Shown here: in pieces, positions 1 to 64,000 of the stretch
How positions within the stretch are numbered: position 1 is the first letter of the stretch
Layout of the letters: every line of letters begins with the position of its first letter
DNA from: Anaerolineae bacterium
GTDB taxonomy: Bacteria; Chloroflexota; Anaerolineae; Aggregatilineales; Aggregatilineaceae
Direction: 5' to 3'
DNA: 64,000 nucleotides
NCBI GenBank assembly: GCA_018432315.1
Contig: JAHDLB010000027.1
Span: forward strand, 62,001 to 126,000
Position numbers and translations under genes: made by a program
Notes under the pieces: model-generated
What the model was told of the DNA's origin: nothing
Database searches by the model: none
What the model saw: only the letters and a program-made list of their open reading frames with translations

Positions 1-14
1 GGCGGGCGCGGGCG

Positions 15-710
15 TCATTTGCCGATGAAGCGGTAGCCGACCCCGTATTCGTTCTGGATGTAGGTCGGGTTTTTCGCGTCCGGCTCGATCTTGCGGCGCA
101 GGTGCGAGACGTAAATTCGCGGGTAGTGGTGCTCGGTGTTGTACTCGTAGCCCCACACCTGCTCGAGAAGCTGTTGGAAGGTCAGCACCTGGCCCTTGTG
201 CCGCACGAATGTCGCCAGCAGCTTGAACTCGGTCGGCGTCAGGCGGACTTCCTTGTTGTCGATGGTGACGCGCCGCGAGTCGACGTCCACGACCAGGTAA
301 TCGTCGGCATAGCGCACGGCTTTGGGCGCCGTGTCGCTGTGAAGCTGGGCGCGGCGCAGCAGCGCGTTGACGCGCGCGTGAAATTCCAGGTTGCGCAGCG
401 GCTTGATCATGTATTCGTCCGCGCCCAGGTTCAGCCCTTCGGCCATCTCCTCCTCGGTGATAGCGTGGGCCGTCATGATCAGGATCGGGACGTTCGACAG
501 CTCGCGGATGCGCTGGCAGACGGTCATGCCGTTCATGCCGGGCAGGGCCACGTCCAGCACGACCAGGTCGGGACGTGTCTCGTGAAACAGGCGCAGGCCA
601 TCCAGCCCAGTCGTTGCGGTCATCACCTCGTAACCGTGATGTGTGAGGTCGAGCTGCAACAGGCGATTCATTTCCATATCGTCTTCGATGATCAAGACTT
701 TCGTAGACAT
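15..710 (-). CDS. OmpR/PhoB-type two-component response regulator
   Basis: This is a 231-aa cytoplasmic DNA-binding regulator. The N-terminal receiver domain (about residues 3-120) shows the acidic pair D10/D11, phosphoacceptor D53 in the VVLDVALPG strand, T80 and K103 of the IKPL motif. The C-terminal part (about 135-231) is a winged-helix output domain with the LTPTEFKLL and GYRFIGK signatures of the OmpR family. An upstream in-frame extension to 911 is open but has no receiver homology, so ATG at 710 is chosen. A weak TAAAAT -10 hexamer lies at 754-759. No histidine kinase gene is adjacent, so it is an orphan here or pairs with a kinase beyond position 1. It diverges from the glycosyltransferase gene. 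The regulated genes cannot be deduced. Confidence 0.93.
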   Translation of the reverse strand: MSTKVLIIEDDMEMNRLLQLDLTHHGYEVMTATTGLDGLRLFHETRPDLVVLDVALPGMNGMTVCQRIRELSNVPILIMTAHAITEEEMAEGLNLGADEYMIKPLRNLEFHARVNALLRRAQLHSDTAPKAVRYADDYLVVDVDSRRVTIDNKEVRLTPTEFKLLATFVRHKGQVLTFQQLLEQVWGYEYNTEHHYPRIYVSHLRRKIEPDAKNPTYIQNEYGVGYRFIGK

Positions 711-804
711 GACGCGGCCAATCCAATCTGCACAAAAGGGGACTATGTCTACCATTTTACAGGATTTTGCGTAATACAAAACTTCAGGCATGTGTGAGGC
801 GGCC

Positions 805-833
805 TTGCCACCTTGTGGCCCATTTGCTATGCT
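805..833 (+). promoter_or_regulatory. Sigma70-type promoter for the GT2 gene
   Basis: TTGCCA at 805-810 and TATGCT at 828-833 are separated by 17 bp. The predicted start near 840 leaves about 74 nt before the ATG at 914. It was identified by eye only. Confidence 0.6.
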
Positions 834-913
834 ATCCCGCGCTTTGCGTACCCCAGAGTCGATCCCTCTCCGTCGCTGTGGCGGGAAGAGGGCGATTTTC
901 CAACGAGGCATGT

Positions 914-2476
914 ATGGCTTTTCCCTTCGGTGGCAACCGGCGCGGTGACGTCTCGCTGAGCGTCCGCCGGGCCTGGACGCGGACCGCGCGCCCGGTGGCG
1001 ATCCCGGAGCGCGCCCTGGATATGATTCCGGGCGGGCTGGCCTGGCTGGGCCTGGGCATCGTCGTGATCGGCGCCGCCGTGGCTCCGCTGGCGCTCGTGA
1101 CGGGCGCGGCGCTGCTCGCGTTCTACGTGGCGGTGCGCTTCGCGCTGGCCGGTGTGGCGAACGTGTGGGGGCTGGTCCTGATTCGCCGCTGGAGCCGGGT
1201 GGATTGGTCCGCCGAATACGCCCGGCGCGCCGGGCCGGGCAGCCTGCCGCTGGAGAGCGTGCAGCATCTCGTCGTGATCCCGAATTACGACGAAGACCTG
1301 GTCACGCTGCGCCGGACGCTGCGCCACCTCGCCGCGCAGACACGCGCCGCCGAGTCGATCAGCGTGGTGCTGGCGATGGAAGCCAGCGAGCCGGGCGCCG
1401 GGGAAAAGGGTGCGCTGTTGGAGGCGGAATTCGCCACGCATTTCAGGCGGTTTTTCGTGGTGTGCCACCCGGCGGGGATCGTGGGCGAGATGCGCTGCAA
1501 GTCCGCCAATCAGGCGTGGGCGGCGCGCTGGGCGCGGCGGCGGCTGGTCGACGAGGGGGGTGTCAACATCAATCACCTGCTGGTGACCACCATGGACTCC
1601 GATACGGTGTGGCATCCGGACACCTTCGCGGCGCTGACCGTGCTGTTCGCCACCGATGCACGCCGCTACGCGACCTTCTGGCAGGCGCCGATTCGCTATC
1701 ACGGTAACGTGTGGAGCACCAGCCCGCTGCTGCGCATTCTGCACGCCTGTTCGTCGGCCTGGGAGCTGGCCTATCTGGCGGCGCCGTGGTGGCGCGCGCT
1801 GCCCATGTCGTCCTACTCGATGAGCATGCGCCTGCTGGACAGCGCCGGGTACTGGGACTCCAATGTGATCGCCGACGAGTGGCACATGTACATCAAGACG
1901 CACTTCCAGCGCGGCGAGGATCTCCACCTCCAGCCGGTGTTCCTGCCGTTCCACGCCCACGCCACGACCGGCTGCACGCTGCCGGAAGCCATCCGCGAGC
2001 GCTATCTCCAGACGCTGCGCCATGCCTGGGGCGCTAAGGAGATCGGCTACACGATCGGGCAGATCGCCAGCCATCCGGAGGTTCCGCTGCGACATGGGCT
2101 GAGCCTGCTGGTGCGCGTGGCGCACGACAATATCCTGGGCGGGCTGGGCTGGATCGTGATGCTGCTGGGCGCGCAGCTTCCCGTGCTGCTGCACCCGCAC
2201 CTCATGCGGCAGCATGTGTCGTCCGGGCCGTTCGTGCTGCTCCAGATCTCGGTGACGGTGGTGACGCTGCTCACGGTTGCGTTCTGGCTGCTCGACCTGC
2301 GCAACCGGCCCGCGCGGCCCGCGCCGTGGACCTGGCGCGAGCGGTTGGCCGAGTTGGCGAGCGTGCCGCTGCTGGCGATCATGACGTTTGCGTGCGTGGC
2401 GCTGCCGGTGCTGCACGCGCAGACCCAACTGCTGTTGGGCATCCCGCTGGAGTTTCGCGTGGCGCGCAAGGAATGA
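914..2476 (+). CDS. Family 2 membrane glycosyltransferase
   Basis: This 520-aa protein probably transfers a sugar from a nucleotide-sugar at the cytoplasmic face of the membrane. Two hydrophobic segments near residues 36-75 precede the catalytic domain. That domain has the VVIPNYDED opening strand, the metal-binding DSD in TTMDSDTVWHPD, an acceptor-base-like IADEWHMY segment and the QTLRHAWG motif that resembles QxxRW. Further transmembrane helices close the C-terminus. ATG at 914 is preferred because GAGG lies 5 nt upstream; the open frame extends to 767 without conserved sequence. The product (polysaccharide, glycolipid) cannot be inferred, since no polysaccharide operon surrounds it. Confidence 0.8.
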   Translation: MAFPFGGNRRGDVSLSVRRAWTRTARPVAIPERALDMIPGGLAWLGLGIVVIGAAVAPLALVTGAALLAFYVAVRFALAGVANVWGLVLIRRWSRVDWSAEYARRAGPGSLPLESVQHLVVIPNYDEDLVTLRRTLRHLAAQTRAAESISVVLAMEASEPGAGEKGALLEAEFATHFRRFFVVCHPAGIVGEMRCKSANQAWAARWARRRLVDEGGVNINHLLVTTMDSDTVWHPDTFAALTVLFATDARRYATFWQAPIRYHGNVWSTSPLLRILHACSSAWELAYLAAPWWRALPMSSYSMSMRLLDSAGYWDSNVIADEWHMYIKTHFQRGEDLHLQPVFLPFHAHATTGCTLPEAIRERYLQTLRHAWGAKEIGYTIGQIASHPEVPLRHGLSLLVRVAHDNILGGLGWIVMLLGAQLPVLLHPHLMRQHVSSGPFVLLQISVTVVTLLTVAFWLLDLRNRPARPAPWTWRERLAELASVPLLAIMTFACVALPVLHAQTQLLLGIPLEFRVARKE

Positions 2477-2512
2477 ACGTTGGTCACTTTCACCAAAAGC
2501 GGCGCGGGCATA

Positions 2513-2541
2513 TTGACGAAAAGCGGTGCTCGTGCTACGCT
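2513..2541 (+). promoter_or_regulatory. Promoter of the leader-hom-lysC transcript
   Basis: TTGACG at 2513-2518 and TACGCT at 2536-2541 are spaced 17 bp apart. The predicted start near 2548 is just upstream of the leader peptide ATG at 2571. Confidence 0.65.
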
Positions 2542-2570
2542 TGGCGCGGATCGATATTGAGCGCAAGAGC

Positions 2571-2690
2571 ATGATCGTGTTCGCAATCGCTTTGACTTCC
2601 ACTATGATGACCACCACTACTACCGGTACCACGATGATGGGCACCGGATTGTGCCGGTTGCTCCGGCGGTGGGGGCGAGGTCAGGCGTAG
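2571..2690 (+). CDS. Thr/Met-rich leader peptide (thrL-like)
   Basis: This 39-aa open frame begins MIVFAIALTSTMM and continues with five threonine codons, Gly, two Thr, two Met, Gly and Thr. Ten Thr and four internal Met codons fall between residues 9 and 26. The second half is basic (LCRLLRRWGRGQA) and ends at TAG 2688-2690. It sits between a good promoter and a Rho-independent terminator upstream of homoserine dehydrogenase, the enzyme that commits aspartate semialdehyde to threonine and methionine. This is the layout of a ribosome-mediated attenuator such as the enteric thr operon. The ribosome-binding site is weak (a purine-rich stretch before the ATG), and ATG 2604 is an alternative in-frame start. 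Confidence 0.8.
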   Translation: MIVFAIALTSTMMTTTTTGTTMMGTGLCRLLRRWGRGQA

Positions 2691-2750
2691 CCAGTCCAAC
2701 CCGACGACCTTAAAGCGTGGAGCAGCAACCGGCCCCACGCTTTTTGTTTT
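2643..2750 (+). promoter_or_regulatory. Transcription attenuator with alternative hairpins
   Basis: Three mutually exclusive structures can be drawn. A protector hairpin pairs ACCGG 2643-2647 with CCGGT 2654-2658. An antiterminator pairs GCCGGTTGCT 2653-2662 with AGCAACCGGC 2724-2733, a perfect 10 bp. The terminator pairs AAAGCGTGG 2712-2720 with CCACGCTTT 2735-2743, followed by TTTGTTTTT. A ribosome stalled on the Thr/Met codons would leave 2653-2662 free and favour readthrough. A ribosome at the stop codon (2688) would cover that strand and allow termination. The pairings are read from the sequence; the switching is inferred. Confidence 0.75.
2712..2750 (+). terminator. Rho-independent terminator of the attenuator
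   Basis: A 9-bp stem (2712-2720 with 2735-2743) and a 14-nt loop are followed by a T-rich tract to 2750. The loop contains the antiterminator 3' strand. Confidence 0.85.
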
Positions 2751-2812
2751 TGGGCCAATCGCGGATACAGTATTTCGCCAGCGTTGATTGATGTTTTTTG
2801 GGAGAGAGCATC

Positions 2813-3901
2813 TTGTCTGAACCGCGACAGATTCCGGTGATCGTATTGGGCGTGGGCCAGGTCGGGGGCGCGTTCCTGACACAGCTCATGCAGACACAGA
2901 CGACGCTCGCCGCCCGGTATGGCGTGGGCTTTCGCCCGGTGGCGCTGGCGAACACGCGGGCCGCGCTGGTGGACGCGAGCGGTCTGCTGGACCGGGCCGC
3001 CGCGCTTGCCGCATCGCCCGATCCCGGCGAGGCGCTGGCCGCCAGTTCCGGGGCGCTCGGCGGGCTGACAACCCAGGATGTGATCGAGCGCTGCGCGGGG
3101 CAGGGCGTCGAGCGCGCCATCGTCATCGACTGCACCGCCGCCGAAGGAATGGCCGCGCCGCTCGCGCGGGCGCTGGACCTGGGGTATGGCGTGGTCCTGG
3201 CGAACAAGCGGCCCCTGGCGGGACCGTGGGACAGCGCCGGGACATTCTTCAACCATCCCCTGGTGCGTTTCGAGGCGACGGTGAGCGCCGGCCTGCCGGT
3301 CATGAGCACCTTGCGCTATCTCGTCGATACGGGCGACAGCATCCGGCGCATCGAGGGCGCGCTGAGCGGCACGTTGGGGTACCTGTGCAGCCGCCTGGAG
3401 GATGGCGACGCCTTCTCGACCGTGGTCCGCGAGGCAAAAGCCAAGGGCTACACCGAGCCGGATCCGCGCGAGGACCTCAGCGGGATCGACGTGGCGCGCA
3501 AGGTGTTGATCCTGGGGCGCCAGGCCGGCTGGCCGATTGAGCTGGCCGATCTGCGCGTCGATCCGCTGTACCCGGCGGAGATGGCCGAGATGAGCGTCGA
3601 GGCGTTTCTGGCCGAGCTGCCCAAGGTCGATTACGACTTCGCGGCGTATATGGGCGCGCTGGGCGGCGTGCCACGGTACATGGCCGAGGTCGGGCCGGAG
3701 GGCGGCGTCGTGTCGCTGCGGATGGTCGGCGAGCGCCTGGCGGCCCAACTGCGCGGCACGCAGAACCAGGTAGCGTTCTGGACGCGGCGCTATGACGATG
3801 GCCCGCTGAGCATTTTCGGGCCGGGCGCCGATCACCGCACTGCGGCGGCGGCTGTCCTGCAGGATTGTTTGTATCTGGCACAAAGCAGGCTGTGCGTCTG
3901 A
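2813..3901 (+). CDS. hom: Homoserine dehydrogenase
   Basis: This 362-aa cytosolic enzyme reduces aspartate semialdehyde to homoserine with NAD(P)H, the branch point to threonine and methionine. The N-terminal Rossmann motif GVGQVG is at residues 13-18, a lysine lies in VVLANKRPLAG, and the substrate-binding signatures GALSGTLGYL and TEPDPREDLSG are intact. There is no C-terminal ACT domain, so allosteric control, if any, does not come from the usual hom tail. TTG at 2813 is taken as the start because GGGAGAG (2800-2806) is 6 nt upstream; TTG 2798 lies before that site. The gene follows the Thr/Met leader attenuator and precedes lysC by 40 nt, and the two are presumably co-transcribed. Confidence 0.93.
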   Translation: MSEPRQIPVIVLGVGQVGGAFLTQLMQTQTTLAARYGVGFRPVALANTRAALVDASGLLDRAAALAASPDPGEALAASSGALGGLTTQDVIERCAGQGVERAIVIDCTAAEGMAAPLARALDLGYGVVLANKRPLAGPWDSAGTFFNHPLVRFEATVSAGLPVMSTLRYLVDTGDSIRRIEGALSGTLGYLCSRLEDGDAFSTVVREAKAKGYTEPDPREDLSGIDVARKVLILGRQAGWPIELADLRVDPLYPAEMAEMSVEAFLAELPKVDYDFAAYMGALGGVPRYMAEVGPEGGVVSLRMVGERLAAQLRGTQNQVAFWTRRYDDGPLSIFGPGADHRTAAAAVLQDCLYLAQSRLCV

Positions 3902-3941
3902 CCTTGAGCGGCGCCGGCACCCTGAAGGAGATGAATGCAAC

Positions 3942-5378
3942 ATGACGCGGATCACGATGAAATTCGGGGGAACTTCAGTCGGCAACGCGGAGGCAATCTC
4001 GCAGGCAGTGGACATCGTGCGCGCAGCCTACACCGGCGATCACCAGGTGCTGGTCGTCTCCTCCGCGATGAGCGGCGTGACCGATCTGCTGATCGAGGGC
4101 GCGCGGACGGCGGCAGCGGGGGATGCCGGGCGCTATCAGGTCATCGCGGGCCAGCTCCGCGAAAAGCACGAGGGCGCCATCCGGGCTTTGATCGCGTCCG
4201 ACGTCGAGCGCATTTCCGTCTTCGACGAGGTGGACGGGCTGATCGACGAATTCCAGAAGCTGTGTTACGGCATCTACGTGCTGCGCGACGCGACGCCGAA
4301 GGCGATGGCAAAAGTCAGCTCGCTGGGCGAGCGGATGTGCGTGCCGATCATCTCGGCAGTGCTGCGCCAGCGGGGTGTGCCGAGCACGACGGTCTGCGCC
4401 AGCTACCTGATCGTCACGGATGACCAGTACGACAATGCCGGGGTGTTCTTCGACGAAACCGAGCAAGTCGTCCGGCAGAAGCTGCTGCCGGTGGTCAACA
4501 GGGGCATGGTGCCGGTCGTGACCGGCTTCATCGGCGCCACGCACGACGGCGTGATCACCACGCTGGGGCGCAGCGGCAGCGACTACAGCGCCGCGCTGTT
4601 GGGGGCGTACGTGGACAGCGACGAAGTCTGGATCTGGACGGACGTGGACGGCGTGATGACGGCGGACCCGCGCATGGTGCCGGATGCCCGCGTGATCCCG
4701 GTGCTGTCGTACGGCGAGGTGGGCGAGATGGCCTACTTCGGCGCGAAAGTGCTGCACGCCAAGACGGTCCAGCCGCTGGTCGAGCGCAACATCCCGATCT
4801 GGGTCAAGAACACGTTCAACCCCACGTTTCCCGGCACGCTGATCACCCACAAGGAACAGACCGCGCCCGGCACGGTGAAAGCTGTCACGGCGATCCGCGA
4901 CGTGAGCCTGGTGACGGTGGCGGGCCGGGGCATGATCGGTGTGCCGGGCATTGCGGCGCGCACCTTCTCGGCAGTGGCTGCGCAAAAAGCCAGCGTGTTG
5001 ATGATCTCGCAGTCGTCCAGCGAGCAGAGCATCTGTTTCGCCGTGCCGGAGAGCACCAGCGCGCAGGTCGTGAGGGCGATCGAGGCGGAGATGGCGAACG
5101 AGCTGAGCCGCCGCGACATCGAGCGCGTGTGGGCGGACGACAACATCGAGATCATCGCGGTCGTTGGCGCGGGGATGCTCACCCAGTCGGGCGTGGCGGC
5201 GCGCGTGTTCGGCGCGTTGGGCGACGCGAATATCAACATCCTGGCGATTGCCCAGGGCGCCAGCGATTACTGCGTGTCGATGGTCGTGGACACCGCCTCG
5301 ACGGCGGAGGCGGTGCGCCAGATTCACAAGCTGGTCGTGCTCAACGGCGACAACAAGGTGCACGCCCGCAGCGCCTGA
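3942..5378 (+). CDS. lysC: Aspartate kinase with two ACT domains
   Basis: This 478-aa enzyme phosphorylates aspartate, the first step to Lys, Thr, Met and Ile. The amino-acid kinase domain (about 1-300) starts with the KFGGTSVG signature and carries SSLGERM-type and LGRSGSDYSAALLG nucleotide/substrate motifs. Two ACT regulatory domains follow, around residues 325-395 (SLVTVAGRGMIGVPG) and 405-470 (AVVGAGMLTQSG). It resembles the kinase half of ThrA/class III kinases rather than the short alpha/beta-type LysC. AAGGAG at 3925-3930 is 11 nt before the ATG. Co-transcription with hom under a Thr/Met leader suggests, but does not prove, a threonine-branch isozyme. Confidence 0.93.
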   Translation: MTRITMKFGGTSVGNAEAISQAVDIVRAAYTGDHQVLVVSSAMSGVTDLLIEGARTAAAGDAGRYQVIAGQLREKHEGAIRALIASDVERISVFDEVDGLIDEFQKLCYGIYVLRDATPKAMAKVSSLGERMCVPIISAVLRQRGVPSTTVCASYLIVTDDQYDNAGVFFDETEQVVRQKLLPVVNRGMVPVVTGFIGATHDGVITTLGRSGSDYSAALLGAYVDSDEVWIWTDVDGVMTADPRMVPDARVIPVLSYGEVGEMAYFGAKVLHAKTVQPLVERNIPIWVKNTFNPTFPGTLITHKEQTAPGTVKAVTAIRDVSLVTVAGRGMIGVPGIAARTFSAVAAQKASVLMISQSSSEQSICFAVPESTSAQVVRAIEAEMANELSRRDIERVWADDNIEIIAVVGAGMLTQSGVAARVFGALGDANINILAIAQGASDYCVSMVVDTASTAEAVRQIHKLVVLNGDNKVHARSA

Positions 5379-5391
5379 GGGGCCGGTGTGC

Positions 5392-6585
5392 TCACTCGCA
5401 GCGCGACGTCCAGGCGCGGCTCAGGTAGCCGCCCACGACCGGCGTCATGAGGTCCACCTCGACCAGGAACGAGTCGTGGCCGAACGGCGCCTCGATGTGG
5501 TGATGCTCGACCGGGCGGCCCAACTCGCGGAGCGGCTCGACCAGGTCCAGCGCCTGTTGGGCGGTGTAGAGCCAGTCGCTGGTGAAGCTCACCACCAGGA
5601 AGGCGCACTGCGTCCGTTCCAGCGCAGCGCGGAGCGAGCCGTAGTCCGCCCCGATGTCGAAGTAGTCGATGGCCTTGGTGATGTACAGGTAGCTGTTCGC
5701 GTCGAAGCGCTCGACGAACTTGCGCCCCTGGTAGGCCAGGTAGCTCTCGACGGCGAATTCCGGCTCGGCCAGTGTATAGGGCAGTGTCTCGTGATCTTGC
5801 AGATTGCGTCCGAACTTGTGCTCGAGCGAAGCCTCGCTCATGTAGGTGATGTGCGCCGCCATGCGCGCCACGGCCAGCCCCCTGGTGGGTGCGGGGCCAC
5901 CGTAGTAGTCGCCGTTGTTCCAGTTCGGATCGGCGTAGATCGCCTGCCGCCCGGTTTCGTTGAACGCGATGTGCAGCGCCGACGATCGCGGCGTGCTCGC
6001 CAGGAAGAGCACGTGTTCCACGCGGTCCGGGTGGGCGACGGCCCACTGGAGGGCCTGCATCGCGCCCATGCTGCCGCCGGTCACGGCGAACACCTTGCGA
6101 ATGCCCAGGCGGTCCAGCAGGCGGCGCTGGGCTTCGACCATGTCGTCCACGGTGACCATCGGGAAGCGCAGCGCGTAGGGTTTGCCGTCCGGCGCGGGCG
6201 AGGAAGGCCCGGTGCTGCCCTGGCAGCCGCCGATGACGTTCGAGCAGATCACGAAAAAGCGGTCGGTGTCGAAGATTTTGCCGGGGCCTACCGCGTCGTC
6301 CCACCATCCCGGCTTTTCGTCGGGATGGCCGGTGTGATAGCCGGCCACGTGGGCGTCGCCGGAGAGCGCGTGGCAGACCAGGATCGCGTTGGACCGGTCC
6401 GCGTTGAGCGTCCCGTAGGTTTCGTAGGCCAGCGTGAAACGCTCCAACGTCCCGCCGCTCCTGAGGTGGAGCGGCGAGTCGAAGTGAGCGTACTGGCGCT
6501 GGACAAGTCCCACCGATCCGGGCGCGACGCTGCGCGTGACGGGCGGTGTGGGCCACCGGGTTGCCGGGTGCGTGTTTGCCAGCAT
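5392..6585 (-). CDS. metX: Homoserine O-acetyltransferase (MetX family)
   Basis: This 397-aa alpha/beta-hydrolase-fold acyltransferase activates homoserine for methionine synthesis. The nucleophile serine is in GGSMGAMQ. The acid is likely the Asp of SFTSDWLYTAQQ and the base the His of APFGHDSF, completing the triad. The family signatures CHALSGDAHVAG and NVIGGCQGSTGP are present. Whether it uses acetyl- or succinyl-CoA cannot be settled from motifs, but the neighbouring metY implies O-acetylhomoserine. GGGAG lies 6-7 nt before the ATG. It is 19 nt downstream of metY in the same SAM-riboswitch operon and converges with lysC only 13 nt away. Confidence 0.93.
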   Translation of the reverse strand: MLANTHPATRWPTPPVTRSVAPGSVGLVQRQYAHFDSPLHLRSGGTLERFTLAYETYGTLNADRSNAILVCHALSGDAHVAGYHTGHPDEKPGWWDDAVGPGKIFDTDRFFVICSNVIGGCQGSTGPSSPAPDGKPYALRFPMVTVDDMVEAQRRLLDRLGIRKVFAVTGGSMGAMQALQWAVAHPDRVEHVLFLASTPRSSALHIAFNETGRQAIYADPNWNNGDYYGGPAPTRGLAVARMAAHITYMSEASLEHKFGRNLQDHETLPYTLAEPEFAVESYLAYQGRKFVERFDANSYLYITKAIDYFDIGADYGSLRAALERTQCAFLVVSFTSDWLYTAQQALDLVEPLRELGRPVEHHHIEAPFGHDSFLVEVDLMTPVVGGYLSRAWTSRCE

Positions 6586-6604
6586 AGGCGTCTCCCGATC
6601 TTGC

Positions 6605-7939
6605 TCAGTGCGATTGGGTCGAGTGGACGTGCTGGCCCTGGGCGACCGTCAAAGCCTGGTCCAGGTCCAGCAGGATGTCGTCGATGTCCTCGATGCCAAT
6701 CGACAGGCGGACGTAATCATCGGTGACGCCGGTTGCGACCTGCTCCTCGGCGCTGAGCTGCTGGTGCGTCGTCGTCGCGGGATGGATCGCCAGCGAGCGG
6801 GCATCACCCACATTCGCCAGGTGGGTGAACAACTGGAGATTGTCGATGAACGCGCGGCCCGCTTCTTTGCCGCCTTTGATGCCAAAGCCGAGCACCGCGC
6901 CGGCGCCTTTCGGGAGATACTTTTGAGCGCGTTCGTAGCTTTCGTGATTGGGCAGTCCCGGATAATTCACCCAGGTCACCGCGGGGTGCTGCTGGAGGTA
7001 TTCGGCCACCGCCTGGGTGTTCTCGACGTGGCGCTGCATCCGCAGGGCCAGCGTCTCCAGCCCGATGATGTTCAGGAAGCTGTTGAACGGCGCCTGGCAC
7101 CCGCCGAAGTCGCGCAGGCCGACGACCCGCGCGCGGCCAATGAACGCCGCCGGGCCGAGCGCATCCGCCAGGACGACGTCGTGATAGGCCGGTTCCGGCT
7201 CGACGATCCCGGAGTGGCGACCGCTGGCTTTCCAGTCGAACTGGCCGCTGTCGACGATCGCGCCGCCGATGCTCAGCCCGTGCCCGCCAATCCACTTGGT
7301 GGTGGAATGGACGACGATGTCCACGCCGTGCTCGAACGGGCGGCAGAGATAGGGCGTCGCGAACGTGTTGTCGACCACGACGGGGATGCCGTGCGCGTGG
7401 GCCACGGCGCTGATCCCTTCGAAGTCCGGAATCTGGAGCTTGGGATTGCCGATCGTTTCCAGGTAGATCAGGCGGGTTTTGTCGTTGATCAGCGCTTCGA
7501 ACGAGGCGGGATCATTGTCCTCGACGAAGTGCACGGTGATCCCCAGGCGGCGGATGCTCTGCGAAAAGAGCGTGTACGTCCCGCCGTAGAGCGCCGCGCT
7601 GCTGATGACCTCGTCGCCGGTGTTGCACAGCGTCAACAGGGTGAGAGTCTCCGCCGCCTGGCCGGACGCGGTCGCCAGCGCGCCGATGCCGCCTTCCAGC
7701 GCGGCGATGCGCTGCTCGAACACGTCGTTGGTCGGGTTCATGATGCGGGTGTAGATGTTGCCCACTTCTTGCAGCGAGAACAACGCTGCGGCGTGATCCG
7801 TATCGCGGAACTGGTAGGCCGTCGTCTGGTAGAGCGGCACAGCACGCGAGCCGGTGGTGGGGTCCGGTGCGTACCCGGCGTGCAGCGCCAGGGTATTGAA
7901 CCGGTGGGGACGTTGTTGAGATCCGTTGCTGTTCGACAT
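6605..7939 (-). CDS. metY: O-acetylhomoserine sulfhydrylase (PLP)
   Basis: This 444-aa member of the Cys/Met-metabolism PLP family makes homocysteine directly from O-acetylhomoserine and sulfide. The Schiff-base lysine is in [12 protein letters not shown]. The opening ([20 protein letters not shown]), [10 protein letters not shown] and ATASGQAA motifs are typical of MetY rather than of cystathionine gamma-synthase. Its length also fits MetY (about 430 aa). AGGAGAGG precedes the ATG. It is the first gene after the SAM-I riboswitch and is followed at once by metX, so the pair provides the direct sulfhydrylation route to methionine and should be shut down when S-adenosylmethionine is plentiful. 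Confidence 0.95.
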
Positions 7940-8010
7940 GTGTTTCCTCTCCTACGCGTTGTATGGTGTTGGCTGCCAATGCGTAGCAGGCGCTACCCCT
8001 CGCTCCAACG

Positions 8011-8045
8011 GACAACAAAAAATCCTTCTCGTGGTGAGAAGGATT
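8011..8045 (-). terminator. Expression-platform terminator of the SAM-I riboswitch
   Basis: On the minus strand AATCCTTCTC pairs perfectly with GAGAAGGATT (positions 8036-8045 and 8021-8030), followed by TTTTTTGTTGTC. The 5' arm overlaps the antiterminator partner at 8035-8042. Confidence 0.9.
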
Positions 8046-8071
8046 GGAGTCGTGCGTATGCTGTCCCAATG

Positions 8072-8188
8072 CCCTCTCATCTTCCAGAATTCGTTATTCT
8101 GCCGGAATTGGCACCATGCCGGAACAAGTTCGCGGTCGGTTGCCGAGGTTTCACAGGGCCGGTCCCTCCACCTCTCTGGATAAAAGGG
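8072..8188 (-). promoter_or_regulatory. SAM-I (S-box) riboswitch aptamer
   Basis: The minus strand reads through the S-box signature: ATCCAGAGAGGTGGAGGGA, then CCCTGTGAAACCTCGGCAACC, then a P3/P4 arm with GGTGCCAATTCCGGC. P1 closes by pairing CCCTTTTATC (8179-8188) with GATGAGAGGG (8072-8081). The 3' P1 arm TGAGAGGG (8072-8079) can instead pair with CCTTCTCA (8035-8042), an antiterminator that excludes both P1 and the terminator. SAM binding would therefore stabilise P1 and cause termination before metY. The family is firmly recognised; the switching scheme is inferred from the pairings. Confidence 0.95.
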
Positions 8189-8221
8189 GTATTGCTGCTA
8201 TTCAATTGGTAACTGGGGCAT

Positions 8222-8250
8222 AGCATATCATGACAAAAAAGACTTGTCAA
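8222..8250 (-). promoter_or_regulatory. Promoter of the metY-metX operon
   Basis: On the minus strand a consensus TTGACA (8245-8250) and TATGCT (8222-8227) are separated by 17 bp, with an extended TGA just before the -10. The predicted start near 8215 is about 27 nt before P1 of the riboswitch. Confidence 0.8.
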
Positions 8251-8372
8251 TCAATTTGTGCAATATTCGTGATAAAAATTAACCCGGCGCCCGCGCCATT
8301 TGGTCAAAATGACGAAGTAGCGAGTCCCATTTTCGCATACCGTATCGGATTATCGACCTCAGGAGAGACACC

Positions 8373-9434
8373 ATGAATCAAGTACGACAGCCGATCGACG
8401 TCGCCGTTCTGGGCGCCACGGGCGCCGTGGGCCAGCGATTCATCCAGCTTCTCGAAGGCCATCCCTGGTTTCGCGTGGCGGAAGTCATCGCCAGCGATCG
8501 CAGCGCGGGCCGGCGCTATGGACAGGCGGCGCGCTGGGTGCTGCCCGGCAACCCGCCGCAGAGCGTGGTGGAGCGCGAAGTGCTGCCGTTGGACGCGGAC
8601 GTGCAGTCTCGGATCGTGTTCTCGGCACTGCCCGGCGACATCGCCAAGACCGTCGAGTGGCGGCTGGCGGAGGCGGGGCACGTGATTTGCTCCAACGCCA
8701 GCGCCTACCGGATGCAGCCGGACGTGCCGATCCTGCTGCCGGAGGCCAACGCCGAGCACGCCGCGCTGGTGGCCGAACAGCGGAAAAAGTACGGCTGGGG
8801 CGGGGGCGGGCTGGTGACCAATTCGAACTGCACCACCGCGCCGGTGGTGATGGCGCTGGCGCCGCTGCGCCGGTTCGGGATCGAAGCCGTGCAGATGGTC
8901 AGCATGCAGGCGATCAGCGGCGGCGGGTATCCGGGCGTGTCCGCGCTGGACATCACCGACAACGTGATCCCCTTCATCAACGGTGAGGAGCCGAAGGTCG
9001 AGGCCGAGCCGCGCAAGATGCTCGGCGCGCTGGACGGCGATCACATCGCCATGCTGGACTGCGTGATGAGCGCGACCTGCACGCGCGTGCCCGTGCTCGA
9101 TGGACATCTCGTTGCCGTGTCGGTGCGCTTTGCCGAGGACGTGAGCGAAGACGATCTGCTGGCGGCGTGGGCCGGGTTCGCCGGGCGGGACCCGGTGCCG
9201 GGCCTGCCCAGCGCGCCCGCGCGCCCGGTCGAGTACCGCACCGAGCCGGATCGCCCGCAGCCGCGCCGCGATCGTGACGCCGGGAACGGCATGGCGACCG
9301 TTGTCGGGCGGCTGCGCCCGTGCCCGGTGATCGGCGGGTGGAAGTTCCTGGCGATGGCCCACAACACCGTGCGCGGGGCGGCGGGCTGCTCGATCCTGAA
9401 CGCGGAGCTGCTGCTCGAAAACGGCTACGTGTAG
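8373..9434 (+). CDS. asd: Aspartate-semialdehyde dehydrogenase
   Basis: This 353-aa enzyme reduces aspartyl phosphate to aspartate semialdehyde, the product used by hom. The NADP-binding [10 protein letters not shown] is at residues 14-23, the active-site cysteine is in TNSNCTT, and ISGGGYPG is conserved. Its length and motifs match the archaeal/fungal-type Asd rather than the enteric form. AGGAGAG lies 5 nt before the ATG. It diverges from the metY-metX operon across a 433-bp region that holds the riboswitch and its promoter. No RNA element was seen on the asd side. Its 3' end overlaps the convergent gene by 10 nt. Confidence 0.93.
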
Positions 9435-9868
9435 CGAATCTCGTCGGGCTGGCCGAGCGCGCGCCGCGCGGCCTGGAGCCGTTCGTCTGGGAGGGCGAAC
9501 AGGTGCGCCGGGCAGGTACAGTCCGACGAGCCGAACCCGGCGACCGGCAGGCTGACGCCGGGCAGGGCGGCCAGCGTCCCCGCCCAGGCGCATTCGAGAC
9601 GCTCCGGCGCGGCCCGTGTCCAGATCGCGACCGGGCGGGCCGCAGCGGTCAGGGCGTCGATGTGCCAGTGACGGGGCTTGTCGCGCCGCAGGTGACGCGC
9701 CAGCCGGGCGCGCAGCCCGCCGGGGCCGCACGCGCTGCCGGCGTAGGCATATAGCCCGGCGGGCAGGTCGTGCGCGCCGAGCCTGCCCACCACGATCCGG
9801 GTGGGTGCGTCCAGGCGCACGATCAGCACGTAGGTGCCCGGCGCGGCGGGCAAGGCGGAGGCTGGCAT
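9425..9868 (-). CDS. DUF123 / GIY-YIG-like small protein
   Basis: This 147-aa protein matches the DUF123 domain (related to GIY-YIG folds), known as a stand-alone protein or fused to endonuclease III. The opening GTYVLIVRL, the LPAGLYAYAGSACGPGGL motif and RARLARHLRRDKPRHWHIDAL are characteristic. The CxC-containing tail FGSSDCTCPAHLFAL is also typical of the family. AAAGGAG lies just upstream of the ATG. Its biochemical function is not established. It overlaps the 3' end of asd by 10 nt in convergent orientation and has no operon partner. Confidence 0.75.
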   Translation of the reverse strand: MPASALPAAPGTYVLIVRLDAPTRIVVGRLGAHDLPAGLYAYAGSACGPGGLRARLARHLRRDKPRHWHIDALTAAARPVAIWTRAAPERLECAWAGTLAALPGVSLPVAGFGSSDCTCPAHLFALPDERLQAARRALGQPDEIRYT

Positions 9869-10061
9869 GGCGGCTCCTTTACGCTGGGCGACAGGCGTGT
9901 TATCATCCGGTGCGGGTCGTCGTCAAATATGTCAGTTGACCCTGCTGACCTATGATAATCGACCATTTTCCAAAATGACATTGTGAGGGATCATCAGAAG
10001 GCGACCTTCACATTTTCAGGCATCTGCACAGGCAGTTCAGCATCAGAAAGAGAGTCAGGAC

Positions 10062-11123
10062 ATGGCGTACGATATCAAACAGATTGAAGCCCTGTTGGGC
10101 AGCGACGCCGAATCGCTGCTGGGGCATGAATGCAAGACCGTTTCGAAGGACCAGCTTCACCTGCCCGGCCCGGACTGGGTCGATCGCATCTTCGGGCCGT
10201 CGGACCGCTCGGTCGCGGTGCTGCGCAGCCTCCAGCAGTTGTTCGATCACGGGCGGCTGGCAGGGACCGGCTACCTGTCGATTCTGCCGGTAGACCAGGG
10301 CATCGAGCACACGGCGGGCGCGTCGTTCGCGCCCAACCCGGCGTACTTCGATCCGGAGAAGATCGTCGAGCTGGCGATCGAGGGCGGCTGCAACGCCGTC
10401 GCGTCGACGCTCGGCGTGCTGGGCGCGGTGGCCCGCAAGTATGCCCACAAGATTCCGTTCATTCTCAAGTTCAACCACAACGAGCTGCTGACCTATCCCA
10501 ACAAGTACGATCAGGTCTTCTTCGCCAATATCGAGCAGGCGTACGACATGGGCGCGGTGGCCGTCGGCGCGACGATTTACTTCGGATCGGAGGAATCCAG
10601 CCGCCAGATCGTTGAAGTGAGCGAAGCCTTCAAGATCGCCCACGACATGGGCATGGCGACCATTCTGTGGTGCTACACCCGCAACAACGCGTTCAAGCAC
10701 GAAGGCGTCGATTACCACGTGGCCGCCGACACGACCGGCCAGGCGATCCACCTCGGCGCGACCATCGAAGCCGACATCGTCAAGCAGAAACTGCCGGAGA
10801 ACAACGGCGGCTTCAAGGCGCTCAAGTTCGGCAAATTCAGCGAGAAGATGTACTCCGATCTGGCGACCGACCACCCGATCGACCTCACCCGCTACCAGGT
10901 GATCAACAGCTACATGGGCCGCATCGGCCTGATCAACAGCGGTGGGGCTTCGGGCAAGGACGACCTGGCGCAGGCAGTCCGCACCGCGGTCATCAACAAG
11001 CGCGCAGGCGGCCTGGGCCTGATCAGCGGGCGCAAGGCGTTCCAGCGCCCGATGAATGAAGGCGTCGAAATCCTGAACGCGATCCAGGACGTGTATCTCT
11101 CGGACGGCGTGACCATCGCGTAA
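10062..11123 (+). CDS. fbaB: Class I fructose-bisphosphate aldolase (DhnA type)
   Basis: This 353-aa cytosolic glycolytic/gluconeogenic enzyme cleaves fructose 1,6-bisphosphate by a Schiff-base mechanism. DhnA-family signatures include [10 protein letters not shown] near residue 75, [22 protein letters not shown] and a candidate Schiff-base lysine in [12 protein letters not shown]. The C-terminal phosphate-binding region has NSGGASG and [12 protein letters not shown]. The ATG follows GAGTCAGGAC. The 193-bp region upstream has an AT-rich TATGATAAT near 9951-9959, but I could not assign a convincing -35. It is probably monocistronic, with a hairpin downstream at 11161-11185. Confidence 0.92.
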
Positions 11124-11160
11124 CGCGCGGGGCCGCCAATCCGGCATCGTGTATGACCTC

Positions 11161-11185
11161 AGGGGCAGCGATCACGGCTGCCCCT
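11161..11185 (+). terminator. Possible terminator after fbaB
   Basis: AGGGGCAGC (11161-11169) pairs with GCTGCCCCT (11177-11185) around a 7-nt loop. The following tract GTTCGTTCG is T-poor, so termination strength is doubtful. Confidence 0.45.
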
Positions 11186-11206
11186 GTTCGTTCGCGAGGG
11201 CGATAG

Positions 11207-11944
11207 ATGGCAAACTTCACGGTGAATCTGGCAGGGCGTGTTGCCCTGGTGACGAACGCCGGTGACGGCATCGGGCGGGCGGTGGCGCTGGCGCTGGCGC
11301 GAGCCGGGGCGGCGGTGTGCGCCAACGCAGTGAATCCCGACCGGGCGGCGGCTGTCGTCGATGAGATCGAGGCGGCGGGCGGGCGCGGGATGGCCTGGAC
11401 GGCGGACGTGTCCGACCGGTTCCAGGTGGCGGCGATGATCGAGAACCTGCGAGACCGGTTCGACGGGCTGCACATCCTGGTCAACAGCGCGGGCGTCGAG
11501 CGGCGCGAGGCACTGCTGGGGATCGACGAATACGACTGGCGGCGCGTGGTCGAGATCAACCTGACCGGGACGTTCTTCTGCACGCAGCTCGCCGGACGCG
11601 TGATGGCCGACGAGGGCGGCGGCGTGATCGTGAACGTCGCCAGCACCGCCGGGCACGGGCTGCCCCGCCCGGATGGCGCGTCCTACGCCGCCAGCCAGGC
11701 CGGGATCCTGGGGCTGACGCGCGAGGCGGCCCGCGACCTGGCCGGGCGCGGCGTGCGGGTGAACGCGGTCTGCCCGGCCAACATCACGGCGGCGCGCGAA
11801 CCGGCGGACCCGGCGCGGATTCCCCAGGGGCGCACCGGCACACCGGACGAGGTGGCGGCGGCGATCTTGTTTCTGTGTTCGGATGCCGCCTCGTTCATCA
11901 CAGGGCAGTCGCTGGTCGTCGACGGCGGCGAATGGATGGTTTGA
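11207..11944 (+). CDS. SDR-family protein with substituted catalytic lysine
   Basis: This 245-aa Rossmann-fold protein follows the short-chain dehydrogenase layout. The cofactor loop is TNAGDGIG (residues 16-23, canonical TGxxxGxG with the first Gly replaced by Asn). NSAG is at 93-96, N118 is present, the catalytic Ser is S146 and the Tyr is Y160. The residue expected to be lysine in YxxxK is Gln: Y160-A-A-S-Q164 (codon CAG 11696-11698). The lysine normally lowers the tyrosine pKa and orients the nicotinamide ribose, so ordinary dehydrogenase activity is doubtful. The closest recognisable type is the FabG/3-oxoacyl reductase group. The substrate is unknown, and no operon partner is evident. 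Confidence 0.8.
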   Translation: MANFTVNLAGRVALVTNAGDGIGRAVALALARAGAAVCANAVNPDRAAAVVDEIEAAGGRGMAWTADVSDRFQVAAMIENLRDRFDGLHILVNSAGVERREALLGIDEYDWRRVVEINLTGTFFCTQLAGRVMADEGGGVIVNVASTAGHGLPRPDGASYAASQAGILGLTREAARDLAGRGVRVNAVCPANITAAREPADPARIPQGRTGTPDEVAAAILFLCSDAASFITGQSLVVDGGEWMV

Positions 11945-11969
11945 ATCCTGGTGGGGTGTAATGTAGAAT
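11941..11969 (+). promoter_or_regulatory. Promoter for the gene at 12022
   Basis: TTGAAT (11941-11946) and TAGAAT (11964-11969) are spaced 17 bp, with TG directly before the -10. It overlaps the stop codon of the SDR gene. Confidence 0.65.
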
Positions 11970-12021
11970 ACCGGGCATTCTTTCTGCGCGTCTGTCTCGC
12001 CAGCCGGCAACGGAACATGTC

Positions 12022-13014
12022 ATGACCTCTCGAACGGTGCAAGTGACGATTGATAACCGGGTGCGCCTGATGTCGGCGGTCCTGTCCGCGACGTCGTGGC
12101 CGGACATCGAGCAGCGCCAGCACCGCCACCGTGCCCACGTCCACGCCCGTGTCACGGCGCGCCGCGTCGCCGACCTGGCCGGGCACCCGGCGGCGCGCAC
12201 GCTCCAGGCGCTGCTGGACGCCGGGACGTCGCTGGAGCGGTTGTACACGTATGCGCTCAACCTGTCGTGGCCTGACCTGCGGCTGGCGGGCGAATTCGCC
12301 TGGGCGCCCGCCGGCTGGAACGACGACCTGCGCGATTTTTGCGTGCAGGCCGGGCTGGTCGCGTGGTGGGCCGAGGAAGACGCCCTCTGGCAGCGGGCCG
12401 CCGAGCAGATGGCGCGTGTCCTCCCGGCGGCGGACCTGCGGGCATTCTTCGAGCCGTTCGTCGGCCCGGTGCGGCAGGCGCTGGCGGTGATGCCGAACAT
12501 CTCGTTTCCCAGCGACACCGAGATCGGCGTGCGCCTGCCGGGGACGCTGGTGTGCATCATGCCGCCGCGCATTGCCTGGGGCGACAACGAGCCGTGGCCG
12601 TTCGACGACGATCCCGCGACGATCTTCCGCGGGCTGGTGGCGGCCTACGGGCGCCTGTTGGTGCGGGCCTACCTGCGCGAGCACGCGGCGGAGCTGGCCC
12701 CGGCGGCGCGCGTTCCGCTGCCGGTCGACCCGGCCTTCGCCGCCCAGGTCCCGTCATGGCACGAGCAGTTCATCCGGCTGTTCGTCATGGGCGCGGCGGC
12801 GATCTTTCTTGAGGCGGCGATCAACCGCCAGGAGGCCGAGGCGTATATCCTGGTGGAGAGCAAGGTCCACGGCGCGACGATGCTGCCCGGCGTGGTGAGC
12901 GTGCTCCGGCAGTACCTGGCGGGGTATGGCGAGGGGCGTTATGCGGAGCTGTCCGAGTTTTTGCCCGGCTTTGCGCAGCATCTCCGCGCGGCGAAGGATA
13001 TGATGGCGCGCTGA
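12022..13014 (+). CDS. Conserved-looking hypothetical protein
   Basis: This 330-aa predicted cytosolic protein belongs to no family I recognise. Visible features are a basic N-terminal stretch with HRHRAHVHARVTARR, a Trp-rich central part (LVAWWAEEDALW) and a mostly helical composition. There is no signal peptide or transmembrane segment, and no metal-binding motif stands out. The codon pattern matches the neighbours and the gene has its own plausible promoter, so it is judged real. The ribosome-binding site before ATG 12022 is weak. It stands alone between an SDR gene and an enoyl-CoA hydratase gene, which gives no functional hint. Confidence 0.7.
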   Translation: MTSRTVQVTIDNRVRLMSAVLSATSWPDIEQRQHRHRAHVHARVTARRVADLAGHPAARTLQALLDAGTSLERLYTYALNLSWPDLRLAGEFAWAPAGWNDDLRDFCVQAGLVAWWAEEDALWQRAAEQMARVLPAADLRAFFEPFVGPVRQALAVMPNISFPSDTEIGVRLPGTLVCIMPPRIAWGDNEPWPFDDDPATIFRGLVAAYGRLLVRAYLREHAAELAPAARVPLPVDPAFAAQVPSWHEQFIRLFVMGAAAIFLEAAINRQEAEAYILVESKVHGATMLPGVVSVLRQYLAGYGEGRYAELSEFLPGFAQHLRAAKDMMAR

Positions 13015-13087
13015 GGGCTTGCCCGGTGGTGCACCGGCGCGAGTGCTTGTGCTGTCCGCAGGTTTAGAGTGTTATTTTGGAGGGTAA

Positions 13088-13867
13088 ATGATGGATTACG
13101 AAAACATTCTTGTCGAGCGCCCGGCGGAGGGTGTCGGGCTGGTGCGTCTGAACCGTCCGCGGGCGTTCAATGCGCTCACCGGGCCGTTGATGGACGAGCT
13201 GATGAGTGCCCTGGAAAGCATGGACACCGACGACGCAATCGGCTGCATGGTCGTCACCGGCAACGAAAAAGCGTTCGCCGCAGGCGCCGACATCAGCGAA
13301 ATGGCGCAGGCCACCCCCGTCGACATGATCGACATGGCGTTCATCGCGCGCTGGGAGCGGCTGCGGAGCATCCACAAGCCGGTTATCGCGGCGGTGAGCG
13401 GGTATGCGCTGGGCGGCGGCTGCGAGCTGGCGCTGGCCTGCGACATGATCGTCGCGTCCGAGACGGCGCAGTTCGGACAGCCGGAGATCAACCTGGGGGT
13501 GATCCCGGGGGCAGGGGGCACCCAACGCCTGACGCGGACCATCGGCAAGGCGCTGGCGATGGAGATGGCGCTCAACGACCGGCGCCTGACGGCGGACGAG
13601 GCCGCGCGGTTTGGCCTGGTCAACCACGTCGCCCCGGTCGCGGAATACCTGGACGTGGCCGTCAAGCTGGCGGCGGAGATCGCGGCGCGCGCGCCGTTGG
13701 CGGTGCGGCTGGCGAAGGATGCCGTCAACATGGCCCTCGAAACTACGCTGTCGGCAGGGCTGGCCTACGAGCGCAACCACTTTTACGCTTTGTTTGCCAC
13801 CGAAGACCAGAAGGAAGGCATGGCCGCTTTCCTGGAAAAGCGCAAGCCGGCCTGGCAGGGGAAATGA
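13088..13867 (+). CDS. Enoyl-CoA hydratase (crotonase family)
   Basis: This 259-aa enzyme hydrates trans-2-enoyl-CoA in beta-oxidation or related pathways. The oxyanion-hole segments AFAAGADISEM and GGGCELALACD are intact. Both catalytic glutamates are present, in GGGCELAL and in GQPEINLGVIPGAGGTQRL, which supports hydratase rather than isomerase-only activity. GGAGGG precedes two consecutive ATGs; 13088 is used here, and 13091 is equally possible. No other fatty-acid genes are adjacent, so the physiological substrate is not indicated. Confidence 0.9.
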   Translation: MMDYENILVERPAEGVGLVRLNRPRAFNALTGPLMDELMSALESMDTDDAIGCMVVTGNEKAFAAGADISEMAQATPVDMIDMAFIARWERLRSIHKPVIAAVSGYALGGGCELALACDMIVASETAQFGQPEINLGVIPGAGGTQRLTRTIGKALAMEMALNDRRLTADEAARFGLVNHVAPVAEYLDVAVKLAAEIAARAPLAVRLAKDAVNMALETTLSAGLAYERNHFYALFATEDQKEGMAAFLEKRKPAWQGK

Positions 13868-13882
13868 GCCTGCCGGGCCGAT

Positions 13883-13911
13883 TTGGGCTTTCGGCGCTAT
13901 CTCGCTACAAT
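13883..13911 (+). promoter_or_regulatory. Promoter for the 13941-15484 gene pair
   Basis: TTGGGC (13883-13888) and TACAAT (13906-13911) are separated by 17 bp, about 30 bp before the TTG start at 13941. Confidence 0.5.
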
Positions 13912-13940
13912 CGCGGCTGAGCGTAAAGGGTGTGTGATTA

Positions 13941-14585
13941 TTGACCGGCACTCCGTCCCAACTCACGCTGTTGTATACTGCTCACCTGGCCGACCATCTC
14001 GCGGCGCTCCCCCGCCTGTTCACGTTGATCCAATCCGAACGGCGCGCGGCTCCAGGCCCGGTATTCATGCTGGACCTGGGGGATTCGTGCTCGCCGCAGT
14101 CGTGGATTTGCCGGGCGACGCAGGGGCGGGCTGGCCTGATGATCCTGGATGGCATGGGCTACGACGCCGCCGTGATCGGGGGGCGAGAGCGCGTGCCCAT
14201 TCCCGCCGCGTCGATGCAGCGCCTGCGCGATCGCCTCGTCATGCCGCTGGTCGAGTGGCATACCCTGCGGGAGTTGAGCAAGGGCGGCGTCCGGCTGGCG
14301 ATCGTGACCGGGGACGCCGCCTTGCCGCCCGATCTGCACGGCATTCGCGTGGATCGCTCGAAGACGGGATTGTCACAGGGCGGCGACGGCGAGCTGGTCG
14401 TGGGCGACGTGCCGGGCGGGGTGCTTGGGCGCGCGATCGTGGCGTGGCCCGCGTGGGCGGTCGAGTTGGCTGACGTGCTCGATCTGCCCGACGAGACGCC
14501 GCCCGATCCAACGATTGCGGCGATTATGGAATTGGTCGAACACGAGGCGCGGCTTTTTGCGCAGCAACAAGGGGGAATCCCATGA
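13941..14585 (+). CDS. Degenerate metallophosphoesterase-like protein
   Basis: This 214-aa protein resembles the N-terminal half of 5'-nucleotidase/SoxB-type metallophosphoesterases. It has an opening strand TLLYTAHLADHLAALPRL, a FMLDLGDSCS block, then MGYDAAVIGGRE. In active members these blocks carry the metal ligands DxH, GD and GNHE. Here DxH is absent (TAHLADH) and GNHE is GGRE, so at least two ligand sets are lost. I infer a catalytically dead or repurposed homologue. TTG 13941 is the first start after an in-frame stop, with AAAGGG about 10 nt upstream. It overlaps the Nif3 gene by 4 nt (ATGA), which suggests translational coupling. Confidence 0.6.
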   Translation: MTGTPSQLTLLYTAHLADHLAALPRLFTLIQSERRAAPGPVFMLDLGDSCSPQSWICRATQGRAGLMILDGMGYDAAVIGGRERVPIPAASMQRLRDRLVMPLVEWHTLRELSKGGVRLAIVTGDAALPPDLHGIRVDRSKTGLSQGGDGELVVGDVPGGVLGRAIVAWPAWAVELADVLDLPDETPPDPTIAAIMELVEHEARLFAQQQGGIP

Positions 14586-15484
14586 ATCAGGCCGAACTGG
14601 TGCAGCGTCTGGAAGCCTATTTCGACGTCCAGGCGTATGACGAGCGCGAACTCTGGTCGGAGATCCTGCCCCCTGGCGAGATGTCGGTCTATCAACGGTT
14701 CGCCGAGGCCGACTTCGTCCAGGGGACGTGGAACGGGCTGATGCAGAACAGCACCGAGGAGATCGACCGCGTGTACCTGGTGGTCTTCCCTGACCAAACC
14801 GTGCTGGACACGATCCTGGCCCTGGAACTGGAGCGTGGCGCGCCCGGCTCGATGATCTTCGCGCACCACCCGGCGGATTTCGAGGAGAGCGGGCGCGGCT
14901 TTTTGGGCATCAGCGAGGCCCAGCTAGAGGAACTCCGCGAGCACGCCATCAGCTATTACTGCTGCCACGCCCCGCTGGACTGCCACCCGGAGATCAGCAC
15001 GGTCGTCGCCCTGGCGCAGGCGCTCAAGCTGCGCGACTGGGAGCCGTTCTCGCAGCATCACGGCGGGATGGAAGGCGTGCACGGCAAGGTGCGCGACAAG
15101 TCGTTCGTCGAGTTTGCCCAGCAACTGGCCGAGGTGACCGACCTGCCGTATATCCGCTACAACCAGATCCGGTTCAACGGCCAGCCGGTGGAGCACGTCG
15201 CGCTGATTCCCGGCGGCGGCGACGACCCGCGCCACCTGGAAGAGGCGCGCGATCTCGGCTGCGATACGTACGTGACCGGCCATTGGTGGCTGGAAGGCGA
15301 TTACGACTATGCGGCCCGGCAGCGAGAAGTCATGCGCGAGTTGGTGCCGCACATGCCGATGAACCTGCTGGGGTTGTCGCACTACGCCAGCGAAATGGTC
15401 GTCATGCGCGACCTGCTGCCGCCCTGGTTCCGCAACGCCGGCATCGAAGCCCGCTTCATCCGCCAGCCCGATCCCTGGCGCTAG
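14582..15484 (+). CDS. Nif3-like (DUF34) dinuclear-metal protein
   Basis: This 300-aa protein belongs to the NIF3/YbgI family, hexameric metal-binding proteins sometimes annotated as GTP cyclohydrolase I type 2 but of uncertain activity. Metal-ligand motifs are visible: IFAHHPADF, YCCHAPLDCHP, and the C-terminal LSHYASEMV. The central part contains VTGHWW. It overlaps the preceding degenerate phosphoesterase gene by 4 nt. Its stop overlaps that of the convergent M23 gene by 4 nt. The function in this pair is unknown. Confidence 0.85.
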   Translation: MNQAELVQRLEAYFDVQAYDERELWSEILPPGEMSVYQRFAEADFVQGTWNGLMQNSTEEIDRVYLVVFPDQTVLDTILALELERGAPGSMIFAHHPADFEESGRGFLGISEAQLEELREHAISYYCCHAPLDCHPEISTVVALAQALKLRDWEPFSQHHGGMEGVHGKVRDKSFVEFAQQLAEVTDLPYIRYNQIRFNGQPVEHVALIPGGGDDPRHLEEARDLGCDTYVTGHWWLEGDYDYAARQREVMRELVPHMPMNLLGLSHYASEMVVMRDLLPPWFRNAGIEARFIRQPDPWR

Positions 15485-17073
15485 GACGGCGGCGGCTCGT
15501 CGAGCAGGTCCAGCCCGTCGATGGTGACAGCGGACAGGAACCCGCTGCCAAACGTCACGGTGTCGTCCGGCGCGACGCGCATCCAGCGCGCGATGGGCAC
15601 GCCGTTCATGCCCCCGTCATACAGCGTGAGCTGCGCCGCCAGGCGCCCGTCGGCAGTGTTGTAGGCCAGAAGCTGGCCGTCCGCCGTCAGCGCGTAGAGA
15701 AGCTGGCCGCCGCCCAGGCCCAGCACCGGCGCGCGGCGGTGGCTGCCCGGCATGTACGCATTCCACAGCAGGTCCCCTTCACGATCATACGCGTATAGGG
15801 CGCGCCCCTCGCCGGTGTAGACGTAGAATTTCCCGGTGGGCCCGCGCACCAGCTCGGCAGCGGGCGACATGGCCCGCCCGGTATCGATCAGGGGCACGGC
15901 CTGCAACGCGCCGTCCAACTGCTCGATGCGCGATCCCGCCATCACCAGGAGCGCCTGATCGGGCGTGACGACCGGCACCGGTACGTCCGGGTACGCGTTG
16001 TTATGCAGGACCTGGCCGGACGGATCGACGATCACCAGGTCGCGGCTGGCGGTCGATACGGCCAGCCGGTTCCCCGCGACCGTCCAGCGCACCGCCGCAC
16101 CGGGGAGCGACGTCTCCCAGAGGGTGCTGCCATCGGGCGTCACGCCCAACAGCGCGCTCTCGTCGACGACGAAGACGATCGATTCACCGACCAGCAGCGG
16201 GGACGAGGTGGACGCGCTGGGCAGGCTCCACAGCGCGTTGTAGCTGCCGCCGTTGAGCACCAACACCTGGTTGGCCGTGGTCGTCGCGAGCACGCGCCCG
16301 TCGGGCAGGGCGAGCAGCGCGCTCACCGAGTCGATCATGTCGAACTGCCAGAGCACCTGCCCGGTGGCCGTGATCCCGCGCAGCGTGGCGCCCTGGGCGA
16401 CGACATAGGTGCCATCTTCCAGGGGCAGGGGCGGCAGTGTGGGGCGCTCGGCCAGGGTGAAATGGCCCCGGTAGGCGGGCGCGACCATCACCCGCGCCAG
16501 GTACGTGAAATCGACCGGGTGGAGCCAGCCCAGCTCGAGCGGGTTGATTTGCGTGTAGCCGGGGCCGCCTTCGTACCGGTAGCGGGTTCGTATTTCGTAA
16601 TGCAAATGGGGGCGGCTCAGCGACGGGTCGCCAACCGCGCCGACGATGTCGCCCTGCTCGACGCATGTGTCCACCGGGGGGAACGTGTGGCCGTTGAGTT
16701 CTTCCATGTGACCGTAAAGCGTGTTGACCAGCGTGCCATCCGGCATCGTGTGCTGGATCACCACAACACCTTTTTCGGTGTCCCATCCCTCGATGTCGCT
16801 GTACGTGACGCGCCCGCGCGCCGCAGCGCGCACCGGGGCACCCGTGTCGCCAAAGGCCACGTCGATGCCGGTGTGCAGTCCGCCGAACCGCGTGCGGTAG
16901 ATGCCGAAATCGGTGCGATCCACGTCAATCCCCGGCACGGGGAACTCGAATCCGTCGACGTAGCCACACGGAGCGATGTCGGTTTGCGCGGCAGCAGGCG
17001 AGACAAGGGTGGGGAATGTGATGCTCACAGAGCCGATCAGGGCACCGGCCAGGATTCCAATACGTCGCCACAT
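15481..17073 (-). CDS. Secreted M23 peptidase with beta-propeller domain
   Basis: This 530-aa exported protein probably acts on peptidoglycan or as an envelope scaffold. A signal peptide (MWRR, hydrophobic core, PAAAQ) is followed by an M23/LytM domain with zinc ligands in GLHTGIDVA and the HxH of RPHLHYEIR, so the site looks intact. From about residue 225 to the end there are repeats of PQQ-propeller type (GQVLWQFD, GSTLWETS, GDLLWNAY). A TACAAT -10 at 17112-17117 implies transcription from about 17105, which would make the upstream ATG at 17103 leaderless; ATG 17073 is therefore preferred. It lies downstream of the permease operon but has its own promoter and is separated by a terminator. 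Confidence 0.85.
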   Translation of the reverse strand: MWRRIGILAGALIGSVSITFPTLVSPAAAQTDIAPCGYVDGFEFPVPGIDVDRTDFGIYRTRFGGLHTGIDVAFGDTGAPVRAAARGRVTYSDIEGWDTEKGVVVIQHTMPDGTLVNTLYGHMEELNGHTFPPVDTCVEQGDIVGAVGDPSLSRPHLHYEIRTRYRYEGGPGYTQINPLELGWLHPVDFTYLARVMVAPAYRGHFTLAERPTLPPLPLEDGTYVVAQGATLRGITATGQVLWQFDMIDSVSALLALPDGRVLATTTANQVLVLNGGSYNALWSLPSASTSSPLLVGESIVFVVDESALLGVTPDGSTLWETSLPGAAVRWTVAGNRLAVSTASRDLVIVDPSGQVLHNNAYPDVPVPVVTPDQALLVMAGSRIEQLDGALQAVPLIDTGRAMSPAAELVRGPTGKFYVYTGEGRALYAYDREGDLLWNAYMPGSHRRAPVLGLGGGQLLYALTADGQLLAYNTADGRLAAQLTLYDGGMNGVPIARWMRVAPDDTVTFGSGFLSAVTIDGLDLLDEPPPS

Positions 17074-17140
17074 AGCGTTTCTTAACAATACACGTCCGAA
17101 CATAACCGGCTATTGTACAGATCGGGCGGCTTTCACGCTA

Positions 17141-17178
17141 CAAAAACCACGAGGACGACCCCAGCGAGCCGCCCTCGT
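17141..17178 (-). terminator. Terminator of the large permease operon
   Basis: On the minus strand ACGAGG (17173-17178) pairs with CCTCGT (17149-17154), followed by GGTTTTTG. It lies 6 bp past the stop of the MalG-type permease gene. Confidence 0.65.
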
Positions 17179-17183
17179 AGGGA

Positions 17184-18512
17184 TCACCCTTTGAGGCCGG
17201 TGGTGGCGATGCCTTCGGTGAACTGCCGCTGCGCGAACAGGTACAGCACCAGCACCGGGACCAGCGTGATGACCGATCCGGCCATCAGCAGGTTGAGATC
17301 GGAGCCGGCCTCGGTGGTGAAGGCGTACAGCCCATACGAGATGGGCCGCCAGTTGTCCGAGAACGTGACCAGCAACGGCCATTCCAGCGCGTTCCACGTG
17401 CCGATGAATGTAAAGATGATCACGGTGACCAGGGCCGCGCGCGAGATGGGCACCACCACCTGGAACAGAAACCGCATGTGTCCCGCGCCGTCGATGCGGG
17501 CCGCGTCCCACAGCTCGTCGGGAATCTGCATGAAGAACTGGCGTAACAAGAAGATGCTGAACGTACTGGCGAGGAAGGGCACCACCAGCGCGGGCCAGCT
17601 ATCCATCCAGCGCCAGACGAGCGGGCCATCGACGGTGACCGCGTCGCCCAGGCCGAGAAAGTTCTCCAGGCCGAGCGCGTCCAGCCCTTTGTAAATCTGC
17701 TCGCCGATGTCCTCGCGCAGGTCGGTGATTCCCCAATCATCCTGCTTCTGTGGGAACTGCTGGGTGAAGAAGCGGTCGATGCTGGTGACGGTGTTGCGGT
17801 TGGGAATCAGGACCACCATCGTCGGGATGAAGATCGTCGCCAGGAACAGGCTGAACAGCAGGTTGCTCCCCGGAAACTCGATGCGGGCGAACGCATACGC
17901 CGCCAGGACCGAGGTCACCGTCTGGCCGACGATGGTCAGGAAGGCGATCATCACGCTGTTGAAGAAGTATTCCGAGAAGTTGGATTCGGCCCACGCCTCA
18001 AGATAATGCGCCGCGCCGCCGACGACCACGTAATGGCCGCGCGTCGACCATATCTGGTTGATGACCGGGATGTCGATGTTGACCTCAAGCTCGGCGTAGC
18101 CGATTTTCTGCGTGCGCAGATAGTCCGACAGGGAGAACCCACGCTGGCGCTTGCTGGCCTCGAGCTGGGTGTAGACGCGGGTCAGAAACGGCGGCGACTG
18201 GCCGGCATCGATGAAATCCTGCACAGGGCGATCCAGGTCTTTCTCGTTGATGCGCGTGACCTGGAGCACGCCCTGGGTGGGCAGCGCCCGCCCGCGAATG
18301 ATGTCGCCCGAGTGTTGCAGAGAAGTGCTCACCATCCAGAGGAACGGCATCACGAACAGGATAGCGCCCAATGTCAGCACCACGTACACGAGAATCCGGA
18401 ACGGCTTGATCGCGATGGGCCGCCGCCGGTAGGGTGCGGTGGCTACCGTCGGGCGCGCAGCGGTGTCGAGCGCCTTCGCCTGAGTGCCTGTGGTTGTGCC
18501 TGTGCTAGCCAT
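17184..18512 (-). CDS. MalG-type ABC transporter permease, enlarged loops
   Basis: This 442-aa inner-membrane permease belongs to the carbohydrate uptake (CUT1) type. The EAA loop that contacts the ATPase is [19 protein letters not shown]. Six main hydrophobic segments can be placed. The family norm is about 280 aa. The excess lies in two insertions: about residues 65-165 after the first helix (containing [13 protein letters not shown]) and about residues 225-285 before the EAA region ([13 protein letters not shown] onward). Both fall on the predicted outer side. It overlaps the partner permease gene by 8 nt. No ATPase or solute-binding protein gene is in this operon. Confidence 0.87.
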
Positions 18513-21006
18513 AGAAGACCTGCTCCCTTGCCAGACGGTTCTGTACCAGGGTCAGCACCAGGATGACCCCGAACAGGCTGAACGCCAGCGCCGCAGCATA
18601 GCCCGGATCGTTGGCGGAGTAAAGCTGGTTGAAGATGTGCACGCTCATCGTATCGATCTCTTTGCCGGTGGCTTGGCTGCGCAAGACGTAGATGTGCGAG
18701 AAGGCTTTGAACGTCCCGATGATGGACAGCATCGAGAGGAAAAACGTCGTGGGCGACAGCAGCGGCAGCGTGATGTTGCGGAAGCGCGACCACCGGCCCG
18801 CGCCGTCGACCTCGGCAGCCTCGTACAGCTCGGTGGGGATGGCGCCCAACCCGGCCAGGAAGACGACCGTGTTGTACCCGGCGAACACCCAGATGTTGTA
18901 AAGAATGACGGTGAACAATGCCAGGCTGGGGCCGGCCAACCCTTCCGGAATGTTGAGCGGATTGCCACCCAGCACGGACTGGTAAAAGATGCGCACGATC
19001 CCGTTCGGCTCTTTGAGCCACGTCCAGGCGTTGATGCCGAACAGGCCCAGCGTTTTGTTCGCCAGGCTGTTGGGATACGGGCTGAAGATGACCAGGAAGA
19101 CGGTCGAGGTTGCCACGCTGGGCGCGATGTACGGCATGAAGTAGATCACGCGGTAGATCGATTTGCCCCACGAGATTTCCGAGAACAGCAGGTACGCCAG
19201 GAATAACCCCAGCCCAAGCTGCACCGGGACCGTCCCGACGGAATACATAGCCGTGCGGGTGAGGGCGGCCAGCGTGTCGCTGCCTTCGCGCCCGGCCAGG
19301 CCGATGGTGCGTGGAATCTCGCTGATCAACAGCCAGCCGCCGACCATCAGCGCCGCGGCCAGCGTGATCGTCAGGCCGAATCCCAGGGGCGTTTCGCGCT
19401 TCTGCGCGCCCTGCCACACCAGGTAGGCCACGCCGATCAGGAACGAGCCGACGGCGACCATGAGCACCTGCGGCCAGTAGAGCAGCTCGGCCCGCAGAAT
19501 GTCCGTGCGCAGGTTGGTGCGCGGAGGGCTGCCGGTGGCGAACTCGTACGCGCGCTTGAACTGGTCTTCGGTGAGCGCCGCCATGCCCGACGCAGCCTGA
19601 TCGTACAGCTCGATCGCCCCGATCAGGTAGAAGAACACCAGGGCCACGGTCACGCCCATCGCCACGCGCCCGATATGCAGCCAGTTGTGGATGCGCGGAT
19701 GCTCGTCGTCATCGACTTGCCGCCGGACCCAGGTCATGGTGTAGATCGTCGCGATCCCGATGAAGACCGCCAGCGCCCCGTAGATCTGCTTGGATACCGG
19801 CTCGGTGTGCCCGTTGGCGCGGATCACATTCTGGCCCACGGTGAGCGCCGAGTAGATCGGCGTCTCGCGGACGGCTTGCGGGTCTTCGGTGCCGAGCGCG
19901 AGGGGCAGTTGCTCGCCCATCGGGATGCCGGTCAGCTCGCCCTCGGCGATGGTGCCGTCGGGCAGGACCACGCTGACCTTCTGGTTGTTGACCAGGGCGG
20001 TTTCGAGCGCGGTGATTTTGTCTACGGCCAGCTCGGAGAACGCGTCGGGCGCGAGGGGTGCTTCGATGGTTTCACCGCCGACCCGCACCTCGACGATGAC
20101 TTCCTCGTTCATCACCAGGCCGCGGATACGCGCGTTGTCGTCGACCAATGTCGCGGTGGCGTCGAGCACCCGCTGGTTGAAGATCAGCGCCGAGATCTCG
20201 CGCGCCTCAGAGACGTCTTCTTCTAGCTGCTCGATTGTGTACATGCCCAGCAGGATCGCCAGCAGCATGAGCGTGCCCATCATGATAGTGGCGCTGACCT
20301 GCGGCCCGGAGCGCATCCGCGCCAGCCGCAGCAGCAGCCGGTAGCCCGCCCAGGCCAGCACGCCCAGCAGGACGATCCAGCCGGGGGTGTGCAGCGCGCC
20401 ATCCGGCACGAGGTACGGCCCGGCGATCCACACGATGCCCAGGGCGATCACCCACAGCCAGGCTTGCCGGATGCCGGCCCAACTCCATTCGTCGGGCGGG
20501 CGCTGGAGCCGGTCGGCAGTATAGTAGCCACCGACGCTCAGCAGCAGCAGGACGACCGGGACCCAGGCATACGCTTCGGAGCCGGTCACGAAATTGAAGC
20601 CGAAAATGATCAGGCTGGCTCCAAAAAGAAAGCCGGGAACAACGAAGGGCCAGATGTTGTCGCCGGTTTGCTGGTGGCGGACGTACGCGCCGCGCCAGGA
20701 GCGATAGCTGCCGTAAATGAAGATCAGGCACAGCGCAAAGAGCAGAATGTACGTCAGGCTGCCGAACGACCGGACGTAATTGCCGAGGCCGACGTATTTG
20801 TTGGTCAGCGGCGAGCCGGATTTCAGGCTCTCGTAAAAGCCGGCGACGACCGGCCACAGTCCGAAAAGAAACGTCGCCACGGCGGCAGGCAGCACGAATA
20901 TATAACCGGTGAGCGCTTCCCGAATCTGGCGGCGGCGCTTGCCGGTTATGAGGTGCTCCTGTTCGGCGCGTTGTGCATTTTGTTCGCTGAGCGACATGGT
21001 TGCCAT
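18505..21006 (-). CDS. MalF-type ABC transporter permease, very large
   Basis: This 833-aa membrane protein is the partner of the MalG-type permease. The N-terminus has the standard opening helix ([20 protein letters not shown]) and KYVGLGNYV. The permease core resumes only near residue 590 ([18 protein letters not shown]), with the EAA loop [19 protein letters not shown] near 730. Between them lie roughly 450 extra residues with several transmembrane segments and a soluble block of about 150 residues ([10 protein letters not shown] to TEPVSKQ). ATG 21006 is favoured because AAGGG is 8 nt upstream; ATG 21012 is too close. MalF homologues with a periplasmic insertion are known, but this one is much larger. 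The substrate is unknown. Confidence 0.85.
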
Positions 21007-21135
21007 CGCCATTACCCTTGATAATGCATCTGCATGAACCGGCGGCGAGCGATCATTCTACGGCGGACCATTTAAGCGGCGGATAAGTCCACGCTAAATG
21101 AATTTAAACCATCCCCCAGGGTCTTTCTTCTGCGA

Positions 21136-21165
21136 ATTGTACAAGATGTCGAGACCCGCCTGCAA
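21136..21165 (-). promoter_or_regulatory. Promoter of the large permease operon
   Basis: On the minus strand TTGCAG (21160-21165) and TACAAT (21136-21141) are spaced 18 bp, about 115 nt before the permease start. Confidence 0.5.
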
Positions 21166-21226
21166 ACCACGCCACCGGGCAGGCCGTCCCCGTCGCCTCG
21201 ATCGTACCGGCGTGGCGTCGCGCGGC

Positions 21227-22897
21227 TCATGACGTTTGGCCGCTTTTCGGCGATCGACTGTCAGGACTCGCCAGCATCGCCCCCTCGTACAGGTCGCGCC
21301 GCTGGTAGAGGATCATGCCGGTGCCGTAGAAGTCGGTCGGAATCACGCGCACGGCGTCGTACAGCTCCTCGAAGCGGGGGTTTTGCGCCAGCCCGTTGCG
21401 CACGAACATCTCCATGAACACGATATAGGACGGCAGGTAATCGAACACGATCGCGGGCGGGACGGCGTAGTTGCTGCCCTCGATCACCAGGTCCCGGTCG
21501 AGCGGGTAATAATGCGATACCTCCGGCGTGACGAGGCCCACCGTGTCCAGGATGCGGGCGCGGCTGTAATAGCCGATCGCGCCGATGTCGCCCGCCGCGA
21601 CGAGCGTGTCTTCGTCCACGCCGAAATTCTCGCGCAGCGTCCCGGCCATCTCGCGGTAATAGATCTCGATCTCGTGCCATGCCATGTCCGGTGCAGGGCG
21701 GTTGGGGCCGTGATCGGGGTGCAGCGTCCACGAGTTGAGCGAGATCGCGATCCAGGCCAGCCCGGCAGCCGCCATCGCGCCCTGGGCGACCTGTGGACGC
21801 TTGAGCGCTGCGGCCAGCGATTCCGCAACGCCCCAGAGGCCCAGGATGATCGCGACCAGGTAGGCGGGCAACGGCGGGGCGAGGTACCACCGGAAGATGA
21901 GCGGGTTCATGGCGCTGAACGCGGCCACGTACAGCCACGGAAATGCCAGAAACGGCAGCAGGCGCGGCTGGCGGCGCAGCGCGTAGACGGTTCCCATGAC
22001 CGCCAGCGCGGGGTAGAGCACGATCCCGACGACGATGCCGGGCGTGCCGAACGCTTCTTGTTCCAGGAACGGGGTGGCGATGTGCTGGAGCAGGCGGGTC
22101 AGGGCGCTCCAGTCTTCGACGATGTAGGCCACCTGCTTGGCGCTGAGCGAGCGCGACAGCAGCGTGCCGAAATAGGCCCAGCTAAACCCGTACCACGGCA
22201 GCAGGATCGCGCCGAACCACAGCCAGCTTCCCCAGGGCAGCCGCGCGATCCAGGGCGCAGCGGGTTGGCCCTCGCCCGGCGTGCGGCGCTCGCGCCAGCG
22301 GGTGACAAGCTGGTGCGCCAGCAGCGGTCCCACCCAGATCAGCGAATCGATGCGCGTGAGGATGCCCAGCGCGGCGAAGAGTCCGGTCCGGCGGTGGTGG
22401 CCGGACGTATAGGCGACGGTCGCGGCGACCATCCACAGAATGGCGACGCTGGTTTCCATGCCGCCGATGGCAAACGTCACGCTCATCGGCGCGATGGCCC
22501 ACACGGCGCCGGTCACGGCGGCGGGCAGGATGTGCCGCGTCAGGCGATACACCAGCAGGGCCAGCAGAGCAGCGGTGGCGGCGTCGGCGAGCGCGTTGGT
22601 GATCAGCGCGAACCAGGGATAGTCTTCGCCTCCCGTGGTCCCGGCGATCCCCGCCATCAACAGGGTATACAGCGGGGTGGTCGTGCCCAGCGTGCGCGAG
22701 CCGGCATTGTAGACGAAGCCGTGCCCCTCGACGATGTTGCGGCTGTAGCGGAAGGTGATGAACGCGTCGTCCACGGTGCGGGGCTGCGGCACGATGCGGG
22801 CGGCGAGCGCCATTACGACGATTACGGCCAGAACAGGCCACAGCGCGCGTGAATGCGGCGCCGGGGTGGGGGATGAGACGTCGGACGTGGCGGTCAC
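21227..22897 (-). CDS. GT-C family membrane glycosyltransferase
   Basis: This 556-aa polytopic membrane protein probably transfers sugars from a polyprenyl-phosphate donor at the outer face. The first external loop has the acidic motif DDAFITFRYSRNIVEGHG, typical of the arabinosyl/mannosyl-transferase-like GT-C group. About ten hydrophobic segments follow. The soluble C-terminal part contains AGDIGAIGYYSRARILDTVG, a block I associate with this group. The start is GTG at 22895-22897, with GAAGGAAAC upstream. It diverges from the leucine T-box promoter. The acceptor and donor are not deducible. Confidence 0.82.
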   Translation of the reverse strand: MTATSDVSSPTPAPHSRALWPVLAVIVVMALAARIVPQPRTVDDAFITFRYSRNIVEGHGFVYNAGSRTLGTTTPLYTLLMAGIAGTTGGEDYPWFALITNALADAATAALLALLVYRLTRHILPAAVTGAVWAIAPMSVTFAIGGMETSVAILWMVAATVAYTSGHHRRTGLFAALGILTRIDSLIWVGPLLAHQLVTRWRERRTPGEGQPAAPWIARLPWGSWLWFGAILLPWYGFSWAYFGTLLSRSLSAKQVAYIVEDWSALTRLLQHIATPFLEQEAFGTPGIVVGIVLYPALAVMGTVYALRRQPRLLPFLAFPWLYVAAFSAMNPLIFRWYLAPPLPAYLVAIILGLWGVAESLAAALKRPQVAQGAMAAAGLAWIAISLNSWTLHPDHGPNRPAPDMAWHEIEIYYREMAGTLRENFGVDEDTLVAAGDIGAIGYYSRARILDTVGLVTPEVSHYYPLDRDLVIEGSNYAVPPAIVFDYLPSYIVFMEMFVRNGLAQNPRFEELYDAVRVIPTDFYGTGMILYQRRDLYEGAMLASPDSRSPKSGQTS

Positions 22898-23006
22898 TTT
22901 CGTTTCCTTCGGAGCAGTGCGTCACCGGATGCGCATTAGACCCGATCTTACTTGCGGAGCGGCGGCCACGCAACCGGGGCAATCGCCCGGCACCTTCAAA
23001 AAAGCC

Positions 23007-23035
23007 TTGACAAGCACCCCTGGCACGGCTAGAAT
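23007..23035 (+). promoter_or_regulatory. Strong promoter of the tRNA-containing T-box leader
   Basis: A perfect TTGACA (23007-23012) and TAGAAT (23030-23035) are separated by 17 bp. The predicted start is near 23042, about 17 nt before stem I. Confidence 0.85.
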
Positions 23036-23242
23036 GTGGGCTACGTTGACATACTATCGGCTGTGAACGGAAGTAGTAGGTCATCACCGCAGTGAGCCGG
23101 GGCGAGTGGAAACCCGGCAGCGCGCCCACGGTGAGCGCCAGGACCGAACTCGTCCGGGAGCCGCGCGGCTGAAACGAGTAGGCCGCGCCGGGAGCGCCCG
23201 TTACGCGCGAAATGAGTGGGTGGCATGCCCACCGGCGAACAA

Positions 23243-23315
23243 GGGCCCGTAGCTCAGCTGGGAGAGCGCCACAATGGCATTGTGGAGGCCAAGGGTTCGA
23301 GCCCCTTCGGGTCCA
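23243..23315 (+). tRNA. tRNA-Ala (anticodon GGC)
   Basis: All four helices of the cloverleaf are complete. The acceptor GGGCCCG/CGGGTCC includes the G3-U70 wobble (23245 with 23312) that is the alanine identity element. The D arm is GCTC/GAGC with GG in the loop. The anticodon stem is CCACA/TGTGG with loop ATGGCAT (anticodon GGC at 23276-23278). The T arm is AAGGG/CCCTT with loop TTCGAGC. The discriminator is A at 23315 and CCA is not encoded. The 5' flank GAACAA (23237-23242) pairs perfectly with the 3' flank TTGTTC (23320-23325), extending the acceptor stem as one rod. It lies inside a T-box leader. Confidence 0.95.
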
Positions 23316-23361
23316 TCTCTTGTTCCGGATGACGCCACCAACCAGGGTGGTACCGCGGAGT

Positions 23362-23406
23362 CCTCTTCGTCCCTGATGAACCAGGGAATATGACGAAGGG
23401 GATTTT
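23362..23406 (+). terminator. T-box Rho-independent terminator
   Basis: CCTCTTCGTC (23362-23371) pairs with GACGAAGGGG (23392-23401), with an inner CCCTG/CAGGG pairing. ATTTTTCATTTTTC follows. The 5' arm is shared with the antiterminator. Confidence 0.92.
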
Positions 23407-23490
23407 TCATTTTTCTTTAAGGTCGCGAGAGCAGATTTAAGTTAAAGTCTGTGCAGGTGAGTTCGCTGAGACAGAGCAAAGGACGATCCG

Positions 23491-23628
23491 ATGAATCGCA
23501 GCCCACAACAGACCCTCTCCGACCGTTTGCGCCAACTCCTGGAAACGGTGCGCCAGGCGCTTAGCCCGCGCCGTCCCGCTCCCGTCCCGATTCCGCTGCG
23601 CGACGAGGTGATACGCCGTCGCCGCTAG
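23491..23628 (+). CDS. Small ORF between T-box and leuS (45 aa)
   Basis: This short frame begins MNRSPQQTLSDRLRQLLETV and ends in an Arg-rich tail (EVIRRRR). AAAGGA lies 7 nt before the ATG. The predicted product has one amphipathic helix, a Pro/Arg-rich linker and no membrane segment. Leu codons are spread through it (six in 45) rather than clustered, so it does not look like a classical leucine attenuator peptide. A GC-rich terminator lies about 100 nt downstream. It could be a small protein under the T-box or a fortuitous frame. No family is recognised. Confidence 0.4.
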   Translation: MNRSPQQTLSDRLRQLLETVRQALSPRRPAPVPIPLRDEVIRRRR

Positions 23629-23729
23629 CGGGTAGACTGACGGTTGATGGCGGGCGCGGCGCGTGTGAAACGAGCCTGCGGCTGAAGGCTGTGTCCGGCC
23701 CGCGTCGATCCGCGATCGGCCCACCGTCC

Positions 23730-23764
23730 CGGCCCAGCCGGAGGCGCCTGGGCCGATTTTGATT
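23730..23764 (+). terminator. Second terminator upstream of leuS
   Basis: CGGCCCAG (23730-23737) pairs with CTGGGCCG (23748-23755), followed by ATTTTGATT. It lies between the T-box terminator and leuS, so a T-box transcript must pass a second barrier to reach leuS. Confidence 0.65.
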
Positions 23765-23776
23765 GAGGAGGGACCG

Positions 23777-23869
23777 GTGAAACCAGCCGTGTCGATCATC
23801 GTGGAACGGACATCGCGCTGCCTTCTCGCGGTCCGCCCGAGGCGCGGAGAGGCAGACCTGACCGGATGA
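23777..23869 (+). pseudogene. Possible truncated Nudix N-terminus (30 codons)
   Basis: A GTG start with GAGGAGGG just upstream opens a 30-residue frame whose middle (AVSIIVERTSRCLLAVRPRR) resembles the first strands of Nudix hydrolases. The frame stops at TGA 23867-23869, before any Nudix box, and no frame downstream continues it. It may be a gene remnant, a tiny leader ORF or chance. The good ribosome-binding site is the main reason to note it. Confidence 0.25.
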
Positions 23870-23945
23870 CTTTGGGCGTCGCGCGCCGCGCGACCTTTGC
23901 GCTCGCTTGTCAACAGCTCACACATCATGGAGTGGAAAAACGGCA

Positions 23946-26732
23946 ATGGCTGATAAATATACCCCGCAAGAGATAGAGGCACGTTGGGCCCAGCGATGGG
24001 AGCGCGACGGACTCAATCGATCGACGATTGACCCGGACCGGCCCAAGTTCTACGCGCTGACCATGCTGCCGTATCCGAGCGGTGACCTGCATATCGGGCA
24101 CTGGTACGCGATGTCGCCATCCGATGCGCGGGCGCGGTGGCTGCAAATGAAAGGCTACAACGTCCTGTTCCCGATGGGGTTCGACGCGTTTGGCCTGAAC
24201 GCCGAGAACGCGGCGATCAAACGCAAGATTCACCCCAAAATCTGGACCGAGCAGAACATCGAGTTCATGCGCCGCCAACTGCGCACGATGGGCGCCATCT
24301 TCGACTGGGAGCGCGAAGCGGTCACCAGTCACCCGGACTACTACAAGTGGACGCAGTGGTTCTTCCTGCAGTTCTACAAGCACGGCCTGGCCTATCGCAA
24401 AATGGCGGCGGTCGATTTCTGCCCGCAGTGCAACACGACCCTGGCCCGCGAGCAGGTGTGGGGCGATGATCGTCACTGCGAGCGCTGCGGCACGCCGGTG
24501 ATCAAGAAAGACCTGGAGCAGTGGTTTTTCCGCACGACCGACTACGCCGACGAACTGCTCGACCACAGCCAGATCGATTGGCCGGAGCGCGTCAAGATCA
24601 TGCAGACCAACTGGATCGGGCGCAGCGAGGGCGCGCACGTCGTCTTCCGCACCGAGGACGGCGACCCGATGGAGGTCTTCACCACGCGGCCCGATACGCT
24701 GTGGGGCGCGACGTTCATGGTGCTGGCGCCGGAACACCCGCTGGTGGAGAAGGTCACCACGGCGCAGCAGCGCGCGGCGGTCGAGGCGTACGTCGCCGAG
24801 GCGGCCCGCAAGAGCGAGATCGACCGCACGGCGGAAGGTAAGGAGAAAACGGGCGTCTTCACCGGCGGCTATGCGATCAACCCGGTGAACAGCGAGCGCA
24901 TCCCGATCTGGATCGCGGACTACGTGCTGATCAGCTACGGCAGCGGCGCGATCATGGCCGTGCCGGCGCACGACCAGCGCGACTTCGAGTTCGCCCGCAA
25001 GTTCGACCTGCCGATCCGGATCGTGATCCAGCCCGAAGGGGCCGAGGACCTGAATCCGGACAACATGACCGAAGCCTGGCCGGGCGAGGGCGTGATGGTC
25101 AACAGCGGCCAGTTCGACGGCACGCCCGCGCACTATACCGGCGACGGCAAGAAGAACGAGGCGGTCGGCGTGGTAACCCGCTGGCTGGAGGAGCAGGGCA
25201 CCGGCCACGCGGCGGTGAACTACCGTCTGCGCGACTGGTTGATCAGCCGCCAGCGCTACTGGGGCGCGCCGATCCCGATCGTCTACTGCGACGACTGCGG
25301 CGTGGTGCCCGTGCCGGAAGACGACCTGCCTGTGCTGCTGCCGCACGACGTGGACTTCATGCCGACGGGCGAAAGCCCGCTGAAGTATCACGAGGGCTTC
25401 CTGAATACGACGTGCCCGCACTGCGGCGGTCCCGCCAAGCGCGAGACGGACACGATGGACACGTTCATGTGCTCGTCGTGGTACCAGTATCGCTACCTGA
25501 GCCCGCGCTACGATGGCGGCCCGTTCGACCCGGAAGAGGGCGCCTACTGGCTGCCGGTGGACCAGTACACGGGCGGCATCGAGCACGCGACGATGCACCT
25601 GATGTACACGCGGTTTTTCACCAAGGCCATGCGCGACTGCGGCGTGTTCGACCGGACGAAGGCCATCGCCGAGCGGATGGGCCGCGACACGGCGCACCTG
25701 TTCGACGAGCCGATGCTGCGCCTGTTCAACCAGGGCATGATCCTGGGCGAGCCGCGTGACGGTCACCTGGTCGTGGCCGAGGGAACGTTCGATGGTGGGA
25801 AGCTCAACGCGGCCCGCGTGCGCGTCGTCGGCAGCCTGGACGGCGTTTTGGTGGGCGCGGGGCAGGTGGCCGGCGAGGTGATGAAACGCACCGAGACGAC
25901 GCTGATCGTCCAGCCGCCGGAGGGGCGGTCCGTGGTGGTCGATACGGACGACCGGACCGTGTTCGACATCCCCGGCTTCGGCAGCGACGCGACGATCAAC
26001 CAGATCAAGCACCACCTGGAAGTCGAGAAGATGTCCAAGACGCAGGGCAACGTCGTCGCGCCGGATGAGCTGGTCGAGCAGTACGGGGCCGACACCGTCC
26101 GCGCCTACCTGATGTTCGCTTTCCGTTGGGACCAGGGCGGCCCGTGGGACAGCCAGGGCATTCAGGGCGTGGTCCGCTGGCTGAACGACGTGTGGGCGCT
26201 GGTGACCGAGGGCGCTCCCCAGGGCGGCGGCGATCCCGCCGCAGCGCGCGACCTGCGGCGCAAGGTGCACCAGGCGATCAAGAAAGTGTCCGACGGGCTG
26301 GAGTCGTTCGCCTTCAACACGGCGGTCGCCGCGCTGATGGAGCTGAAGAACGAGCTGCAGGACGCCCGCCGGGCGTCCAAAGTCGAGCGGGCGGTTTGGG
26401 ACGAGGCCATCACGAACATGCTGCTGCTGATGGCGCCCTTCACGCCGTTCATCGCGGAGGAACTGTGGGAGCGCACCGGGCACCCGTACAGCATCCACCG
26501 GCAGGCGTGGCCGGAATACGACCCGGAGATCGCCGCCGAGGACGAGATCACGCTGGTGGTGCAGGTCAACGGCAAGGTGCGGGACCGCATCCAGGTGCCC
26601 GCCGGGATCGCCGAGGAAGACGCCAAGCGGCTGGCCCTGGAATCGGGCGGGGCGCAGCGTCACATGGACGGCAAGCCGCCGCGCAAGGTGATCTACGTCG
26701 GCCAGCGCGGCATGGTGAATATCGTCGTGTGA
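23946..26732 (+). CDS. leuS: Leucyl-tRNA synthetase
   Basis: This 928-aa class I synthetase charges tRNA-Leu. The HIGH-type motif is PYPSGDLHIGHW near residues 39-50. A zinc-ribbon-like pair CPQC/CERC lies near 160-185. The CP1 editing domain includes TTRPDTLWGAT and AVPAHDQRD, and KMSKT is at residues 695-699. The block between MILGEPRDG and the KMSKS loop is a long leucine-specific insertion (about 95 residues). ATG 23946 is chosen because synthetase homology begins there (MADKYTPQEIEARW), with GGAG about 12 nt upstream. It is presumed to be the target of the Leu T-box 540 nt upstream, although a second terminator intervenes. Confidence 0.96.
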   Translation: MADKYTPQEIEARWAQRWERDGLNRSTIDPDRPKFYALTMLPYPSGDLHIGHWYAMSPSDARARWLQMKGYNVLFPMGFDAFGLNAENAAIKRKIHPKIWTEQNIEFMRRQLRTMGAIFDWEREAVTSHPDYYKWTQWFFLQFYKHGLAYRKMAAVDFCPQCNTTLAREQVWGDDRHCERCGTPVIKKDLEQWFFRTTDYADELLDHSQIDWPERVKIMQTNWIGRSEGAHVVFRTEDGDPMEVFTTRPDTLWGATFMVLAPEHPLVEKVTTAQQRAAVEAYVAEAARKSEIDRTAEGKEKTGVFTGGYAINPVNSERIPIWIADYVLISYGSGAIMAVPAHDQRDFEFARKFDLPIRIVIQPEGAEDLNPDNMTEAWPGEGVMVNSGQFDGTPAHYTGDGKKNEAVGVVTRWLEEQGTGHAAVNYRLRDWLISRQRYWGAPIPIVYCDDCGVVPVPEDDLPVLLPHDVDFMPTGESPLKYHEGFLNTTCPHCGGPAKRETDTMDTFMCSSWYQYRYLSPRYDGGPFDPEEGAYWLPVDQYTGGIEHATMHLMYTRFFTKAMRDCGVFDRTKAIAERMGRDTAHLFDEPMLRLFNQGMILGEPRDGHLVVAEGTFDGGKLNAARVRVVGSLDGVLVGAGQVAGEVMKRTETTLIVQPPEGRSVVVDTDDRTVFDIPGFGSDATINQIKHHLEVEKMSKTQGNVVAPDELVEQYGADTVRAYLMFAFRWDQGGPWDSQGIQGVVRWLNDVWALVTEGAPQGGGDPAAARDLRRKVHQAIKKVSDGLESFAFNTAVAALMELKNELQDARRASKVERAVWDEAITNMLLLMAPFTPFIAEELWERTGHPYSIHRQAWPEYDPEIAAEDEITLVVQVNGKVRDRIQVPAGIAEEDAKRLALESGGAQRHMDGKPPRKVIYVGQRGMVNIVV

Positions 26733-26761
26733 GGGCGGTCGGAGTAAGGAACGTAACGCAG

Positions 26762-26792
26762 CGCCGGAGGGGTATCGCGCCTCCGGCGTTTT
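26762..26792 (+). terminator. Terminator of leuS
   Basis: CGCCGGAGG (26762-26770) pairs with CCTCCGGCG (26780-26788), followed by TTTT. It ends at the stop codon of the convergent peptidase gene. Confidence 0.85.
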
Positions 26793-27497
26793 CTATTCGG
26801 CTTCCGGTGCCGCGAGCGTGAACGTCTGTTTGGCGCGGTAGACGTCCTGGTGGTCGGCGTCGCGGTAGACCACCACTTCGCCCGCGCCATCGACGTGATA
26901 GGTGCCGTCCGGGTGGGCGATCACGGCGGTGGTGTCGTCGATGCCGAGCAGCGTCACGCCTTCCGGCAGGTCCGCCAGCAACTGCGCGGGTGACAGGCGC
27001 ATCTGTACCAGGCTGTGATGGGGCAGCACGGCCAGGTGGGCCGCGATGCCCAGGCCCGGCTCCCATTCCCCGCCGAACCAGAACGCGCCGCCAATCGCCA
27101 TCGCGCTGGCGCCGGTCGCCATGAGCGCGGCCTTCCGCTCCAGCAGGCGATGCAGGACGGCCTCGGTCCTGGAGCCGCGCAGAATCTCCACCATGTCGAT
27201 CGGGCTGCCGTCGGTGAGGATCACGGCGTCCACTTTGTCGAGATCCTCGTATTCGGTGGCGGTGTTGGCTTCGAGCGGCGTGGTGATCAGCCTATACTCG
27301 GCGAACGTGCCCAGGTAGTTGAAATAGCGCATGGTTTCGTCAGCCACCTTGCGCGTCTTCTCGACGGACGCGGTCGGCACCACCATCACGCGGGGCCGGC
27401 TCTGGCGCCGGATCAGGTTCAGCCAGTTGTGATCGATCGATTTCGTGCGCGGCGAAAACGCGTCGCCGCCGTTCAGGACGAGATACCCTCGCATCAT
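26793..27497 (-). CDS. Peptidase S51 / cyanophycinase-like protein
   Basis: This 234-aa cytosolic protein has the class I glutamine-amidotransferase-like fold of the S51 family (dipeptidase E, cyanophycinase). It opens with GYLVLNGGDAFSP. The VMVVPTAS strand and the DAVILTDGSP block match the family, and the nucleophile serine is probably in ATGASAMAIG. The family norm is GxSAGA, so the +2 Gly is Met here. The usual His follows uncertainly. Activity on Asp-X dipeptides or cyanophycin is possible but unproven. It begins 24 nt after the 3' end of rnpB, so the two may be co-transcribed. Confidence 0.7.
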   Translation of the reverse strand: MMRGYLVLNGGDAFSPRTKSIDHNWLNLIRRQSRPRVMVVPTASVEKTRKVADETMRYFNYLGTFAEYRLITTPLEANTATEYEDLDKVDAVILTDGSPIDMVEILRGSRTEAVLHRLLERKAALMATGASAMAIGGAFWFGGEWEPGLGIAAHLAVLPHHSLVQMRLSPAQLLADLPEGVTLLGIDDTTAVIAHPDGTYHVDGAGEVVVYRDADHQDVYRAKQTFTLAAPEAE

Positions 27498-27520
27498 TCC
27501 CTATCCTGCCTGTGTGGTAC

Positions 27521-27898
27521 GGACTCAAGCCAACCTGTAAGCCGCGTTCTGTACCCGCCGGATGGTCCGGCAGGCGGTGATCATCTATCTGGGACGCCGA
27601 TTGCTCGACGCCTCGCGCAACCTACCCGGAACTCGAACGGGACGGGCCGCCCCTCGTTCCTGCTTGGTTTTGCTCCCGGTGGGGTTTGCCTGGCCGCCGG
27701 TGTCACCACCGGCGCCGGTGCGCTCTTACCGCACCGTTTCACCCTCACCCTCCCCGTGGGGAGGGCAATACACCTCTCTGTTGCACTATGCCGTCGGGTT
27801 GCCCCGCCTGGCTGTTAGCCAGCACCGTGCCCTGTGGAGCGCGGACTTTCCTCATCTCACGACGCGGTGAGACGCGATCACCCGGTCGACTTGAGTCC
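27521..27898 (-). ncRNA. rnpB: RNase P RNA
   Basis: This 378-nt RNA is the catalytic subunit of RNase P. P1 is closed by GGACTCAAG (27890-27898) pairing with CTTGAGTCC (27521-27529). The universal 5' core GATGAGGAAAGTCCGCGCTC is present, as are GGTAAGAGCGCACC-like and GGTTGCGCGAGG-like internal elements, and the 3' core ACAGAACGCGGCTTACAGG. The size and order fit the bacterial ancestral type A. It is transcribed from a TATAAT promoter at 27907-27912, between serS and the S51 gene. Confidence 0.96.
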
Positions 27899-27906
27899 TG
27901 CTGCCT

Positions 27907-27915
27907 ATTATACCA
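27907..27915 (-). promoter_or_regulatory. Extended -10 promoter of rnpB
   Basis: The minus strand reads TGGTATAAT, a consensus -10 (27907-27912) with the extended TG. No good -35 is seen. It lies 7-9 bp before the rnpB 5' end and about 33 bp past the serS stop. Confidence 0.75.
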
Positions 27916-27947
27916 TCCCCGCGCCGGGATTTCTGCCCCGAGCAGGT

Positions 27948-29381
27948 CTAGCGCGCCGGCTCGATCACTTCCAGCCCGCCCATGTAGGGGCGGATCACGT
28001 CCGGCACGACGACGCTGCCGTCTTTTTGCTGGTAGTTTTCCAGCACGGCGATCAGCGTGCGCGTCATGCCCAGGCCGGAGCCGTTGAGCGTGTGCACGTA
28101 GCGGGGGCGTCCCCCGCCGACGGGCCGGTAGCGGATGTTGGCGCGGCGGGCCTGGAACTCTGCCGTGTTGCTGCACGAGCTGACTTCGAGCCACTCCTGG
28201 CTGCCGGGCGCCCACATCTCGATGTCGTATTTCTTGGCCGCGGCAAACCCCAGGTCGCCGGTCACCATCTCCACGCGCCGGTAGGGGATCCGGAGCATCC
28301 GGCACACGTTCTCGGCGGCCCCGGTCAGCGATTCCAGCTCGGCGTAGCCGGTTTCGGGCGTGGTGAACTTGTACAACTCGACTTTCTCGAACTGGTGCAC
28401 GCGCTTGATGCCGCGCACGTCGCGCCCGGCGCTCATCTTCTCGCGGCGGAAGCACGGCGTATGGGCCACGTAATACAGCGGCAGGTCGGCCTCCTCGAAG
28501 ATCTCCCCGGCGTGCATGTTGGTCAGCGCGACCTCCGCCGTGGGCAGCATGTAAAGCTCGGACTCCGCGTCGAAGTACACCACGTCGCGGAACTTGGGGA
28601 ACTGCGCGGACCCGAACATCGCTTCTTCGCGCACCATGAACGGCGGGTAGATCTCCGTGTAGCCATGCTGGGTGGTGTGGACGTCCAGCAGCCAGGCGAT
28701 CAGGGCGCGGTAGAGGCGCGCGCCCATCGCTTTGAGCAGGTAGAAGCGGGTGCCGGACAGCTTGACGCCGCGCTCGAAATCGATCACGTCGAGTGCCGGG
28801 CCCAGGTCCCAGTGCGGCAGCGGCTCGAAGTCAAACGACCGCATCTCGCCCTGTACGGGGTGGATGACGTTTTCCTCCTCGCTGCGCCCGACCGGGGTGC
28901 TCTCGTGCGGCATGTTGGGGATCCACAGCATGTGCTCGCCCAGCTCGGCGTCGACGGCGCGCACCTGGGCATCCAGCTCGCCCACGCGCGCGCCGAGGTT
29001 CTTCATTTCCTCGGTCAGCGTATCGAGCGCGGCGGTCACGTCGGCCTGAGTCGCGCCGGCCTGGGCCGGATCGTCGGGCGGCCATTCCAACGCCGCCAGA
29101 AAGCCATCGATGTCCCCGTCCTTGAGCGCGGCAACCGCCTGCCGCGCGCCCGCCACCACCTGGGCCGGCGACAGCGCCTTGTTGCCGCGAAAACGGCCCA
29201 TCTGCTTGTTCAACTGGTTGCGGTTGGCCTTGATCGCTTCGACCTCGGTCAGCAGCGCGCGGCGCCGCTGGTCCAGCTCGAGGATCGCGTCGATGCGCTG
29301 CACAGCCCCTTCGTCGTTGAGCTTGCGCAGTTGGTCTTTGACCCAATCGGGTTTTTCGCGGATGAGGGTGATGTCGATCAT
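27948..29381 (-). CDS. serS: Seryl-tRNA synthetase
   Basis: This 477-aa class II synthetase charges tRNA-Ser (and tRNA-Sec where present). The N-terminal antiparallel coiled-coil arm runs from about residue 25 to 110 and is followed by the catalytic domain. Motif 2 is visible as TPCFRREKMSAGRDVRG, and motif 3 near LNGSGLGMTRTLIAVLENYQ. ATG 29381 (MIDITLIREKPDW) matches the family start, although the frame is open further upstream. It overlaps the small membrane gene by 4 nt (ATGA), so translation is probably coupled. Both genes lie behind the serine T-box. Confidence 0.95.
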   Translation of the reverse strand: MIDITLIREKPDWVKDQLRKLNDEGAVQRIDAILELDQRRRALLTEVEAIKANRNQLNKQMGRFRGNKALSPAQVVAGARQAVAALKDGDIDGFLAALEWPPDDPAQAGATQADVTAALDTLTEEMKNLGARVGELDAQVRAVDAELGEHMLWIPNMPHESTPVGRSEEENVIHPVQGEMRSFDFEPLPHWDLGPALDVIDFERGVKLSGTRFYLLKAMGARLYRALIAWLLDVHTTQHGYTEIYPPFMVREEAMFGSAQFPKFRDVVYFDAESELYMLPTAEVALTNMHAGEIFEEADLPLYYVAHTPCFRREKMSAGRDVRGIKRVHQFEKVELYKFTTPETGYAELESLTGAAENVCRMLRIPYRRVEMVTGDLGFAAAKKYDIEMWAPGSQEWLEVSSCSNTAEFQARRANIRYRPVGGGRPRYVHTLNGSGLGMTRTLIAVLENYQQKDGSVVVPDVIRPYMGGLEVIEPAR

Positions 29382-29566
29382 AGCTCGTGTTCCCTTTCGT
29401 GGTGTGCCTGGAGTTCGGATTCGCGCGCCTGTTCGCGGCGCCGGAGATACCGCGTCCGGTCCTGGTAGAGCCGGAGAAATGCCAGCGACAGGCCGATCAG
29501 AATGATGCCAATGACCAGCCCGTCCCATACGTCGGGGGTCATGAAGTCGAAGTGGATATCTGACAT
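29378..29566 (-). CDS. Small single-pass membrane protein coupled to serS
   Basis: This 62-aa product starts MSDIHFDFMTPDVWDGLVIG. One hydrophobic segment covers about residues 17-32 (LVIGIILIGLSLAFL) and is followed by a strongly basic and then mixed-charge helical tail (TRYLRRREQARESELQAHHE). GGAGGG lies 9 nt upstream of the ATG. It sits between the serine T-box terminator and serS and overlaps the serS start by 4 nt, so it is the first cistron under tRNA-Ser control. No family is recognised; the positive-inside rule puts the C-terminus in the cytoplasm. The ORF is supported by its ribosome-binding site and coupling. Confidence 0.75.
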   Translation of the reverse strand: MSDIHFDFMTPDVWDGLVIGIILIGLSLAFLRLYQDRTRYLRRREQARESELQAHHEREHEL

Positions 29567-29585
29567 AGGCGTGCCCTCCAAATAC

Positions 29586-29621
29586 AAAAAGCCCCCTGCC
29601 TGGACCAACCAGGACGAGGGG
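29586..29621 (-). terminator. Terminator of the serine T-box
   Basis: On the minus strand CCCCT (29617-29621) pairs with AGGGG (29593-29597), and CCTGG (29609-29613) with CCAGG (29599-29603). GCTTTTTG follows. Confidence 0.88.
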
Positions 29622-29843
29622 ACTCGCGGTGCCACCTGGATTCGCCCGCGCCTCGCAGCACGGACCTCACTGAGTCGGGGACTCGGCGCGGTAACGGGCG
29701 CACCCGGCCTGACTTGGCGATCGCAATCGTTTCGACAGGCGACGTTTCGGGAGTGGATTTCGGCGGGCGGCGCGCTGCCTTGCACCAACCGGCAGCTCTC
29801 TGGGCGCGTGTTTCCGCTTACTTGGCTCCGTCGAAGTCGTTCT
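29586..29843 (-). promoter_or_regulatory. Serine-type T-box riboswitch
   Basis: On the minus strand stem I carries AGTA (29819-29822), the distal signature CAGAGAGCTGCCGGTTGGTG, and the specifier strand GAAA-TCC-A, with TCC (Ser) at 29755-29757. A CCCGTTA IIA/B-like element follows. The T-box core AGGTGGCACCGCG has bulge TGGC (29631-29634), which pairs with GCCA and so fits tRNA-Ser, whose discriminator is G73. The terminator is at 29586-29621. The downstream synthetase is serS. Family and specificity are well supported; the specifier was read by analogy of loop geometry. Confidence 0.92.
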
Positions 29844-29849
29844 GCGGGC

Positions 29850-29878
29850 AGTGTAACAGGCCGCCTGCTGGCTGTCAA
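29850..29878 (-). promoter_or_regulatory. Promoter of the serine T-box operon
   Basis: On the minus strand TTGACA (29873-29878) and TACACT (29850-29855) are spaced 17 bp. The predicted start is near 29843. Confidence 0.8.
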
Positions 29879-30059
29879 GTACCAACCAGTTTGCACGGAT
29901 TTTGAACCAAACTGTTACCTCAGCGATAAGCATATAAGGTAGGGATGCGTGCACCTGTTCATGCGGATTCGAGGATGAGTGTCACTGTGCATCGCCGGTC
30001 CGGCAGCGGTAGACTTTATCGCCCGACCCATGAGCTGCCGGTCAGTTTCGCCAATTCGC

Positions 30060-30088
30060 TTGTCACAAGGGTAGGTCTGTCATACAAT
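30060..30088 (+). promoter_or_regulatory. Promoter of the opp-type operon
   Basis: TTGTCA (30060-30065) and TACAAT (30083-30088) are spaced 17 bp, about 88 nt before the oppD start. Nothing else was recognised between the two operon promoters at 29879-30059. Confidence 0.75.
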
Positions 30089-30175
30089 CCTGCCGGTTAT
30101 CCGGTCGATAGAGTGGTTGGTCTGTTGTTCGCGATCGCGTCCGGCGACCGCGCAACGGTATAAGGAGAGTTAGTC

Positions 30176-31183
30176 TTGACTGTTTTGATGGAGGTCAAAG
30201 ACCTCACGACCCGTTTTCATACCGAAGAAGGGACGGTCTACGCGGTCAACGGCGTATCCTACACGCTCAATGAGGGAGAGACGTTGGGCGTGGTGGGCGA
30301 GAGCGGCTGCGGCAAGAGCGTGCATGCCCTCTCGATCATGGGGCTGATCCCCAAGCCGCCGGGCGAGATCCCGAAGGGAGAGGTGATCTTCCGCGGGCGC
30401 GACCTGCTGAAACTGTCCAAGAACCAGCAGCGGCTGGTGCGTGGCGCCGAAATCGCGATGGTCTTTCAGGACCCGATGACCTCGCTCAACCCGGTGCTGA
30501 CGGTAGGGCGCCAGATCACCGAGGCGCTCAAACTGCACCTGGGCATGGACAACGAGCAAGCGCGCGCCCGCGCCGCCGAGCTGCTGTCGATGGTGGGTAT
30601 CCCGGCGGCCCGCGAGCGGCTGGACGACTACCCGCACCAGTTCTCCGGCGGCATGCGCCAGCGCGCCATGATCGCGATGGGCCTGTCGTGCAACCCGCAG
30701 TTGTTGATCGCCGACGAGCCGACGACCGCGCTCGACGTCACGATCCAGGCGCAGATTCTCGACCTGGTGCGGCGCCTGCGCGACAAGATTGGCATGGCGA
30801 TGATCTGGATCTCGCACGACCTGGGCGTGGTGGCCGGCCTGGCCGACACCGTGCAGGTGATGTACGCCGGGTATATCGTCGAGCGCGGCTCGGCCAAGGC
30901 CGTGTACCGCGACTCGCGCCATCCGTATACGAAGGGGCTGCTCGGCTCGCTGCCGCGCCTGGACCAGAAGAACGAGCGCCTGTTTTCGATCGAGGGCGCG
31001 CCGCCCGATATGCGCTATCTGCCCAAGGGCTGCCCGTTCGCGCCGCGCTGCGTGTACCGGATCGACAAATGCGAAGAGAATCCCCCCTTGTTACCCGTTC
31101 CCGAAGGAGAATCCGGCCACGTGATGGCCTGCTGGGTTGATGTCCGTTCAGAGGAGGTTATTGATGAGCCAGTCCATGCCTGA
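30176..31183 (+). CDS. oppD: Oligopeptide/dipeptide ABC transporter ATPase D
   Basis: This 335-aa cytoplasmic ATPase energises a peptide-type importer. Walker A is GESGCGKS near residue 43, the Q-loop [11 protein letters not shown], the signature FSGGMRQR, Walker [13 protein letters not shown] and the H-loop ISHDLGVV. The C-terminal OppD/F extension has [19 protein letters not shown], which resembles the cysteine cluster of OppD/DppD. TTG 30176 is used because AAGGAGAG (30162-30169) is 6 nt upstream; ATG 30188 would be 18 nt away. It overlaps oppF by 20 nt. The substrate is not defined because no binding protein gene is present. Confidence 0.93.
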
Positions 31184-32201
31184 TACGCAAGCGAAATCTG
31201 CTCCGGCTACCTCCTCAGCCGATGGCCGGAAAGTGCTCGTTGAGGTGACCGATCTCAAGAAGCATTTCCCGATCAAGTCCGGGATTCTGTTCCAGCGCGA
31301 AGTGGCCGCCGTCAAAGCGGTGGATGGCGTGAGCTTCAAAATATACGAAGGCGAGACGCTGGGGCTGGTGGGCGAAAGCGGTTGTGGCAAGTCCACGACG
31401 GGCCGCACGATCTTGCAGCTTTACCAACCAACCTCCGGCAGCGTGAAATTCGACGGCCAGGAAATTACCGATCTCAAAGGCAACGCCTTGCGCCGGATGC
31501 GCCGCAAGATGCAGATGGTGTTCCAGGACCCGTACGCGTCGCTCAATCCCCGCATGTCGGTGGGGCGCATCGTGGCCGAGCCGCTGGTGGTGCACAACAT
31601 TGGCACCAAGAAGGAACGCGAGGAGCGCGTGGCCGAGCTGCTCGAGCTGGTCGGGCTGAACCCGTATTTCGTCCGCCGCTATCCGCACGAATTCTCCGGC
31701 GGCCAGCGCCAGCGCATTGGTCTGGCGCGCTCGCTGGCGCTGAATCCGAAGTTCATCGTGGCCGACGAGCCGATCTCCGCGCTCGACGTGTCGATCCAGG
31801 CCCAGGTGGTGAACCTGCTCGAAAAGCTCCAGAATGAGCTGGGCCTCACGTATTTGTTCATCGCCCACGACCTGAGCATGGTGCGCCATCTCTGCGACCG
31901 CGTTGCGGTGATGTATCTCGGCAAGGTCGTCGAGATCGCCGAGAGCGAGGAGCTGTACACCAATCCGCTCCATCCCTATACTCAGGCGCTGCTGTCGGCG
32001 GTGCCCGTGCCGGACCCGGTCGTCGAAGAGACGCGGCAGCGCATCATCCTGAAGGGTGATGTGCCCAGCCCGATCAACCCGCCGAAAGGCTGCAATTTCA
32101 ACACACGGTGCCCGGTGTCGGTGGATGTGTGTTTCGATCAGGACCCTGAGCTCGTCGAGATTTTGCCCGATCACTGGGTGGCCTGCCATCGCGTGATTTA
32201 G
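31164..32201 (+). CDS. oppF: Oligopeptide/dipeptide ABC transporter ATPase F
   Basis: This 345-aa second ATPase forms a heterodimer with OppD. Walker A is GESGCGKST, the Q-loop [12 protein letters not shown], the signature FSGGQRQR, Walker [13 protein letters not shown] and the H-loop IAHDLSMV. The C-terminal [20 protein letters not shown] is the OppF-type extension. ATG 31164 is selected because GAGGAGG precedes it; the frame stays open to 31137. It overlaps the end of oppD by 20 nt. Confidence 0.93.
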
Positions 32202-32300
32202 CGGGCATGGGATACCAGGGAAGAGATTGAGGGTTAGCCGGTTGGCGGCAGCCCTCGTCACATCATCCACACGTGTAAGAGCGTTTCAAGGAGATTTAGC

Positions 32301-33443
32301 ATGGCAGTTGCGGAAGGCGCAGAGCCTATCTCGCTCGAAGAACAACAACGGTCAACGCCCTTCCTCGACGCCTGGCGGCTGTTTCGCCGCAACAAGGCGT
32401 CGCTGGTGGCGTTGACGACCCTGATCATCATTTTTTTCATCGCCATCACCGCGCCGCTCTGGACCAGGGTCGGTTTGCTCGATGCGCGCACCGGGGCGCA
32501 AGCCCGCCATACCGTCAACCCGGTCAACTTGCCGTCGGTCGATCCGTATCCCGATCCGGGGAGCTGCGCGCGCGACAACCTGAACAGCAACCCGTATTGG
32601 TGTAGCTGGCTCAGCCCCGAGTCGCTGGTGACTGTGCAAAACAAGTACTGCTTCCGTCCCGAGCCGGACTATTCCCAGAAGCAGTGGTGTTACGTCCTGG
32701 GTGGCGACAGCAACGGCAAGGACTGGCTGTCCCAGACGATTTACGGCGCCCAGGTGTCGCTGTCGGTGGGCGTCGTGGGTGCGACCATGAGCCTCATCGT
32801 CGGCCTGATCTACGGCCTGGTGTCGGGCTACTATGGCGGGCGCATCGACAACGTGATGATGCGTATCGTCGATTTCATGTACGGTTTCCCGACGTTGGTC
32901 TTCATCATCCTGATGCAGGTTTACTTCACGGAGGTGGCGCGCCAGTACCAGGACACGGACCAACAGGGCATCGCCGGCTTTGTCCTGTCCCTCAACAAGG
33001 ACATGGGCGGCCTGCTGTTCCTGTTCATCGCGCTCGGCGTGCTGAACTGGATCGGGATGGCGCGTCAGGCGCGCGGGCTGGTGCTGTCGTACCGCGAGAA
33101 GGAATTCGTGGAGGCGGCGCGGGCGGTGGGCGCCAACAACCGCCGGATCATCTTCGTGCACCTGCTGCCGAACATCCTGGGGCCATTGATCGTGCTGGAA
33201 ACGCTGGCGATACCGGGGTACATCTTCACCGAAGCCTTCCTGAGCTTCATCGGGCTGGGTGTGCAGCCGGGAACGCCGAGCTGGGGGGCCATGATCAGCG
33301 AAGTGCGGGACCGGGGAGGGTTCTTCTCCAACCGGCACATCCTGCTGGTGCCGAGCATCGCGCTGGTGCTCACGACGCTGTCGTTCAACTTCCTGGGTGA
33401 CGGTCTGCGCGATGCGCTCGATCCCCGTATGCGCGGCACATAG
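32301..33443 (+). CDS. oppC: Peptide-type ABC transporter permease C
   Basis: This 380-aa permease has the OppC/DppC layout: N-terminal helix (about residues 35-55), an outer loop, then a core of five helices with the EAA loop EFVEAARAVGANNRRIIF. The first outer loop (about residues 56-135) is longer than usual and carries four cysteines (GSCARDN, NPYWCSW, KYCFRP, QKQWCYV), suggesting disulfides. AAGGAG lies before the ATG. It is followed by the SH3-like lipoprotein and oppB, a reversed order compared with classical oppABCDF. Confidence 0.92.
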   Translation: MAVAEGAEPISLEEQQRSTPFLDAWRLFRRNKASLVALTTLIIIFFIAITAPLWTRVGLLDARTGAQARHTVNPVNLPSVDPYPDPGSCARDNLNSNPYWCSWLSPESLVTVQNKYCFRPEPDYSQKQWCYVLGGDSNGKDWLSQTIYGAQVSLSVGVVGATMSLIVGLIYGLVSGYYGGRIDNVMMRIVDFMYGFPTLVFIILMQVYFTEVARQYQDTDQQGIAGFVLSLNKDMGGLLFLFIALGVLNWIGMARQARGLVLSYREKEFVEAARAVGANNRRIIFVHLLPNILGPLIVLETLAIPGYIFTEAFLSFIGLGVQPGTPSWGAMISEVRDRGGFFSNRHILLVPSIALVLTTLSFNFLGDGLRDALDPRMRGT

Positions 33444-33478
33444 GTGAAATCGACACAATGATGAGGAGACTGTTTACC

Positions 33479-35227
33479 GTGAGCAACAGAAATGTGCGCG
33501 CGTCCGGGGCGCTGCTGGTGGTCGTCGTGAGCCTGCTGCTGGCTGCCACGGCGTGCTATTCCGGCCAGGTGCCCGGCCTGTTCGAGCTGACGCCGTTTTA
33601 CACCATGACTCCGCTGCCGACGCCCGAACAGGCCCGGTTCGCGCCCCAGGACATCGCGCTGGCGCCACCGGAGCCGCAGCGCGCGTCCTTCAACCTGACA
33701 TTCAATCCCGAGCCGCTGCTCGACAGCCTGGTCAACTCGCGCGAGTCGTGCCAGTCGAACTCGACCGCAAAAATCCTGTTCGCAGGCGAGACCGCGGGCA
33801 GGGTGTACTACCTGGTCGATTGCAGTGGCGCGGTCGGTTGGGCGGTCGAGGATCGGCTGCTCGGCCCGCTTCACTTCAACAAGGACGATCTCGCGCTGAC
33901 CCTGGCGACCGAGCCGGGGACGGACAACGTGTCGATGCTGGATGATTTCTTCCGCCCGGTTGCCCCGAATCCGCTGCTGGCGTGCAAGGCCGGGACGATT
34001 ACCCCGATCCTGGCGCTCCAGGCGGCGGACAACGATGGCGACGGCGAGAACGAAATTTATTACCAGATCGATTGTCCAACCGGCAACAAGGGCTGGGTAT
34101 CGCACGAGTCGATCTTCGGCCCGCTGGAGATTAACGTTGGCGATCGGGCCGTAGCCGTGACGGAAAGCGCCGAAGAGGGGTCGGAGTTCGCCCTGGCGAG
34201 TGAGCCGGGTCCCTTGACCGAGGACAACGCCGTGACGGGTGAATGTTACCAGGGCTCCATCCTCGAAGCGACGAATGCCCAGTTGGCAGACCACACGTTG
34301 TACTACCAGATGACGTGTGGCGACATCGAGGGGTGGACCGACCAGACACGGTTTGTCGGGCCGCTGAAATATGATGTTGGCATGAAGACGGTGATCTACG
34401 TGCCGCCGGTGCTCGTGTTCGAAGACGAGCTGCCCGAAGAGGCCCAGGCCGAGCTGGCCGCTCAAAGCGGGGACACCGGCGCCGAAGAGGACGTAGAGGA
34501 GGGCGGCGAGGCTGTCGAAGGCGAGGACATCGTCGCAGTAGAGGAGCCGGCTGCCGAAGAAGAGGGCGCTGAGCTTGCGGACGAGGATCGCCGCGCTGTC
34601 GAATACGCGCCGCCGCTGTACCTGACCAGCGATCCCGGCCCGGCAGTGTTGGAGGGCGAAGACTCGAATGTGGTGGGCCGCTGCCCATCGACCACCGTGG
34701 CCGAGATTCAGGAATACGGTGGGCTCGATCTCGTGTACTACCGCATCACGTGCGAGTCCTGCGCGGAGTACGGCCAGGACGAGGACGGTAATCCGGTCTG
34801 TACTGCGTATGACACCAACGATGGTTGGGTCGAGCAGCAGTATCTCCAGGGCCCGATCGAGTTCGTGCCGGGGGATCAGGTGGTCTTCATGGCCAGCAGC
34901 CGCGCGGTGGAAACGGACGAAGAGAGCGGGGTGCAATACGCTCGTATTCCGTCCTCGCTCACCGGGGCGGCGGCAGTCGGCCAGTACACCGAATACAGCG
35001 GTCGCTGCCTGCTGGACGAGCCGGTCGAGATCGCCGGTGTGCTGCTGGAAACGGCGCGCACGAGCAGCGCGTTCAATTTCTACTATCGTATTCAGTGCGA
35101 AGGCCAGGCTGCCAGCTACACGCAGGTAACCGAGGGCGGTCGTGTGCGCCCGGTGGTGACGTATGCTGAAGAAACCTCGCAAATCACCGGTTTCATCTCA
35201 GCCCGCGATCTGACACTGCCGGAATAG
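33479..35227 (+). CDS. Lipoprotein with five Cys-paired SH3-like repeats
   Basis: This protein of about 582 aa has a lipoprotein signal ending SLLLAATAC, so it is anchored at the outer face of the membrane. The exported part contains five degenerate repeats of the pattern C...YYxxxC....GW....GP(L/I)...GD: VYYLVDC, IYYQIDC, LYYQMTC, VYYRITC and FYYRIQC. Each repeat has a preceding Cys. An acidic linker (residues about 325-365, rich in Glu) splits repeats 3 and 4. GTG 33479 is preferred (AGGAG at 33464-33468); ATG 33458 is possible. It lies inside the opp operon between oppC and oppB, where no periplasmic binding protein is found. I do not recognise the family, and a binding-protein role is only a guess. 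Confidence 0.8.
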   Translation: MSNRNVRASGALLVVVVSLLLAATACYSGQVPGLFELTPFYTMTPLPTPEQARFAPQDIALAPPEPQRASFNLTFNPEPLLDSLVNSRESCQSNSTAKILFAGETAGRVYYLVDCSGAVGWAVEDRLLGPLHFNKDDLALTLATEPGTDNVSMLDDFFRPVAPNPLLACKAGTITPILALQAADNDGDGENEIYYQIDCPTGNKGWVSHESIFGPLEINVGDRAVAVTESAEEGSEFALASEPGPLTEDNAVTGECYQGSILEATNAQLADHTLYYQMTCGDIEGWTDQTRFVGPLKYDVGMKTVIYVPPVLVFEDELPEEAQAELAAQSGDTGAEEDVEEGGEAVEGEDIVAVEEPAAEEEGAELADEDRRAVEYAPPLYLTSDPGPAVLEGEDSNVVGRCPSTTVAEIQEYGGLDLVYYRITCESCAEYGQDEDGNPVCTAYDTNDGWVEQQYLQGPIEFVPGDQVVFMASSRAVETDEESGVQYARIPSSLTGAAAVGQYTEYSGRCLLDEPVEIAGVLLETARTSSAFNFYYRIQCEGQAASYTQVTEGGRVRPVVTYAEETSQITGFISARDLTLPE

Positions 35228-35291
35228 GGTGAACAATCTGCGGGGCGGTGCCCGGCGCCGCCCCGGTAGAAACTTACGAGGACCGTACGTT

Positions 35292-36503
35292 ATGACCACG
35301 ACAACAAATCAACCATCAAGCGGGATCATGGGGACTCTCACTGCTGGCGTGAACCGGTTCGTGCGGATGATCGGCGGGGCCAGCATGGTCAAGTTCCTGA
35401 TCCGGCGCTTGCTCGCCGCGATCCCCGTGCTGTTTGCGATCATGTTGGTGACCTTCACGCTGTCGCACCTGCTGCCGGGCGGGCCGTTCGCCGCCGTCGG
35501 GCAGAAGCGCATGCCGGAATACATGGTCAGGCAGCTCGAGGAGAAGTTTGGCCTGAACAAACCGCTGCTGATCAACACGCCCAGCGACGGGTACTTCCCG
35601 GACGGGAGCGATTGGCGGTTCATGGGCTACCGCGACGAGGTCGTCACGTTGGGCGGGACCGAAGCCGGCGCGGTGCAGCAGGAAACCAGGCGCCGCTTCC
35701 GCATCGACCTGCTCGATTCGCAGTTTTTCAACTACGTGTGGGGCGTGATGCAGCTTGACTTCGGCCCATCGCTCAACATCGCGCTGCGCGACCAGAACGT
35801 GCAGGTGAGCGACGAGATCTCCAAGCGGCTGCCTGTGTCGATGCAGGTCGGCGTTTTCGCGGTGATCCTGGGGTTCCTGCTGGGCATTCCGCTCGGCGTG
35901 CTGGCCGCCGTGTATCACAACAGCCCGATCGACTACCTGTCGATGTTCTTCGCGGTGTTGGGGCAAGCAACGCCTGCCATTGTACTGGCGCCGATCCTGA
36001 TCATCATATTCGCTGTGGAGTTGGGATGGGTGCCGGTCGCAGATCAGCGAAACCAGTGGCAGCAAGGGCCGGAGCTATCGCTGTACTATCTCCAGATCCT
36101 GGCGCTGCCGGTCGTCACGCTGGGGACGGGCATGAGCGCGAGCATCGCGCGTCTGACGCGGGCGAGTCTGCTTCAGGTGCTGCACGAAGACTATGTGCGC
36201 ACTGCGCGCGCCAAGGGCCTGCGCGAGCGCGTGGTGATCTACGTGCACGCGCTGAAGAACGCGCTGATCCCGGTGGCGACCATCCTCGGTCCGCTGCTGG
36301 CGGCAGTCCTGACGGGGACGTTCGTCGTCGAACTGATCTTCGTCATTCCGGGGTTGGGCAAGGTGTTCGTCGACAGCGTGACCGCCCGCGACTACACGAT
36401 GATCATGGGCGTGTCGATCCTGTATTCGATCTTCCTGATCATCGGGAACATCATGGTCGATATCATGTACACCTGGCTCGACCCGCGCATCCGGTTCGAC
36501 TGA
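35292..36503 (+). CDS. oppB: Peptide-type ABC transporter permease B
   Basis: This 403-aa permease is the partner of OppC. The opening FLIRRLLAAIPVLFAIMLVTFTL-type helix, the LPGGPF motif and the EAA loop DYVRTARAKGLRERVVIY are diagnostic. The N-terminal 35 residues before the first helix are an extension with low complexity (MTTTTNQPSS). The first outer loop (about residues 75-155) is longer than usual. ATG 35292 follows GAGG, and the frame stays open to 35229. It is the last gene of the operon, followed by a strong terminator. Confidence 0.92.
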   Translation: MTTTTNQPSSGIMGTLTAGVNRFVRMIGGASMVKFLIRRLLAAIPVLFAIMLVTFTLSHLLPGGPFAAVGQKRMPEYMVRQLEEKFGLNKPLLINTPSDGYFPDGSDWRFMGYRDEVVTLGGTEAGAVQQETRRRFRIDLLDSQFFNYVWGVMQLDFGPSLNIALRDQNVQVSDEISKRLPVSMQVGVFAVILGFLLGIPLGVLAAVYHNSPIDYLSMFFAVLGQATPAIVLAPILIIIFAVELGWVPVADQRNQWQQGPELSLYYLQILALPVVTLGTGMSASIARLTRASLLQVLHEDYVRTARAKGLRERVVIYVHALKNALIPVATILGPLLAAVLTGTFVVELIFVIPGLGKVFVDSVTARDYTMIMGVSILYSIFLIIGNIMVDIMYTWLDPRIRFD

Positions 36504-36532
36504 ACCGCCGGGCCGATCCACCGGCTGACTCA

Positions 36533-36558
36533 AGGGCGCTCGTGGCAGCGCCCTTTTG
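36533..36558 (+). terminator. Terminator of the opp-type operon
   Basis: AGGGCGCT (36533-36540) pairs with AGCGCCCT (36547-36554) around a 6-nt loop, followed by TTTG. Confidence 0.85.
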
Positions 36559-36644
36559 TGTTGCGTCGCCCAAGCGTTCTGGCAGATTCCCGGCAGGTCG
36601 TTACAATTGTCCTGGATGGCAGTGCGATCCCTGGAGCAGACCGA

Positions 36645-38711
36645 ATGTTTTACGGTAGGGTTGACGTGTATTGGCCGGATGGCCCGATAGAAAGCTACCG
36701 CTTGAACAAGCCGACTATCGCCATCGGTCGTTCTACCGGCAACGATATCGTCCTCGATACCACGGCGATCTCGCGCTATCACATCGCGCTGACGTTCACC
36801 AACCAGCAGATGGTGCTCGAGGACCTGGATTCGGTCAATGGGACGTACGTGGACAGCGTCCGGCTGGCCCCGCGCGAGCCGCACGTTCTGCGCGGCGGCG
36901 AGGAAATCCAGATCGGCGACATCCGCGTGATCTTCCACCCGCCGTCAGAAGCGCTCTCGCTGTCGGAAGACACCACCCAGCGCATGGTCCTCTCGCAGCC
37001 GACCTACCGGCTGGAACTCGAAGGGCCGGATATGGACGTGGCGCCCGGCGCCTACGTTCAGGCAGCGCTGAAGATCGAAAATCTGAGCGACAAGACGGAT
37101 CGCTATTTCGTCGAGATCGACGGGCTGCCCAAGGGCTGGGTGCGCGTGGACCGGGTCGAGATGGAGCTGGAGCCCGGCGAGCAGGGGCAGGCCATGATCA
37201 GCTTCAAGCCCCTGCGCCGCAGCGAAAGCCAGCCCGGCGAGCACCCGTTCGTGGTCCGCGTGCGCTCCAAGTCGCAGCCGTCGCAAACGATCGATGCGCC
37301 GACGATGCTGCGCGTTCTGCCGTTCAGCGGGTTTGGCATGGCGTTGGGCGCGTCGCAGACCGATCAGAACGGCACGTTCCAGCTTTACCTGCACAACCAG
37401 GGCAACGCGCCGCTTCCCCTGACGATCCAGGGCACTGACAGAGACCAGCGGCTGCGGTTCGACCTGCCGCAGACCCGGCTGGTGTTGGGGCCGGGCGAGC
37501 GCCAGACGCTGACCGGCAGCGTGCGGCCACGGCGGCGCACCTGGCTGGGGCAGGACCGCGAGATCGAGTTCGCCATCCTCGCGCGCTCCAACGACCAGGC
37601 GGGGTTCCTGGCGGCAGTGCCCGGCACGGTCATGGACCGGGGCGCGCTTCCGCCGTGGGCGCCGGTGCTGGCGATCCCGCTGCTGGCGTTGGTAGTGCTG
37701 CTCGTCGTGGGGACAGCCCTGCTGCTGCTGGGCGACGATGACGACGGCCAGCCGGCCCTCCCGCCGGTCATCGGGACGTTCGCCGTGTCCAGCCCGGCGG
37801 TAGTAGTTGGCGAGCCGGTCGACGTGACGTGGCAGGTGAGCGAGGCCGACGCGCTCGATCTCGTCGTGCAGCGCCGCGAGTCCCAGCAGCGGGTGTCCCT
37901 GGAGCCGGACGCGATGGCGTATTCGCTCAGCTTCGAGGAAACCGGGGTCGTCGCGCTGGTGCTCGAAGCGCACAACGGGGATGCGGTGGCGACGTCCACG
38001 CTGCAAGTCGAAGTCCGGCCCGTGGTATCGCTGACGCTGGAGGTGGTGGACGGGACCGAGCTGGTGCATTTCGTGCAGCACGACGTCCAGATCAGTTGGG
38101 ACGTGCTCGGCGCGCGCGAGTTCGACGGGCAGTACAGCGTCTGGCTCGAAAGCTCGGACGCCGCCGCGCTGAATCTGGCCGCGCCGCAGCCCCTGACGAA
38201 CGCGATCACGCTGCCGGTCGTGCCGGCGGGGGAACAGGTCGAGTGGCTGGTCACGCTGTATGCCGAAGGTCAGGACAACGTCACCGCCACCGTGACGCAG
38301 AAGCTGCCGATCGTGTATCCGAGCTGCGAGCTGAGCGCGGCGCGGACGGTGGTGCGCAGCGGCCCCGGTGAAGCCTACCCGGCGCTCGTCCCGCCGCTGG
38401 AGAGCTCGTCCGAGGGCAATCTGTCGTTCTCGCCAACCGCGCAGGATCCCAGCGGTGAGTGGTTCCAGGTCACGATCGGGGTCGACAACCCGCGGCAGGG
38501 ATGGGTCCGGCGCGATGATTTCACGTGCGCCAATTTCGACCCCGACCGCCTGATCGCAACCAACGACTTCCCGCCGCCGCCGGAGATCGTGACTCCGACG
38601 GCCACCGCCAGCCCGCCGCCGACCTCCACACCGGTCACGCCGGCCAGCGTGACGGCGTCACCGGCTCCGACGAGCGCGCCGGTGACGGCTGGTTCAACGC
38701 CAGCCCCCTGA
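36645..38711 (+). CDS. FHA-domain transmembrane protein with exported tail
   Basis: This 688-aa protein probably couples a cytoplasmic phosphopeptide-binding module to the envelope. The FHA domain (about residues 20-100) has GRS at 28-30, SRYH near 45 and SVNGTY near 66, the phosphothreonine-binding set. A beta-sandwich-like stretch follows to about 345. One transmembrane segment near 365-385 (VLAIPLLALVVLLVVGTALL) is followed by an acidic stop (GDDDDG). Beyond it lie two Ig-like segments, an SH3b-like unit (VRSGPGEAYPAL, GWVRRDDF) and a Pro/Thr-rich tail. ATG 36645 has GGAG 9 nt upstream. The FHA side would normally be cytoplasmic, but the pre-TM beta domain makes the topology ambiguous. It may partner with a Ser/Thr kinase outside the window. 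Confidence 0.8.
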   Translation: MFYGRVDVYWPDGPIESYRLNKPTIAIGRSTGNDIVLDTTAISRYHIALTFTNQQMVLEDLDSVNGTYVDSVRLAPREPHVLRGGEEIQIGDIRVIFHPPSEALSLSEDTTQRMVLSQPTYRLELEGPDMDVAPGAYVQAALKIENLSDKTDRYFVEIDGLPKGWVRVDRVEMELEPGEQGQAMISFKPLRRSESQPGEHPFVVRVRSKSQPSQTIDAPTMLRVLPFSGFGMALGASQTDQNGTFQLYLHNQGNAPLPLTIQGTDRDQRLRFDLPQTRLVLGPGERQTLTGSVRPRRRTWLGQDREIEFAILARSNDQAGFLAAVPGTVMDRGALPPWAPVLAIPLLALVVLLVVGTALLLLGDDDDGQPALPPVIGTFAVSSPAVVVGEPVDVTWQVSEADALDLVVQRRESQQRVSLEPDAMAYSLSFEETGVVALVLEAHNGDAVATSTLQVEVRPVVSLTLEVVDGTELVHFVQHDVQISWDVLGAREFDGQYSVWLESSDAAALNLAAPQPLTNAITLPVVPAGEQVEWLVTLYAEGQDNVTATVTQKLPIVYPSCELSAARTVVRSGPGEAYPALVPPLESSSEGNLSFSPTAQDPSGEWFQVTIGVDNPRQGWVRRDDFTCANFDPDRLIATNDFPPPPEIVTPTATASPPPTSTPVTPASVTASPAPTSAPVTAGSTPAP

Positions 38712-38855
38712 GGCCGGTCGGCCCTGTCATGGGCCGGGGCGAGGTCATCCGGCGGCCTGGGTGACTGAGAAAAAAGCTCCATCATGGCGTAAAATAGGAA
38801 TAGGAAACAGGCGTGGGTGGGACCGGGTAAGGAGCCAGGAGAGTATTGGAAGACC

Positions 38856-41339
38856 GTGAAACGCCGATTTATCGCAGCCGCCGTTTTCCTGATGTTGGTA
38901 ATGCCGGTGTTGGTGGCGTTTGCGCCGCCTAACCAGGAACCGGCCCAGATCGATCTCCAGGTAAGCGCAGGGTACAACGGCTTTTTCCGCCGGGGGCAGT
39001 GGACGCCCGTCCGCGTGAACGTCAGCAACACGGGCGGCACACTGGACGGCGAGGTGCGCGTGCGCACCGGCGACGGCGGCTCGCTGGCCGAAACGACCTA
39101 CCGGACGCCACTCTCGCTCTCGCGCGGCGCGCGCAAGCAGGTTTTCCTGTACGTATCGGTCGACAATTTCACGTCCAGCATCCAGGTCGAGATCGTGGAC
39201 GGCGGTGGCCGCGTCGTCGAGCGGGCCAGCGCGGCGATCCGGCTGGTGAACGGGGCGGATATCCTGTACGGCGTGGTGACCGAGTCGCCTTACGGCGCGG
39301 TGGACATGACCGCGCTGGCGCCGGGAACCGGGCAGGCGTACCAGGTGAACTGGCGCCTGGCCGACATCCCGCCGCTGGGCGAGGCGCTGGCCGGACTGGA
39401 CGTGCTGCTGTTCCACGACGTGGATACCGGTACCCTGGCGGCGGAGCAGGCGGAGGCCATCGCCCAGTGGACGCTGGCCGGCGGGCATCTGATCGTGAGC
39501 GGGGGCGATTCGTGGCAGCGCACGACCGCCGGGCTGGCGGGATTGGTCCCGGCGGAACTGCAGGGCACCGAGGTGATCGACACGCTGGCGCCGCTGGCCG
39601 ATTATCTGAACGGGCAGGAAGCGCTGCGCGAGGCCCAGACAATCGTGACCGTGGCCGAGGTCGAGCCACCCGCCCGGTCGCTGGTGGTGCTGGCGGATGG
39701 CACGCCGCTGATCGTGCGCGCGCCTTACGGCGAAGGGCTGGTCGATTTCCTGGCGGTCGATCCGCAGAGCGAGCCGCTGCGCTCGTGGAGCCACACCGAT
39801 CGCCTGTGGCATGCGCTGGTGTCGTCGGCGGGCCAACAGCCGAGCTGGTCCAACGGGTTCGTGAACTGGTCGGCGGCGCGCGAGGCGACGCTCACCACCT
39901 CGAACACGGTGCTGCCGACGTTTTTGCAGTTGTGCGGCTTTCTGACGCTGTACATCGTGCTGGTTGGGCCGCTGAATTATCTCGTGCTGCGGAAGCTGAA
40001 CCGCCGCGAGCTGGCGTGGTTCACCATCCCGGCACTGATCGCCGTCTTCAGCGTGCTGGCGTACACGGTCGGGTTCAACCTGCGCGGCAGCCGGGCGATC
40101 GTCAACCGGCTGACGGTAGTTCGCGTGTGGCCCGACGGCGAACAGGCGCAGGTCATGACGTTGATCGGCATCCAATCGCCGCGCCGGACGACGTACGACG
40201 TCGCCGTCGACCGGGGGTACACGCTGCGCTCGCTGCCCGAAGTCGGCACCGGGCTGAGCGTCCCGACGATCATCACCGAGGGCACCCGCTACATGGCCGA
40301 GCAGATTCCGATCGACGCCGGGACGGTCGCCAGTTTTGCCGCGGCGGGGGTTGTCCAGGTACAGCCGCCGGATTCCGCCGTGACGTGGCACCTGGGCAGC
40401 GAGGCGCCGCGCGTCGAGGGGATGGTCACCAACACGACCGGCCTGGCGCTTCACGATGCGGTGGTGCTGGTCAAGGGCGAGAGCCGGTATCTGGGCACGC
40501 TGGACCCCGGCGAAACGCGCGTGTTCGACATCCCGATCGGGCCGCAGGACCCCGGTCCATCGACGCTGGGCTACACCCAAACGCCGGGCAATCTCTATTC
40601 GTCCCGGCCCTGGGGATACGCGGGCAGCGCGCCGGGATGGTGTTTCTCGTTCAGCGGCGTGCCGCTGACCATCCCCGACGTGATGCGCGGCGAGGCGTTT
40701 TCGTGCGCCGTGCGCGGCGTGAGCGACGACGAGCAGGAAATCCGGCGGCGCTACCGCCTGCTCAGCTCGCTGGTGATCGACACCAACCTGAGCGGCGGGC
40801 GCGATATGGACGTGTACCTGTTCGGCTGGTCGACGTCCGGCGTGGTCGGCATCGACCTGGGCGAAAAGCCGCTGACGGAAGAGGATACCACGCTGTTCAT
40901 CTTCCAGCTCCCGACTCGCGTCGTGGCCGACAGCCCGGTGGTGGACGTGCCGCCGGCGCTGACCACCTGGGCGATTGCCGAGGCCGGCGATCCGGCGACG
41001 CTGCTCGAAGTGACGCCCGCCCGCTTCCGGGTGAGCAGCACGACCCAGGCCGCGTTCCAGTTCCAGCCCATGCCGTCTGCCCGGCTGGCATCGGTGAGCG
41101 AGCTGGACGTGCAGTTCCAGGGCTATGGCCCGGTCATCGCCGAGATCTGGGACTGGGATCGCGAAGAATGGACGGTCATGCCGTTTGCATCGGACTCGAC
41201 CGAGCTCCAGATTCGCAGGCCGCAGCGGTTCCTGGGGCCGGAGAACGCGGTGACGATCCGTGTGCGGGCGACTGACAGCGTGTCGTACAATGAGATCGAA
41301 TACGTTAAAGTCGGCTACCGTGGGCAGTTGGCGGGGTGA
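38856..41339 (+). CDS. Large exported/membrane protein of unknown function
   Basis: This 827-aa protein starts with a signal-like helix (MKRRFIAAAVFLMLVMPVLV). About residues 30-330 form a beta-rich then Rossmann-like part, with LAGLDVLLFHDVDTG and AGGHLIVSGGDSW resembling the glutamine-amidotransferase-like fold seen in GldG-type and VWA-associated proteins. Two transmembrane helices near 350-420 (LQLCGFLTLYIVLVGPLNYL) are followed by a second large beta domain. GTG 38856 is chosen because the signal peptide begins there. It directly precedes an ABC-2 exporter, so it may work with that transporter. The function is unknown. Confidence 0.75.
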   Translation: MKRRFIAAAVFLMLVMPVLVAFAPPNQEPAQIDLQVSAGYNGFFRRGQWTPVRVNVSNTGGTLDGEVRVRTGDGGSLAETTYRTPLSLSRGARKQVFLYVSVDNFTSSIQVEIVDGGGRVVERASAAIRLVNGADILYGVVTESPYGAVDMTALAPGTGQAYQVNWRLADIPPLGEALAGLDVLLFHDVDTGTLAAEQAEAIAQWTLAGGHLIVSGGDSWQRTTAGLAGLVPAELQGTEVIDTLAPLADYLNGQEALREAQTIVTVAEVEPPARSLVVLADGTPLIVRAPYGEGLVDFLAVDPQSEPLRSWSHTDRLWHALVSSAGQQPSWSNGFVNWSAAREATLTTSNTVLPTFLQLCGFLTLYIVLVGPLNYLVLRKLNRRELAWFTIPALIAVFSVLAYTVGFNLRGSRAIVNRLTVVRVWPDGEQAQVMTLIGIQSPRRTTYDVAVDRGYTLRSLPEVGTGLSVPTIITEGTRYMAEQIPIDAGTVASFAAAGVVQVQPPDSAVTWHLGSEAPRVEGMVTNTTGLALHDAVVLVKGESRYLGTLDPGETRVFDIPIGPQDPGPSTLGYTQTPGNLYSSRPWGYAGSAPGWCFSFSGVPLTIPDVMRGEAFSCAVRGVSDDEQEIRRRYRLLSSLVIDTNLSGGRDMDVYLFGWSTSGVVGIDLGEKPLTEEDTTLFIFQLPTRVVADSPVVDVPPALTTWAIAEAGDPATLLEVTPARFRVSSTTQAAFQFQPMPSARLASVSELDVQFQGYGPVIAEIWDWDREEWTVMPFASDSTELQIRRPQRFLGPENAVTIRVRATDSVSYNEIEYVKVGYRGQLAG

Positions 41340-41378
41340 TCGGGGAGCATCCCGGCCCTGCAGAGTGAGACAGGTGGA

Positions 41379-42338
41379 ATGGCTGCATACGAGCACATCA
41401 TCGAAACGCGAGGGCTGGTCAAGCGCTATGGTAAGCTGACGGCGGTCAGCGACCTGTCGGTGCAGGTGCCGCGCGGCGCGATTTACGGCTTCGTCGGGCC
41501 GAACGGCGCCGGCAAGACGACGACCATGCGCATCCTGACGACTCTGATCACGCCGACGGCGGGCGATGCGTACGTTGCGGGCTATTCCGTCGTGACCTAC
41601 CCGCGCGAGGTGCGCCGGGCGATCGGGTACATGCCGGACTTCTTCGGCGTGTACGACGACATGAAAGTCTGGGAATACCTGGACTTCTTCGCGGCCTGCT
41701 ACGAGATCCCCGAGCGCGAGCGCCCCAAGCTGATCGACGACCTGCTGGCGCTCGTCGACCTGAGCCACCGGCGCGAGGACATGGTCGAGAAGCTGAGCCG
41801 GGGCATGAAACAGCGCCTGAGCCTGGCCCGCACGCTGGCCCACGACCCGGAAGTGCTCATCCTGGACGAGCCGGCGTCCGGCCTGGACCCGCGCGCCCGC
41901 ATCGAGATCCGCGAGCTGCTGGTCGAGATGGCGCAGATGGGCAAGACGATCTTCTTTTCGTCGCACATTCTGGCCGACGTGGCCGAGATCTGCACGCACC
42001 TGGGCGTCATCGAGAGCGGCGAGATGGTGGCGCAAGGCACGGTCGCCGAGATCCGCCGCCAGTTGATGCCCACCCGCGAGATCATGATCACGCTGCTGGA
42101 CCGTGTCGACGAGGCCAAAGAGGCGCTGCTGCACGTGCCCGGCGTCGAATCGATCCAGGATATGCCGGACGATCACGGGCGCAAGCGAATCCGCGTCGAT
42201 TTCGGCGGCGACGATGCCGGGGTGAGCGAGATGCTCAAGGCGCTATCGAGCCGGGGCGTGCCGGTGGTGAACTTCGCCGAGGAGACGCGCGACCTGGAGG
42301 CCGTGTTCATGCGCGCGACCAAAGGTATCGTATCGTGA
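41379..42338 (+). CDS. ABC-2 exporter ATPase (first pair)
   Basis: This 319-aa ATPase is of the DrrA/CcmA/NatA type. Walker A is GPNGAGKTT, the signature LSRGMKQR, Walker B VLILDEPASGLDP and the H-loop FFSSHILAD. A C-terminal extension of about 90 residues follows the ATPase core. AGGTGGA precedes the ATG. It is paired with the next gene, an ABC-2 permease, and follows the large exported protein gene with 39 nt between. The exported substrate is not indicated, and the context points to envelope assembly rather than drug efflux. Confidence 0.9.
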   Translation: MAAYEHIIETRGLVKRYGKLTAVSDLSVQVPRGAIYGFVGPNGAGKTTTMRILTTLITPTAGDAYVAGYSVVTYPREVRRAIGYMPDFFGVYDDMKVWEYLDFFAACYEIPERERPKLIDDLLALVDLSHRREDMVEKLSRGMKQRLSLARTLAHDPEVLILDEPASGLDPRARIEIRELLVEMAQMGKTIFFSSHILADVAEICTHLGVIESGEMVAQGTVAEIRRQLMPTREIMITLLDRVDEAKEALLHVPGVESIQDMPDDHGRKRIRVDFGGDDAGVSEMLKALSSRGVPVVNFAEETRDLEAVFMRATKGIVS

Positions 42339-42348
42339 GAGGGCTGTG

Positions 42349-43284
42349 ATGGCCGTTTCGACACCATCCGACCGCACGCTGAGGCACAGGCTGCGGCGCC
42401 TGCTGGCCGATAACCCGGTGGTTCTGAAGGAGCTGCGGGGCCGGATGCGCGGCGCGCGCGCCTTCATCGTGCTGACGATTTACCTGGGGCTGCTCGGCGC
42501 GTTCAGCTCACTGATCTACGTTGCCGTGTCCGAGTCCGCGACGCGCGTCAGCGGGCAGGTGAACGTGGGCGAGATCGGGCGCACGCTGTTCGGCGGCGTG
42601 GTGGCGATCGAGATGCTGCTGGTGTCGTTCATCGCGCCCGCGTTCACGTCCGGCGCGATCAGCGGCGAGCGCGAGCACCAGACGTACGACCTGCTGCGCA
42701 CCACGCTGCTGCCGTCCCACTCGCTGGTGTGGGGCAAGCTGGTGTCGGCGCTGTCGTTCGTGCTGCTCCTGCTGCTGGCGGCCATTCCGCTGCAGAGCAT
42801 CGCGTTTTTCTTCGGTGGCGTGGCCGAAACCGAGGTCATCCTGTCGTTCGTGATCCTGACGGCGACCGCCCTGTTGTTCAGCACGATCGGCCTGTACTTC
42901 TCGGCGCGGTCCAGCCGCACGCTCTCGGCCAGCGTGTTGACCTATGCGCTGGCGACGTTCATCATGTTCGGCCTGCCGATCGTGCTGGGCAGCGTGTTGT
43001 GGATCATCGAGCCGTCGCTGGACAACATCCAGTCCGTCCAGGCCGAGCGGGCCGTGATCTATGCGCTGGGCGTCATCATCAGCACGAACCCGGCGGCCAC
43101 GGCGCTCATGTCGCAGTACATTCTGGTCAACCAGCGCACGACCGGTACATTTGCATATACCTTGAACAACGGTCAAGATATGACGTTGATCTCGCCGTGG
43201 GTGCCCTTCACGGTGCTGTACGTGCTGTTGACCGTGGTCTTCTTTGTGCTCGCCGTCCGTCGCGTGCGCGTGATCGAGGAGTGA
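42349..43284 (+). CDS. ABC-2 exporter permease (first pair)
   Basis: This 311-aa protein has six predicted transmembrane segments. The N-terminal cytoplasmic part has NPVVLKELRGRMRG, common to ABC-2 permeases of the gliding-motility/bacteriocin type. The SGAISGEREHQTYDLLRTT block is the conserved coupling region. GTG 42346 immediately precedes ATG 42349, which is preferred. It is the membrane partner of the ATPase 10 nt upstream. Confidence 0.88.
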   Translation: MAVSTPSDRTLRHRLRRLLADNPVVLKELRGRMRGARAFIVLTIYLGLLGAFSSLIYVAVSESATRVSGQVNVGEIGRTLFGGVVAIEMLLVSFIAPAFTSGAISGEREHQTYDLLRTTLLPSHSLVWGKLVSALSFVLLLLLAAIPLQSIAFFFGGVAETEVILSFVILTATALLFSTIGLYFSARSSRTLSASVLTYALATFIMFGLPIVLGSVLWIIEPSLDNIQSVQAERAVIYALGVIISTNPAATALMSQYILVNQRTTGTFAYTLNNGQDMTLISPWVPFTVLYVLLTVVFFVLAVRRVRVIEE

Positions 43285-43318
43285 AGCGCGCGCCAGAGCG
43301 AAAAAGGCGTCGACATCC

Positions 43319-45316
43319 GTGAACGCCGTATTACTGGAACAAACAACGAGCCACCTCACGCGCCAGGTCCGGCGCTGGGACCGGCGGCTGCGCGCCGTCG
43401 AGAGCCTGGTGTGGGTCCCGCGCGGGCTGATCCTGGGGCTGATCGCGGGGGTCGTCGTGGCCCTCATCGCCCGGATGCGCCCCTGGCTGCTGCCGGAGCA
43501 GGTCGCCGGGATCGCGGCGGTGGCAGTCGCGCTGAGCGTCGTCATGGCGCTCGCGGCGGTGTGGGTCTGGCCGCGCTCGACGGCGCAGGTAGCGCGCCAC
43601 TTCGACCGGCGCTTTGCCCTGCGCGAGCGAATCAGCACTGCGCTGGAGTTGGCGGCGGGCGTGATCCCGTACCCGGATCATCTGGCGGAATGGCAGTTGT
43701 CGGACGCAACCCGCGCCGCGCAGAGCGTCGACGTATCGGCTGTCCTGCCCGCCCGCGTGCGCTGGCGCGAGATCGCGCTGGTCGTCCTGCTGGGGGCGCT
43801 GCTGGCGTACCTGCTGCTGGCGGACAACCCGCAGGCCGACGAACTGCGCGCCGAGCGGGCCGTGCAACAGGCGATTGCCAACCAGGCGGCGCAGGTCGAG
43901 GAAATGATCGAGACGATCCGCGAGAATCCAGACCTGTCCGCCGAGGAACAGGCGGCCCTCACCGCGCCGCTCGAAGAAGCGCTGGACATCTTGCAGCAGC
44001 CGGACATCACGCAGCAGGAAGCCGTGGCCGCGCTGGCCGAAGCCCAGCAGTCGCTGCGCGAGCTTGGCGACGGGATGATGGCCGATCAGGCCGCCGCGTA
44101 CCAGGAGGCAGCCAGCGCGTTGGCCGGGTCGGACCGGACATCGGACCTCGCCCGCGCGCTCAACCGCCCGGACCTGGGGCAGTCCGCGGATGCGCTGGAC
44201 GCCCTGGCGGATGATCTCGGCGAATCCGACCTGAGCGCGGAGGAGCGCGAAGACCTGGCGAACCGGCTCGACGCAGCGGCGGATGCGCTGGAGCAGAACA
44301 ATCCCGCGCTGGCCGAGCGGCTGCGACAGGCGGCGGACGCGCTGCGCCGGGGAGATACCGAGGCCGCGCAGCAGGCGCTCCGCGAGGCCGCCGAGACGCT
44401 CCGCGAGCAGCAGCGCCAGCTCGAACAATCGGAGATGGCCCAGTCCGCGCAGAGTGCCAGCCAGCAGATGCGCGAAGGCCAGCAGGAACTGGCCCAGGCC
44501 GGGCAGGAAGTAACCGAGCAACCCGCCGATGCCGAGCCGGGCGAGAGCGCCCAACAGCCTCAGCAGCAGGCCGGGCAGCAGGGCCAGCAGGAGGCCGGGC
44601 AGCCGCAGGGCGCCGAGGGCCAGCCGCAGCAGGCCGACCAGAGTCCGTCCGGCGAAGAAGGGCAGGAGCAGGCGGGACAGTCCGGGGCGGAAGAGGGCGA
44701 ACAGCCGGGGGCGGCCCAGCAGGCCGGGCAGACCGGCCAGGGCGAGCCGTCCGAGCAAGGCGCCGAAGGGGCGCAGATGTCCCAGGGCGCGAGCGAGGGC
44801 GGTGAACAGCCCGGCGGTGAAGCGGGGGCATCCGGCGACATGCAGGCTGGCGGCGCCGACCAGCAAGCCGGCCAGCCCTCCGAGGGTGACGTGGCGGTTG
44901 AGGGCGAGGTCCAGGGGCAGGTGGACACGCCCGGCGCGGGTGAAGGCGCGGGCGGCGCGGGCGCGGATGTGACGTCCGGCGAGGTCGATCCTCAGATCGA
45001 GGGCGAGATCTCCACGGACAACTCGCCCGGCGGCGCGGACGGCGCGATCGAGGCATACGAAGGGGTATACGATCCGTCGACCATCGGCGGCGCGGTCGGT
45101 GAGACGCTGGACGTAGGCGGCCAGACGGACGACAGCGGCGGCGAGCCGGTTCAGGAGGGCGAGTTTGGCCCGAATCCTGCCGGCGAGTCGAGCCTGTCGT
45201 ACAGCAGCGTATACGGCAACTACCAGGGCATCGTGAGCGATGCGCTCGACAGCGGGCGGATCCCGCTCGACCAGCGCGATGTCATCCACGATTACTTTTC
45301 GTCTTTGGAACCGTAG
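43319..45316 (+). CDS. DUF4175-like membrane coiled-coil protein with Q/G/E-rich region
   Basis: This 665-aa protein has two N-terminal transmembrane helices (about 35-55 and 62-82) and a third near 150-165. These are followed by a long helical region (about 175-400) with heptad-like Ala/Glu/Leu spacing. Residues about 400-560 are low complexity and dominated by Gln, Gly, Glu and Ala. A short conserved-looking C-terminus (SVYGNYQGIVSDALDSGRIP, then VIHDYFSSLEP) closes it. The layout resembles DUF4175-type proteins that accompany MoxR/DUF58/VWA genes. GTG 43319 is the start. The low-complexity part is likely disordered and outside the membrane. No enzymatic motif is seen. Confidence 0.75.
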   Translation: MNAVLLEQTTSHLTRQVRRWDRRLRAVESLVWVPRGLILGLIAGVVVALIARMRPWLLPEQVAGIAAVAVALSVVMALAAVWVWPRSTAQVARHFDRRFALRERISTALELAAGVIPYPDHLAEWQLSDATRAAQSVDVSAVLPARVRWREIALVVLLGALLAYLLLADNPQADELRAERAVQQAIANQAAQVEEMIETIRENPDLSAEEQAALTAPLEEALDILQQPDITQQEAVAALAEAQQSLRELGDGMMADQAAAYQEAASALAGSDRTSDLARALNRPDLGQSADALDALADDLGESDLSAEEREDLANRLDAAADALEQNNPALAERLRQAADALRRGDTEAAQQALREAAETLREQQRQLEQSEMAQSAQSASQQMREGQQELAQAGQEVTEQPADAEPGESAQQPQQQAGQQGQQEAGQPQGAEGQPQQADQSPSGEEGQEQAGQSGAEEGEQPGAAQQAGQTGQGEPSEQGAEGAQMSQGASEGGEQPGGEAGASGDMQAGGADQQAGQPSEGDVAVEGEVQGQVDTPGAGEGAGGAGADVTSGEVDPQIEGEISTDNSPGGADGAIEAYEGVYDPSTIGGAVGETLDVGGQTDDSGGEPVQEGEFGPNPAGESSLSYSSVYGNYQGIVSDALDSGRIPLDQRDVIHDYFSSLEP

Positions 45317-45332
45317 TGACGAGGTGAGCAGA

Positions 45333-45983
45333 GTGCGAGCACATCTGCGGGGGGCAAGGTGGTGGATCGGTATACTGATCGTCGGGCTGCTGGCGGGCTG
45401 CATCCAGCCGGTGGAGCAAGAGCCAACGCCCGGCCCCGAAAGCGTCCCCGTCCAGCCATCCGGCGCGGACTCCGCTGCCCCGGCGCCGCCGGCAGGCGAC
45501 AGCGCGTCACTGCTGCCGGTGGTCGAGCAGTTCATCCGCGACCGTGGCGAAGAGCCGGGCGGCCTCCAGACGTGGCCCGAACAACCGCTCGGCCCGGACC
45601 AGGTGCGCGGCTATTCCTTCACGAACGCTGCCGGGGTGCCGTGCGTGGGCTTTCTGCTCACGTCGGTGACGGACGGCCTGCAGCAGCCGATCAACGGGGC
45701 GCTGGTGTGCGCGCCCGCGCCCGACGTGACGGCCCTGGCGAGCGTGTGGGTGTTTTTGACGTCGGACGGACAATCCTTTACGCTGGTCTTTGGGCGCGTC
45801 GAGGACCCGACTGTCTCGGCGATCGCCGTGGTGTTCAGCGACGGCAGCAACCGCACCGTCAACCCGTCGCTGGGCGGCTTCCTGGTCCCCCAGCCGGGCA
45901 TCATGGATGTGAACGTCGTGACGGCGATCAACGCCGAAGGCAATACGGTGATCGCCGAAATCCCGCTCTCGCCGGCCAGATGA
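45333..45983 (+). CDS. Small lipoprotein, unknown function
   Basis: This 216-aa protein has a lipobox IVGLLAGC near residues 17-24, so it is lipid-anchored outside the membrane. A Pro/Ala-rich linker (PTPGPESVPVQPSG) leads to a compact mixed domain with two further cysteines (AAGVPCVGF, NGALVCAP). GTG 45333 is supported by GAGGTGAG six nt upstream; GTG 45324 is the alternative. It lies between the DUF4175-like and MoxR genes. No family is recognised. Confidence 0.7.
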   Translation: MRAHLRGARWWIGILIVGLLAGCIQPVEQEPTPGPESVPVQPSGADSAAPAPPAGDSASLLPVVEQFIRDRGEEPGGLQTWPEQPLGPDQVRGYSFTNAAGVPCVGFLLTSVTDGLQQPINGALVCAPAPDVTALASVWVFLTSDGQSFTLVFGRVEDPTVSAIAVVFSDGSNRTVNPSLGGFLVPQPGIMDVNVVTAINAEGNTVIAEIPLSPAR

Positions 45984-46026
45984 TCCGGCGGCCTGTGCTC
46001 TCCAATTGCGAGTTGAGGATGACCTG

Positions 46027-47034
46027 ATGAAAGATGCCATCGCCCCAGACACGATCAGCGTAGACGAGTTCCACCAGACGGCCCAGGCGATCCTGGACGA
46101 GGTCGCCAAAGTCATCGTCGGCCAGGACCAGGTCGTGCGCCAGGTGCTGATCTGCGTTGTGGCCGGGGGGCACGCGCTGTTGGAAGGCGTGCCCGGCCTG
46201 GGCAAAACCATGCTGATCCGCACGCTCTCCGACGCGCTGGACCTCAAGTTTGCCCGCATCCAGTTCACGCCGGACCTGATGCCCGCCGACATCGTGGGCA
46301 CGAACATCATGGAAGAGAGCGAGGACGGGCGGCGCCAGTTCCGGTTCGAGGCCGGGCCGGTCTTTGCGAATCTCGTGCTGGCCGACGAGATCAACCGCGC
46401 GACGCCGAAAACACAGTCCGCGCTGCTGGAAGCCATGCAGGAAAAGACCGTGACGGTTGCCAACCAGCGCTACCGGCTGGATCTGCCGTTCTTCGTGCTG
46501 GCGACGCAGAACCCGCTCGAAATGGAAGGGACGTACCCGCTGCCCGAAGCGCAGCTCGACCGCTTCCTGTTCAAGGTGGATGTCCTGTTCCCGTCGTCGA
46601 GCGAGCTGGTCGAGATCATGAACCGGACGACCGGTGCGGCCACGGCCAACGCCCACCCGGTGGCCGACGGCGCGCGCATCCTGGCGATGGGCGCCCTGGC
46701 GCGCGAGGTGCCGGTCGCGTCGCACGTTAGCGAGTATATCGCGAGCCTGATCATTGCCACGCACCCCGACAGCGAGCTGGCACCGGACACGACTCGGCAG
46801 TACGTCCGCTACGGCGCCAGCCCGCGCGGCGGACAGGCGATCGTGCTCGGCGCGAAGGTCCACGCGCTGCTCGAGGGCCGCTACAACGTCGCGTTCGAGG
46901 ACGTGCACGCCGTCGCCCCGGCGGCGCTGCGCCACCGCATTTTGCTCAACTTCGAGGGGCAGGCGGAAGGCGTGACGCCGGACAACGTGATCGGCGACTT
47001 GCTGGCCTACGTGCCGCTGCCGGAGGGGGCGTGA
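46027..47034 (+). CDS. MoxR-family AAA+ ATPase
   Basis: This 335-aa cytosolic ATPase acts as a chaperone that matures or inserts cofactors into VWA-containing complexes. Walker A is GVPGLGKT, Walker B LVLADEINRA, sensor 1 is in LATQNP, and the arginine-rich second region includes TTRQYVRYGASPRGG. GAGG precedes ATG 46027, while the frame is open to 46006. It overlaps the next small gene by 4 nt and is followed, after an ABC-2 exporter, by DUF58 and two VWA genes. This is the standard MoxR/DUF58/VWA operon logic. Confidence 0.93.
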   Translation: MKDAIAPDTISVDEFHQTAQAILDEVAKVIVGQDQVVRQVLICVVAGGHALLEGVPGLGKTMLIRTLSDALDLKFARIQFTPDLMPADIVGTNIMEESEDGRRQFRFEAGPVFANLVLADEINRATPKTQSALLEAMQEKTVTVANQRYRLDLPFFVLATQNPLEMEGTYPLPEAQLDRFLFKVDVLFPSSSELVEIMNRTTGAATANAHPVADGARILAMGALAREVPVASHVSEYIASLIIATHPDSELAPDTTRQYVRYGASPRGGQAIVLGAKVHALLEGRYNVAFEDVHAVAPAALRHRILLNFEGQAEGVTPDNVIGDLLAYVPLPEGA

Positions 47035-47663
47035 TCGCCATGTCGCTTGCCGGGCTTTTGCAGCGGATTCTGCGCCAGCCCTCGCCGGACGATCTGTGGG
47101 CGTTGCAGCCGGTCCTGCTCGCCGTTGACACGCCCGGCGCGGAAGCGGCGCGCGAGATCGCCCACTGCTTCTACTGCTACGCGAGCCGCGTGGAGAGCAA
47201 GCTGGACTCGAAGCATTACAGCACGGTATCGGCCCGGCTGGCCGGGGGCTCGATCGGCGTGCTGGCTATGCAGGACGTGCTCGAAGCGCTGGCGTCGCCA
47301 CAGCGCGGGGCGCTGGGCGAGCTGTTGGCGGGCGGGCTGGCCGGGATGCTGGAGGTCCTCGCCAGCCTGCAGAGTGTGAAGGCGTGGAAAACCGAGTTCG
47401 AGTCGGTTCACGAAGAGGCGGCCTGGGACCTGTACGCGGCCCTGTGGCGGCTGTCGGTCGACACGCAGCCCGGCCTCCCGGTGAGCCAGCGCCAGGCGAT
47501 GCTCGACCCGCTGTTTGCCATCATTCGCTCGCGTGAGGTCGATGGCACGATGCGCATGGCGCTGATCATCTATCTGTACCAGATCGCGCTGGCGATCCGG
47601 CTGGCGCCGCTGCTGGCCGCCGATCCGGACAGCGCCACGCCACAGGGGATAGACCGATCATGA
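47031..47663 (+). CDS. Hypothetical helical protein in the MoxR operon
   Basis: This 210-aa, mostly helical, soluble protein has no motif I recognise. Notable features are CFYCY near residue 46, a run of small hydrophobic helices (GELLAGGLAGMLEVLASL) and a C-terminal hydrophobic helix (MALIIYLYQIALAIRLAP) that could touch the membrane. GTG 47031 overlaps the MoxR stop by 4 nt; ATG 47040 is an alternative. The gene overlaps the next ATPase gene by 4 nt. Coupling on both sides suggests it acts with MoxR or the exporter. Confidence 0.65.
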   Translation: MIAMSLAGLLQRILRQPSPDDLWALQPVLLAVDTPGAEAAREIAHCFYCYASRVESKLDSKHYSTVSARLAGGSIGVLAMQDVLEALASPQRGALGELLAGGLAGMLEVLASLQSVKAWKTEFESVHEEAAWDLYAALWRLSVDTQPGLPVSQRQAMLDPLFAIIRSREVDGTMRMALIIYLYQIALAIRLAPLLAADPDSATPQGIDRS

Positions 47664-48586
47664 CCGAAACACCGGCCATTCGTATCGATAATCTGAGCAA
47701 GACGTTTGGCCGCCGTAGAAAGCGGATCGAGGCGGTCAAGCGCGTGACGCTGGAGATTCCCGTCGGGCAGGTATACGGCTTTTTGGGGCCGAATGGGGCC
47801 GGGAAAACGACGACGATCCGGATGATGCTCGACTTGATCCGGCCCACCGAGGGCGACGTCAGGATCTTCGGGCGGCACGTCCGGCGCGAGCACGACGTGT
47901 TGCGGCGCGTGGGCGCGATTGTCGAGGGGGCGACGTTCTACAACTTCCTGAGCGGTCGCCGCAACCTCGAAGTGCTGGCGCGCACGGCGAATGATCTCAA
48001 CCCGAAGCGCGTCGATGCGCTGTTGGAGCAGGTCGGACTGGCCCACCGCGCCGGCCAGCGCGTGAAAGGCTACTCCACCGGGATGAAGCAGCGGTTGGGA
48101 CTGGCAGCCGCCCTGCTCAGCGATCCGGACCTGCTGATCCTCGACGAGCCGACCAACGGGCTCGACCCGGAAGGGATGCACGAGATCCGGCAGTTCATCC
48201 GAAGCCTGGCCGACGATCACGGCAAGACGATCTTCCTGTCCAGCCACTTGTTGGGCGAGGTCGAGCAGGTCTGCGACCGGGTGGCGATCATAAACCTGGG
48301 CGAGATCGTGCGCGAGGGGATGGTGTCCGATCTGCTGGAGGGCAAGGCGCGGCTGCGCGTGGAGGCGTCGCCGCTGGACCGGGCGGCGGCGGTGCTGGGC
48401 GAGTATTGGGCGGTGTCGTCCAACGGCCAGTGGCTGACGATCGACGCCACGCGGGAGGATGCGCCGCACCTCGTCCGGCGGCTGGTGGAGCAGGGCGTGG
48501 ATGTTTACCAGGTGGTGAGCCAGCGCCAGTCCCTGGAGGAATTTTTCCTGTCGGTGGTGCGCGAGGAGGCCGGACGTCGTGATTAA
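47660..48586 (+). CDS. ABC-2 exporter ATPase (second pair)
   Basis: This 308-aa ATPase resembles the BcrA/bacitracin-export type. Walker A is GPNGAGKTT, the signature YSTGMKQR, Walker B LLILDEPTNGLDP, and the H-loop is in LSSHLLGEV. A C-terminal regulatory extension of about 85 residues follows. It overlaps the upstream hypothetical gene by 4 nt and the downstream permease gene by 8 nt. It differs from the ATPase at 41379, so the cluster carries two distinct exporters. Confidence 0.92.
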   Translation: MTETPAIRIDNLSKTFGRRRKRIEAVKRVTLEIPVGQVYGFLGPNGAGKTTTIRMMLDLIRPTEGDVRIFGRHVRREHDVLRRVGAIVEGATFYNFLSGRRNLEVLARTANDLNPKRVDALLEQVGLAHRAGQRVKGYSTGMKQRLGLAAALLSDPDLLILDEPTNGLDPEGMHEIRQFIRSLADDHGKTIFLSSHLLGEVEQVCDRVAIINLGEIVREGMVSDLLEGKARLRVEASPLDRAAAVLGEYWAVSSNGQWLTIDATREDAPHLVRRLVEQGVDVYQVVSQRQSLEEFFLSVVREEAGRRD

Positions 48587-49463
48587 TCTCTTCCGGGCCG
48601 AATGGGTGAAAATTGCGGGCAACCGCTGGGTGGCCGGGTGTCTGGTGTGGATCTTTCCGGTTGGTGCGCTGGCGTTCATGCTGGTTGTGGGCGTGATCAT
48701 GGCCCTGTCGTCCACGGCGCGCGAGCAATTCTTCGACGCGCCCACGCAGTGGACGGAGCAGGCGGTCGCCGTTTGGAATATCCCCAACAATCCGCTGGGG
48801 CGGCTGGTGTTGTTGGGCTTCACGGCGGTCGTTTTCGCGGGGGAATACCAGTGGCAGACGTGGAAGAACGTGGTGCCGCGCAACCGCCGCTCGCTGCTGA
48901 TCGTGATCAAGTTCCTGGCGCTGGGCGCGTTCATCGTGACGGCCTTCGTGCTGATGTCCATCTTGTGGACGGTGGGCACGGGCGTGCTGAGCCGGATCGC
49001 CGGTATGCCGTATGGCCCGACGCTCACGGGCGACGTGCTGGCGGACTTCGCGGGCGATTACGCGCTGGCGGCAGCCCTGGCCTTCACGTCCACGATCATC
49101 GCGGCGGGGTACGCGGCGCTGGCGGGGATGCTCACGCGCTCGATTCTGGGCGGCGTGCTCGTCGGGTTTGCTATCACGTTTGTCGAGAATCTATTGGCTC
49201 CGGTGCTGGCGCTGATCGGCCTGCTGCTGGACATCCCGCGCATCGTGCATCTCTATCGCCTGACGCCGGGCTATAACCTGCTCAACGTGTCGAGCTGGAT
49301 CAACTCCGACAAGGCGATAGAGTGGACCATCCAGGTGAGCGACAAAGCCCGCTATACGATGACGGACAGCCTCGCCTTTTCGATCTTCGTTCTGGCGGCG
49401 TGGGTGGTGGGGCTGGTGGGCCTGACCATCTTCCTTTTCCGCCGCCAGGATATTGCGTCCTGA
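48579..49463 (+). CDS. ABC-2 exporter permease (second pair)
   Basis: This 294-aa membrane protein has six predicted helices. It starts at GTG 48579 (MINLFRAEWVKIAGNRW), the usual amphipathic opening of ABC-2 permeases. The conserved EYQWQTWKNVVPRNRRSLL segment is the coupling region near residue 90. It partners the ATPase it overlaps and is followed 10 nt later by DUF58. Confidence 0.88.
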   Translation: MINLFRAEWVKIAGNRWVAGCLVWIFPVGALAFMLVVGVIMALSSTAREQFFDAPTQWTEQAVAVWNIPNNPLGRLVLLGFTAVVFAGEYQWQTWKNVVPRNRRSLLIVIKFLALGAFIVTAFVLMSILWTVGTGVLSRIAGMPYGPTLTGDVLADFAGDYALAAALAFTSTIIAAGYAALAGMLTRSILGGVLVGFAITFVENLLAPVLALIGLLLDIPRIVHLYRLTPGYNLLNVSSWINSDKAIEWTIQVSDKARYTMTDSLAFSIFVLAAWVVGLVGLTIFLFRRQDIAS

Positions 49464-49473
49464 GAGAGCGCGT

Positions 49474-50370
49474 ATGGCCGAACCGGTTTTCGACGAGAAG
49501 ACGCTGCGCAAGCTGGAACGCCTGATGCTGGTGGCGAACCGTGTCCGCGCCGGGGCAATCAAAGGCGAGCGCCGGTCGTCGCGGCGCGGGACCAGCATCG
49601 AGTTTGCCGATTATCGCAACTACGTGCGCGGCGATGATCTGCGCCGCCTGGACTGGAACATCTACGCGCGGCTCCAGCGCCCGTTTATCAAGCTGCTCGA
49701 AGATGAGGAAGACCTGGCCGTGCACCTGCTGCTGGACGCTTCGGCCAGCATGGACTGGCCCCGGTCCGGCCCGCGCGACCTGCACAAGTTCCTCTACGCG
49801 CAGCGCGTCCTGGCCGGGCTGGCCTACATCGCGCTGGCGGGCGGCGATCGCGTCACGGTGACGGCCCTGCGCGGTGATGGCGGCGCGCGCTGGGGGCCGC
49901 TGCGCGGGCGTGGCTACATCCTGAACCTGTTCGCCTGGCTGGAAAAACTGCACACGCGCGGAGGGCTGGACTTCAACGCGGCGCTGCGCGATTACGCGCT
50001 CCGGTCGGCGCGGCCTGGGTTGTGCGTGGTGCTCACCGATCTGATGTCGCCCGAAGGTTACGAAGACGGGCTGCGAGCGCTGTTGGGGCGCGGCAACGAG
50101 ATCGCCGTGATCCAGATTCTATCGCCCGACGAGGTGAACCCCGAAATTACCGGCGACCTGAAGCTGCTCGACGTCGAGACGGGCATTCCGCAGGACGTCA
50201 CGATCGACGCGGGCATGCGCGAGTTGTATCTCCAGCGGTTTGAAGCCTGGCAGGCTGAGATCGGCGCGTACTGCGTGCGGCGCGGCATTCACTACGTCGC
50301 GGTCGATACTGGCACGCCGTGGGAGGAACTGATCCTGTCCGAGCTGCGCCGGGTGAGTGTGGTACGCTGA
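49474..50370 (+). CDS. DUF58 (VWA-like) protein
   Basis: This 298-aa cytosolic protein has the DUF58 core. RRGTSIEFADYRNYVRGDDLRRLDW (given here as its RRGTSIEFADYRNY and GDDLRRLDWN parts) is the diagnostic block near residue 45. It is followed by a VWA-like MIDAS strand LLLDASASMDW near 95. Members usually work with MoxR ATPases. ATG 49474 is chosen because homology starts there; the frame is open to 49453. Its stop overlaps the start of the next gene (TGATG). Confidence 0.9.
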   Translation: MAEPVFDEKTLRKLERLMLVANRVRAGAIKGERRSSRRGTSIEFADYRNYVRGDDLRRLDWNIYARLQRPFIKLLEDEEDLAVHLLLDASASMDWPRSGPRDLHKFLYAQRVLAGLAYIALAGGDRVTVTALRGDGGARWGPLRGRGYILNLFAWLEKLHTRGGLDFNAALRDYALRSARPGLCVVLTDLMSPEGYEDGLRALLGRGNEIAVIQILSPDEVNPEITGDLKLLDVETGIPQDVTIDAGMRELYLQRFEAWQAEIGAYCVRRGIHYVAVDTGTPWEELILSELRRVSVVR

Positions 50371-53057
50371 TGCGCGCGCCCCTGCTGCCCTCGAGCCGGA
50401 CCCGGCTGGCGATCCTCACCCTCGTGCTGCTGGGCGCGTTTGCGCTGCGCGTCGTCGATCTCGATGGGGCCAGCGTGTGGCACGACGAGGGATGGTCGAT
50501 CGTCTCGATGCGCAGTCCCTTCGGCTTGCAAGAGGACAATACCCCGCCGGGCTATTACGCGCTGCTGCACCTCTTCGCGCGCGGAGCGGGGGAGTCGGTC
50601 TTGGCGCTGCGCCTGGGATCGGTCTTCATCGACTTGTTGACCGTGGCGCTGGCGGCCTGGGCCGCCCGGCGCTGGGTGGGGCGGGATGCGGCAGTGCTGG
50701 CCGCGGTGCTGCTGGCGGTGGTGCCGCTTCACTGGGCCTACGCGCGCGAGATCCGGGCGTATGTCGCGGTGCCGCTGCTCACCGTGGCGATCCTCGTGCT
50801 GGCCGACCGGCTGCTGCGCCAGCCCTGGCGCGTTTCGTGGCGCGTGTGGGGCGGGCTGGCGCTGGCGGAGCTGGCCCTGCTCTATACGCATAACCTCGGC
50901 GTGCCGGTGGTCGCGTGGCTAAATCTCGTGGTGGTCGCGGTGTGGGCATACCACCGCCAGTGGCGGCTACTGGGCCGGTGGACTGCGCTGCAGGCGGCGC
51001 TGCTGGTGGCGTATCTGCCGTGGCTGCTGCGGCTGGCGCCCAGCGGCACCGCGCTGAACACGCCGCCGCGCCTGGGGCCGGGGCTGGTGTGGGACGCGTG
51101 GCAGGGCTACTTCGCGCCGGTCCCGGCTCAGATCGGCGCGGAGAACGCGCTGGTCATCGGGTCGGCGCTGGTGGGTGTCCTCACGCTGCTGTGCCTGCTG
51201 GCGGTGGTGATCCGCGACCGCCGCCGGCCCGCGCTGCTCGCCGCGTCGCAGGCGGTCTTGCTGCCCGTTTTATCAACGGCGCTGCTGCACGCGGCGCACA
51301 TCGACTTCCACCCGCGCTATTACGTGGCCGCGCTCCCCGCGACGGTGCTGGTGATCGTGCTGGGCGTGGAGAGCCTGCCCCACGAGCACGACCAGCGGCG
51401 AATCGCCGTCTCGGCGACCATCGCGCTGTTTTGGGGCGTGGCTGCGGCCAGCCTGCCGGACTTGCTCAACGATCCGGACTACCAGCACGACGATTTTCGC
51501 GCGGTGGCCGAATATTACGCGACGCTGCCGCCCGAGGCGCTGGTCGTGATCCCGTATGGCTTCGATCCGGCGCTGGAAGACTACTACGCGGACGAGCTGG
51601 ATATCCGCGCCGAACTGCTCGGCGTGGACCTGCACAGCGACGCAGCAGAAGCGAGTGCCGCGATCAATGCCGCGCTGGCCCGGCGCAACTTTCCGGCCCG
51701 GGTGGAACTGCTGACGTGGTACCAGGTTCCCGCCGACGTGCGCGGGATGTATCCCTGCCTGTTGGAGGCCGCCGGGCAGCCCACCGGGCGACCGTTCACC
51801 GTGCTGGGCCTGAGCACCCAGGGCTACCAGATCGAGCGCCCGCTGGCGCTGGCCCGCCTGCCAGATTCAGAGGCCGACTACGGGCGAGTCGCGCTGGCCG
51901 GGGCGGCGCAGGCCGCCGGGGAGAGCGTGTGCATCGAGACGACGTGGCGGCTGCCGGCGGAGACGCGCGAAGATTGGCGCGTGGCCGGGCGCCTGATGAC
52001 GACCGACCCGGCAGGCTGGATCATCGCGCGCAGCGACACGGACATTCGCCAGCCCGATCAGGCGCCGACGTCCGACTGGGATGCGGGCGAGACGGGGCAG
52101 GCGTACAGCCTGCTGCGCCTTCCGGTGGGGGCGCCGCCGCAGGAATACGCGGTTCAGGTGGGCGTCTACGCGGCATCCGACCCGCACGGGCTGGATCGCC
52201 TGATCGACGGCGTGCCGTCCGGCAAGAGCTTGATGCTGGCGACCGTCACGCCGGATCGTCCGGTGGGGGCCCGCGAGCCGATCCCGCCGCGCGAACAGGT
52301 GGCGATCCCGGTCGGGCAGGACGTGGTGCTGATCGGGCACGATGCGCAGCACGCCACCCTCAATCCGGGCCAGGAACTGCGTATAACGTTAAAGTGGCAG
52401 GCGCCGGACGACTGCTGCGCGGATGGGCCGTGGACCGGGGCGAAAATGGCGCTGCGCGGGGATGGCTGGGAAGTCGTGCAGCCGGTGCGCGTGTTCGCCG
52501 GGTACAGCCTCGACTGGCATGCGTTCGTCGTGCCCGCCGGGGCCAGCGGCGAGGCGGTCCTCGCGGTGGGATCGGACACGCTGGAGCCGGTGACCCTGGC
52601 GACGTACACGCTGGAACAGACCGACCGCCTGTATGCGCCGCCGCCGTACGATGTGCCGGTTGGGGCGGGATTCACCGGGCTGGCGACGCTCGAAGGGATC
52701 AGCGTGGCCTCGGCGACCGTGTCGCCGGACGAAATGTTCGACCTGACGCTCGTCTGGAAGGCGACGGGCACGGCGAACGCGTCGTACCGTGTTTTCACGC
52801 ACCTGCTCAGCGCCGACGGGATCGTGATCGCCCAGCACGACGGGTACCCGGTCGACGAGACGCGCCTGACGACCGGCTGGGTGAAGGGCGAGTACCTGGT
52901 CGACGTGCACCGGCTGGCCTTCTTGCCGGAAGGGCAGGGCTATCGCGGCCCGGCGCGGCTGGAAGTGGGATTTTACAACCCGGAAACCAACTACCGCATT
53001 CCCGTCTCTGGTGGGGGCGATCACGTCATCCTGCCGGTAGAGATCACGGTGGAGTGA
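50370..53057 (+). CDS. GT39-like GT-C glycosyltransferase with C-terminal beta domains
   Basis: This 895-aa protein has an N-terminal polytopic half (about 1-385) and a soluble C-terminal half. The first external loop carries VWHDEGWS, the acidic motif of dolichol/undecaprenyl-phosphate mannosyltransferases. The PPGYYALLHLFAR segment and LHAAHIDFHPRYYVAALPA are conserved features of this group. From about residue 545 on, repeated beta-sandwich-like units occur (LNPGQELRITLKWQAPDD, FDLTLVWKATG), resembling domains in other Chloroflexota membrane transferases. Its position inside a MoxR/VWA operon, with an overlapping start, is unusual. Donor and acceptor are unknown. Confidence 0.82.
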   Translation: MRAPLLPSSRTRLAILTLVLLGAFALRVVDLDGASVWHDEGWSIVSMRSPFGLQEDNTPPGYYALLHLFARGAGESVLALRLGSVFIDLLTVALAAWAARRWVGRDAAVLAAVLLAVVPLHWAYAREIRAYVAVPLLTVAILVLADRLLRQPWRVSWRVWGGLALAELALLYTHNLGVPVVAWLNLVVVAVWAYHRQWRLLGRWTALQAALLVAYLPWLLRLAPSGTALNTPPRLGPGLVWDAWQGYFAPVPAQIGAENALVIGSALVGVLTLLCLLAVVIRDRRRPALLAASQAVLLPVLSTALLHAAHIDFHPRYYVAALPATVLVIVLGVESLPHEHDQRRIAVSATIALFWGVAAASLPDLLNDPDYQHDDFRAVAEYYATLPPEALVVIPYGFDPALEDYYADELDIRAELLGVDLHSDAAEASAAINAALARRNFPARVELLTWYQVPADVRGMYPCLLEAAGQPTGRPFTVLGLSTQGYQIERPLALARLPDSEADYGRVALAGAAQAAGESVCIETTWRLPAETREDWRVAGRLMTTDPAGWIIARSDTDIRQPDQAPTSDWDAGETGQAYSLLRLPVGAPPQEYAVQVGVYAASDPHGLDRLIDGVPSGKSLMLATVTPDRPVGAREPIPPREQVAIPVGQDVVLIGHDAQHATLNPGQELRITLKWQAPDDCCADGPWTGAKMALRGDGWEVVQPVRVFAGYSLDWHAFVVPAGASGEAVLAVGSDTLEPVTLATYTLEQTDRLYAPPPYDVPVGAGFTGLATLEGISVASATVSPDEMFDLTLVWKATGTANASYRVFTHLLSADGIVIAQHDGYPVDETRLTTGWVKGEYLVDVHRLAFLPEGQGYRGPARLEVGFYNPETNYRIPVSGGGDHVILPVEITVE

Positions 53058-53058
53058 G

Positions 53059-55080
53059 ATGCCATCTTTCCTGACACCACTGGCTCTCGCGCTCGGCGCG
53101 CTGGCGATCCCGATCGTGCTGCTGTACATGCTGCGGCTGCGCCGGACCGAAATGCCGATCTCCAGCACGTTTTTGTGGCAGCAGTTGGTCCGCGACCGCG
53201 AGGCGAACGCGCCCTGGCAGCGGCTGCGCCCAAGCTGGCTGCTGCTGCTCCAACTGCTGATCCTCGCGGCGTTGGTGTTGGCCCTGGCGCGCCCGTTCGT
53301 GGAGGTCAGCACGATCACCACCGGGCGGATCGTGCTGCTGTTAGATGCGTCAGCCAGCATGCAGGCGACCGACGTCGCGCCGAATCGCTTCGCCGCCGCC
53401 CGCGAGATCGGGCTGGATATGGTCGACACGCTGGGCACCGACGATACGATGACCGTGATCCAGGTCAGCGACGTGCCGGAAGTGCTGGCGGCGGCCTCGC
53501 GCGATAAGCTGGTGCTGCGCGATGCGATCCGGTCCGCCGTGGCGGGCGACGTCAGCGCCGACTGGACGGCGGCCATGACTCTGGCAGCGGCGGGCGCGGT
53601 GGGCGTGGATGAACTGCGAGTCGTGATCGTGAGTGACGGCGGCCTGCCGCCCGATCTGCCGCCGGTGCCGGGCGACGTGCGCTTCGTGCCCGTGGGGCGC
53701 GCGACGAGCAACCTCGCGATCTCGGCGCTGGCGATGTCGTCGCTGCCGGGGCGCCCGCCGGAGTTGTTCGCGCGCATCAGCAACTACGGCGATACCGACA
53801 CCGACGTGATCTTCTCCGGCTACGTGGACGGGAGTGAGGTCATCGACTGGGCGTACCGCTACTCGGTCCCGGCGGAGGGCTACGTCGATATCTTCGACAT
53901 CGCCCTGCCGGACGAGTTCGACACGCTGACCACGCGCCTGACGCTGCCGCGCAACGCGGCGGAGAACGACTATCTGGCCGTGGATGACGTGGCCTATGCC
54001 GTGCGCGACCGGGCGGGCGCGGGCCGCGTGCTGCTGGTGACGGAGAACAACATCTTCCTGCGGCAGATTTTTCGCAGCCTGCGCGGCGTGACGCTGGCCG
54101 AGGCGGCGCCCGGCGAGTCGCTGCCGCAGCAGGAGTTCGACCTGTTCGTGTTCGATGGCTGGCTGCCGGACGTCCTGCCCGATGGCGACCTGCTGCTGGT
54201 GAACCCGCCGCGCGGCACGGCGTTCTTCAGCCTGGGCGGCACAGTGGAGGCCGGGGCGCCGCTCCAGGTGAACCGGGACGACCCGCGCACGCGCAACCTC
54301 GGCGTGACCATCAACGCGGTGAACCTGCGCCAGTATCGCGTGCTGGGAGGCGTCGACTGGGCGACCCCGCTCATGTCGGACGGCGGCGCGCCGCTGGTTG
54401 TCGCGGGCGAGGTCGAGGGGCGGCAGGTGGCGATTCTGCCATTCGACGCGCGCTACCCGAACACGGACATGGTGCTCCAGCCTGCGTGGCCGATCCTGAT
54501 CGCGGAGCTGAGCGCGTGGTTCTCGCCCCAGCGAATCAGCGATGCCGCCGGCTCGCTGCCGCCCGGCGCGCCGGTGCGCGTGCGGTTCATCGAGGACGCG
54601 GACGAGATCGCGATCGTCCAGCCCGGCGGCGAGCGCGTGACCCTGCGGCCCGAGGGCAGCGAGGCGATCTTCGCGGGCACGTTCCAGCCGGGTCTGTACC
54701 GGCTCGACCTGCGCCGCGGTGGCGACACGGTGAAATCCGAATGGTTCGCGGTGAACCTGTTCGACCCTGCCGAGAGCCGCATCGCGCCGGAGAGCAGCGT
54801 CGTGGTCGGGACGACGACCATCGCGCAGGACGCACGCGAAGAGAAGGGCCGCCGCGAGTATTGGCGGTGGGTGGCCGGGATCGGGCTGGCGATCTTGCTC
54901 GTCGAGTGGTGGGTCTATCACCGGTCGCTGCGCCGCATCCCTCGCGTGACGTTGGGCGGGCTGCGCGGCGGCCCGCGTGACGTTTCGCGCCGGAGCAGCC
55001 TCTGGGCACGGCTCACGCGCCGCGAGCCGCGCAGATCCGGCTGGACCCGGACGCGCTCGAGCACGAGAGGGCGCCTATGA
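53059..55080 (+). CDS. BatA-like VWA membrane protein
   Basis: This 673-aa protein has the N-terminal BatA/YjgA arrangement: a first helix (ALGALAIPIVLLYMLRLRR) and a second at about 55-78. The VWA domain carries MIDAS residues DASASM near residue 95. A C-terminal transmembrane helix near 600-620 is followed by a basic tail. The middle includes a segment resembling a glutamine-amidotransferase-like strand set (RVLLVTENN, LFVFDGWLP). The two N-terminal helices put the VWA domain outside. It overlaps the next VWA gene by 4 nt. Confidence 0.88.
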   Translation: MPSFLTPLALALGALAIPIVLLYMLRLRRTEMPISSTFLWQQLVRDREANAPWQRLRPSWLLLLQLLILAALVLALARPFVEVSTITTGRIVLLLDASASMQATDVAPNRFAAAREIGLDMVDTLGTDDTMTVIQVSDVPEVLAAASRDKLVLRDAIRSAVAGDVSADWTAAMTLAAAGAVGVDELRVVIVSDGGLPPDLPPVPGDVRFVPVGRATSNLAISALAMSSLPGRPPELFARISNYGDTDTDVIFSGYVDGSEVIDWAYRYSVPAEGYVDIFDIALPDEFDTLTTRLTLPRNAAENDYLAVDDVAYAVRDRAGAGRVLLVTENNIFLRQIFRSLRGVTLAEAAPGESLPQQEFDLFVFDGWLPDVLPDGDLLLVNPPRGTAFFSLGGTVEAGAPLQVNRDDPRTRNLGVTINAVNLRQYRVLGGVDWATPLMSDGGAPLVVAGEVEGRQVAILPFDARYPNTDMVLQPAWPILIAELSAWFSPQRISDAAGSLPPGAPVRVRFIEDADEIAIVQPGGERVTLRPEGSEAIFAGTFQPGLYRLDLRRGGDTVKSEWFAVNLFDPAESRIAPESSVVVGTTTIAQDAREEKGRREYWRWVAGIGLAILLVEWWVYHRSLRRIPRVTLGGLRGGPRDVSRRSSLWARLTRREPRRSGWTRTRSSTRGRL

Positions 55081-58040
55081 GCTTCGTCAACCCCAACGCG
55101 CTCTTGCTCTTGCTGCTGCTGCCCGTGTTCGTGGTGGTAGGTTGGCCGCGGCTGGCCTACCGGCGGCGGCGCGACACGCTCAGTTTGGCGATCCGGCTGC
55201 TGCTGGTGACGCTGCTGATCATCGGGCTGGCGGGAATCCAGGTGCAGCGCACTGCCGACAAGCTGGCGGTCGTGTTCCTGATCGACGTGTCGGACAGCGT
55301 ATCGCCCGCGCAGCAGAGCGCCGCGCTCGAATACGTGCGCATCGCCGCGGACGCCATGCGCGAGGGCGATCAGGCCGCGGTGGTCGTGTTCGGCGCGGAT
55401 GCGCTGGTCGAGATTCCGATCACCGAGCGGCTCGAACTGGTGCAGATGGGCTCGGACCCGATCCGGCTCGAAACCGACCTGGCGGAGGCGATGCGCCTGG
55501 GGCTGGCCCTGTTCCCGGCAGACACGGCCAAGCGCATGGTGATCGTCAGCGACGGGAAGCAGACGGTCGGCGACGCGGAAGAAGTCGCCCGGCTGGCGGC
55601 GGCGACGAACGTGCAGATTGACACCGTGTTCCTGGGCGACGCGCTGGCCGCGGACGCGGTCGCCGGGCCGGAAATCCTGGTGAAAGACGTCGCGGTGCCG
55701 GCGACCGTCAACGAGGGCGAGTCGTTCGACCTGACGGTGACGCTCGCTACCAACCGCCGCGACAGCCTGGCGGAGGTGCAGGTGCTGTCCGGCGGGAGCG
55801 TCATTCACCGCGAGGACGTCACGCTCCAGCCGGGGAACAACACGTTCGTCTTCCCGGATATCGTGGTGCCCACTGCCGGGTTCGTGGATTTTCGCGTCGT
55901 GGTCGAGCCGCGCAGCGCCGATGTGTTCTACCAGAACAACCAGCTTTCGGCGTTCACGCAGGTGACCGGCCCGCCGCGCGTGCTGCTCGTGACGTCTGAC
56001 GAGCGCGAGATCGAAACGCTGCGCGCCATGCTGGAAGATACCGGGCTGCGGGTGGACGTCCAGGGCCCGCGCGACCTGCCGCTGGGGCTGGCGCCGTTGA
56101 GCAGCTATGACAGCATCGTGCTGGCGAACGTCTCGGCGACGGACCTCACCGAAGACCGGATGGCGTACTTGCAGGCCTACGTGCGCGACCTGGGGGGCGG
56201 GCTGGTGGCGATTGGCGGGCCCAACAGCTTTGGCGTCGGCGGCTATTTCGAAACGCCGCTGGAAGAGACGCTGCCGGTGGAGATGCGCATCCGCGACCAG
56301 GAACGCATCCCGCAGCTCACCATGCTGTTCGTGATCGACCGGTCCGGCAGTATGGAAATCTCCGGGCCGAGCGGCGTGTCGAACCTGGAGCTGGCGAAAG
56401 AGGCGGTCGTTCGCTCGTTCGACCTGCTCAACGATAACGACCGAACCGGGGTGTTGTCGTTCGACATCAGCGCCTATTTCGTGCTCGACATTCAGGAATT
56501 GGGCGACGAAGCCCACCGCGCCCAGATGCGCGACCAGGTGGGCACGCTGCGACCGGGCGGCGGCACGAATATCCGCCAGGGCGTGCTGGCTGCCGACCGC
56601 GTGCTGCGCGACGATCCTTCGCAGCTCAAGCACATCATCCTGCTGACCGACGGCGGCGCCGATCCGAGCGGGATCATCCCGGCGGTGGACCGGATGTACC
56701 AGAATTACGGCATCACGACCTCGGTCATCGCCGTAGGGCAGGATTACGCCCAGTGGCTCCAGGACGTGGCGGCTGCCGGGCACGGGCACTTCCACCTGGC
56801 GTATGACGTGTCCACCATCCCGGCCATTTTCACCGCCGAGACGCTGCTCGCCACCCGGTCCTACATTTTCGAGCAGGACTTCGCGCCCACGCTCAACGCG
56901 CGCCATCCCATCGTCGAGGGGTTCGACAGCATGCCCGTGCTGAAGGGCTACATTGCCACGACGGAGAAGGCAACCGCCACCGTGATCCTGCACGGACCGG
57001 AAGACGATCCGCTGCTGGCAGCGTGGCAGTACGGCCTGGGCCGGGCGGTGGCCTTCACGTCGGACGCGTCGGCGCGGTGGGCCGCCAACTGGATCGGCTG
57101 GGACGGGTACGCCGATTTCTGGAGCCAGGCGATCCGCTGGACGATCATCGACGACGCGACCACCAACGTCGAGGCGCGCGTCACGCAGCGGGGCGAGCAG
57201 GCGGTGGTCACGGTCGATGCCCGCGACACGACCGGCGATTACCTGAACGGCCTGCAGCTCGACGCGTCGGTGATCAACGCCCAGCTTCAAACCTCGTCGC
57301 TGCGGCTCCAACAGGTCGCGCCGGGCCGCTACGAAGCGGTTTTCACGCCGGAGGACGAGGGCGCTTATTTCGTCACCGTCGCCGGGGGCACGCCCGACAC
57401 GGCTGACAGCCTCGCCCCGCACTCGGTCGTCCAGACGGCAGGCTGGGTGCTGAGCTATTCGTCCGAATACGATGTAGACGTGAGCGGCACCGAACAGCAG
57501 ACCGGCGAGATGCTGCTGGACCACATCGCGCAGACGACCGGCGGCGCGTCGCTGCGCGACAGGCCGGACGACGTGTTTTTGCACGACCTGGACCAGGAAC
57601 AGGCGGCGCAGCCGGTATGGCCCTATTTCGTGCTGGCGGCGCTGCTGCTGCTGGTCGTGGACGTGGCCGTGCGGCGGCTGGTGATCACGCGGACCGACCT
57701 GGAGAAGGCCCGCGCGCGTGTCGCCGGGTGGATGGGGACCAGCGCGCGCGCCACCCCGCCGCTGACCGAGTCCTCCGCCCGGATGCACCGCCTGATGGAC
57801 GCCAAGGGCCGCGCCCGCAGCGCCGGGCCCCCCGCCGACGACCTGCCGGAGGAGCGTCCCGCGCCGCGCGTCGAGCGATCGTCGCGGCGTCCGGCTGGCC
57901 CGCCCAGGAAGCCACCCCCGCCTTCGACATCACCGCGCGACACGTCGAGCACGCCGGCGCCGTCCGACGGTGGCACGCTGGCGTCGCGGCTGCTGGAACG
58001 CCGCCAGACATCCCAGCGCGATCGAGACGACAACACATAA
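55077..58040 (+). CDS. Large tandem-VWA membrane protein
   Basis: This 987-aa protein contains two VWA domains. The first (about 60-195) has VFLIDVSDSVS and the second (about 410-590) has FVIDRSGSMEISG, both with the MIDAS DxSxS. Between them is a segment like a Rossmann/GATase domain (VLLVTSDEREIETL, LGGGLVAIGGPNSFG). Two N-terminal helices, a transmembrane helix near 850 and a basic, Pro/Ser-rich C-terminal tail of about 120 residues complete it. It overlaps the BatA-like gene by 4 nt. It is the likely client or partner of MoxR and DUF58. Confidence 0.9.
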   Translation: MSFVNPNALLLLLLLPVFVVVGWPRLAYRRRRDTLSLAIRLLLVTLLIIGLAGIQVQRTADKLAVVFLIDVSDSVSPAQQSAALEYVRIAADAMREGDQAAVVVFGADALVEIPITERLELVQMGSDPIRLETDLAEAMRLGLALFPADTAKRMVIVSDGKQTVGDAEEVARLAAATNVQIDTVFLGDALAADAVAGPEILVKDVAVPATVNEGESFDLTVTLATNRRDSLAEVQVLSGGSVIHREDVTLQPGNNTFVFPDIVVPTAGFVDFRVVVEPRSADVFYQNNQLSAFTQVTGPPRVLLVTSDEREIETLRAMLEDTGLRVDVQGPRDLPLGLAPLSSYDSIVLANVSATDLTEDRMAYLQAYVRDLGGGLVAIGGPNSFGVGGYFETPLEETLPVEMRIRDQERIPQLTMLFVIDRSGSMEISGPSGVSNLELAKEAVVRSFDLLNDNDRTGVLSFDISAYFVLDIQELGDEAHRAQMRDQVGTLRPGGGTNIRQGVLAADRVLRDDPSQLKHIILLTDGGADPSGIIPAVDRMYQNYGITTSVIAVGQDYAQWLQDVAAAGHGHFHLAYDVSTIPAIFTAETLLATRSYIFEQDFAPTLNARHPIVEGFDSMPVLKGYIATTEKATATVILHGPEDDPLLAAWQYGLGRAVAFTSDASARWAANWIGWDGYADFWSQAIRWTIIDDATTNVEARVTQRGEQAVVTVDARDTTGDYLNGLQLDASVINAQLQTSSLRLQQVAPGRYEAVFTPEDEGAYFVTVAGGTPDTADSLAPHSVVQTAGWVLSYSSEYDVDVSGTEQQTGEMLLDHIAQTTGGASLRDRPDDVFLHDLDQEQAAQPVWPYFVLAALLLLVVDVAVRRLVITRTDLEKARARVAGWMGTSARATPPLTESSARMHRLMDAKGRARSAGPPADDLPEERPAPRVERSSRRPAGPPRKPPPPSTSPRDTSSTPAPSDGGTLASRLLERRQTSQRDRDDNT

Positions 58041-58056
58041 TTCACAGAGGATGCCC

Positions 58057-58878
58057 GTGATACGACACCGAATTCTGACCCTCGGGATAGGGGCGGCGGG
58101 CGCTGTGCTGTCGCTGCTGAGCTGCACGCTGAGCCGCAGCGCGGTCGACGTCGTGCTGCCGCAACCATTGCCCGCGGCGACGGCGACTCCGGACAGCGGC
58201 GACTGGCGGGCAGTGGCGCCCGGCGTGGAACGCCGCGACGTCCGGCTCAAGTTCGGGAGAAGCTTCGACGTGACGGCGGTCGCCGTCCGGCTCGATCCGG
58301 CCCTCGTCCGGTTCGAGGTCCACTACAGTCCCGGCGCGCCTTACAGCCTGAATGAATGGCAGACCATGTTGCAGCCGGTGGTCGTCGTCAACGGCGGGTT
58401 CTTCGACGAGAGCGATCGGGTTCTCGGCCTGCTGGTCAACAGCCAGGGCGCGTTCGGCCAGTCGTTCAGCGGATTCGGCGGCATGTTCCAGGTGGCCGCG
58501 GGTGGGGTCCGCGTGCGGTCGCTGGTTTCGGAGCCATACCAGGGCGAGCCGCTGCAGCAGGCGATCCAATCCTTCCCGATGCTGATCGAGTCCGGTGGCG
58601 TGCTGGCGCCGCAAGGCGACGGGTTCGAGGTGCCGTCGCGCCGGTCGGTTGTTGGACAAGATCGCGCCGGGCGGATAATCTTGATAGTCGTTCCACTGGG
58701 CATGATCTCGCTGGCGGACCTCCAACACGGGCTGTTGAACAGCGACCTGGACCTGGCGATTGCCGTGGCGCTCGACGGAGGCCGCTCGACGGGACTGGCA
58801 ATCGCGGCGGGGGCGTACCGGGAAACGTACCCGGCGCTGGACCAACTGCCCAGCGTGATCGCGGTGTTTTCTCCTTGA
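58057..58878 (+). CDS. Phosphodiester glycosidase-like lipoprotein (NAGPA/DUF2233)
   Basis: This 273-aa exported lipoprotein (lipobox VLSLLSC) has the NAGPA domain found in the phosphodiester glycosidase family. Conserved blocks are VVNGGFFDES, an RSVVGQDRAGRIILIV strand pair and ALDGGRSTGLAI. In family members the glycine/aspartate-rich blocks contact the substrate. GTG 58057 is supported by AGAGG six nt upstream; ATG 58051 has no spacing. It could remove capping sugars or process teichoic/polymer linkages, but that is inferred from the family. It follows the tandem-VWA gene by 16 nt. Confidence 0.78.
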   Translation: MIRHRILTLGIGAAGAVLSLLSCTLSRSAVDVVLPQPLPAATATPDSGDWRAVAPGVERRDVRLKFGRSFDVTAVAVRLDPALVRFEVHYSPGAPYSLNEWQTMLQPVVVVNGGFFDESDRVLGLLVNSQGAFGQSFSGFGGMFQVAAGGVRVRSLVSEPYQGEPLQQAIQSFPMLIESGGVLAPQGDGFEVPSRRSVVGQDRAGRIILIVVPLGMISLADLQHGLLNSDLDLAIAVALDGGRSTGLAIAAGAYRETYPALDQLPSVIAVFSP

Positions 58879-58899
58879 CCTTCACATGACGAGAGGTTT

Positions 58900-59727
58900 A
58901 TGTCACCCATTCCTACCGTAATACTCACCCCGGACGGCGTGGTGCCCACGCCCTATGCCGTGGAGTCGCTGCCCGAGGCCGTGCCATACGAACCGTCCGG
59001 CGTGTACACCGTGGCGCGCACGTTTCACGGCGACCGGGCGCTGCTGCTCGATGCGCACCTGGATCGCCTGGAAGAATCCGCCCGGCTGGTGCATATCCCG
59101 CTGGACCTGGACCGGGCGCGGTTACGTGCGGCGCTGCGCGACCTGCTGCACGAGGCGAAGTTTCCGGACGCGAAATTCCGGATCACCGTCCCGCGCGACC
59201 AGCCGGAGTGCCTCTACCTGGCGGTGGAGCCGTACCAGCCGGTGCCCCAGGACGTGCAGGAGGGGGGCGCGCACGTGATCACGCTGCCGATGGTGCGGGC
59301 GAACCCGGTCGCCAAGACGACCGACTGGATGACGACGCGGCGGCCCGCTTACGAGAGCCTGCCGCCCGGCGCTTACGAGGGCATCCTGGTCAACGGGCGG
59401 GGCCGCCTGCTAGAAGGGCTGTCGAGCAATTTCTACGCCGTGCTGGACGGCGCGCTGCACACGGCGGGCGACAGTGTGCTGGAAGGGATCACCCGGCGCG
59501 CAATTCTGACGCTGGCGCCGTCGATCATCCCGGTGAAGCTGGAACCGCTGACCGTCGACGATCTGCCCAGGGCATCCGAGGCGATGCTGACCAGCAGTGG
59601 CCGGGGCGTGGTGCCGGTCACTGCCATCGACGGCCAGCCGGTGGCCGACGGCGCGGTCGGGCCGGTGGTCGCCGCGCTGCGGGAACGGTACAATCAGTGG
59701 ACGGACACGCACGCCGAGCCGATCTGA
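58900..59727 (+). CDS. Class IV PLP aminotransferase
   Basis: This 275-aa protein belongs to the fold-type IV family (BCAT, D-amino acid aminotransferase, aminodeoxychorismate lyase). The PLP lysine is probably in ANPVAKTTDWM, and the fold signature LLEGLSSNFYAV matches ExxxxN. The motif DSVLEGITRRAIL is typical. The substrate cannot be assigned: the family covers branched-chain amino acids, D-alanine and ADC. It converges with the KARI-like gene and is only 21 nt after the lipoprotein gene, but may be a separate function appended to the operon. Confidence 0.88.
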   Translation: MSPIPTVILTPDGVVPTPYAVESLPEAVPYEPSGVYTVARTFHGDRALLLDAHLDRLEESARLVHIPLDLDRARLRAALRDLLHEAKFPDAKFRITVPRDQPECLYLAVEPYQPVPQDVQEGGAHVITLPMVRANPVAKTTDWMTTRRPAYESLPPGAYEGILVNGRGRLLEGLSSNFYAVLDGALHTAGDSVLEGITRRAILTLAPSIIPVKLEPLTVDDLPRASEAMLTSSGRGVVPVTAIDGQPVADGAVGPVVAALRERYNQWTDTHAEPI

Positions 59728-59738
59728 CCGGGGCGCGC

Positions 59739-60743
59739 TCAAGAAGACTGATCGGGTCCGTGGGCGCTGAGCGCCGCCAGGACGTCCTGCTCGAGTTGCC
59801 AGATGGGCAGGCTCGCGAGTCGCTGGCGGAGCGCGTGCAGTCGGGGGTACCCGTCCGCGTATTCCGCGGCCCATTCCTGGGCAAAGTCACCGCGCCGGAT
59901 CGCGTCGAGCACGCTTTCCATCTGGCGGTTGAGCTTGACCTCGCGGAAACGTTCCAGGCGCGAGAGGGTCCCGTACTGGCTGGTTTGCGAGTGCATGTTC
60001 ATGCTGGGGATCACCCCGGCCTCGGCCCACTTGGTGATGATGTACCCCAGCTCGCCGGAGAGGTACAGCCCGGTGAGCACGGCTTCCGGCGGAAAGCCCT
60101 CGCGGTTCAGGATTTCGATGGCGGTATGCAGGACGCTTTGCAGCGCCGGAAGGAGCGCCTGTTGGAAGAACAGATCCAGCTCGGCCTCTTGTTGGAACGT
60201 GATCTCGATGGCGCCGCGATACAGCGCGCCGATGGCTTTGGCGATTGCCAGCACGCGGGGCCACGCCTCGCCGGACGCATCCTGGGCCACGGCGACGAAG
60301 CTCGGATAGCCGCTGCCGGTGACGTAGCCCTCGCGCACGCCCTGGCCGACGGCCTGGGGCGCGACCAGGATCGCATCGACGAAAGGCGGCGGCTCGATGA
60401 ACCCGAACGCGACGTTGTACCCCGACGCGAACACCAGGGTATCGCCCTGGCGCAGGCCCGGCGCGATTTCGTGTAGGTAAACCTGGGTCGCGATTTCGTC
60501 GGGCAGCATCAGGAGCAGCACGTTGGCCCGCGCCGCCGTCTCGGCGATAGTGTTCACCTGGAAGCCGTCGCGATACGCTTCCTGGGCGTACTCGTCGTCC
60601 GGGTTGCCGACCAGGATCGAGAAGGCGCTGTCGCGCAGGTTCAGCGCCACAGCGCGCCCCATGTTTCCATAGCCGATGACACCGATCGTCTTGTCGATGA
60701 GCAGGCCCAGATCGCCATCTGTTTCGCGGTAAATGACAGCCAT
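59739..60743 (-). CDS. KARI-like protein with substituted active-site residues
   Basis: This 334-aa protein aligns with ketol-acid reductoisomerase (IlvC): Rossmann motif GYGNMG at residues 24-29, the NLRDSAFSILVGNPD turn, LPDEIATQVYLHEIAPGL, and a C-terminal knotted helical part. However, the canonical AHGFNIHFG is ASGYNVAFG (His to Ser). The lysine of the KGPGH block is Gln (VAPQAVGQG). The metal ligand Glu of DLFGEQ is Gln (DLFFQQ), although the Asp is kept. It is therefore unlikely to perform the Mg-dependent alkyl migration, but the NADPH fold seems intact. AAGGA precedes the ATG. It is not next to any ilv gene. The alignment was done from memory. Confidence 0.72.
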   Translation of the reverse strand: MAVIYRETDGDLGLLIDKTIGVIGYGNMGRAVALNLRDSAFSILVGNPDDEYAQEAYRDGFQVNTIAETAARANVLLLMLPDEIATQVYLHEIAPGLRQGDTLVFASGYNVAFGFIEPPPFVDAILVAPQAVGQGVREGYVTGSGYPSFVAVAQDASGEAWPRVLAIAKAIGALYRGAIEITFQQEAELDLFFQQALLPALQSVLHTAIEILNREGFPPEAVLTGLYLSGELGYIITKWAEAGVIPSMNMHSQTSQYGTLSRLERFREVKLNRQMESVLDAIRRGDFAQEWAAEYADGYPRLHALRQRLASLPIWQLEQDVLAALSAHGPDQSS

Positions 60744-60904
60744 GAAGTGGTTTCCTTTGGTGCAGTGCGGTCAGGGCGCATTCTACCTCGTGAAAGGCGG
60801 TCATGACCAGTCGCCAATGTACGGCGCGGAACGCGCAACTGAATCCCACCTCATGCGTATAACAGTCATAGTAGGGGCAAGGCAGTTTGCCAGGTAGGGT
60901 GCAC

Positions 60905-61492
60905 GTGAGTGAAGAAAATGATGTCCTGCTGGTGCAGCGCACACTCGCGGGCGATCAGCAGGCTTTTGGAGAACTCGTTCAGCGATACGAGCGTGACGTG
61001 TTCAACCTGTGCTACCGGATGCTGAACGAACGCGGCGAAGCTGAGGATGCGGCCCAAGAAGCGTTTCTGCGCGCCTATTCCAATCTCGACCGCTACGATC
61101 AGACGCGCTCGTTCAAAACCTGGGTGCTGTCGATTGCATCTAATCACTGTATCGATCGCCTGCGGCGCCGGCGGCTCACCTGGCTGTCGCTGGACGAGCC
61201 GCTGCCGCCACATCCCGCGCTGGCGAGCGATATACCGGGGCCGGAGGAAGCAGCCTTGACCAACGAGCGGAACATTCTGGTTCAGGAGTTGTTAGAGGAC
61301 CTGAGTCCGGATTACCGGCTGGCGGTGGTGCTGCGCTATTGGTACGACCTGTCGTACGCTGAGATTGCCGAGATGTTAGAAACGACCGAAAGTGCGATAA
61401 AGAGCCGCCTGTTTCGGGCGCGTCAGGCGCTGGCGGACCAGCTTGAGTCCCAGCCGTTATCGTCTCTCAATGTTGCAATGGAAGGATCCTGA
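60905..61492 (+). CDS. ECF sigma factor (RpoE-like)
   Basis: This 195-aa RNA polymerase sigma factor has region 2 at about residues 18-90 (FNLCYRMLNERGEAEDAAQE, YDQTRSFKTWVLSIASNH) and region 4 at about 125-185 (LSYAEIAEMLETTESAIKSR). GTG 60905 is preceded by AGGTAGGG. The stop overlaps the ATG of the next gene (TGATG), which encodes a membrane protein that is probably its anti-sigma factor. A self-regulated ECF promoter could not be confirmed. Confidence 0.92.
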   Translation: MSEENDVLLVQRTLAGDQQAFGELVQRYERDVFNLCYRMLNERGEAEDAAQEAFLRAYSNLDRYDQTRSFKTWVLSIASNHCIDRLRRRRLTWLSLDEPLPPHPALASDIPGPEEAALTNERNILVQELLEDLSPDYRLAVVLRYWYDLSYAEIAEMLETTESAIKSRLFRARQALADQLESQPLSSLNVAMEGS

Positions 61493-62052
61493 TGGCAGAA
61501 AATCACCACCTGCATCGTGACGACCGTCACGACTTGAGCGAGGAAGAACTGGCCGCGCTCAAAGCCCGAATGGAGGAGCCCGCCGAGGCTGGCGGGCAGA
61601 CCAAGCGGCTGACGCGCGTCGATCGCCTGTTGAGCGAGACGCCGATGGTTGGCCCGTCGGCGGGGTTCGCCCTGCGGGTGATGGCCGCCATCGCCGCTAT
61701 GGAGCTGCCCGAGATCACCCGGCGCCGGCTGACCACCGGTTTCGCGGTGGGCCTGGCCGTGGCCGCGCTGCTGGTGCTTCCCGTGCTCTCGGGCCTGGTC
61801 ATCGTGGTGGCGAGCGCGATCACCAATCCCGGCATCCTCAACGCGGGGTTCCAGGTCGTCGCCAACGGGATCGGCTATTCGGCGGGCCTGATCACGGATG
61901 TGGGCGAGAGCCTGAACAAAGCCGTGAGCGAGACGCCCATGGTGCCCGCGCTGTTGACGACGGTCATACCGATCACGATGCTGTGGGTGTGGGCCGTGTG
62001 GTACCTGATGCGGGAACCGCGCCTGATGCCCGATCAGCAGGACGTGGTGTAG
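61492..62052 (+). CDS. Putative anti-sigma membrane protein
   Basis: This 186-aa protein is translationally coupled to the ECF sigma gene. The N-terminal cytoplasmic part (about 1-80) is charged and His-rich at the start (NHHLHRDDRHD) but has no HxxxCxxC zinc-anti-sigma motif. Two transmembrane segments lie at about 83-112 and 150-170. Coupling and membrane location point to an anti-sigma role, which is inference from context. Confidence 0.72.
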   Translation: MAENHHLHRDDRHDLSEEELAALKARMEEPAEAGGQTKRLTRVDRLLSETPMVGPSAGFALRVMAAIAAMELPEITRRRLTTGFAVGLAVAALLVLPVLSGLVIVVASAITNPGILNAGFQVVANGIGYSAGLITDVGESLNKAVSETPMVPALLTTVIPITMLWVWAVWYLMREPRLMPDQQDVV

Positions 62053-62089
62053 GCTGGGCGCGATTGCCCAACAAGAGAGGGTAGGCACT

Positions 62090-63070
62090 GTGTCGAGTCG
62101 GATTTGGCGCTGGATCGTTCCGTTAGGGGTGCTCGCCACGACGCTCGTGGCGACGCTGGCCTATGCCGGATCGAGGATCGAGACGGATGGCTTCAGCCTG
62201 CGGCGGGATTATACGCTCACCAACGGCAACCAGCGCAGCGGTGATCAGGTGATCGTTGCCATCGAGAACGCCTATCTCGAGGCGCAGAGCGTGGTGGACG
62301 GCAAGGCAACGATCATCGGCAGCGACGTGCTGATCGGCGGCGAGATCACCGATGACGTGGTCGTGCTGGCCGACCGATTGGTCGTGGGTGAATCCGCGCA
62401 TATCCAGGGCGACCTGGTCGCCTGTGTCAATTCGCTCGTCCGGCAGCCCGGCGCACGGATCGACGGGGAACTCAAGGAAGAATGCAGCGACGGTCACGGT
62501 GTGAGCGTCGCCAGTCTGTTCGAGTCCGGGATGGACGGCTGGCGCGACAACGTCGTGCTGCGCTTCAGTGGTATGGTGGTAGGCGCCTTGCTGTTTGGGG
62601 CGGTGGCGTCGCTGGTCACGCTGATCATGCCCCGCCCGCTCATTCGCATGTCGAATTCCATGCGGCGCTCGCCCGCCACGACCGGCGTTTTTGGGTGCCT
62701 GACGATCCTGGTGGCGCTCGGCCTGACGATGATTTACCTCGTCTCGCTGCTGCTGGTGCTGCCGCTGGTGCTGCTGCCCTTCTTCGTATTGGTGTGGGTG
62801 GCGCTGGGGCTGTTGAGCCTGCTGGGCTGGATCGCGCTGGCCGAGCCGTTCGGGAATCGCGTACTCAACTGGCTGGACATCGACGAGCAGCCACGCATGA
62901 TCAGCGCCGCGGTGGGCGGCATCGCGCTGACACTGGCCGTGCGCATCTGGGGACTCTTCTGGTTCACGTCGTGGATCGGGCTGCTGTTGACGGCGGTACT
63001 CGGCTCGATAGGGCTGGGCGCCGTGGTGCTGACCCGGTTGGGCACGCGCCCCTTTCCGCGCCCCAGCTAG
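62090..63070 (+). CDS. Membrane protein with bactofilin-like beta-helical domain
   Basis: This 326-aa protein starts with a signal-anchor (GTG 62090) and has an exported segment of about 120 residues. Its short hexapeptide-like turns (GKATIIGSDVLIGGEITDDV, then GESAHIQGDLVACV) resemble polymer-forming bactofilin repeats. Four or five transmembrane helices follow from about residue 160. The first half may bind envelope polymers or self-associate. It is the third gene after the sigma/anti-sigma pair, 37 nt downstream, and is a candidate regulon member. Confidence 0.7.
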   Translation: MSSRIWRWIVPLGVLATTLVATLAYAGSRIETDGFSLRRDYTLTNGNQRSGDQVIVAIENAYLEAQSVVDGKATIIGSDVLIGGEITDDVVVLADRLVVGESAHIQGDLVACVNSLVRQPGARIDGELKEECSDGHGVSVASLFESGMDGWRDNVVLRFSGMVVGALLFGAVASLVTLIMPRPLIRMSNSMRRSPATTGVFGCLTILVALGLTMIYLVSLLLVLPLVLLPFFVLVWVALGLLSLLGWIALAEPFGNRVLNWLDIDEQPRMISAAVGGIALTLAVRIWGLFWFTSWIGLLLTAVLGSIGLGAVVLTRLGTRPFPRPS

Positions 63071-63080
63071 TCCCTGCCGC

Positions 63081-63701
63081 CTAACCCTCCTCGTAGACGG
63101 TGATCATAGCGAGCAGCGTCTCGCGCGTGAACTGGTGCACCTGGCGCAGGACGGCGCCCCAGTCCAGCGTGGGGCGTGCCGTGCTCGTCTCCGATAGCTG
63201 GATGACTGCATCCAGCAAAAAATCCGCGAAGTAAAAATACCCGTGCAGCGCCTGGGTGAGCGACAGGCCCTCGTGTTTGAGCAGCCGCCCGTACAGCTCC
63301 CCGATCTGGTGGGACGAATCAAGCTCGCTGTCCAGCTCCGGATTGGTCAGGTACCGGATCAGCGAATCCATGAGGCGCAGCCCCTGCTGGCGCATGGTTT
63401 CGCGCGCGTCGGACGACAGGCGCTCGTACCAGTCCTGCTGCGAGAGGCCCCGCTTGTCGCCGATCTCCAGGCGCGCCCGTCCCAGGGCGCTCTGCACGAC
63501 GACCTGGGCCTCGCTTGGGCGCGTGACGCGGTGCGACGCCAACCACTGCTTGAGATCGGCCCGGCGAAACCGGCGGTGGCCGCCCGGCGTGCGGCGGAAT
63601 GGGAGTTCACCACGCTCGGCCCAATTGCGGATGGTGGCCGGGTGCACCCCGATGATCTCCGCGGCTTCCCCCAGGCTCACCCATTCTGACGACTGGCTCA
63701 T
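63081..63701 (-). CDS. MerR-type helix-turn-helix regulator
   Basis: This 206-aa regulator has an N-terminal MerR/excisionase-like winged helix: SLGEAAEIIGVHPATIRNW, then the wing FRRTPGGHRRFRRADL, which is very well conserved. The C-terminal 120 residues are helical (FYFADFLLDAVIQL) and resemble ligand or dimer domains of Chloroflexota regulators. No metal- or effector-binding residues are obvious. It converges with the bactofilin-like gene and is 73 bp downstream of the priA 3' end, which lies on the same strand. Confidence 0.85.
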   Translation of the reverse strand: MSQSSEWVSLGEAAEIIGVHPATIRNWAERGELPFRRTPGGHRRFRRADLKQWLASHRVTRPSEAQVVVQSALGRARLEIGDKRGLSQQDWYERLSSDARETMRQQGLRLMDSLIRYLTNPELDSELDSSHQIGELYGRLLKHEGLSLTQALHGYFYFADFLLDAVIQLSETSTARPTLDWGAVLRQVHQFTRETLLAMITVYEEG

Positions 63702-63774
63702 GCTGCGTGCCTCTGCTCTGAGTCGATAGACTGATTGTAGTGTGCGCGTGACGTGCCGGCAACACCGCGCCCGC

Positions 63775-64000
63775 CTAGAGCATATCCACCGGGTCGATGT
63801 CCACGTACCAGCCCTCGGCCACGTCCAGGTGGGCGAGAATGGCGGCGGGGTCCGGGCTGCGGACGATCAGGTGCCAGCGGAACAGGTTGTTGCGCTTGGC
63901 GAAAAAGCACGGCGTGGGGCCGATGATCTCGCTGGCGGTGAACTGGCCCCGATCGATCCGGTCCTGCAAAACGCTCGCGGCGCGCTGGGCTTCCTGCTCG
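63775..64000 (-). CDS. priA: Primosomal protein N' (PriA), C-terminal part
   Basis: The last 75 codons of a gene that continues past the window edge. The segment SEIIGPTPCFFAKRNNLFRW followed by HLIVRS and WYVDIDPVDML matches the C-terminal domain of PriA, the helicase that restarts stalled replication forks. The upstream QEAQRAASVLQDRI fits the helix before it. The N-terminal helicase motifs are outside the window, so this rests on the C-terminal pattern alone. Confidence 0.8.
   Translation of the reverse strand, partial: EQEAQRAASVLQDRIDRGQFTASEIIGPTPCFFAKRNNLFRWHLIVRSPDPAAILAHLDVAEGWYVDIDPVDML

Follow-up and report, generated by a model that had tools for sequence, protein, structure and literature searches.

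A complete tRNA-Ala(GGC) gene inside stem III of leucine T-box leaders in several bacterial phyla

Introduction

A riboswitch leader is usually regarded as throw-away regulatory RNA. What, then, is a complete tRNA gene doing in the middle of one? The question is raised by a leader preceding leuS in an Anaerolineae bacterium (Aggregatilineaceae, assembly GCA_018432315.1). The DNA studied comprises positions 62,001-126,000 of contig JAHDLB010000027.1, forward strand; this whole stretch of 64,000 nt is called the window, and coordinates below refer to it. A first-pass annotation of the window, made without database searches, had described a tRNA-Ala gene embedded in a leucine T-box leader. That the tRNA occupies stem III of the T-box and that the arrangement is widely spread go beyond what was recognised there.

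Results

Anatomy of the leader

The promoter is followed by stem I (CTC), stem II, IIA/B, GAGUG, the 5' strand of stem III, an inner helix and the tRNA; 3' of the tRNA come the other strand of the inner helix, the 3' strand of stem III, AA, antiterminator, terminator and leuS. The features are as follows.

23007-23035, + strand: sigma-70-like promoter TTGACA-17-TAGAAT (11 of 12 consensus matches; the sole one in 22880-24000)
23065-23157, + strand: T-box stem I, AGUAGUA at 23072-23078 (RF00230 alignment)
23149-23151, + strand: specifier CTC (Leu) (RF00230 alignment)
23164-23187, + strand: stem II with GAA/AGUA S-turn motif (RF00230 alignment)
23189-23203, + strand: stem IIA/B region with CCCGUUA (F-box) (RF00230 alignment)
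23214-23218, + strand: GAGUG, the RRRxG motif 5' of stem III (sequence; present in homologues)
23219-23224, + strand: 5' strand of stem III, GGUGGC, pairing with 23334-23339 (covariation over 141 leaders)
23237-23242, + strand: inner flank helix GAACAA, pairing with 23320-23325, UUGUUC (sequence and fold of 23213-23340)
23243-23315, + strand: tRNA-Ala(GGC) with G3:U70 and A73, CCA not encoded (ARAGORN, Rfam RF00005)
23334-23341, + strand: 3' strand of stem III, GCCACC, then conserved AA (covariation analysis)
23343-23376, + strand: antiterminator with T-box bulge UGGU, core AGGGUGGUACCGCGG at 23344-23358 (RF00230 alignment, fold)
23358-23412, + strand: intrinsic terminator, mutually exclusive with the antiterminator (fold of -24.4 kcal/mol; U tract in sequence)
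23946-26732, + strand: leuS, leucyl-tRNA synthetase, MADKY start, the ORF opening at 23907 (homologues also support it)

The whole Rfam T-box model RF00230 (positions 1-219) is matched by 23054-23377 (E = 1.4e-16), on either side of the tRNA, with a 109-nt insertion between the two arms of stem III. Because of this insertion the leader scores only 75.7 bits. It is therefore absent from default Rfam output, whose gathering threshold of 93 bits is a search setting rather than a biological trait. The alignment bears out stem I with its CTC specifier, stem II and the IIA/B region, all named in the first-pass annotation, as well as the intact antiterminator; the terminator that completed that description is supported by its fold. 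The leader meets the sequence and structure criteria for a T-box, namely a specifier fitting leuS, the S-turn of stem II, the F-box of IIA/B, the RRRxG-stem III-AA arrangement and a UGGU antiterminator exclusive with the terminator, and its insert meets those for a tRNA-Ala, namely cloverleaf, anticodon GGC, G3:U70 and A73. Two programs accept the tRNA: ARAGORN, which finds no other in the 64-kb window, and Rfam RF00005 (62.1 bits), and the G3-U70 identity pair claimed for it is present. The 6-bp pairing that had been noted between the tRNA flanks exists too, nested in the larger stem III.

The promoter described as strong in the annotation precedes stem I. Another one between stem I and the tRNA would have refuted that annotation, and a separate tRNA promoter within the leader is rejected: a promoter scan of 22880-24000 revealed no second sigma-70-like promoter, this interval included. 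Since the tRNA lies 5' of the terminator, it is transcribed whether or not transcription terminates, and it follows, as had been proposed, that every leader transcript contains it. Free-energy folding of the whole leader did not yield the full native T-box fold (z = 0.1); this is expected for a ligand-dependent RNA such as this one, yet it gives no support.

Several further features lie nearby. Between the T-box terminator and leuS there is a small ORF (MNRSPQQTLSDRLRQLLETVRQALSPRRPAPVPIPLRDEVIRRRR; window 23492-23629, + strand), and similar ORFs begin at the equivalent place in many relatives, including the T-box-less genomes G025, G029 and G038. A second short ORF (23801-23869, + strand), shortly 5' of leuS, contains a conserved (C/S)LLA string (TGCCTTCTCGC, with tandem Leu codons) and looks like a leucine leader peptide; it occurs in about 15 relatives, some of them genomes without the embedded tRNA. 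A class A RNase P RNA gene (27522-27893, - strand, 276.6 bits) is situated about 0.8 kb beyond the leuS end on the opposite strand, and a SAM-I riboswitch (94.9 bits) is found at 8074-8186 on the - strand.

The tRNA occupies the apical part of stem III

Bases following RRRxG were compared with those before the AA preceding the T-box core in 141 distinct leaders. The resulting helix has on average 5.8 consecutive pairs, versus 2.4 after shuffling of the 3' strands among leaders (maximum 2.7 in 200 trials). It also covaries, with GC, AU, UA and CG types at most positions and up to six pair types per position. RRRxG-stem III-AA is part of the T-box discriminator according to PMC7583486. Because RRRxG, helix and AA are kept around the tRNA, its location is the apical part of stem III and not a random place; in many Clostridia the acceptor stem is nearly flush with stem III.

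Both components are well preserved. The CTC specifier is found in 138 of 140 full-length homologous leaders (one more has a GCTCGCC context) and a CGTTA-like F-box motif in 128 of 144. Standard pairs make up 99.1% of the acceptor, 100% of the anticodon and 99.7% of the T stem over 95 distinct tRNA sequences, with many compensatory changes, and nearly all exceptions come from two misindexed rows (L125, L229). G3:U70 is present in 143 of 144 distinct leaders and A73 in all leaders examined. Of the 60 Bacillota leaders, 57 encode CCA, whereas only a minority of Chloroflexota leaders do so, and the window leader does not.

The only tRNA-Ala(GGC) found in the family

Besides its own genome, the 371-bp leader with the tRNA inside matches 15 of 17 genomes of the same family at 74-85% identity, and it also matches other families of the order Aggregatilineales. 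Absence from close relatives would have spoken against the first-pass annotation; the tRNA-bearing leader is kept in nearly all same-family genomes. ARAGORN detects tRNA-Ala(GGC) in all 20 related loci that were fetched, and TAGAAT stands 5' of stem I in many relatives as well.

The 16 family genomes with a match to the tRNA-Ala(GGC) pattern (own included) contain one match each, at the T-box site. As far as assembled, no tRNA-Ala(GGC) besides the embedded gene was found in the window's family, so its product must be processed to a mature tRNA if these genomes make use of GGC. The own genome yielded 43 tRNAs, among them a single Ala(GGC) gene, an Ala(CGC) located elsewhere and the expected ligand, tRNA-Leu(GAG), whose discriminator A fits the UGGU bulge. 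Ala(UGC) was not found in this draft genome, probably, as we infer, because its rRNA operons are unassembled. Unassembled parts of this draft could still harbour a second tRNA-Ala(GGC).

Spread across phyla

A search for any tRNA T-loop followed by the T-box core gave at least 119 stretches in 84,980 species genomes and 30 in 298 genomes of the class, together 149 loci; exact patterns were used and these counts are lower bounds. Among the matches listed, ARAGORN recognises a tRNA in 139 of the 149 loci, and all 139 are tRNA-Ala, 137 with anticodon GGC and two with CGC (one contig, counted twice). Ten listed loci lack a tRNA. Two of them (L073, L165) run off the locus end; Exiguobacterium and a few other pattern matches (L082, L087, L096, L097, L112, L113, L130, L173) contain none and were rejected; where these are T-boxes, their F-box GGTTCGAGACC resembles a T-loop. 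Downstream of the matches listed, leuS is found at 129 of 149 loci, a count that includes the tRNA-less false positive L113, whose downstream gene is very likely not leuS. It is the next gene in nearly all listed loci long enough to tell. Where it is missing, the sequence ends early or other genes come first; judged by sequence, the first gene looks like one for an acyl-CoA ligase at L104 and like ilvE at L099, L192 and L198.

A looser pattern matched at least 41 of the 249 genomes searched in the phylum to which Syntrophomonas wolfei belongs. Judged by record titles, carriers in Bacillota are mostly Clostridia (Syntrophomonas, Thermosyntropha, Desulfotruncus, Desulfallas, Pelotomaculum, Symbiobacterium); Chloroflexota and Thermomicrobiota are represented by Ktedonobacter, Dictyobacter, Thermogemmatispora and Sphaerobacter, and some Armatimonadota carry the arrangement too. 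Most carriers are metagenome bins, and two records labelled Proteobacteria and Desulfovibrio are, we infer, probably mis-binned. Chance or an assembly artefact can be rejected, the same composite being present in independent genomes, in a whole family and in several phyla. In a LeuRS tree of 83 carriers, grouping is largely by phylum (7 label changes versus 31.8 in shuffles), which suggests that the arrangement is old, with at most few transfers.

The Chloroflexota and Armatimonadota homologues tested score 46-83 bits with RF00230, less than 93, and examples in these phyla may have been overlooked for this reason. Homologues in Desulfotruncus (130.7 bits) and Symbiobacterium (94.7 bits) meet the cut-off. 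In some Chloroflexota a second tRNA, Ala(CGC), is located directly 5' of stem I in the same orientation (L132, L136, L153, L181, L182, L189-L191, L197, L199). These leaders may carry two alanine tRNAs, which is consistent with a tRNA-bearing transcript.

Relatives with T-box and tRNA apart

In family f3, tRNA-Ala(GGC) is a gene by itself, with promoter-like and terminator-like sequences of its own, and the T-box of the leuS region (L234, L238) has a plain stem III hairpin. In G025 (family f2) and G021 (family f5) the tRNA is still just 5' of leuS and the T-box is gone. The modules are separated in f2, f3, f5 and G038. Since relatives carry them apart, neither module needs the other, and the fused form has been lost several times.

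Two T-box-less genomes, G018 (L233) and G036 (L241), share a different conserved stretch, gtcgtccgctcttctcttatgtag, 5' of leuS. At L133 (identical with L196), stem I is missing, and a T-box antiterminator and terminator come after tRNA-Ala(CGC); this leader, before a gene resembling ilvE, looks decayed or altered.

Discussion

What the sequences show directly is the anatomy, the precise site, the conservation and the presence of the tRNA as a single copy in the family. We consider it probable that this RNA is both a leucine T-box switch for leuS and a constitutive precursor of tRNA-Ala(GGC), tRNA processing and regulation by tRNA-Leu being inferred. One promoter 5' of stem I would give rise, by constitutive transcription, to a leucine T-box leader with stem III capped by the tRNA gene. 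Stem III would tolerate the insertion because only its base and the flanking purines join the discriminator. The T-box would sense charging of tRNA-Leu(GAG) and decide whether RNA polymerase reads on into leuS. The tRNA would be excised from short and long transcripts alike, probably after the termination decision: RNase P would make the cut on its 5' side, and RNase Z or exonucleases would process the 3' side. Such cutting would part the sensing half from the antiterminator and terminator and provide leuS mRNA with a new 5' end. The order of processing and decision, as well as use of the tRNA in translation, are likewise inferences, the latter resting only indirectly on the single GGC copy found in family genomes and on covariation in the tRNA stems.

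Early RNase P cleavage could ruin the switch. In Staphylococcus aureus, RNase Y cuts ordinary T-box leaders, among them that of leuS, in the interval from stem I to the T-box sequence (PMC4608709), so other leaders tolerate cleavage there. With the tRNA placed ahead of the terminator, T-box control alone does not tie tRNA-Ala supply to leucine; a leucine-alanine coupling would require cleavage competing with the termination decision, for which no RNA data exist. The fused arrangement is not required by either module, since family f3 and others have dispensed with it.

How the leader works and why it exists are different questions, and our confidence in an answer to one does not exclude an answer to the other. 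The fusion likely originated from one ancient insertion into a tolerant loop and was kept since both parts are needed. A purely neutral course is a serious possibility to which we give slightly less than even weight: after a single insertion into stem III, the tRNA gene would have been left without a promoter of its own and become locked in, sharing that of the leader without regulatory gain. A tRNA that is always Ala, almost always GGC and always at the same site is what one old event would leave behind, and the repeated parting of the modules in f2, f3, f5 and G038 fits as well; such a history is also compatible with a dual-output leader, as its evolutionary cause. However, the fusion has been kept in several phyla despite repeated chances to part, and strict neutrality is hard to test.

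Regulatory gain could come from processing itself, if RNase P or 3' processing acted on the nascent leader in competition with tRNA-Leu binding. Cleavage before the decision would remove the sensing half and force termination, linking tRNA-Ala maturation capacity to leuS expression. A cut at 23242/23243 would indeed part stems I and II from the antiterminator, and persistence of a losable arrangement in very distant lineages hints at some benefit. Nevertheless, no kinetic or RNA data stand behind this reading, relatives manage with the parts separated, and the distance between the tRNA end and the terminator, roughly 60 to 90 nt, leaves, by inference, only seconds for cleavage. We hold it to be unlikely. 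The same doubt applies to its general form, a widespread T-box class in which RNase P maturation of the embedded tRNA-Ala(GGC) on the nascent leader would set the window for leucine sensing and link supply of one tRNA to the synthetase of another.

There is very little to recommend a decoy in cis, in which an encoded ACCA end would pair with the UGGU bulge of its own antiterminator as the default state until processing: the universal A73 and the CCA of most Bacillota leaders, 20-40 nt from the bulge, would suit it, but neither the window nor most Chloroflexota leaders encode CCA. It is just as hard to believe that the tRNA-like domain is merely a structural cap that is never excised, for which precise placement on stem III and the nearly flush acceptor stems of many Clostridia could be cited, given its full tRNA identity (G3:U70, A73, anticodon), its sole-copy status and the plain hairpin that serves instead in other families.

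The dual-output leader, which we prefer, resembles several known systems. It shares with the leuS transcriptional T-box (RF00230) the CTC stem I, stem II, IIA/B, RRRxG-stem III-AA, UGGU antiterminator, terminator and leuS on the 3' side, and differs in that a whole tRNA-Ala(GGC) gene caps stem III in place of a short hairpin and that the Rfam score is usually below cut-off. In the thrU-tyrU-glyT-thrT-tufB operon of Escherichia coli, tRNAs and mRNA are co-transcribed and the tRNAs are released by RNase P; there, too, tRNA lies 5' of a coding gene on one transcript, whereas here it lies inside a regulatory RNA structure, 5' of a conditional terminator. RNase P is also known to cleave riboswitches such as E. 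coli btuB. Its action on a riboswitch leader is common to both cases (for the window leader as a proposal only), but the btuB substrate is a transient tRNA-like structure and ours a real tRNA gene. The S. aureus leaders cut by RNase Y (PMC4608709) have their cleavage region likewise between sensing and decision domains; there, an mRNA endonuclease starts decay, whereas here tRNA-processing enzymes would yield a stable product.

No T-box with an internal tRNA gene was found in the searchable literature; many subscription papers lie outside it, and a mention in a comparative study in RNA from 2008 (10.1261/rna.819308) is not excluded. Keyword searches of TBDB, of the 2008 T-box survey and of the 2020 review on T-boxes turned up no passage on an internal tRNA gene. 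The tRNA-bearing leucine T-box is a new, widespread form of T-box leader, and many leaders may be missing from public catalogues that rely on the Rfam cut-off. It offers a natural test of how T-box sensing copes with, or exploits, RNA processing midway through the switch, and of the role of stem III. In the window's family the leader appears to serve as precursor to a tRNA of which no other copy was found, in an arrangement whose carriers span several phyla, and this bears on how regulatory and house-keeping RNAs fuse.
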